Shown here: positions 1-37,117 of the stretch, in pieces | Layout of the letters: each line of letters opens with the position of its first letter | Position numbering within the stretch: the first letter of the stretch is position 1 | Assembly (NCBI GenBank): GCA_020721345.1 | Contig: DYMX01000013.1 | Coordinates: forward strand, 1-37,117 | Length of the DNA stretch: 37,117 nt | Source: Sulfurovum sp. | GTDB taxonomy: Bacteria > Campylobacterota > Campylobacteria > Campylobacterales > Sulfurovaceae | Direction of reading: 5' to 3' | Program-made: the position numbers and the translations under genes | The notes under the pieces: generated by a model | The model's input: the letters and a program-made list of their open reading frames with translations, nothing else | Databases searched by the model: none | What the model was told of the DNA's origin: nothing

Positions 1-82
1 CACTATATCAAATAAATCTACTTTTTAGAACTTACACAGTTAGATTTACGCTCCCGATAAATTTATCTTAATTTATATTTTT

Positions 83-394
83 TTAATCTAAATAAGAACA
101 ACAATAGTCAGTCGGCATAAAAACCTCTAGATCAAAAGAACTATGTGTGGGTACATTAAAGGTTGTAGGAGTTGTTATCTCCATCCATTCATCTGAACCT
201 GCAAGTTTAACTTTCAGATGACCGGCAAGTATCTCCATATCTTCTGCTTTGTCTGTTCCAAAATTATATGTACCTGGAAGCATTATCCCTAAAGTTTTTT
301 TTGTTCCATCATTAAAAAGAATTGTTCTGCTGGTCACTTTACCGTCAAAGTATATATTTGCTTCTTTGACTACTTCTACATTTTTAAAATTCAT
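83..394 (-). CDS. ppnP: Pyrimidine/purine nucleoside phosphorylase (PpnP/DUF1255 family)
   Basis: Small cupin-like protein; motifs '[15 protein letters not shown]' and '[13 protein letters not shown]' are typical of the PpnP family. Confidence 0.85.
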
Positions 395-408
395 TATTGA
401 TTCCTTTA

Positions 409-918
409 CTATTGATTTGTTTTTACAAAAAGACCAAGCATTTTATCTTTTTTTACTTTAGTATAATCATCTGCTTTTCCATTCATGCAGATATATATTC
501 CTTTTTTATCGCAATTTGCCAAAAGTCCGCAACTCATAGCAAAATTTGCCGTAGCTTCTATGGGATCTATACTAAAAGGCACCATTGCCCCAGTTATTAC
601 TATCTGTTTATCCTTAATACTCGCATCCAAAAACTCGGCAGTAATATGCATAGTATCTGTTCCGTGGATAATGATAAACTTTTCTATTTCTTTGTAGTTC
701 TTTATGGTTTGGAGAATTAGTTCTCTATCGCTGTCTAAAAATTCCAAACTGTCTTTTCCTATGATATTGACTATTGCAAATTCACAAAGCCAATTTTTCA
801 TAATTTTTTTCAAAGCGCCACAGTTACTATCTACAAATAGCTCTCCGCTCTTTGGATTATAGTATTTGTTGAAAGTACCGCCTGTATTAATAATCAAAAT
901 ATCACTCATAACGCTCAT
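409..918 (-). CDS. Single-domain asparaginase-family protein
   Basis: Asparaginase N-terminal motifs 'IINTGGTF' and 'IIHGTDTM', plus '[10 protein letters not shown]'; only 169 aa, so the C-terminal domain is absent. Confidence 0.8.
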
Positions 919-986
919 CTCCTGAGTAGTATTTTATCTTATTAGTGGTAAAATATTACAAATTTTTTATGTGGAGATATTTACAG

Positions 987-1811
987 ATGATAATGCAAGG
1001 CAAAAAAGGTGTTATTTTAGGAATTGCAAATAAAAAGTCAATTGCTTACGGCATAGCAAAAGCTTGTGAAGAGCAGGGCGCAACGATGGCTATCACTTTT
1101 TTAAATGAAAGATTTGAAGAGAAACTTGCTCCCGTGGCTGATGAGCTAAACTGTAACGGCAGATTTTATCCATGTGATGTAAGCAAACCGGAAGAGATAG
1201 CAACACTTAGAGAGTCATTAAAGAAAGATCTGGGAGAGATCGACTTTGTGGTTCACTCAATAGCATTTGCGCCAAAAGAGGGGCTTAGCGGAAGATTTGT
1301 TGATATTAGCAAAGAAGCCTTTGATATTGCAATGGATATTTCTGTATATTCACTCATTGAATTGGCAAGAGAGCTTAAACCGATTATGAGCAGCAACTGC
1401 TCCATATTAACGCTTAGCTACTATGGAGGCGTGAAATATATACCAAATTACAACCTAATGGGTGTAGCAAAAGCGGCATTGGAGATGACTACAAAATATT
1501 TAGCAGAAGATCTTGGAAAAGACGGCATAAGAGTTAATGCTATCAGTGCAGGACCCATAAAAACACTTGCGGCTGCAGGCATTGGCGATTTTAGCTTTAT
1601 GCTCAAATGGAATTCAGCACATGCTCCTTTGAAACAAAATGTAACTATCGAACAAGTAGGAAATAGCGGTATGTATCTTCTCTCTAACCTTAGCAGCGGA
1701 GTAACAGGCGAAATACATTATGTAGATGCCGGATACAACATCATGGGTATGCCTGCGGTTAAATTTGACGAGAACGGCAAGCCGCATATTGCGTGGAACG
1801 GTGAGAACTAA
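987..1811 (+). CDS. fabI: Enoyl-[acyl-carrier-protein] reductase (NADH), FabI
   Basis: 'GKKGVILGIANKKSIAYGIAKA', 'LTLSYYGGVKYIPNYNLMGVAKAALE' and 'SAGPIKTLAAAGI' are FabI signatures. Start placed at ATG 987 after a GGAG RBS. Confidence 0.95.
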   Translation: MIMQGKKGVILGIANKKSIAYGIAKACEEQGATMAITFLNERFEEKLAPVADELNCNGRFYPCDVSKPEEIATLRESLKKDLGEIDFVVHSIAFAPKEGLSGRFVDISKEAFDIAMDISVYSLIELARELKPIMSSNCSILTLSYYGGVKYIPNYNLMGVAKAALEMTTKYLAEDLGKDGIRVNAISAGPIKTLAAAGIGDFSFMLKWNSAHAPLKQNVTIEQVGNSGMYLLSNLSSGVTGEIHYVDAGYNIMGMPAVKFDENGKPHIAWNGEN

Positions 1812-1814
1812 TAA

Positions 1815-2570
1815 TTGGAAGATTCTCAAAACTATATTGACAAAAAAGCGAAATTAGCCAAAATACTCACTATTTACGGTAGAAATGCCGTAAGTGAAGC
1901 GCTTGATGAACTCTCTATTACTCCAAGTAAACTTCATCTCTCTTCTTCAAACAAAAGCGCAAAAGTCATTGACGATATGATATCTATTTGCAACAAAAAA
2001 GACATTGAGGTGGCGTATCACGACAAAATGACACTCTCGAGAATATCAAAAAATGCCAAACAAGATCAAGGCGTAGCCCTTGACATCATAATGGACAATT
2101 TTGTAAACGAAGATGAATTTATAGCAAATAATATCAATTATAGGCTGCTTGTTATTGACGGTGTATCAAATCCGCAAAATTTAGGTATGATCATCCGCTC
2201 TGCCGCAGCAGGGGAGATAGATGCCATCATAATTCCAAGCAAAGGCACATCTTCTATAAACTCTCTTGTGATAAAAGCTAGTGTCGGAACGATATTTAAA
2301 ATGCCTATCATAATTTCTAACAACTTAAGCGAAACATTAAAAAAATTCAAAGCCCGTGGCGCTGTTATTTATACCCTTAGCCTAGATGCCAAAGAATCTT
2401 ACAAGGATATATCATATACCGAAAAGAGCATATTTGTTTTGGGCAATGAAACAACGGGAGTAAGCTATCAGATACAGCGTCTTAGCGACAAAAGTATAAT
2501 CATACCGATGAACAGAGGAGTCGAGTCACTCAATGTTGCCGTAACTGCATCGTTACTTGCGTTTATATAA
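1815..2570 (+). CDS. TrmH/SpoU-family RNA 2'-O-methyltransferase (RlmB-like)
   Basis: SPOUT motifs 'LVIDGVSNPQNLGMIIRSAAA', 'FVLGNETTGVS' and 'IIIPMNRGVESLNVAVTASLLAF'; TTG start. Confidence 0.88.
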   Translation: MEDSQNYIDKKAKLAKILTIYGRNAVSEALDELSITPSKLHLSSSNKSAKVIDDMISICNKKDIEVAYHDKMTLSRISKNAKQDQGVALDIIMDNFVNEDEFIANNINYRLLVIDGVSNPQNLGMIIRSAAAGEIDAIIIPSKGTSSINSLVIKASVGTIFKMPIIISNNLSETLKKFKARGAVIYTLSLDAKESYKDISYTEKSIFVLGNETTGVSYQIQRLSDKSIIIPMNRGVESLNVAVTASLLAFI

Positions 2571-2651
2571 AAACTTGAATTTATAGTTGACATTAAATTT
2601 CATGATGTAATTGATTTTAAAATAAATAAAAAGGTCTACATAAATAGTTGG

Positions 2652-2906
2652 ATAATAATTAAATACTTGCTTACTTCTATAGTCGTGGTTCTTGTTTCTG
2701 AAATAGCAAAACGCAGTGATAAACTCGGCGGTTTACTCGCGGCACTTCCTCTTATTACTTTTTTGACATTAATTTGGCTTTATGTTGAAAATCAAAGTAC
2801 TGAAAAAATAGCTAATCATGCTTGGTATACATTTTGGTATGTTGTGCCGACATTGCCTATGTTTTTATCATTTCCTCTGCTGTTGGAAAAAATTGGTTTA
2901 TGGTAA
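2652..2906 (+). pseudogene. DUF3147-family membrane protein, apparently truncated at both ends
   Basis: 'SEIAKRSDKLGGLLAALPLITFLTLIWLYVENQSTEKIANHAWYTFWYVVPTLPMFLSFPLLLEKIGLW' resembles the DUF3147 core but stops right after the third hydrophobic segment. Coding-like sequence (WIIIKYLLTS) continues upstream with no ATG. Confidence 0.55.
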
Positions 2907-2916
2907 ATAACAAAAA

Positions 2917-3834
2917 TTAATTTTTCAATATATTTAGCGCATCTCTATATATAGGCTCATCTATAAAGCCGTATCTGTCATCCATGAAACCGTTCATGCC
3001 TTTTGAGGAGTTGAGCTCAAAAATCTCTTTTATATATTTGGCCCTCAATATCTGCGTTTTGTCTATATCAAAAATCTCATTGGCGATCACAGCCTGCTTC
3101 GGTCCCATGCAGGCTTTTGATGTGAATCCCATATTTTTTTCATATTCACACCACTTGCGAAACTCATCTGTATCGTTATAGTCTTGATACATAAAAGAAA
3201 CTGGATGAATATTTGCTGTTTTGCACTCTATGAGGAATTTTGCCAAAATATAGTCTATAGCAGGGTTGGCGATTTTGACTAGTGATTGCGTCAGATCTAG
3301 GGATGCTAACAAGTCGAGTATTCCTAGGTTTGCAGTAGTTATGCGATCGTCAATTTTAAGTGCTCTTATATCAGCAAAAGCCTCTTTGGTTTCTAACGAA
3401 AAATGAAGCTCATGATCTTTGTTTAAAATTTTTAGAGCCGACTCAAGTTCTTTTGAACTTTTAACTTTAGCAAGCCTGATCGCATCAAAACCAAAATCAT
3501 TCAAAAATTCTATCTCTTCTTTGCCTCCCTCATCAAAAGGGTTTGTGCGAATAACTATAAAACTTTTTGAATTTTGCATATTTGATAAAAAAAGAGCTAT
3601 GTTATACAGCGCCTCTTTTTTTCTTGACGGTGCGATGGCATCTTCGAGATTAAGTGTGATTACATCAGCTACATTTTCATCAAGAGTATTTAAATGTTTT
3701 AAATTGAGCGGATTTAGCATCATGTTTGAGCGATGAGGAGTGTTTATGCATAGAGGTTTCTTGCTGTTTCCAAACAGTTTCTTTTTTTCTTTCAGGCTCA
3801 TTTGTTCAAATATATCCAAATCATCAAATATCAT
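2917..3834 (-). CDS. HpcH/HpaI aldolase / citrate lyase beta-subunit (CitE-like) family protein
   Basis: 'VADVITLNLEDAIAPSRKKEAL', 'VIRTNPF', 'LHFSLETKEAFADI' and 'GFTSKACMGPKQ' fit the CitE family. Internal start chosen after GAGAG RBS. Confidence 0.8.
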   Translation of the reverse strand: MIFDDLDIFEQMSLKEKKKLFGNSKKPLCINTPHRSNMMLNPLNLKHLNTLDENVADVITLNLEDAIAPSRKKEALYNIALFLSNMQNSKSFIVIRTNPFDEGGKEEIEFLNDFGFDAIRLAKVKSSKELESALKILNKDHELHFSLETKEAFADIRALKIDDRITTANLGILDLLASLDLTQSLVKIANPAIDYILAKFLIECKTANIHPVSFMYQDYNDTDEFRKWCEYEKNMGFTSKACMGPKQAVIANEIFDIDKTQILRAKYIKEIFELNSSKGMNGFMDDRYGFIDEPIYRDALNILKN

Positions 3835-3907
3835 ATGCTCTCTTTTCAATCTAGGTAAAATGGTATTGATAGTATAATACAAAAACTAAAAATCCAAAAG
3901 GTAATTT

Positions 3908-4603
3908 TTGAAGAAAATATTCTCGATCTTATCATTATCGACCATTCTTTTTGCAAATAGCGGCTTTTTCTCATTTTTAAACAAAGACAATGAATATAAA
4001 AATAGAGCTGTCCTATCCATAAGTATGCAAAATGCATTTTGTCAAACACATAAAAACAAAAAAGAGTGCCAAATGGGTAGTAAAAAGATCCTAACTCTTC
4101 ACGGACTTTGGTTTCAGCCTAAAAATAGACAATACTGCAATGTAAGCAAAAAAATAATAGGCGCTGATAAAAATCACCAATGGTACAGACTGCCGGATAT
4201 AAAGATGGATCATAGAACAAGGGAAGAACTTTTAACAGCTATGCCCAGCGTTGCTACAGATCTTCATGAGCACGAATGGTACAAGCACGGAACATGCTCA
4301 AACTTTGGCAGTAATGAATATTTTATGAGATCGATCGGCTACTTTAAGCAATTTGAGAATAGTAAGGCGGGAAGACTGGTGTATTCAAAAAGAGGAAATA
4401 TACTCTATATTGATGAACTAAGAAAAAGTTTTGATGAAAGTTTTGGAAATGAAGCTTCAAAAAAAATTGAGATGATGTGTGAAAACGGAAAGGTTACAGA
4501 AATAAGAATAAATCTTGGCAATTACACGACCCAGAACTTAAACAATGCCGTAACTAACGGCATAAATGTTAAAAAATCTTGTAAAAGCGGTATGGTAATT
4601 TGA
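3908..4603 (+). CDS. Ribonuclease T2 family protein, likely secreted
   Basis: CAS motifs 'LTLHGLWFQ' and 'HEWYKHGTCS'; N-terminal signal-peptide-like segment; alternative start codon. Confidence 0.88.
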   Translation: MKKIFSILSLSTILFANSGFFSFLNKDNEYKNRAVLSISMQNAFCQTHKNKKECQMGSKKILTLHGLWFQPKNRQYCNVSKKIIGADKNHQWYRLPDIKMDHRTREELLTAMPSVATDLHEHEWYKHGTCSNFGSNEYFMRSIGYFKQFENSKAGRLVYSKRGNILYIDELRKSFDESFGNEASKKIEMMCENGKVTEIRINLGNYTTQNLNNAVTNGINVKKSCKSGMVI

Positions 4604-5877
4604 AAAAAGTTAATGAGATCTGTGAGCTCCTGAAAAGAGAAAATGTTTTTTTAACAGGCGGGGCAGGGGTAGGGAAAAGCTATACTACATTAAAAGTTAT
4701 AGATAATTTTAAAAAAATGGGCAAAAATGTAGTATCGCTTGGCTCAACTGGTGTAAGCGCTGTCGCAGTTAATGGCATGACGGTACATAGTTTTTTTGTT
4801 TTTGGCATAGCAAATTCACTAGAAGAACTTGAAATGGGAGACAAGAGATCAAAACATAGACTTGCAGAGCTTAAAAAGATAATTTCAAATACAGACTTAA
4901 TTGTAATAGATGAAATATCCATGATAAGCGCTAGTCTGATTGATATGATAGCCTATAGGCTTGATTCGATGAATTTTTTAGGCAAGATTTTGTTTGTAGG
5001 AGATTTTTTCCAGCTTAGCCCCATTGTAAAACATAAAGAAAATGTAGGCTTATTTGATAGCTTGCTTTTTGCATTTGAAAGTAGTTCATGGCAAAATTTT
5101 GCTCCAATAACCGTAGAACTTACCAAAATGCATAGAACGCACGATATGCATTTTACAAAGATATTATCCAAGATCAGAAAAGGTGAAGCTGATACGCAAG
5201 TCATTGAATATATAAAATTATTACAACAAAACACGGCTTTGGAAAATTCAACATATCTATTTGGCAAAAACGAACATGTTGAAAAGATGAACAGGGATAA
5301 GATTGCAGAGCTGTCGTCGCCTGCTGTAACTCTGATAGCTCAAAATAGCAGCATAAAAAATGTTCTTGAGAGTAAAGTTGCAAATTGGCAGAAATCTCTT
5401 CCGGTACCTGATACATTAACTCTAAAAGTCGGCGCTCCGGTGCTTTTTTGCGTAAATAAATGGGGCAAATATGCAAATGGCGAAAGAGGTATCATAAAAG
5501 AGATAACTGCTGAAGCTATCATAGTGGAAAAAAATGATAGTTTTGTTCGTGTAGAGCCTCATGTTTTTGAACTTGGAGAGTTTCATGCAGATAGTGACGG
5601 TAAGCTAAAATCAATTACGTTGGCAACCATGTCACAGTTTCCTTTGAAGCTGGCCTATGCCATCACAATACACAAATCACAAGGCATGAGTATAGACAAT
5701 CTTGTCTGCAATGTAGATAATATTTTCACGCCGAGTCAATTTTATGTCGCACTTTCCCGCGCTACGAACCCAAAAACCCTAAAGGTTGATTATAATGGCG
5801 GCAACTTGGAATATTATCTAAAGAGGGTTATCTCTATTGACCAAAGAGTAGTAGAATTTTACAACAGTGTCATATAG
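4600..5877 (+). CDS. PIF1/RecD-like ATP-dependent DNA helicase
   Basis: Walker A 'LTGGAGVGKSYT', Walker B 'LIVIDEISMIS', motif III-like 'FVGDFFQLSP', C-terminal 'AYAITIHKSQGMSID' and 'FYVALSRATNPK'. Confidence 0.88.
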   Translation: MKKVNEICELLKRENVFLTGGAGVGKSYTTLKVIDNFKKMGKNVVSLGSTGVSAVAVNGMTVHSFFVFGIANSLEELEMGDKRSKHRLAELKKIISNTDLIVIDEISMISASLIDMIAYRLDSMNFLGKILFVGDFFQLSPIVKHKENVGLFDSLLFAFESSSWQNFAPITVELTKMHRTHDMHFTKILSKIRKGEADTQVIEYIKLLQQNTALENSTYLFGKNEHVEKMNRDKIAELSSPAVTLIAQNSSIKNVLESKVANWQKSLPVPDTLTLKVGAPVLFCVNKWGKYANGERGIIKEITAEAIIVEKNDSFVRVEPHVFELGEFHADSDGKLKSITLATMSQFPLKLAYAITIHKSQGMSIDNLVCNVDNIFTPSQFYVALSRATNPKTLKVDYNGGNLEYYLKRVISIDQRVVEFYNSVI

Positions 5878-6559
5878 TTGCCAAAGAGATATTTCCAACT
5901 TTTTTGATAACTATTTTTTGTTTTTTTACAACACTTAAGTCTCCGTCAAGCTCCAATACATTGTAATAATTTTTCAAATCTATCTCTATCGAATCATTAA
6001 TTTGTCCATATATGTTGAAAAATCTTTTAAATTTTAACGGCGTAAAGACAAAAAATCTGCTTTTAGAAAAAAGTAAAAACGGTGTAGCTAGTAAATGAAA
6101 CGGCAGCAAAAACATGGATGTGATTATATATCTCAATAAGCCTGTTTTTAAAAATCCAAATCTTAATACTTCAGATAAAAATATATGAGCAACATCACTT
6201 GAGTTGCCGCAAGAAAATAAAAATATTTTTTTATCTATAGCATAAAAAGGTATGGTTATATTTTTGATATGCTCATTGTTAGATATAGATGAAAGTATCT
6301 TCTCAAAACTCGGCAATCTGTGTATTTTGGCTACAACATTAAATGATCCGGTTGGATTAATGATGAAAGGAGGAATTAAAGAAGTCTCAAATTTGTGATA
6401 AATATCTTTAAGCGTCCTTCTGATAGCCCCGTCGCCGCCGGTAACGAGTATATAATCATACTCGGAAATATTTTCTATTGAATTTATATTTCCAAGCGGA
6501 GTATAGACAATCTCCAGATTTTGAAACTCTATATGTTTTCCAACCGAGAGAATTTTCAT
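5870..6559 (-). CDS. Diacylglycerol kinase catalytic domain (lipid kinase) family protein
   Basis: 'DYILVTGGDGAIRRTLKDI' and 'FIINPTGSFNVVAK' match the DAGK-cat GGDG and downstream motifs. Confidence 0.75.
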   Translation of the reverse strand: MKILSVGKHIEFQNLEIVYTPLGNINSIENISEYDYILVTGGDGAIRRTLKDIYHKFETSLIPPFIINPTGSFNVVAKIHRLPSFEKILSSISNNEHIKNITIPFYAIDKKIFLFSCGNSSDVAHIFLSEVLRFGFLKTGLLRYIITSMFLLPFHLLATPFLLFSKSRFFVFTPLKFKRFFNIYGQINDSIEIDLKNYYNVLELDGDLSVVKKQKIVIKKVGNISLATI

Positions 6560-6973
6560 CTATTTGGCGCTTTTTGCTTTATAGTCATTTTTTATTTGAT
6601 TTAAGATTTCCACTAAATCATCTTTGTTTTTTGCGCCCATTAGAGGGTCGTGCAACTCTTTACCATCACTGGAAACAAAATACAAAGTAGGAGTACCAAA
6701 TGGCTCCATCGCTCCTTTTGGCAGTGTGTTAGCTTTTGAAATATCTATAAATTTTACTTCAAAATCACTATCAAGTATTTTTTTGACATCAGCTTTTTTA
6801 AATGTATTTTTGAGCAGCTCACATGAACCGCAGCCGCTCTGTTCAACAAAGAAAATGGATATTTTATCAGTTTGCGCAACTTGCTCGGTAGCAGATGCCG
6901 CATCTTTCGAGTCAGAGCAAGCAATTACAAATAACGACAATATTGCTAACAACAAAAACTTTATATTTTTCAT
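6560..6973 (-). CDS. Thioredoxin-fold lipoprotein
   Basis: Lipobox-like 'LFVIACSDS', redox motif 'SGCGSCELLKNTF', and 'GTPTLYFVSSDGKEL'. Confidence 0.8.
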   Translation of the reverse strand: MKNIKFLLLAILSLFVIACSDSKDAASATEQVAQTDKISIFFVEQSGCGSCELLKNTFKKADVKKILDSDFEVKFIDISKANTLPKGAMEPFGTPTLYFVSSDGKELHDPLMGAKNKDDLVEILNQIKNDYKAKSAK

Positions 6974-6982
6974 ACTGCTATC

Positions 6983-7969
6983 CTATTGATTAAATAAATC
7001 ATACTCTTGCTGCAAAGTAGGAAGTATGGATTTGTCCAAATTATATACAAATGCGTAGTTGTATGTCAACTGTTTTAGTTTTTGCTGCACATCATGAATA
7101 TCGTCAAACCAGACAGGATTTTTCTCTAAATCCATTTTTGTCTTTTTGGGAGTTAGTATTATGCTTCTTATCCATTTGAGACGAAAAAATATATACTCAT
7201 TTGCTTCATAGATATCTTTAAGGTTATCTATAAATATTACGGCTTTTTCGCTTTTTGAGCTTGACTGGATCCTTAGCTGATTGTCTATAAAAACCGGAAC
7301 AAAATGTTTTGTATATCTTATCTTTTCTATATCATACCTAAGGTGATGCGCTTGTAAAAAATGCAATACTTTTGTCAAGTGCTCCATGTGAAAAGGGACT
7401 ATATCATAGTTTTGATACACATAGCCGTCCATTTTAAAACTGCATTTAAACAGTGTATCGGAAATGAGCTGATAGTCCATCTCTTTGTCAAGTCTTGCAA
7501 TATTTGGCTTAATGGTAGTAAGCAGCTCTTCGTCATCTCCGACAAAAAGCAGATCGTTACTATTTACTATCTGTTCAAATGTTTTTCTCCAATCATTTGA
7601 GAGAATATTTATATTTCTTTTATCGACCGCAACCATTTTTAAAAAACTTAATTCATGGGTATTTAGCAGATATATATCTATCTCTTTTTTTAGCAAAACA
7701 TACCGTACAAGCTTCATAGCAGCAAGCTTTATATCGCTTACTTTTATCCATGCTATCTCGCTATCATTTCTGACTATGTCGTCATTATCAAAAATAACGG
7801 CATACGCGCCATTACTAAGCGCACTGTCAATATCCTCCTGACTTGATGAAAAAAACAGATCGCCTTGTTCTACTTTTGACGGATAAACCGTAGCGCTATT
7901 GACCGATTGTATTTTCGGAGTGCCTATAAGCTCTCCGTTTGTTATATTTATTACATCACTTATATTCAT
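6983..7969 (-). CDS. MurE/MurF N-terminal-domain-like protein lacking an evident ATP-binding motif
   Basis: 'INITNGELIGTP...VNSATVYPSKVEQGDLFFSSSQEDIDSALSNGAYAVIFDND' resembles the Mur ligase N-terminal substrate domain; no GTxGKT motif anywhere in the 328 aa. Confidence 0.6.
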   Translation of the reverse strand: MNISDVINITNGELIGTPKIQSVNSATVYPSKVEQGDLFFSSSQEDIDSALSNGAYAVIFDNDDIVRNDSEIAWIKVSDIKLAAMKLVRYVLLKKEIDIYLLNTHELSFLKMVAVDKRNINILSNDWRKTFEQIVNSNDLLFVGDDEELLTTIKPNIARLDKEMDYQLISDTLFKCSFKMDGYVYQNYDIVPFHMEHLTKVLHFLQAHHLRYDIEKIRYTKHFVPVFIDNQLRIQSSSKSEKAVIFIDNLKDIYEANEYIFFRLKWIRSIILTPKKTKMDLEKNPVWFDDIHDVQQKLKQLTYNYAFVYNLDKSILPTLQQEYDLFNQ

Positions 7970-9915
7970 TATTTAACCGGTGTCCCTGCAGTTTTTGGCG
8001 CTTCGGGACGAAGAAGATGGAGCCCGTTTTCATCCTTTGCAGCTAAAAGCATTCCTTCACTTAGATTTCCCATGAGTTTTGCCGGTTTCAAGTTTGCTAC
8101 TACGCATACCTGTGTTCCTACTAGAGCCTCAGGAGCGTAAAACTCTTTGATACCTGCTACTATTTGTCTTGGGGCATCTTCGCCCACATCAACTTTTAAG
8201 AGCAATAATTTATCACTTTTTGGAAGTTCTTCTGCTTGCACGATAGTGCCTATTTTAAGAGATGTTTTAAAAAAATCATCTATGCCTATGAGCGCTACGC
8301 CTTCATCATTTTTGGCTTCATTCACTTTTGGCTCACTTTGCTTTTCATTATTTTTTTGAGGTTCATAAACTGCCATTAGAGGCTCTTCAATTCTTGGAAA
8401 TAGAGGAGGGATTTTTGATATCGTGAACTCCGGTAAACTTTTTTGCTCTATTGCAAAATTTTTCCATGAACCGTTATCTATCTCAAAATTAAGCGCATTT
8501 GCTATTTTTTTTGACACTACAGGCATTATAGGATAAAGCATGATCGAAACACGAGCAAGAATATTGGCGATAAGCGCAACTAAAGCCATTGCCTCCTCTG
8601 TTTTTTCTTCTTTCATAAGCGTCCATGGCTGATATTTGTCTATCGCTTTATTTGCAACGCCGATAGGTCTCCATAACTCTTCTAAATATCTATGCAATTG
8701 CATTTCATACAAAAACGGTTCTAATTTTGATATTGATTCATTAACTTCATTAAGCTCACTATCATAATATTTTGCGATATTTTTTGAATTTATTTTACTA
8801 TCAAAATATTTTTCACTCATACCGATAAGTCTGTTTAGAAGATTGCCCAGATCATTGCCGAGGTCAGAGTTGATCCTGTCAATTAGAGCTTTTTGGCTAA
8901 AGTCGCCGTCTCCTCCAAAAGGAACTTCTCTAAGCATGAAGTATCTAAAATTATCTATTCCGTAAGCATCTGCAACCTCTTTTGGATCGATAACATTACC
9001 TTTTGATTTGCTCATCTTTTCACCGTCTCTTGTCCACCATCCGTGAGCCGCAACATGCTTTGGAAGAGGCAGATCAAGACTCATCAAAAATGCCGGCCAA
9101 TATATCGCGTGAAATCTTAGTATATCTTTGCCTATTAGATGTACTCTTGCCGGCCAATATTTCATATTTTCTTCACCTGTACCGTACCCAAGCGCAGTTA
9201 CATAGTTCATAAGAGCGTCAAGCCAAACATACATTACATGCTTTTGATCGTCAAATTTTGCAGGCAGTTTAACGCCCCAGTCGAAACTTGTTCTCGTGAT
9301 AGAAAGGTCTTCTAAGCCGCCTTCGACAAATCTGATAACTTCATTTCTTTTGCTTTTTGGCAATATGCAATTTGGATTTTCATTGTACCAAGCAAGTAGT
9401 TTATCTTGATATTTTGACAATCTAAAGAAGTAACTCTCTTCTTCTACTATAGTTGTGCTTTTCCCACACTCTGGGCAAAACTCATCATCCACAAGCTGTG
9501 TTTTTGTAAAAAATGTTTCGCAGGATATACAGTAATGCCCGCTATAAACATCTTTGTATATATCGCCATTGTCAAACATCTTTTCAAATGCAACTTGAAC
9601 GCCTTTTTTGTGATGTTCGTCTGTTGTTCTGATAAAAGAATCGTAGCTGATATCAAAATCATCCCAAAGGTTTTTAAACGTAGCAGATATCTTGTCGGCA
9701 TATACTTTTGGACTTTCATTTCTTAGTTTTGCCGCTTCTTCTATCTTTTGACCGTGTTCATCCGTACCTGTCAAAAAGAACACATCATAACCTATCATTC
9801 TAGAGTATCTAGCTATGGTATCGGCTATGATAGTAGTATACGCGTGTCCTATATGAGCGACATCATTGACATAATAGATCGGTGTGGTGATATATACTGG
9901 TTTATTGCATTGCAT
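7969..9915 (-). CDS. metG: Methionyl-tRNA synthetase
   Basis: 'YITTPIYYVNDVAHIGHAYTT', 'GTDEHGQK', 'KMSKSKGN', and C-terminal tRNA-binding domain 'IGTIVQAEELPKSDKLLLLKVD'. Confidence 0.97.
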   Translation of the reverse strand: MQCNKPVYITTPIYYVNDVAHIGHAYTTIIADTIARYSRMIGYDVFFLTGTDEHGQKIEEAAKLRNESPKVYADKISATFKNLWDDFDISYDSFIRTTDEHHKKGVQVAFEKMFDNGDIYKDVYSGHYCISCETFFTKTQLVDDEFCPECGKSTTIVEEESYFFRLSKYQDKLLAWYNENPNCILPKSKRNEVIRFVEGGLEDLSITRTSFDWGVKLPAKFDDQKHVMYVWLDALMNYVTALGYGTGEENMKYWPARVHLIGKDILRFHAIYWPAFLMSLDLPLPKHVAAHGWWTRDGEKMSKSKGNVIDPKEVADAYGIDNFRYFMLREVPFGGDGDFSQKALIDRINSDLGNDLGNLLNRLIGMSEKYFDSKINSKNIAKYYDSELNEVNESISKLEPFLYEMQLHRYLEELWRPIGVANKAIDKYQPWTLMKEEKTEEAMALVALIANILARVSIMLYPIMPVVSKKIANALNFEIDNGSWKNFAIEQKSLPEFTISKIPPLFPRIEEPLMAVYEPQKNNEKQSEPKVNEAKNDEGVALIGIDDFFKTSLKIGTIVQAEELPKSDKLLLLKVDVGEDAPRQIVAGIKEFYAPEALVGTQVCVVANLKPAKLMGNLSEGMLLAAKDENGLHLLRPEAPKTAGTPVK

Positions 9916-10005
9916 GAAGCTTCCTTAACAAATGAGTTTGGGGATTTTACAAATGGAGTGTAAAATTGTATATGGATTGTATCTCAAAGTTGCTTTTAAA
10001 GGGAT

Positions 10006-10224
10006 TTAGAACTCAAAGCCTCCACCGTGTCCTTTGTTCATACTTTCATAAACAGCTTTCACATAAGCATCTCTAGTCTCACAATCAAAAAAAGCCTCAC
10101 ACTTAAAGCAGCTATCTAGATTTTTTGATTTTTGACACTCTGTAAGTTTGGATAGCTGTGTTTCTAGTTTTTCTTCCCAAATATCTTTAGTGTTTTTATC
10201 GACTTCGCTCAATTCAAACCCCAT
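10006..10224 (-). CDS. Conserved small cysteine-containing protein of unknown function
   Basis: 72-aa ORF overlapping the fbp stop by 11 nt; '[34 protein letters not shown]' looks like genuine coding sequence. Confidence 0.7.
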
Positions 10225-11059
10225 AAGCTTTTCTAAGAGCTTCTATCTCATATCTTGAGCCAAAAAAGCAAGGACTTGTATCATGCACAAACGACGGCTT
10301 TAGTCTTAGCAGACTCTCGCCTTTGTCATTTATCGCCATTCCGCCGGCACTCTCATACACAAGAGCAAAAGGCAGCACTTCAAACAGTTGTCTAAGTTTT
10401 CCATTTGGTTTATCGCTAGTCGCCGGATAACTAAAAAGTCCGCCGCCTTTTAAGAGTATCTGATGAAGATCCGGCACCATCCCGCCGCTATATCTAAGTC
10501 TATATCCCTCTTTAAAAAGAGAATCTATAAAGTTTTTGTGAATTGGCGTCCAATTTTGTTGTGTTCCGCCAGGTGCATTTAACTTGCCTTTATCGCCTAG
10601 AGTTATTTCGCCGATTTTCGTAAATTGACCGCTCATATATCTATAATGAATAGGTTTTTTATTTCGTTCACATATCACAAGCTCTATCCTTGGTCCATAT
10701 ACCACATACGCAGATGCCGCAAGCCCATCTCCGTCCAAAGTTTCTTCATATATACCAAATATTGAACCTACCGAGAGATCCACATCAACAAGGCTTGAAC
10801 CGTCAAGAGGATCATAACATACAGTGTATTTTCCATTCTCGTTCAATGTTGTCATACCTTCTTTTTCTTCACTTACTATGGCTTTAACGGATGCAACACT
10901 TTTAAAAGTTTCTTCGATGATAATGTCACTTTGAACATCAAGTTTTAGTTGATCTTCGCCTGAACTGTTTGAACTCTGGCTATATCCTAGATCAGAGTTT
11001 TTTATCGCATTATCAATTTTAAGAGCTATATCTTTAATATTATCAAAAATTGTATTCAT
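10214..11059 (-). CDS. fbp: Class I fructose-1,6-bisphosphatase
   Basis: '[27 protein letters not shown]', '[16 protein letters not shown]', '[19 protein letters not shown]'. Confidence 0.95.
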
Positions 11060-11550
11060 TATATCTCCTTGCCGTTTTGTAAAATCCACTCTATGATGGT
11101 TTGCGGATCATTTAGGTCCATGATATCAAGCGTTTGCGGCAAATCGTATTTGCTTCTATCTATGCTTTCATCTATCGCTAATGCCTCGCTAAACCCAAGA
11201 TAGCTTTCATCTATCTCGCCTCTTGCTACGCAGATCCTAGGAAACGGCAAATTTTTAAGTCCTTCAACTAACAATATATCAATATCGCCAAACATCAAAA
11301 CTAGCTCTTCAAGTTCTTTTTGTCTATGGGAGAAATAAGTAGTTCTAGTTGGGGATACAACAGCCACTTCTGCGCCTGTCTCAAAAAATCTAAAGCTGTC
11401 TTTTCCCTCTTTGTCAAAAATAGCTTTGTCTTTTGGATCATGTTTTATGATACCTATTTTATATTTATCTTTTAAAATAGTAGAAATTTTTTCAATTATA
11501 GTCGTTTTGCCGCTGTTTGATATGCCGGTAAATGCTACTGCTAATGCCAT
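11059..11550 (-). CDS. mobB: Molybdopterin-guanine dinucleotide biosynthesis protein MobB
   Basis: '[19 protein letters not shown]' P-loop, 'IGIIKHDPK', '[18 protein letters not shown]'. Confidence 0.9.
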
Positions 11551-11642
11551 TATTTACATCCTTGATTATATTTGGCAATTATACTGAAAAGTTCATTGAA
11601 ACTATGTTAAAATGTTCTTTTTAGATTTGATGGGATTTTAAT

Positions 11643-12131
11643 ATGTTAAAAATGATTTTTGGTTTTTTTATTGTTTTATTTTTTTTAGCCGGATGTACTG
11701 CTAAAAAAAATGACTTGCTATTTAATGATTTTGAAAATAATCAAGATAAATTTGAGAAGATACAAAAAACAAATAAAGCTCTCATCAAGCAAGACGGCAA
11801 AACTACAGGATTTATCACTGCTCTTTACGATAATGATACAAAATATGAGAAGTTTTTAGTAGGCGTATATGCCGAAGAGGATTTGAAAAAATTGCAATTT
11901 TTACTTGACGGCAACAATGCTTTAAGAGTTGAAAAACTACAAAATAGCGATAACAGACTAGATAAAATACCGCTAAAAAACAGATGGAGCAAATATTTTG
12001 AATTGACTTTTGTCAAGAGTGATCTAAATGTAATTAAGCTGCAAATTCTAAATGGACAAATTTGGAAAAAGGAGATCGTTTTCTCCAAAATACCAAACTA
12101 TCTGAACAGTAAAGACAATAATATCTTTTGA
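11643..12131 (+). CDS. Hypothetical lipoprotein
   Basis: N-terminal 'MLKMIFGFFIVLFFLAGCTAKK' lipobox; 162 aa with promoter-like sequence upstream. Confidence 0.7.
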   Translation: MLKMIFGFFIVLFFLAGCTAKKNDLLFNDFENNQDKFEKIQKTNKALIKQDGKTTGFITALYDNDTKYEKFLVGVYAEEDLKKLQFLLDGNNALRVEKLQNSDNRLDKIPLKNRWSKYFELTFVKSDLNVIKLQILNGQIWKKEIVFSKIPNYLNSKDNNIF

Positions 12132-12527
12132 TCAAATATTAACTTTGTAAAATTGTATGACAAGCCAATACCCTAACGCACTAAGCGCTATCGTTCCCAC
12201 TAGATTAATAGCTATATTATTGAAAGCTTGAAAAAATCGTCCTGATCCCAACAAAAAAAAGCTCTCGATCGCAAAAGTAGAATAGGTAGTAAGCGCTCCT
12301 AAAAAACCTGTAACTAAAAAGCTTTTTACGTGAGGGGATAGTGTAGGGTGATGATGAAAATATGCAAATAAAACACCGATGATAAAACTGCCGGATAAAT
12401 TTACAATGATAGTTCCGTAAGGAAGATAATTGCTTAAATTTTTTGTGGCAAATCCATTTACAAGCATTCTTGCAATTGCGCCAAGCGCACCGCCGCTACC
12501 TACCGCGATTATTAAACCTAAGTTCAT
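12132..12527 (-). CDS. crcB: Fluoride efflux channel CrcB/FluC
   Basis: 'GSGGALGAIARMLVNGF', 'GTIIVNLSGSFIIGVLFAY', 'FLVTGFLGALTTYSTFAIESF'. Confidence 0.95.
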   Translation of the reverse strand: MNLGLIIAVGSGGALGAIARMLVNGFATKNLSNYLPYGTIIVNLSGSFIIGVLFAYFHHHPTLSPHVKSFLVTGFLGALTTYSTFAIESFFLLGSGRFFQAFNNIAINLVGTIALSALGYWLVIQFYKVNI

Positions 12528-13209
12528 CGTCTATGGCCTCCTGCATCTGTTTTTGAATATCTTCATACCAATCCTCGCTAGAAGTTTTGATATCAATGGT
12601 TGGCAAGAAATTAAACACGACATCACTTTTATGGCTTAATTTTTTTGCTTCATCCACAAGCATCCTGCTGCCCGTTACAACAACCGGTTGAACTTTGAGC
12701 TCCAATTTTTCAGCTATTATCTTTGCTCCGGATTTAAAATGCAGTAATTTTTGGCTTTTAGATCTAGTGCCTTCCGGAAAAATGACGACTTTTCTATTGA
12801 GAGTATCAATTGAATATTTTACATCACTCAACAGCTTTAAGATGCTTTTTTTACTTTCTCTATCGACGGAGATCATATCTCCTAGATGCAGTAGTTGTCC
12901 TATATACGGAATATTAAATAACTCTTTTTTTGCCATCCACCTTAGATGATTTGTCTGAAGCGCTTCCATGGCTATGATATCAACAATTCCTTGATGATTC
13001 AAAAGATACATATCTGCATTCAAGTCCATTGTGCCGACTTGTATGGATCTGCTGCCAAGCAAAAACATAATAATACGATTTAGCTTATGCATAATAATGC
13101 CCTTGTGTTTTCGAAAAACAAACACGAGCGGTATCATCAAAAATGAAACTATCATAAAAATGACAAATGCGCTCCAGATAAATCTTACTTTGGCAAAAAT
13201 GGCATTCAA
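12496..13209 (-). CDS. plsC: 1-acyl-sn-glycerol-3-phosphate acyltransferase (PlsC family)
   Basis: 'LLNHQGIVDIIAME' (NHxxxxD variant), 'VVIFPEGTRSKSQKLLHFKSGA'. Confidence 0.88.
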   Translation of the reverse strand: MNAIFAKVRFIWSAFVIFMIVSFLMIPLVFVFRKHKGIIMHKLNRIIMFLLGSRSIQVGTMDLNADMYLLNHQGIVDIIAMEALQTNHLRWMAKKELFNIPYIGQLLHLGDMISVDRESKKSILKLLSDVKYSIDTLNRKVVIFPEGTRSKSQKLLHFKSGAKIIAEKLELKVQPVVVTGSRMLVDEAKKLSHKSDVVFNFLPTIDIKTSSEDWYEDIQKQMQEAIDDELRFNNRGR

Positions 13210-13877
13210 CCTTCAAAACCTTTTAGCATTTTAACTCCATCGCCGCTTCCAAGAAGAAGCTCGATAGCGCGCTCAGGGTGAGGCATAAGGCCAAAAACAT
13301 TTTTTGTTTCATTGCAAACGCCGGCAATTGCTTCAACGGAGCCGTTAATAGACTCTTCCTTGCCGTTTTCATCGCAATATCTAAGAAGTATCTGACCGTT
13401 TTCTTTCATTTTTGCCAAATTTTCATCATCTACATAATAGTTGCCGTCAGCATGTGCTATAGGTACGTGTAAAACTTCATCTTTTTGACACTTATTTAAA
13501 AAAGCATTGTCGTTTGAGACAACTTTAAGATGTTGGTATTTTGATATAAAATGCAAGTTTGTATTTCTTTTTAAAGCCCCAGGAAGCAGATTTGCTTCTG
13601 TTAATATCTGAAATCCATTGCAGATCCCTAGTACTTTTCCGCCATTGGCGGCAAATTTGCCAACCTCTTGCATAACCGGAGCAAATCTAGCAATAGAACC
13701 AGATCTGAGGTAGTCGCCGTAAGAAAATCCGCCAGGAACTACAACAAGATCTATGTTTTGAGGTAATGTTTTATCATTGTGCCAAACTATTTGCGTAGAG
13801 TGACCTAATTTTTCAAATGCATACTGCGTATCAAACTCGCAGTTTGTGCCTGGAAATCTAAGTATCGCTACATTCAT
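13206..13877 (-). CDS. purQ: Phosphoribosylformylglycinamidine synthase subunit PurQ
   Basis: 'ILRFPGTNCEFDTQYAFEKLGH', 'VVVPGGFSYGDYLRSGSIARF', 'GICNGFQILTEANLLPGAL'. Confidence 0.96.
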   Translation of the reverse strand: MNVAILRFPGTNCEFDTQYAFEKLGHSTQIVWHNDKTLPQNIDLVVVPGGFSYGDYLRSGSIARFAPVMQEVGKFAANGGKVLGICNGFQILTEANLLPGALKRNTNLHFISKYQHLKVVSNDNAFLNKCQKDEVLHVPIAHADGNYYVDDENLAKMKENGQILLRYCDENGKEESINGSVEAIAGVCNETKNVFGLMPHPERAIELLLGSGDGVKMLKGFEG

Positions 13878-14107
13878 GGTTTTAACTCGAAATCATAATC
13901 TTCTATAACAGTATTTGCTAACAATGTTTCACACATCTCTTTGATCATATCCGAAGTAACACTGCTATCTACATCAAGAACTATCTGTTTGCCGATCCTA
14001 ACGTCATTCACGCCATTAAATCCAAGTGAACCAAGCGCATGGTGAGCTGCTTTTCCTTGCGGGTCAAGCACTCCTTGTTTTAGATATACATTTACGATCG
14101 CTTTCAT
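13874..14107 (-). CDS. purS: Phosphoribosylformylglycinamidine synthase subunit PurS
   Basis: '[39 protein letters not shown]'; between purQ and purC. Confidence 0.95.
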
Positions 14108-14823
14108 TTATTACTCCCTAAAATTCTGTTTAATACCTCTTCGTATGCTACTTTCAATCCTCCAAGACCTTGTCTAAATCTATCTTTATCCATTTTTTCT
14201 CCGGTTGCACTGTCCCAAAGTCTGAAATTATCAGGACTAAGCTCGTCTATTAGTATAATATTATTATTAACATCTCTTCCGAACTCGAGTTTAAAATCGA
14301 CCAATGTTAGATTTAGTTTCGCATAGAAATCTTTCAGTAATACATTGATCTTTCTTGCTATATATCTTATATAATCAAGCTCGCTCTCATCTTTTACAAG
14401 ATTAAGTATCAAACAGTGTTGATCGTTTAGTTTTGGATCTCCAAGCTCATCATTTTTGTAATCAAATTCTACAAGTGCAAATGGAAGAACCTCACCATCT
14501 TTAATGCCAAGGTTTCTACTCAAGCTTCCGGTCGCTATGTTTCTTACTATTACTTCTATTTTTATAACTTTTGCTTTTTTGTGCAGCATATGATTGTCAT
14601 CTATCATTTTGACAAAATGCGTACTTATGCCTTTCTTTTCTAAGTATTCAAAAAGTTGTGCAGAAATTTTGTTATTTAAGGCGCCTTTTCCTTCTTCAAC
14701 GGCCTTTTTTTCGCCATTAAATGCGGTCAATTCATCTTTGAACTCTGAAATATACAGATCTTCGTCGTCTGTTTTCCATATTTTTTTTGCTTTACCTTCG
14801 TAAAGAAGCATTGTTTTTGTCAT
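14104..14823 (-). CDS. purC: SAICAR synthetase
   Basis: '[11 protein letters not shown]', '[13 protein letters not shown]', '[12 protein letters not shown]'-type motif ([16 protein letters not shown]). Confidence 0.96.
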
Positions 14824-16154
14824 TATTTCCTTCCCTCTGTAATGATTAATGCTTTTAATATATCGATAGCACTTTTTAGCTGTGAATCTTTATTTATATC
14901 AGATTCGCTAATACTGCTTCCTTTCCCCACAAGTCCATTTTGTATGACTTTAGGAGTATTGTTTGAATCGCTAATTTTCAAATGTTTATCAAGTTCGCTC
15001 TCCTTGATAAGCCCATTGCTTCCTGCCTCATTTGTTATAGAACCAAGGTGTACCACAACATCAGGATCTACACCTTTTGCCTGTATGGATCTTCCGCTTG
15101 GAAGATAATATCTAGCAACGGTTAGTCTAAGTCCTTCTTCTTTTCCTATAGGAATAACTGCCTGTACGCTTCCTTTTCCAAATGTTTTTTCACCTACTAC
15201 GACAGCACGTTTTAGATCCTGTAATGCTCCGCTGACTATCTCGCTTGCGCTTGCGCTTCCGCCGTCAACCAATGCTACCATAGGAGTTTTTACATCATCC
15301 TTGTCTGCTTTTGCGCTGAATGTTATATTTTCAGCTTTAGTTCTTCCTTTTTGTGAAACGATCACGCCTTTATCTACAAATAGATCTGTTAAACCGACGG
15401 CTTGATCCAAAAGTCCACCGGGATTGTTTCTAAGATCCAATACTATACCTTTTGCTTTTGGATTTTTTGCAAGAGCTTTTTTAACTTCTTTTACGACATT
15501 TTGATCAAATGATGTAACTTGGATATATAACAGATCGCCGTCTATAATTTTTGCAAAAACAGATTGTACCTTGATTATTGCACGGCTTATTTTTATCTCA
15601 CGAGGCTTTTGTTCTTTCTTTCTGACAATCGTTAGCAATATACTGCTTCCCGGTTTTCCTCTCATGATACTAACAGCTTCATCGATATTCATACCCATAG
15701 TTGCCTTATTGTCAATTTTTATGATAACGTCGCCTGCTTTGATACCTGCTTTGTATGCAGGGGTATCTTGAATAGGCGCAATAACCGTAAGCGCGCCGTC
15801 TTTCATGCCGACAGATATTCCAAGACCGCCGAACTCGCCTTTTGTATGGACATTTAAGTCTTTATATTCTTTTTTGTCCATATAAGATGAATGTGCATCA
15901 AGATTGCTCATAAGACCCTTGAGAGCTTTATCGACAAGCGCTGTCGTATTTGTTTCATCAACATATTCATGCTCGATAAGATTTAAAATTTTTGTAAATT
16001 TTATATAGGCTTCAAGTTTTTCTTTCAAAATGGTCTGATTTGGCTGTGGCTGCTTGGCAACCAGCGGCTCGGCATTGGCGTTCAATCCGATATAATAACT
16101 GCCGATCGCAACTGCAATAGATGAAAGAAGAAATGGTTTTGTTTTGTTTATCAT
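14823..16154 (-). CDS. S41 family C-terminal processing peptidase (CtpA/Prc-like)
   Basis: PDZ domain '[34 protein letters not shown]'; catalytic '[38 protein letters not shown]'. Confidence 0.93.
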
Positions 16155-16254
16155 GCTGATAATTACCTTTTGATATTCTTTAAGAATATTATTTTATATA
16201 AAAAGCTCTAAATTTATGCTTTTAACATACTACATCTTTAATGTTAATGAGAGA

Positions 16255-17607
16255 TTAATAGATAAACTTTGCTCTAAAATTTCGATTTTTTATCTTAATC
16301 TTTTGAAGTTTCAGTAAATCTGAACCAATTCTTTTTTTGCTTATGGCAACATACGAACTTTTATCTGTTATGGTAATATCGCCGATATCTTTAACGTCAA
16401 ATCCCAATTCTTTACATAATGTTCCGAGCAGATCGCCCTTTCTGAGTTTGTCTTTTTTCCCTCCAAATACACAAAGTGTTCTAAAGGCGCCTTTTATTTC
16501 AAATTTTTTATTTACCGGCAAGGCATCAATATTCAGAGGGACAAGATCCGGTAAAACTTCCGAAGCAAGTCTTTCTTCCCTGCTTGTAAAGAGCGACACT
16601 GCGATACCTTCTTTGCCTGCTCTCGCCGTTCTTCCTATACGATGAGTATATGTTTCGCTTTTAAATGGAATGTCAAAATTTACAACCAGCTCCACATCGT
16701 CTATATCGAGCCCGCGGGAAGCCACATCAGTTGCAATGAGCAAGGGGAGTGAGCCGTTCTTAAACAACAAAAGCGCCTCATCTCTATCTCTTTGTTCAAA
16801 ATCGCCATGTAACAAAGCGATATCAAAATGAAGATCATCCAAAAAATCAAATAGACTATTTGCTTCGGCTTTTGTATTGCAAAATATGATGGTTGACGTC
16901 GGTTTGTAGGCTTGTAGAATAGGAAGCAAAGCTTGATATTTGTTTTTTACTTTATAAAGATACTCTTCTATACTAACAACGGTATCAGTATGTATATTGA
17001 TCATCGTAGGATTTTTCATGATCTTTGATGAAAGTTTTTCTATATTTTCAGGATAAGTGGCAGAAAATAGCATTGTTTGCGCTCTGCTTTTAATATGATC
17101 TATTACTTTCATTATGTCATCAAAAAAACCCATATCAAGCATTCTATCCGCTTCGTCCAAAATTAAAGTTTCTATTGTCTCCAAAACTAATGTTTCCCTA
17201 AACAGATGATCGTTCAATCTGCCGGCTGTTCCTATAACGACATCTACGCCGTTTTGCATATTTGCTACTTGCGCTCTCAGGCTTACACCGCCATAAAGCG
17301 TAACTATCTTTAGATTTTGTAAACATGCCCCAAGTCCTCTAAAAACAGTTGCTATCTGCTCGCATAGTTCCCTAGTTGGAGCAATGACAAGAACTTTTGG
17401 ATTTTTATTTTTTGGTTCAAGTTTTTGTATAACAGGAAGTACGAAAGATATGGTTTTCCCAGAACCTGTCTTAGCTTGAACTATAACATCTTTACCGTTC
17501 ATGATCGCAGGAATGACCTCTTTCTGCACGGGAGTTAGAATTTCTAGTCCAAGGTTTTTTACTGTAGCCTTCAGATCATCTCTGATGTTTAATTCGTCAA
17601 AATGCAA
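16255..17607 (-). CDS. dbpA: DEAD-box ATP-dependent RNA helicase DbpA
   Basis: DEAD motifs 'AKTGSGKT', 'LDEADRMLDMGF', 'HRIGRTARAGKEG', plus a DbpA-type C-terminal RNA-binding domain. Confidence 0.85.
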   Translation of the reverse strand: MHFDELNIRDDLKATVKNLGLEILTPVQKEVIPAIMNGKDVIVQAKTGSGKTISFVLPVIQKLEPKNKNPKVLVIAPTRELCEQIATVFRGLGACLQNLKIVTLYGGVSLRAQVANMQNGVDVVIGTAGRLNDHLFRETLVLETIETLILDEADRMLDMGFFDDIMKVIDHIKSRAQTMLFSATYPENIEKLSSKIMKNPTMINIHTDTVVSIEEYLYKVKNKYQALLPILQAYKPTSTIIFCNTKAEANSLFDFLDDLHFDIALLHGDFEQRDRDEALLLFKNGSLPLLIATDVASRGLDIDDVELVVNFDIPFKSETYTHRIGRTARAGKEGIAVSLFTSREERLASEVLPDLVPLNIDALPVNKKFEIKGAFRTLCVFGGKKDKLRKGDLLGTLCKELGFDVKDIGDITITDKSSYVAISKKRIGSDLLKLQKIKIKNRNFRAKFIY

Positions 17608-17681
17608 TGTTTCTCTTTTTTTTGATGAAATTATATCTAAAATTATTTTTATTATAAATTAAACTAATCTATTCAATAAAC

Positions 17682-17711
17682 TTGACAAGACTTGACTAAA
17701 TGTTATATAAT
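17682..17711 (+). promoter_or_regulatory. Predicted sigma70-type promoter of clpB
   Basis: TTGACA (17682-17687), 18-nt spacer, TATAAT (17706-17711), about 100 nt upstream of the clpB start. Confidence 0.7.
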
Positions 17712-17813
17712 AGCTTCAGAAGAGCGACTGGTCGCGAGAGCTGTCTGCTGAAGACCTATTTTAGGGCTTTGCTCTAAAATTGAGAATTAAATAAATTATA
17801 AAGGATTATGCAA

Positions 17814-20387
17814 ATGAGTATTTTAGAGAAATTAACCAATCAAATGACAGAGAGTTTGGATTCTGCAGTATCTTTGGCCCTTCATAATAAAAACCAAGAG
17901 ATAATGCCTATCCATCTTTTATGGGCGCTAATAACAAATACAAATTCCATACTCAATCAAGCATTAAATAAATTAAATATCGATAAAGCAGCGCTTGAAC
18001 TTGAAATAAAAAGAGAAGCAGCCAAGCTGCCTGCTGTATCAAATTTGGTAAAAGAGAATATTAGGCTGTCGCAACAATTTATTTCGTCTTTACAAAAAGG
18101 CGAGGGGTTAATGAGTGCCGGTGGGGATAAATTCTTGGCGGTTGACACTTATCTGCTTGCAAATATAGATGAGAGCTTTATGAAAACCGTTATAGGCAAA
18201 TATGTCGATAAAATGGAATTCAAAAAAACTTTGGAGGGCATCAGAGGCGGTAAAAGCATAGATTCTCAAAGTAGCGACGAGACGCTGGAGGCTCTGGCGC
18301 AGTACGGTGATGATTTGAACCAAAAAGCTATTGACGGCAAACTTGATCCGGTTATCGGAAGAGATGAAGAGATCCAAAGAACTATGCAGATACTTATCAG
18401 AAAAACAAAGAACAATCCGATTCTTTTAGGTGAACCTGGGACTGGTAAAACTGCTATTGTTGAAGGTCTTGCACAGAGAATCGTAAACAAAGAAGTGCCT
18501 TTGAGCCTCCAAAAAATGAGAGTGATAAGCCTTGATATGAGCCGTCTTATAGCAGGGGCGAAATATCGCGGCGAATTTGAAGATAGGCTAAAAGCGGTAG
18601 TTGATGAAGTCAAGAAAGCCGGCAATATCATACTTTTTATTGATGAGATTCATACTATTGTTGGAGCAGGGGCAAGTGAAGGGAGTATGGACGCGGCAAA
18701 TATCCTAAAACCCGCGCTCGCACGTGGTGAGCTTCATACCATAGGAGCTACAACGCTCAAGGAGTATAGAAAATATTTTGAAAAAGATATGGCGCTCCAA
18801 AGACGTTTTCAGCCTGTTAAAGTCGATGAACCTAGCATCAATGAAGCTTTACAGATACTAAGAGGCATCAAAGAGAAACTTGAAACTCATCACAATGTGA
18901 ACATCACGGATTCAGCCCTAATAGCTGCGGCAAAACTTAGCGATAGATATATCACGGACAGATTTTTGCCGGACAAAGCGATAGACCTTATAGACGAAGC
19001 GGCGGCTGAGCTAAAAATGCAAATAGAGAGTGAACCGAACGAGCTGGCAAAAACAAAAAGAGAACTTTCTACTTTGCGAGTAGAAAAAGAGGCTCTTAAA
19101 ATGGAGGAAGGTGATAAAAACAAAAAAAGAGTTGACGAGATAGAAAAAGAGATAGCCAACTTGGAAGAAAAAAGAGTAGGGCTTCAAAATCAATTTGAGT
19201 TAGAAAAAAATGTTTTCAATGATATTTCCAAAGTCAAAACTGAGATCGATTCTCTGAAAACAAAAGCAGATGCCGTAAAAAGAGAGGGTGATTTTAGCAA
19301 AGCAGCAGAGATAGAATACGGTCAAATCCCAGCAGCCAAACAAAAGCTTGAAGAACTTGAAACAAAATGGGATCAAATGAAGGCAGAGGGCACGCTTCTC
19401 AAAAATTCTGTTGATGAAGAGATGATAGCAAGTATCGTGAGCCGTTGGACAGGGATTCCTGTAACCAAAATGCTTCAAAGCGAAAAAGACAAAATACTTC
19501 ATATCGAAGATGTATTGAAACAAGAGGTTGTCGGTCAAGAAGAAGCATTGAGAGCAGTTGCCAGAGCAATCAAAAGAAACAAAGCAGGCTTGTCTGACAC
19601 CAATCGTCCAATTGGAAGTTTTATGTTTCTTGGTCCTACGGGTGTCGGCAAAACACAGGTAGCTAAAACTCTTGCAAAGTTCCTATTTGACAGTGAAAAA
19701 TCACTAATTAGAATTGATATGAGCGAATACATGGAAAAACACGCAGCAAGCAGACTAGTAGGAGCACCTCCAGGGTATGTTGGATATGAAGAGGGCGGAC
19801 AACTCACAGAGGCTGTAAGACGCAAACCATACTCTGTAGTTCTATTCGATGAGATAGAAAAGGCTCACCCTGATGTATTTAACACGCTTTTACAAGTGCT
19901 TGACGACGGAAGGCTTACAGACAACAAAGGCGTAACGGTTGATTTTAAAAACACTATTATCATCATGACATCAAATATCGCCAGCGATAAGATCATGACC
20001 ATAACTGACAAAGAAGCTAGAGAGAGCGCAGTTAATAACGAGCTCAAAAACTATTTCAAACCTGAGTTTTTGAATAGACTTGATGATATAGTGATATTCA
20101 ATCCTCTTGGAATTGAAGCTATTACGGGGATCGTTGATATATTATTTGATAGTATCCGTAAAAAACTTCAAACAAAAGAGATAGAGATCTCATTAACCAA
20201 AGAAGCCGAAGCATTTATCGCTGAAGCTGGATTTGATCCTGTATATGGCGCTAGACCGCTCAAACGCGCACTTTATGAGATAGTAGAGGACAAACTCGCC
20301 GAGCTTATACTTGAAGAGAAAATTCATGAAGGAAGCAAAGTGGAATTTGATGTAAAAAACGGAGAGATAGTGGAAAATATTAGTTAA
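17814..20387 (+). CDS. clpB: ATP-dependent chaperone ClpB
   Basis: Two AAA modules ('[18 protein letters not shown]', '[19 protein letters not shown]'), middle coiled-coil domain, '[36 protein letters not shown]'. Start at 17814 gives good spacing from AAGGA. Confidence 0.98.
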
Positions 20388-20398
20388 TATAATATCTC

Positions 20399-20424
20399 TT
20401 TTCCACTCCAATTGGAGTGGAAAA
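20399..20424. repeat. Perfect 26-bp palindrome downstream of clpB
   Basis: TTTTCCACTCC-AATT-GGAGTGGAAAA read directly from sequence. Confidence 0.9.
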
Positions 20425-20565
20425 AGCAAAAAAGATAATCAATAAAAAGTAGTTGAAAGAAATATTTAAGGGAATGAAGATAAAGCTATGGATTTATAGA
20501 GACTAAACGCTAAGCAAATTGAAGTAATAATATGATTTAAACAAAAAAAACAAAAGGAGTCAACA

Positions 20566-21153
20566 ATGTACGAATTTATAGATATAGATAGATATGAAGT
20601 CCATGAGAGTTACTTTGATTTTATAGAATCAAATGAGGAAAATCTCACAAACGGCATCACAGCGCTAAAAGATATAATAAAAAAAGATCCTGATTTTTTT
20701 GATCCATATATCACACTTTCAGATCACTATTATGCAAAGCGTAAACCGGTTGAAGCGTATGGGATTATCAAAACAGGCTACGGCAGAGCCATGAAGCTTA
20801 TCATAAACAAGGGTAGATTTCCCGATAAATTAAGTTGGATGTTTACAGAAAATCGCCACATTATCCGTATGATATTTAACTATGCGATGCTCACATGGGA
20901 GACCAACAACAAAGATGAAGCTTTGAGTATTTTTACGCAACTGCTCGCTTCAAATCCAAATGACAACATAGGCGCCCGTTATGCTATAGTAGCCATGCTT
21001 GAAGGGATGAAATCCATGGATGAATATGAAAGAAAATTTGGCTCCAAAGATGGATACATTGATGCGATTAAAGTCGAAAAATGGTTTGAAAAAGCAGCTA
21101 AAAAGTATCCTAATGAAATAGGCTGGTGGTTTGAGATGGATGATAACTGTTAA
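20566..21153 (+). CDS. Tetratricopeptide-like protein of unknown function
   Basis: 195 aa with helical repeat character ('ITALKDIIKKDPDFFDPYITLSDHYYAKRKPVEAYGII'); GGAG RBS upstream. Confidence 0.7.
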   Translation: MYEFIDIDRYEVHESYFDFIESNEENLTNGITALKDIIKKDPDFFDPYITLSDHYYAKRKPVEAYGIIKTGYGRAMKLIINKGRFPDKLSWMFTENRHIIRMIFNYAMLTWETNNKDEALSIFTQLLASNPNDNIGARYAIVAMLEGMKSMDEYERKFGSKDGYIDAIKVEKWFEKAAKKYPNEIGWWFEMDDNC

Positions 21154-21234
21154 AAAACTCTTTATAAATATTCTAATTTCTACTAAATTATGATATAATA
21201 AGGAAAATTTTACGGAAAATTAAAAGGAAAATAA

Positions 21235-21522
21235 ATGGTAACATATTCCTCAAATGAACTTATATCTTCTTCTGATATGGCAAAAAAGTTTGGACACTAT
21301 CTCTCTAGTATAGTAAAACATTCGTCAGACAAGATAGCTATACTAAAAAACAACAAAGTTGAAGCAGTACTAGTGTCAAAAGAGAATTACGAAAAAATGT
21401 ATAAAGCTTTAAAAAAAACTGAAGCTCAAGAGTTTTTAAGTTCTGTTCATAATGGTCTAGAGGATATCAAACAAGGAAAAACACATCCCATAGATACACT
21501 TTGGGGTAAAATTGATAGTTGA
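21235..21522 (+). CDS. Phd/YefM-type antitoxin
   Basis: 'SSSDMAKKFGHYLSSIVKHSSDKIAILKNNKVEAVLVSKENYEKM' is the Phd/YefM fold pattern. Confidence 0.82.
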   Translation: MVTYSSNELISSSDMAKKFGHYLSSIVKHSSDKIAILKNNKVEAVLVSKENYEKMYKALKKTEAQEFLSSVHNGLEDIKQGKTHPIDTLWGKIDS

Positions 21523-21660
21523 ATATGCGGTTTTAGAATCATTATCTATCAACAAATAGAAGATAAAATCGTCCTTATTCCGATATATTCAAAAACTGAC
21601 AAAGAGACTCTTGGCGATGATGAATTAAGAGAGTTGTTGAAAGACTATTTATTCATATAA
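21511..21660 (+). pseudogene. Remnant of a RelE/ParE-type toxin
   Basis: Frame starting at TGC 21526 encodes 'CGFRIIIYQQIEDKIVLIPIYSKTDKETLGDDELRELLKDYLFI*', resembling the C-terminus of RelE-like toxins. A separate frame at the antitoxin end encodes 'LIVEYAVL' before drifting to a stop. Confidence 0.6.
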
Positions 21661-21920
21661 AACTCTTTATGCACACCCTCATTTTTCATTTTTTTAACTG
21701 CGCCTGCGATGATAGCTTCATATCTATCCGCATCCACATTTAACGCTTCTAGTGTATTTTGTATATCTGCATTTGCAACTTTCGCATTCAATGCAAACCT
21801 CTCTTTTTTAGTAAGCCTTTTTTTAAGTATTTGTGAAAGCTCATCTTCGCTCTTTAGTGTTCCTCGTTCACCTAGAACGGAAACAATAATTTCACGGGCT
21901 TTTAGTTCGTCTGATTTCAT
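21645..21920 (-). CDS. Conserved hypothetical protein
   Basis: 91-aa lysine/glutamate-rich ORF with coding-like composition. Confidence 0.6.
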   Translation of the reverse strand: MKSDELKAREIIVSVLGERGTLKSEDELSQILKKRLTKKERFALNAKVANADIQNTLEALNVDADRYEAIIAGAVKKMKNEGVHKEFYMNK

Positions 21921-21985
21921 ATAATTAATCCTTAAATTTGCAAAGCATTATATTTGAAATATGATATAATCCACATAAAAAGAGA

Positions 21986-22882
21986 GTGGTTTTGGCATAT
22001 GAACTAAAAGATAAACTTGTTATTGCGATCTCATCGAGGGCTTTATTTGATCTTGAGATTGAAAATAATATCTTTGATGAGAATGGTTTGCAAGCATATT
22101 ATGATTATCAGCTAAAACGTGAAGATACACCTCTTGAACTTGGCACTGCATACAGATTTGTCAAAAATTTCCTATCTATAAACAAAAAGTTTGACGATAA
22201 ACTCATAGAAGTTATAATTCTTTCGCGAAATAATGCAGCTACGGGGCTTAGAATAGGGCGGAGTTTAGAGTATTACGGGATAAACATAGAACGCACCGGA
22301 TGGACGGCTGGTACGCCGGTGGCTAGGTATCTTGAAGCTTTTAAAGTTGACCTTTTCTTGTCTGCAAATAGTGAAGATGTTCAAGATGCCATCAATGCAA
22401 GAGTGGCGGCTGCAACAATACTGCCTTTTTCAAATCAAAATAGAGATGATTCAGATATTGTTCGCATAGCATTTGACGGTGATGCTGTGCTTTTTGGCGA
22501 TGAAAGCGAAAAGATATATCAAGAAAAGGGACTGGACGTATTTTTGGAAAATGAGAGAGCAAATGCTAAAAATCCCCTAAGCAAAGGACCGTTCTTTAAA
22601 TTTTTAAAAGTAATATCGAGCATCCAAGATAGATTTGGCATGGAACAGTCTCCTATACGCACCGCTCTTGTTACTGCGCGCAATTTCACTACTTATGAGA
22701 GAGTTTTGCGTACGCTTGATGCTTGGGGAGTGCGGGTTGATGAGGCATTTTTTCAAGGAGGAGTGCGCAAGCATGAAGTGATAGCGGCATTTGGAGCTGA
22801 TATATTTTTTGATGATCAAGATGCTCACTTGGAAGACACATCACCGCTGACTCCAAGCGCAAAAGTGCCGTATAGGAAATGA
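21986..22882 (+). CDS. Cytosolic 5'-nucleotidase family protein (PF06189-like)
   Basis: 'LVIAISSRALFDLE...ENGLQAYYDYQLKREDTPLELGTAYRFVKNFLSIN' and 'GWTAGTPVARYLEAFKVDLFLSANSEDV' plus 'RIAFDGDAVLFGDESE'. Confidence 0.85.
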   Translation: MVLAYELKDKLVIAISSRALFDLEIENNIFDENGLQAYYDYQLKREDTPLELGTAYRFVKNFLSINKKFDDKLIEVIILSRNNAATGLRIGRSLEYYGINIERTGWTAGTPVARYLEAFKVDLFLSANSEDVQDAINARVAAATILPFSNQNRDDSDIVRIAFDGDAVLFGDESEKIYQEKGLDVFLENERANAKNPLSKGPFFKFLKVISSIQDRFGMEQSPIRTALVTARNFTTYERVLRTLDAWGVRVDEAFFQGGVRKHEVIAAFGADIFFDDQDAHLEDTSPLTPSAKVPYRK

Positions 22883-22976
22883 TTATTTGTTGGACTTCAA
22901 AGTTATAGTTCACACAATCCCTTGACATGTAACAACAATTGATTTATAATCAACACAAATATACAAAAAAGAAGAT

Positions 22977-24364
<1,388 letters not shown>

Positions 24365-24410
24365 TCAAATTTTAATTGCATTATTTTACCAATTATATAT
24401 AGAGAGTTTA

Positions 24411-25838
24411 ATGAAAGATATATTGATCATAGCCGAAGGAGAGATTGCAAAGCATTTTATTTTGTGGTTAAACAAAAAAAAAATTGTCGACAATCACTAC
24501 AATATAATATCTACTTCCATAAATCTAAAAGATATCAAGCTAAATAAGAATATTGTATTTTCCAAGGTCGATGCCACCAGCGAAAGCAAGATCCAAAAAC
24601 TACTTATCCAAAAAATATACTCTCACATTTTTATTATAATTGAAAATTTTGATGACACGGAACATATCTTACAAAATATAAACAAAATAGACAATAAAAT
24701 AAGAATTATCTTGGCTAACCACTGGGAAAATGAAAAAACCATAAAACACTCAAACAATGTAACATTAATTAATATAAACGACTTAATATCCAGCCATTTA
24801 TATGACAAACTTCCCAATGTTCCTCTTGTTGCAAACAATATAGGTCTCAAGGAAGGCGAGATCATGGAGATACATATACCTTTTGGGAGTAGCTATGCAC
24901 ACAGGCATATAGGCTCTATTTTGCAGCAAAAATGGAAGATAGCTGTTCTATACAGAAACGACAAAATGATAATGCCAAATAGCGCCACCATGATAAAACC
25001 AAACGATACTATCCTAGCAATCGGAAAACCATCCGTTCTTGAGGGTATATACAGAATAGTAAACAAAAGAAGGGGATTGTTTCCGGAGCCTTTTGGAAAA
25101 AATATTTATCTATTGCTGGATTTAAGATTTGATAAAAAAAATGCGCTCAATTATATAGAACAAGCTATCACTGTCAGCAAAATGATAGACAATAACTCTA
25201 AGCTGTTCATAAACGTGATATATCCTTCAAATCTAAACATCACTGAAAAGATAAAAGAGATAGCGGCGAATGAGATAAAAGTAGATATTATATTTGATCT
25301 AACAGGCATAGAGGATACCATAGAGTACAATATCACAAAATATGATATAGGACTTATAATGTGCAGCAACCAGACTTTTTATTCTAAACATAGAAGGTCA
25401 ATGTTTTATAATTTTAAAAAAATTGTTTACATTTTAGGACAAACAGAGATAGAGCATATCAAAAATGTATCTATAATTATGAATGACGAGGAGGCTATGG
25501 AGTTAATATCAACGATAGCATTTGATTTCTGCGAAACGTTTAAGCTGCCTCTAAAACTTTGCGATTTTGATCCAAACGGAGATTTTGAAGATAGAAAAAT
25601 GACCATAGAACATTATGAAACAATAGCGAATCTTTTCAATGTAAACTTTTTGGTTGAACAGGATATTGCTAACCCATACAGAAAACAGCTTCAGATGAAA
25701 AACACTTTAAATATAAGCACATTCAAAGAGAAAAACAAAAATTTATTTAAAAGATTTAAAGATTTCATTAAAACAGGCTATATCTCAAAAAGTACAAATC
25801 CTCAAATGTTGATACCTTTTGAAAATAGTGAAAACTAA
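24411..25838 (+). CDS. TrkA-C/RCK-like regulatory protein (COG3400-like)
   Basis: TrkA_C-like 'LKEGEIMEIHIPFGSSYAHRHIG...IAVLYRNDKMIMPNSATMIKPNDTILAIGKPSVLEGI'. Confidence 0.65.
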   Translation: MKDILIIAEGEIAKHFILWLNKKKIVDNHYNIISTSINLKDIKLNKNIVFSKVDATSESKIQKLLIQKIYSHIFIIIENFDDTEHILQNINKIDNKIRIILANHWENEKTIKHSNNVTLININDLISSHLYDKLPNVPLVANNIGLKEGEIMEIHIPFGSSYAHRHIGSILQQKWKIAVLYRNDKMIMPNSATMIKPNDTILAIGKPSVLEGIYRIVNKRRGLFPEPFGKNIYLLLDLRFDKKNALNYIEQAITVSKMIDNNSKLFINVIYPSNLNITEKIKEIAANEIKVDIIFDLTGIEDTIEYNITKYDIGLIMCSNQTFYSKHRRSMFYNFKKIVYILGQTEIEHIKNVSIIMNDEEAMELISTIAFDFCETFKLPLKLCDFDPNGDFEDRKMTIEHYETIANLFNVNFLVEQDIANPYRKQLQMKNTLNISTFKEKNKNLFKRFKDFIKTGYISKSTNPQMLIPFENSEN

Positions 25839-25905
25839 AAATTGATTTTATTAAATAAATTAAGATAAAATATGTTTACTAAAACTTTTAAAAGGTTTGC
25901 CCACA

Positions 25906-26955
25906 ATGACTATACCGGTAATTCTAAAAAAAGAATGCGACAACTCATATAAAGTAATAATTGATGATTTGGATATTTATAGCTTCGATACGAAAGTTGC
26001 AATTGTAACAAATACCACCGTTGCAAATCTGCATCTAAAAACTCTGCTTGAAAAAATTACTGCGAAATCACTAAATATTATCATCATACCCGATGGCGAA
26101 GAGTATAAAAATCTCAAAACAATAGAGTACATACTAGAGAAAATGTTCGAATACAAATTGGACAGAAAATCGATTCTTATTGCCTTTGGCGGCGGCGTAG
26201 TCGGCGATATGACTGGTTTTGCTGCAAGCATCTACCAAAGAGGTATTGATTTTATGCAGATACCTACAACCCTTCTTGCCCAAGTAGATGCGAGCGTGGG
26301 AGGGAAAACTGGGATCAATAATAAATTTGGGAAAAATCTACTCGGTGCTTTTCATCAACCAAAATCAGTTTATATCGATACCTCTTTTTTAAAAACTTTA
26401 CCAAAAAGAGAATTTGGAGCAGGTTTTGCTGAAATAGTAAAAATGGCAGTGACTTTTGATAAGGAGTTTTTTGAATTTTTAGAAGATGCGGACTTGTCAA
26501 ATGATGATATACTTAAAAAAACAATAGCAAAATGCGTAAAATTAAAAGCAGAGATAGTTAGCAAGGACGAGAAAGAAACAGGCATAAGAGCAGCTCTTAA
26601 CTACGGACATACATTTGGTCATGTCATAGAAAATGAAACAGACTATAGTGAGTTTTTACACGGTGAGGCTGTAGCAATAGGTATGGTGATGGCAAATGAA
26701 CTTGCTTGCGAATTAGGCTTCATGACAACAAGTGAAGCAAATAGGGTAAAAGAACTTTTAAAAAAATATAATTTGCCGACTGAGTATAAAATTAAAAATA
26801 TAGATGACTTTTATGAGCATTTCTTTTTGGACAAAAAAAGCGCAAACGATAAAATAAAATTTGTACTTCCGAAGCATATCGGAAACCATGTTATTACTTC
26901 TGAGATTTCTGAAAAGATCGTAAAAAAAGTTCTCAAAAAACTTGGAGATAATTGA
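25906..26955 (+). CDS. aroB: 3-dehydroquinate synthase
   Basis: '[16 protein letters not shown]', '[61 protein letters not shown]'. Confidence 0.97.
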
Positions 26956-28565
26956 TGATAAAAAAAACTTTATCTGCGTTTGCCGCAATACTTCTACTTT
27001 TTGTCAATATTGTGTATGCAGACATAAACACAAGTAAAAAAGATACTGCTCTAAATGTGGATATTAAAAGCGAAATAATAAATATTGATGAAAATATACA
27101 AGATAACAACTGGATCATAACCTATGAGAATTACAACAGCTACCAAACCTTAAATCTTAAAAAAAATGACCTAGAATACAAAATAAGAAGATTGGAAAAA
27201 AATTCAAGCTTGATCACTGAGCAAAAAAACAGACTTCAAGCGCTCAAAGATGAACTTGGCGGTATAAATAATAAATTATTGCTTCTTGGCGAATATGACA
27301 ACGAACCTTTCAAGAAACTTTTATCGCCAAACAAGATAGATGCTCAGCCTGAAATAACAAATCCATTGGGGATATTTTATGCATTTTCATATCAAGAAAA
27401 ACTAAGAATTGATCAAAAAGAGTTTCATGACAGATATAACTCGCTCGGCGATCTGATAAATGATCTGGAAACAAAAAAAACGATGTTGGAAGACTTGATC
27501 AAAACTTCTAAAAACAACAAAGAAAACTATCAAGTATTAGAAAAAACCGTAAAGCTTATAAAAATATTTAAACCGTTAAAAGAGATAGCTGAAACTACTA
27601 AAAATATTTATGACAAAAAAATATACGAGATAAAATCAAACTTGACTGACAACATAGCCAAAGAGAGCAAGAAGCTTGGAATTATAGGGATTATCATAGG
27701 TATATTTTTTGCTCTTTTATTGTTGTCAAAATATATAGCAAGAAAATACCTCACAGAAGTTAAAAAACTATATACCATAAACAAAGCTTTGAATATCACT
27801 TTTGTTGCATTTACTATTTTTTTGCTGCTTTTTGCTTATATAGAAAATGTAGGTTATTTGGTAACTATCTTAGGATTTGCCTCTGCCGGTATGGCCATCG
27901 CCCTAAAAGAATGGTTTATGAGTATCATAGGTTGGTTTGTCATATTTTTTGGCAACAGCATACATGTCGGTGACAGAATAAGATTTGTTAAAGACGGAAG
28001 CGAATATCTAGGCGATGTCATAGATATTTCTTTGCTAAAAATTACAATACTAGAAGATGTTACACTTACTACATTTGAGCGAAACAGGAGAGCAGGAAGA
28101 GTTATTTATATCCCGAATAACTATGTTTTCGCAAACATGATAGCAAACTACTCTCATGATGGACTAGATACCGTGTGGGACGGCATAGACTATATCATAA
28201 CATTTGATTCGAATATAAGCAAAACTGCTGCTATAACAAAAGATATAGCGGTAAAATACTCAAAAAATTTTTCCGAAAATACGAAGCATAGTCTAAACAA
28301 ACTAAGAAGAAAATATCATTTTAAACATATAAAAGTCGAACCAAAAGTATTTACATTGATAACTCCTTACGGTATCAAAATAAGCGTGTGGTATCTAACA
28401 AACAGCTATGCGACGCTTTCTCTTAGAAGTACCATATCGGCTTCTATAATCAATGCTATAAAAAAAGAAGATGATATTAACTTGGCGTATCCTACACAAG
28501 CTATCAATATGTGGGAAGACAAACAGAAACAAACTTTTGAGAATTTTATAGAAGATACAAAATGA
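26952..28565 (+). CDS. Mechanosensitive ion channel, MscS family
   Basis: N-terminal coiled-coil region then '[44 protein letters not shown]' and '[18 protein letters not shown]'. Confidence 0.9.
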
Positions 28566-29818
28566 AAAAAGTATATTTCAAAACATTCGGATGCAGAACA
28601 AACCAATTTGATACGCAGATAATGTTATCAAAATTGAAGAATTTTACAGTGGAAGACGATGAGTGTTCAAGTGATATCATAGTCATAAACTCATGCACGG
28701 TAACAAACAGCGCTGATAGTTCCGTTAGAGGATATATATCGTCCGTGAAAAGAAAAAATCCAAATGCAAAAATAATCCTAGCGGGGTGCGGTGCGCATTC
28801 AAAAGGCGATACGCTTTTTGACGAAAAAGCCGTATTTGGTGTTATGGGGCATTCAGAAAAATCAAACATAGATATTCTCTTGCAAAAAGAAGATCCCTTT
28901 TGTGAAATAGGGGATTTAAATCATATTGATTCTACGGTTGTCGGAGATTTTATCGGAAAAAGCAGAGCATTTATTAAAATACAAGAAGGGTGTGATTTTG
29001 GCTGTTCATATTGCATTATACCGTCAGTTAGAGGCAGTGCAAGATCTCATGAAACAGAAACTATATTAGAGCAGATATCGCTTTTGTCGTCAAACGGATT
29101 TGGTGAATTCATATTGACCGGAACAAATGTCGGCAGTTTCGGAAAAGATAAAGATACTACTTTGGCAAAACTTCTAAAAAAAATTTCTTATATAAGAGGT
29201 GTAAGAAGGATCAGAATCGGAAGCCTTGAGCCTATACAGATAGACGATGAGTTCAAGGAGCTGCTAAACGAGCCATGGATGGCAAAACATCTTCATATTG
29301 CGCTCCAGCACACAGATGACAAGATGCTTGCTTTAATGAATAGAAGAAATGTATTTTCTGAAGATGAAAAGCTTTTAAACCATATAAGTCAAAGAGGCTA
29401 TGCGATAGGGACTGATTTTATTGTCGGGCATCCCGGGGAAACTGAGCAGATGTGGCAAAATGCCATCAAAAGGGTTCAAGCATTGCCTTTAACGCATATT
29501 CATGCTTTTACATACTCAAAACGAGACGGAACTCCATCGACGAGCATGACGGATACCGTTAAAGGGGATATAGCCAAAACAAGACTTGCCGAACTTACAA
29601 AATGCGTAAATGAAAAAAATATAATTTTTAGAGAAAATAACCATAGAAATCTAGAAGTTTTGATCGAATCTACAAAAAACAAGGATTTATACAAGGGCTA
29701 TGACCAATTCTATAATCTACTTGAAGTAAAAAGTGAACTTGATTTATCAAATAGCTGGATAATGATAGAAGATGCGGAGGTAAAAAATGATAAGAACTTT
29801 TTTGAATATGGATGCTAA
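28562..29818 (+). CDS. mtaB: tRNA (N6-L-threonylcarbamoyladenosine(37)-C(2))-methylthiotransferase
   Basis: 'FKTFGCRTNQFDTQ', radical SAM 'IQEGCDFGCSYCIIPSVRGSARS', 'GTDFIVGHPGE'. Confidence 0.92.
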   Translation: MKKVYFKTFGCRTNQFDTQIMLSKLKNFTVEDDECSSDIIVINSCTVTNSADSSVRGYISSVKRKNPNAKIILAGCGAHSKGDTLFDEKAVFGVMGHSEKSNIDILLQKEDPFCEIGDLNHIDSTVVGDFIGKSRAFIKIQEGCDFGCSYCIIPSVRGSARSHETETILEQISLLSSNGFGEFILTGTNVGSFGKDKDTTLAKLLKKISYIRGVRRIRIGSLEPIQIDDEFKELLNEPWMAKHLHIALQHTDDKMLALMNRRNVFSEDEKLLNHISQRGYAIGTDFIVGHPGETEQMWQNAIKRVQALPLTHIHAFTYSKRDGTPSTSMTDTVKGDIAKTRLAELTKCVNEKNIIFRENNHRNLEVLIESTKNKDLYKGYDQFYNLLEVKSELDLSNSWIMIEDAEVKNDKNFFEYGC

Positions 29819-31451
29819 AAGATTAAAAACAATCGCATTATTGTTTGGTATTTTGATAATTATAATAATTATCGGGATATTTAAAAACAACAATACAACC
29901 ATAACAAGGGGCGAAGCAAAAAGCCTTGATAAAAACGGCAGCATAACAAAGGTTATCATAGATGGCAACTATCTATACCTAAATACAAAGAATAGATCCT
30001 ATAGGATCTATAAAGATGCAATTGATTATAAAGACTTTTTTGATAAATATCCCGTTGAGATAAAAGATGATGAAAGCTTTAGTTTAAGCTGGAGTATTCT
30101 TTTATTTTTTATGATCGGTTTTGCACTTTTTTATACTTTTAGCAAAAAAAAGGCTGTTGATATATTTAAAACCGGTAAAAATGCTTTTAAAAGCGGCGAA
30201 GTCGAGGAAAAGAATGAATACATATCTCCCATGAAAACTGATATCAGGTTTAAAGATGTTGCAGGGATTAGTGATGTAAAAGAAGAACTCGAAGAGATCA
30301 TAGATTTTTTAAAAAATCCAAAAAAATATAAAAGTTTCGACATAAGACTACCAAAAGGCGTGCTTTTAGTGGGTCCTCCGGGGGTTGGTAAAACGCTAAT
30401 AGCCAAAGCAGTTGCGGGGGAAGCCGATGTACCGTTTTTCTATCAAAGTGGAGCAACTTTTGTAAATATATACGTCGGGATGGGTGCAAAAAGAGTCTCA
30501 TCATTGTTTCAAATGGCAAAAAAGAATGCGCCAAGCATCATATTTATTGATGAAATTGATGCTATAGGTAAAAGCAGAGGTGCAAAACAGAGCGACGAGA
30601 GGGAAGCAACATTAAATCAACTCTTGACCGAAATGGACGGCTTCGAAGACAGCTCAGGTGTTATAGTAATAGCAGCTACAAATAAAATAGACGTACTTGA
30701 TGATGCGCTTTTGAGAGCCGGTAGATTTGATAGAAGAATATTCTTATCTTTGCCAAGCATTGATGAACGATTGAAAACACTTGAACTATATCTATCTAAA
30801 AAATCTCATACCGTAGATGTAAGAGAGCTTGCAAAAATGAGTATAGGATTTAACTTTGCATCGCTTTCTACATGGGTAAATGAGGCGGCTCTTTATGCTG
30901 TTAAACACAATAAAAGGTATATTGATGCAAGCGATTTTGAAGCAGTAAAAGACAAAGTAATAACAGGAAAATCAAGATTTCTAACTTATGACGATGAAGA
31001 AAGAAGCATACAAGCAACATATCAAGCCGCAAAAGCATTGCTTGCAGCTTGGTACGATATAAGTTTTAGCAAAATCGGCATTGCAATGCAAAACTTTGAA
31101 GTACTTGACCACAATCTTACATCAAAAAACAGCATGATCGACAAAATAAAAGTTTATCTTTCCGGATCTATAGCAACAAATTTAAAATATAAAAACATAT
31201 ATTCAAATAGTCTCAAAGATATAGGACTCAGTAAAGATTTAGCCGATAAGATCGTTAATGACTTTGATCTGATTCTCCGGAATGATACAAAGACAGAATC
31301 TTCAGAGCAAATTCTGCAAACCGCCAAAAAAGAAACCACAGTAGTTTTGGAAAAATTAGATTCCGTGCTAAATACAATTACTGAGCATATTTTAGAAAAT
31401 GAATTTATCACACAAGAAGAAGTTAGAGAGATGCTTCGTGAAATTTTTTAG
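29787..31451 (+). CDS. FtsH-like AAA ATPase with degenerate protease domain
   Basis: 'RFKDVAGISDVKEELEEIIDFLKNPKKYKSFDIRLPKGVLLVGPPGVGKT', 'IIFIDEIDAIGKSRG', SRH 'ATNKIDVLDDALLRAGRFDRR'; HEAGH position reads 'QAAKA'. Confidence 0.9.
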   Translation: MIRTFLNMDAKRLKTIALLFGILIIIIIIGIFKNNNTTITRGEAKSLDKNGSITKVIIDGNYLYLNTKNRSYRIYKDAIDYKDFFDKYPVEIKDDESFSLSWSILLFFMIGFALFYTFSKKKAVDIFKTGKNAFKSGEVEEKNEYISPMKTDIRFKDVAGISDVKEELEEIIDFLKNPKKYKSFDIRLPKGVLLVGPPGVGKTLIAKAVAGEADVPFFYQSGATFVNIYVGMGAKRVSSLFQMAKKNAPSIIFIDEIDAIGKSRGAKQSDEREATLNQLLTEMDGFEDSSGVIVIAATNKIDVLDDALLRAGRFDRRIFLSLPSIDERLKTLELYLSKKSHTVDVRELAKMSIGFNFASLSTWVNEAALYAVKHNKRYIDASDFEAVKDKVITGKSRFLTYDDEERSIQATYQAAKALLAAWYDISFSKIGIAMQNFEVLDHNLTSKNSMIDKIKVYLSGSIATNLKYKNIYSNSLKDIGLSKDLADKIVNDFDLILRNDTKTESSEQILQTAKKETTVVLEKLDSVLNTITEHILENEFITQEEVREMLREIF

Positions 31452-31953
31452 CGGTTTTGGTTTTAAAAATGAACAAGAGCTTTTTAGTGATTATCTAACA
31501 GATAGTCAATATGCGGTTGGAGGTTTTAGCTATGGGACCCAAAAAGCCTTAAAGTACACACTTGAAACAACAAGCAGGATAGATAGACTCATACTTTTGT
31601 CACCAGCATTTTTCAACGACAAACCAATGAGCTTCAAAAGAGCGCAAATGCATTATTATAAATTGGACAAAAATGCATATCTGGAAAACTTTTTAAGCAA
31701 TACTTGTCATCCAAACGATATTAAGATAGAAAGCAAATATATATCCGAAACAACACAAAACGAGTTAAATGATCTGCTTGAATTTGAATGGATAGAGCAG
31801 GATATAAAAAAAATTATAGATAAAAATATCGTAGTCGAAGTGTTCTTGGGAGAAAAAGACAAGATCATAGATTCAAAAGCTGCAAATGATTTTTTTTCAA
31901 AACTTGCTACGACTTACCTTATCAAGCAAACAGGACATTTCCTAAATGCTTAA
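31438..31953 (+). CDS. bioV: Pimeloyl-ACP methyl ester esterase BioV-like
   Basis: 'KFFSGFGFKNEQELF', nucleophile elbow 'GGFSYGTQKALKY', 'LILLSPAFFNDKPMSFKRAQMHYYKLDKNAYLENF', C-terminal 'FLGEKDKIID' and 'QTGHFL'; GTG start. Confidence 0.75.
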   Translation: MKFFSGFGFKNEQELFSDYLTDSQYAVGGFSYGTQKALKYTLETTSRIDRLILLSPAFFNDKPMSFKRAQMHYYKLDKNAYLENFLSNTCHPNDIKIESKYISETTQNELNDLLEFEWIEQDIKKIIDKNIVVEVFLGEKDKIIDSKAANDFFSKLATTYLIKQTGHFLNA

Positions 31954-32548
31954 AAAATCGTACTATCTTGAACTAGCTTTATTACTTGTATTTATTGTCC
32001 AATGGATTTTTTGGGCAATCTCTCCTGTGAGCAGAAAAGATTGGCTACTTGAAAATATTTTGGTTTTTATTATAGTTACCGTACTTGTTTTAACATATAA
32101 AAAATTTCGATTTTCAAACATATCATATCTTTTGATTTTCATATTTCTTTCCATACATATAATAGGCTCACACTATACTTATGCTCTTGTTCCATACAAT
32201 GAATGGATTGGATTTGAAAATACGGAAAGAAACCACTTTGATAGATTTGCGCATTTTCTATTTGGACTTATTTGGTTATATCCTGCTAGGGAATTTTATA
32301 TTAGAAAGCTCACAAAATACAAGCAATGGAGTGGTTTTTTTGCATTTCAGAGTGTTGTATTTTTTTCATCATTTTACGAATCGGTTGAGTGGGGCGCTGC
32401 AATAATATTTGGAGGCCAGCTCGGTATAGAATACTTAGGAACGCAGGGCGATGTTTGGGATGCTCAAAAAGATATGCTTCTAGCGGCTATGGGCTGTATT
32501 ACGGCACTTCTAATTTTATATATATGGAATAATAAAAATGAACAATAA
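31946..32548 (+). CDS. DUF2238 (YjdF-like) integral membrane protein
   Basis: 'HIIGSHYTYALVPYNEWI', 'RNHFDRFAHFLFGLIWLYPAREF', 'SSFYESVEWGAAIIFGGQLGIEYLGTQGDVWDAQKDMLLA'. Confidence 0.88.
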   Translation: MLKKSYYLELALLLVFIVQWIFWAISPVSRKDWLLENILVFIIVTVLVLTYKKFRFSNISYLLIFIFLSIHIIGSHYTYALVPYNEWIGFENTERNHFDRFAHFLFGLIWLYPAREFYIRKLTKYKQWSGFFAFQSVVFFSSFYESVEWGAAIIFGGQLGIEYLGTQGDVWDAQKDMLLAAMGCITALLILYIWNNKNEQ

Positions 32549-33353
32549 AGTAGTTATAATAACGGGATGTAGCAGCGGAATAGGGCAGCAAAGCGCGCTG
32601 TATCTAAAAGAAAAAGATCTAACGGTTTGTGCAACTGCAAGAAAAACGGAAGATGTTGAGAAATTGAAAAACTTAGGATTTAATGCCTATAAACTCGATG
32701 TTACAAACAACATAGATATAAAAAATACCATTGAAGAAATTACAAACAGATATGGAAAAATAGATGCTTGGTTCAATAATGCCGGCTATGGACAGCTAGG
32801 CGCTATTGAAGATTTGCCCACATTTGCGCTCAAAGAACAATTTGAAACAAATGTCTTTGGGCTCCATGAGTGTACGGTTGAGATCTTAAAAATCTTTAAA
32901 AAACAAGGATATGGAACCATAATCCAACACAGCTCTGTCCTTGGAATGGTTTCTCTTTTTGGCAGAGGCGCATACAATGCAAGCAAATACGCCGTTGAGG
33001 GCCTAAGCGACACGCTTAGACTTGAGCTAAAAGGGACAAATATACACGTAGTAACTTTAAACACAGGTCCAATTACAAGTGATTTTAGAAAAAATGCCGT
33101 CATAAAACTACAAAAAAACATAGATATAGAGAACTCAAGATTTAAAAATATTTATCAAAAAAGCCTCAAAGGCGAGAGTAAAAAAGTACCGTTCAACGAA
33201 GATGCCGTATCGGTTGCGAAAATCGTACACAAAATAATTGTTTCAAAAACACCAAAACCAAGATACTATATAACCAAAGCCACATATATATTAGGTTTTT
33301 TAAAGAGAATTCTTAATACAACTCTACTAGACAAAATACTCGTAAAAATATAA
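32538..33353 (+). CDS. Short-chain dehydrogenase/reductase family oxidoreductase
   Basis: 'VVIITGCSSGIGQQSALYL', 'NNAGYGQLGAIED', 'YNASKYAVEGLSDTLRLEL'. Confidence 0.92.
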   Translation: MNNKVVIITGCSSGIGQQSALYLKEKDLTVCATARKTEDVEKLKNLGFNAYKLDVTNNIDIKNTIEEITNRYGKIDAWFNNAGYGQLGAIEDLPTFALKEQFETNVFGLHECTVEILKIFKKQGYGTIIQHSSVLGMVSLFGRGAYNASKYAVEGLSDTLRLELKGTNIHVVTLNTGPITSDFRKNAVIKLQKNIDIENSRFKNIYQKSLKGESKKVPFNEDAVSVAKIVHKIIVSKTPKPRYYITKATYILGFLKRILNTTLLDKILVKI

Positions 33354-33366
33354 AGGATTTAATAAA

Positions 33367-33894
33367 ATGCAAACAATAAAAATAGGCGTTGTGACCACTA
33401 GTGATAGAGCAAGCCAAGGTATTTATGAAGACATTTCAGGAAAAGCTATCATGGAAGTTTTGGGAGAATATATGCTAAATGAGTCTATTTATGAGTATAG
33501 ATGCATAGCTGATGAGCAGAGCTTGATAGAATCTACTCTTTTAGAATTAGCAAATGCGCAGTGTGACCTCATAGTTACGACAGGCGGCACAGGACCGGCT
33601 CCAAGAGACGTAACGACGGAAGCGACTGAAACCGTATGCCAAAAACTACTTCCGGGCTTTGGGGAACAGATGAGGGCAGTTAGCTTGAAATATGTTCCGA
33701 CTGCGATTTTATCAAGACAGACTGCAGGAATCTGCGAAAAATCTCTTATAGTAAATTTACCCGGAAAACCAAAATCCATCAGAGAGTGCCTTGAGGCTGT
33801 TTTTCCTGCGATCCCATACTGCATTGACTTGATAGGCGGTAGCTATATAGAAGCAAATGAAGAAAATATAAAAATTTTTAGACCGAAGGCATAA
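33367..33894 (+). CDS. mogA: Molybdopterin adenylyltransferase
   Basis: 'IGVVTTSDRASQGIYEDISGKAI', 'TTGGTGPAPRDVTTEAT', 'VNLPGKPKSIRECLEAVFPAIPYCIDLIGG'. Confidence 0.92.
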   Translation: MQTIKIGVVTTSDRASQGIYEDISGKAIMEVLGEYMLNESIYEYRCIADEQSLIESTLLELANAQCDLIVTTGGTGPAPRDVTTEATETVCQKLLPGFGEQMRAVSLKYVPTAILSRQTAGICEKSLIVNLPGKPKSIRECLEAVFPAIPYCIDLIGGSYIEANEENIKIFRPKA

Positions 33895-33898
33895 AAAA

Positions 33899-34108
33899 AT
33901 GAATATAGATTTTATAGAATCAAAAATAAACGAAATTTTACAAGAACTCGAAAATGAAGCGATGAGTTGTATCATGGATGATAAACTTGACAAAAAAGCA
34001 ACAAATCTTCACATGAAACCAATCGTAAGCGCGAAACAAATATTGTTAAATTCGCTTGATAGCATCAAAATGGCGGACAAACTTGCCAAAGAAGAGCTTG
34101 AAAAGTAA
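33899..34108 (+). CDS. Small hypothetical protein
   Basis: 69-aa ORF closely following mogA; helical, charged. Confidence 0.65.
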   Translation: MNIDFIESKINEILQELENEAMSCIMDDKLDKKATNLHMKPIVSAKQILLNSLDSIKMADKLAKEELEK

Positions 34109-34116
34109 ATACTTAT

Positions 34117-34725
34117 TTACTTTCTTGCCGTCATTGCAAAAACAGAAAATTGACAGTGCGGTTTTTCTATAACATTTGCCGTCTCAAACCTTATGTCGCT
34201 AAAACCAACTTCTTTTGCAATACCCTCCAACATTTCCCTATCAAAACCAAAATGAAATACGCCTTTATTATCACTATGAAAACTTCCATCTTCAATGTCA
34301 AGATCAGCCATAGCAACAAAACCGCCAACATTTACCATATTAAATAATTTTAAAAAAAGTTCTTTTGTATTTTCTACATGATGCATTGTCATGGAAGAAA
34401 CTATACCGTCATACTTTATATCTTCATCGCAATCCATTATATCGCCATGGATCACATCCGTATCACAAGCAAACTCATCCCGCTTGGCAATAAACTCATC
34501 CAACATTGAACGCGAGTCGTCTATGGCAACTATTTTACCTACATTTGGGGCTACAAAGTAGGTTAGCAGTCCTGTTCCTGCACCAAAATCTGCCAGTATC
34601 ATATCTTTATCCATATATATATTTTTTAATATTATATCGGCTATCTCTTTTGCATTTCTTACTCTCATGCTATTTATGTCCCAATTTTTCGACTTATTCG
34701 CAAATAAATCTTGTTTGATTTTCAT
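34117..34725 (-). CDS. Class I SAM-dependent methyltransferase
   Basis: 'MILADFGAGTGLLTYFVAPNVGKIVAIDDSRSML', 'DGIVSSMTMHHVENTKELFLKLFNMVNVGGFVAMADL'. Confidence 0.9.
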   Translation of the reverse strand: MKIKQDLFANKSKNWDINSMRVRNAKEIADIILKNIYMDKDMILADFGAGTGLLTYFVAPNVGKIVAIDDSRSMLDEFIAKRDEFACDTDVIHGDIMDCDEDIKYDGIVSSMTMHHVENTKELFLKLFNMVNVGGFVAMADLDIEDGSFHSDNKGVFHFGFDREMLEGIAKEVGFSDIRFETANVIEKPHCQFSVFAMTARK

Positions 34726-34733
34726 TTAAAATC

Positions 34734-35390
34734 CTAAAATAAAGTATCTTTTTTTTCTAATTTTACAGTATCCCAAAAAAACTCTACATGTTTTTCAAAT
34801 AATGATACCATAGAAGAGGTTGATTTTTTGTCAATTTTAAGCAATGTTATCTGCATTTGATAAAAAAACAGCGGAGCAAAAAACTCATTTGCTAAAAGGA
34901 GGGGATCTGACGGCTCGATCATCTCATCTTGCATCATAGAAAAGAGATAGGATGAGAGTTTTTTTACGTTTTCTTGATAAAAATACTCATTATATATCTC
35001 TCTTATATTAATATTATTAAATATTTCCTGCATCAATAGCTTAAATAACGCCTCATTTTTACTATCAAAGCTTATAAGTTTAAATGTAGTCGCAACACTA
35101 GAAAGGAGCATTTTTCCCTGTTTATGGGCATCAGGAGCGCTAAAATTTGAAAATAACTTAGTAATAGCAGAACTTGTTAGCTCGGATATCAGCGTAGAAA
35201 GTATCTCGTCCTTGCTTTTAAAGTGGTTATATAGCGCGCTTTGCTTTATTCCTAGCTCTCCTGCTATATCTCTTACGCTAGTGGCCTTGTAGCCGTTAAC
35301 AGCAAACAGTCTGAGCGATACATCAAGTACGGCATTTTTTGTTCTATCGCCCCTGGATAGGGGCTTTGTGGCATTTGTTTCATCAACCAT
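34734..35390 (-). CDS. TetR/AcrR family transcriptional regulator
   Basis: N-terminal HTH 'TKNAVLDVSLRLFAVNGYKATSVRDIAGELGIKQSALYNHFKSKDEIL'. Start at ATG 35390 gives correct GGAG spacing; an in-frame ATG at 35402 is an alternative. Confidence 0.92.
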   Translation of the reverse strand: MVDETNATKPLSRGDRTKNAVLDVSLRLFAVNGYKATSVRDIAGELGIKQSALYNHFKSKDEILSTLISELTSSAITKLFSNFSAPDAHKQGKMLLSSVATTFKLISFDSKNEALFKLLMQEIFNNINIREIYNEYFYQENVKKLSSYLFSMMQDEMIEPSDPLLLANEFFAPLFFYQMQITLLKIDKKSTSSMVSLFEKHVEFFWDTVKLEKKDTLF

Positions 35391-35416
35391 ATTTTTCTCC
35401 ATAAAGTATTGATATT

Positions 35417-35445
35417 ATTATAGTGAACATCTGTTCATTTGTCAA
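35417..35445 (-). promoter_or_regulatory. Predicted tetR promoter with a 14-bp palindrome in the spacer
   Basis: Minus strand reads TTGACA-N17-TATAAT (35445-35440 and 35422-35417); the spacer contains TGAACAGATGTTCA. Confidence 0.75.
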
Positions 35446-35565
35446 TTATATAGTGTAAGAAATAAGTGAACACTTGTTAATTTAATAACTCTGTGATCAT
35501 ATTCATAAAGAACACTTGTTCATAAATAGAGTAGTTACATATATGTGTAACTGAACAGTTGTTAA
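35424..35565. promoter_or_regulatory. Array of four TetR-operator-like palindromes
   Basis: TGAACATCTGTTCA (35424-35437), TGAACACTTGTTAA (35467-35480), AGAACACTTGTTCA (35509-35522), TGAACAGTTGTTAA (35552-35565); centres 43, 42, 43 bp apart. Confidence 0.75.
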
Positions 35566-35939
35566 TATAATACCTTATATAAGCCTATATAGCGTGCTTT
35601 TATAATTTATATGCTTTTTGTTATGTGAAATTTGATCATATTTTTAAAAAGCAGGGTGTTTTGAAATTAAATAATATTATATTAGTCTTGATGCTTGTGC
35701 ATTTTTACATTAGATAGACAAGAGAAGCTGCACGCTTATTGCTTGTTTGAATTTTATGTTGTCTTGATCAAGATTTTACGGGATTTAAATACAAAGCATA
35801 AAAATCAAAAGTATTCAAAAAAAGAAAAATATATATATGACAAGTTATTATCTGCAAAAATAATGAGTAGGGATATTTACATTTTTTATAGAATTTATAT
35901 TATGTTAACCAATATAATAATTATGAGCAGTAATGCGTA

Positions 35940-35970
35940 GAGGCAAAAATAAATGCCTCTTTTTATTTTA
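35940..35970 (+). terminator. Rho-independent terminator reading on the plus strand
   Basis: GAGGCA-aaaataaa-TGCCTC followed by TTTTTATTTT. Confidence 0.8.
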
Positions 35971-36985
35971 GCCTACTATCAAGTGATAATTTTAACTTAT
36001 CTTTTAACTTATAAATATCTTCTATGTGTTCTATAGGCATCTCTTCATCTTGAAAAACTACCTTTTTGTTGCCGTTTAAATATAATCTGCATATCCATTT
36101 GGTTACCATTCCATTTAGTATTATGGCAAAATAACTCATTGTATCTTTGAAAGTTATTTCTCTTGGATCTATATATTCACTTAAAATAGATCTTACTATA
36201 TAGTACCCCTCTAGTTCTTCGTCCGTTGTAGTAATTTTATTATTATTTAATTCTTCACTATCATCCGTTGATTGTAAATTTGACTGCATAGCTAATATTT
36301 TATCATTTGCTAAATCATTTAAAATTTCATTAAATGATTTTTTAATATGCCCCTTAAACTCTTCTATTACTTGAGCAGTCATTGATTTATCTGTTAGCTT
36401 ACGGGCAAATACCTTTACAAAATCATCACTTGGATTTTCTATTTCATTTTTAAAAATATCTTGTATTTCTCTATGGTATCGCTTTACACTTGCCATACTC
36501 AGTATTGAGTCTATGTCAAGATTGTCTTTTGTAAATCTAGATAATTCTTTAATGTCTCTTTCTCTTAAATTTTCGAGATTTATAACTAAAAAAGGATTTT
36601 GATCCATTTTGTTTGGTTCTTCCAAATCAGAGAAAAAACGATATTCTATTCCATTAGTTAAAATAGCAAATTTAGAGTCAGTAACATTGAAATATCTAAT
36701 TAGTTGATTATTGTGATTATCTAGTTTTTCAGTATGGTTTTTAGCTTCTATAACCATTAAAGGTTTATTATTATAAAAAATTGCATAATCTACTTTTTCG
36801 CCCTTTTTTGTGCCTATATCTGCTATAAATTCTGGGACTACAACAGTTGGATCAAAAATATCATACCCCAAAACATTTAAAAATGGCATTATGAAAGAAT
36901 GTTTGGTTGCCTCTTCTGTTAGTACTTTCGTTTTTAAGTCTTTTATTCTCTCTGATAGCTTTTTAATTTCAATATCTAATGACAT
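35963..36985 (-). CDS. Stand-alone HsdR_N-like (type I restriction R-subunit N-terminal) nuclease-domain protein
   Basis: 'ATKHSFIMPFLNVLGYDIFDPTVVVPEFIADIGTKKGEKVDYAIFYNNKPLMVIEAKN' carries the PD-(D/E)xK-like D...ExK pattern; no helicase domain and no adjacent hsdM/hsdS. Confidence 0.8.
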   Translation of the reverse strand: MSLDIEIKKLSERIKDLKTKVLTEEATKHSFIMPFLNVLGYDIFDPTVVVPEFIADIGTKKGEKVDYAIFYNNKPLMVIEAKNHTEKLDNHNNQLIRYFNVTDSKFAILTNGIEYRFFSDLEEPNKMDQNPFLVINLENLRERDIKELSRFTKDNLDIDSILSMASVKRYHREIQDIFKNEIENPSDDFVKVFARKLTDKSMTAQVIEEFKGHIKKSFNEILNDLANDKILAMQSNLQSTDDSEELNNNKITTTDEELEGYYIVRSILSEYIDPREITFKDTMSYFAIILNGMVTKWICRLYLNGNKKVVFQDEEMPIEHIEDIYKLKDKLKLSLDSRLK

Positions 36986-37117
36986 CTTTATCCCTTCTAA
37001 AAATACTTTAATTAAATTTTAATTTTAATATTAGCATAAAAATTCAAAAATATCAATAATTATTTTGGGTCTGGTAAACTTTAGACCTATTTTTATTTGA
37101 ATTCAAAGAGGGTTTTC

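Follow-up and report, generated by a model that had tools for sequence, protein, structure and literature searches.

Operator array, promoter and product of tetR

In this study, we analysed a window of 37,117 nucleotides from Sulfurovum sp. (contig DYMX01000013.1, forward strand), in which a TetR-family regulator gene is preceded by four short palindromes and a dif site. The features are as follows.

34117-34725, minus strand: gene for a SAM-dependent methyltransferase, separated from the upstream tetR by 8 bp
34734-35390, minus strand: TetR-family regulator gene (tetR), start at 35390 preferred over 35402
35417-35422, minus strand: tetR promoter, -10 hexamer (TATAAT), separated from the -35 hexamer by a 17-bp spacer containing O1
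35424-35437, minus strand: operator O1, TGAACAGATGTTCA, a perfect palindrome inside the promoter spacer
35440-35445, minus strand: tetR promoter, -35 hexamer (TTGACA), read from the sequence
35467-35480, minus strand: operator O2, TTAACAAGTGTTCA
35509-35522, minus strand: operator O3, TGAACAAGTGTTCT
35552-35565, minus strand: operator O4, TTAACAACTGTTCA, outermost and closest to dif
35883-35910, minus strand: dif site (XerCD type), a 28-mer reading TTTTTATAGAATTTATATTATGTTAACC on the plus strand and matching the dif published for Sulfurimonas and Sulfurovum

The initial annotation had proposed a helically phased array of four TetR-type operators, and its four 14-bp palindromes proved exact in letters and position, with centre-to-centre spacings from O1 to O4 recomputed as 43, 42 and 43 bp. 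When at most one mismatch was allowed, the operator consensus gave eight strand-wise matches in the window, all of them O1-O4, against a mean of 1.44 and a maximum of 6 in the shuffled window, and the only exact matches in the whole 1.24 Mb genome are these same four sites. Tandem duplication as the origin of the array was rejected, since only the 14-mers are repeated and the intervening DNA is not.

The promoter around O1, a feature absent from the initial annotation, is of consensus sigma-70 type with the operator within its spacer, and the TTGACA-17 bp-TATAAT block enclosing O1 is invariant in an alignment of the window with its three closest relatives and prominent in the consensus of fourteen loci with 42/42/42 spacing. 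The start at 35390 is favoured by a GGAG ribosome site and by the relative L053, which has ACG at the window's upstream ATG codon. Because O1 sits between the -35 and -10 hexamers, autorepression of tetR is very likely, and we are nearly certain that the array serves as the autorepressor array of this gene, its occupancy being deduced from sequence. Binding of O1-O4 by the neighbouring TetR is supported by the exclusive co-occurrence of gene and sites together with the promoter overlap. The consensus of the Sulfurimonas loci carries a -10-like box between O2 and O1, thus a different operator would occupy the promoter core there. The tetR and methyltransferase genes form a probable operon; the methyltransferase as neighbour of tetR is confined to Sulfurovaceae.

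The product belongs to the TetR/AcrR family, scoring 54.9 bits against a cut-off of 24 for the TetR_N domain (Pfam PF00440), and its AlphaFold2 model (mean pLDDT 85.5) has an all-helical fold whose best PDB matches are TetR-family regulators. The best NCBIfam match was RefZ (NF037937) at 58.4 bits against a cut-off of 180, and SlmA (NF007015) reached 24.6 bits against 120; membership of either family was rejected because both scores lie far under the cut-offs. The C-terminal domain of the orthologs is strongly conserved, with a near-invariant EKH motif close to the end, and such conservation would be unusual for a ligand-binding domain facing changing ligands. Most Sulfurovaceae orthologs (L023-L116) carry a C-terminal [QK]x[TS]LF tail after a linker of variable length, with LF as the last residues, a tail that is absent from the Sulfurimonas and Nitratiruptor orthologs and resembles sliding-clamp binding motifs.

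Helical spacing of orthologous arrays

Three sources supplied the orthologs: 100 relatives, GTDB contigs and 250 genomes sampled across the class. Operators were located by a weight-matrix scan of the ortholog upstream regions. A tetR ortholog was found in 34 of the 250 class-sample genomes, all orthologs falling within five families of Campylobacterota. About 80 orthologous loci, not all independent because some are shared between retrieval routes, keep the array, usually with four operators and sometimes with three or five, and the array invariably precedes tetR and overlaps its promoter. Across these loci the spacing is only 21-22, 31-34 or 41-43 bp and half-turns never occur: the 227 intervals of the first set, a count that excludes one distant weak site in L177 lying 210 bp off, gave 22, 31-34 and 41-43 bp only, and the second set gave 21-22, 31-33 and 43 bp.

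The protein tree requires at least 14 separate changes of spacing class over the three intervals, every one of them by whole turns. Such an outcome in 14 of 14 cases is very unlikely by chance, about 30 percent of random spacings falling within the observed bands by our estimate. Conservation is concentrated in the operators, at 1.65 vs 0.73 bits per column for the intervening DNA in the 42-bp class and 1.66 vs 1.15 in the 32-bp class. These orthologous intergenic regions, whose comparison the initial annotation had itself suggested, strongly support the proposal of TetR-type operators in helical phase, for site number and phase are both kept, and we hold with high confidence that the phase is under selection. 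The occurrence of two-, three- and four-turn spacings means that a fixed-distance contact between neighbouring dimers is not needed. A better fit is a common face shown to a partner, such as a sister array, RNA polymerase or a protein of the membrane or of division. The reading of the initial annotation stands as far as phased TetR-type operators are concerned; the cooperative binding, looping or wrapping that it took the four sites to suggest is inferred.

Linkage of the array to dif and difH

The dif site is where joined sister chromosomes are separated, by XerCD chromosome-dimer resolution. The site in the window, likewise absent from the initial annotation, lies 318 bp beyond O4 in intergenic DNA, has the conserved XerCD dif core without mismatch and is the sole match in the genome. 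As to the GC-skew switch at which a dif site should lie, the skew goes from positive to about zero over 32001-36000, but the contig ends 1.2 kb past dif. The gene nearest on the far side of the array (35963-36985, minus strand) turns its 3' end toward the array, thus there is no divergent target gene in the window. This gene, directly past dif, encodes an HSDR_N domain (type I restriction R N-terminal); no counterpart was found at the equivalent place in the relatives examined, and it may have been inserted near dif recently. A small RNA in the array-dif gap of the window was rejected for lack of any Rfam match. At 31399-31953 lies a gene for BioV, a pimelyl-ACP methyl ester esterase scoring well over its NCBIfam cut-off; the genes that come next, in the direction of the terminus, are of DUF2238, SDR and MogA-like type.

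The words common to the upstream regions of many orthologs match dif as published for Sulfurimonas denitrificans and for Sulfurovum NBC37-1 (PMC2731167, in part). On the array side, dif or difH was found within 2 kb at 41 of the 49 genome contig loci whose upstream sequence extends for about 2 kb or more, a count that includes L076 at one mismatch. In the class sample, such a site lies within about 2.1 kb in 29 of the 34 ortholog-bearing genomes, with the array in between; the remaining five are G013, whose tetR has decayed, G122, where the contig ends, and G014, G258 and G263. A variant dif lies at 483 bp in G028, a genome from outside the class sample. In records of matching length, the positions published for dif in Sulfurovum NBC37-1 and in Nitratiruptor SB155-2 adjoin the tetR ortholog, the Nitratiruptor position coinciding with difH of G121 (PMC2731167, in part), and the sites beside the array are exactly of the published dif/XerCD and difH/XerH types (PMC2731167, in part).

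At ten loci (G063, G098, G094, G077, G116, G121, G137, G140, G270 and L093), in genomes that lack XerCD dif, difH directly adjoins the array. All five of these loci that were checked have, on the opposite side of difH, a recombinase gene of XerH type (350-374 aa) read away from tetR, one member of the family being a tyrosine recombinase by Pfam, thus the gene order is xerH, difH, array, tetR. The order difH, array, tetR in XerH genomes is the same as that in XerCD/dif genomes. Array and dif are about 70 bp to 1.8 kb apart across loci (about 180 bp in L053): the distance from the outer operator to difH is nearly constant at 70-83 bp in five XerH loci, and to XerCD dif it runs from about 110 bp to 1.8 kb.

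The linkage is not obligatory. In G010 and G017 (at 20.5 kb in the latter) tetR and an intact array lie away from dif, and no dif was found within about 5 kb in L083, L096, L099, L103, L104, G014, G258 and G263 or within 2 kb in L106, thus the array is tied to tetR more strictly than to dif. Many Campylobacterota have dif and lack this tetR, and none of 22 dif loci without adjacent tetR has operator-like sites within 2 kb of dif. The decayed tetR of G013 (L178) contains four internal stops, with the operator array lost and no dif nearby, and pieces matching the 3' end of this gene occur again downstream.

No gene family but tetR is common to all groups within 5 kb of dif; since the neighbour set was selected for having tetR, the telling result is that every other gene falls well short of this. 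The sole neighbour of tetR kept in all five families is dif, and the genes on both sides turn over, oxidoreductase neighbours being found in Sulfurimonas only and murA in Nitratiruptor, families f4 and f9 and one Sulfurovaceae genome. The gene after tetR is convergent in Sulfurimonas and the Nitratifractor-like genomes, thus leaving tetR without downstream cargo. A divergent target gene in general was rejected, given that the window has none and the array-dif gap shrinks to about 180 bp (L053) or 70 bp (XerH genomes); divergent rnpB in Sulfurimonas and xerH in XerH genomes are lineage-specific. The Sulfurimonas rnpB (RNase P RNA; L097:4456-4816, L110:4394-4756) lies between dif and array, starting about 50 bp from the outermost operator and reading away from tetR toward dif.

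A regulon elsewhere in the genome was also rejected, the extra motif matches lying mostly within coding genes (22 of 25 inspected in relatives). A perfect operator-like palindrome occurs at position 1501 of L158 and L159 (genus g10), in intergenic DNA just past the stop codon of a nitrilase-like gene. A mobile unit integrated at dif was rejected as well, for each locus shows a single dif and family boundaries are respected in the tetR tree.

A candidate terminus complex and its alternatives

We propose that TetR dimers would bind the four palindromes on one face of the DNA, making the array the single binding platform of the genome. The dimer at the promoter-proximal O1 would repress tetR and keep the protein scarce. 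The gene, the array and dif make up a single conserved unit at the replication terminus. The likeliest further role is a terminus-marking nucleoprotein complex next to dif, in which same-face dimers could act as a surface for the pairing of sister termini or for the recruitment of a partner from division, segregation or the Xer system. The conservation of dif adjacency over two Xer systems changes the likely meaning of the array, and its recurrence beside dif in five families suggests an undescribed protein-DNA complex that marks the terminus. We judge it evenly balanced whether the protein acts at the terminus or dif in addition to autoregulating tetR, and the full explanation, that an autorepressed TetR on a phased array also forms a terminus-marking nucleoprotein complex beside dif, has in our view an even chance of being right. 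An undescribed Campylobacterota system, in which a scarce, autorepressed TetR organises the terminus through sister pairing, division-site coupling or Xer control, whichever Xer recombinase is used, is a reading that we put slightly short of even.

The main rival, a serious possibility that we rate below an even chance, is a conventional TetR repressor that regulates itself through a switch of four operators. Its position next to dif would then reflect inherited order of genes and serve no function, and its targets would be tetR only, plus the methyltransferase in Sulfurovaceae and perhaps divergent xerH or rnpB. This reading is favoured by an array that invariably stands before tetR and overlaps its promoter, and by G010 and G017, where tetR has parted from dif with the array kept; the grouping of orthologs by family in the tree is consistent with vertical descent, and some deeper synteny exists near difH, such as murA. 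Where XerH is used, xerH and tetR diverge from the array between them, and plain regulation of both is possible. However, it is dif alone that is kept beside tetR in all five families as the flanking genes turn over, the linkage persists in both the XerH and XerCD systems, and a convergent next gene leaves Sulfurimonas and Nitratifractor-like genomes without tetR cargo, all of which speak against inherited order alone.

ArgR and PepA are accessory-site proteins at plasmid cer, and on this model the TetR-bound array might fold the DNA beside dif and promote or restrict synapsis. The adjacency of both dif types, the helical phase and the near-constant 70-83 bp to difH agree with such an accessory site, but the distance to XerCD dif varies from about 110 bp to 1.8 kb, and related genomes keep dif without any array. 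We regard this model as improbable; the overall range of about 70 bp to 1.8 kb itself argues against a precise Xer synapse geometry. Least probable, and very much so, is that tightly bound TetR dimers near dif act as a replication fork barrier or fork trap: while this would suit the location at the terminus and the [QK]x[TS]LF tail of most Sulfurovaceae orthologs, with its likeness to sliding-clamp binding motifs, the palindromic sites lack polarity and number only four, and the tail is missing in Sulfurimonas and Nitratiruptor.

Several known systems invite comparison with the proposed terminus complex. RefZ (YttP) of Bacillus is a TetR-family protein with few palindromic RBM sites, conserved in position across the genus, and acts in septum placement (PMC6657595). 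The present protein shares the family and the small number of palindromic sites, and RefZ is its top NCBIfam match, whereas the five RefZ sites are scattered and placed relative to oriC and here one phased cluster lies beside dif on its own promoter; instead of separate single motifs at conserved oriC distances, we found this one cluster and no other exact site in the genome. The nucleoid occlusion factor SlmA is likewise a DNA-bound TetR-family protein, acting on the division machinery, but its sequence match is weak, and SlmA sites are numerous and avoid the terminus, unlike the one cluster at the terminus here. In multi-operator autorepressors and looping repressors, too, the promoter of the repressor carries several operators in phase; what sets the present array apart is its about four sites, the whole-turn changes of spacing over five families and the linkage to dif. 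In Enterobacteria, the ter region contains matS sites to which MatP binds, and MatP has a part in the pairing of sister ter regions after replication (PMC7394560, in part). MatP/matS would be the functional counterpart of the array system, although the TetR-family protein is not homologous to MatP and has one array in place of many scattered matS sites.

Autoregulating TetR proteins and positional ones such as RefZ and SlmA are thus already known, and it is the phased TetR array linked to dif that seems to be new, with a real chance of representing a new terminus system. The dif of Campylobacterota has been described as having no apparent specific genetic environment, and a linked tetR and operator array find no mention in the parts of that paper on which we draw (Carnoy and Roten 2009, PMC2731167). 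Our search of the open-access literature found no report of TetR-dif linkage or of a phased TetR array at dif, nor, in the literature searched, a MatP-like or RefZ-like terminus factor for Campylobacterota. The natural series of two-, three- and four-turn spacings is an unusually clean evolutionary experiment on operator phase, and even if autoregulation were the only function, the tetR/array unit would still be a well-conserved marker of dif in the phylum. A TetR protein and phased array whose link to dif spans the two Xer systems would be a concrete and testable candidate for a terminus factor.
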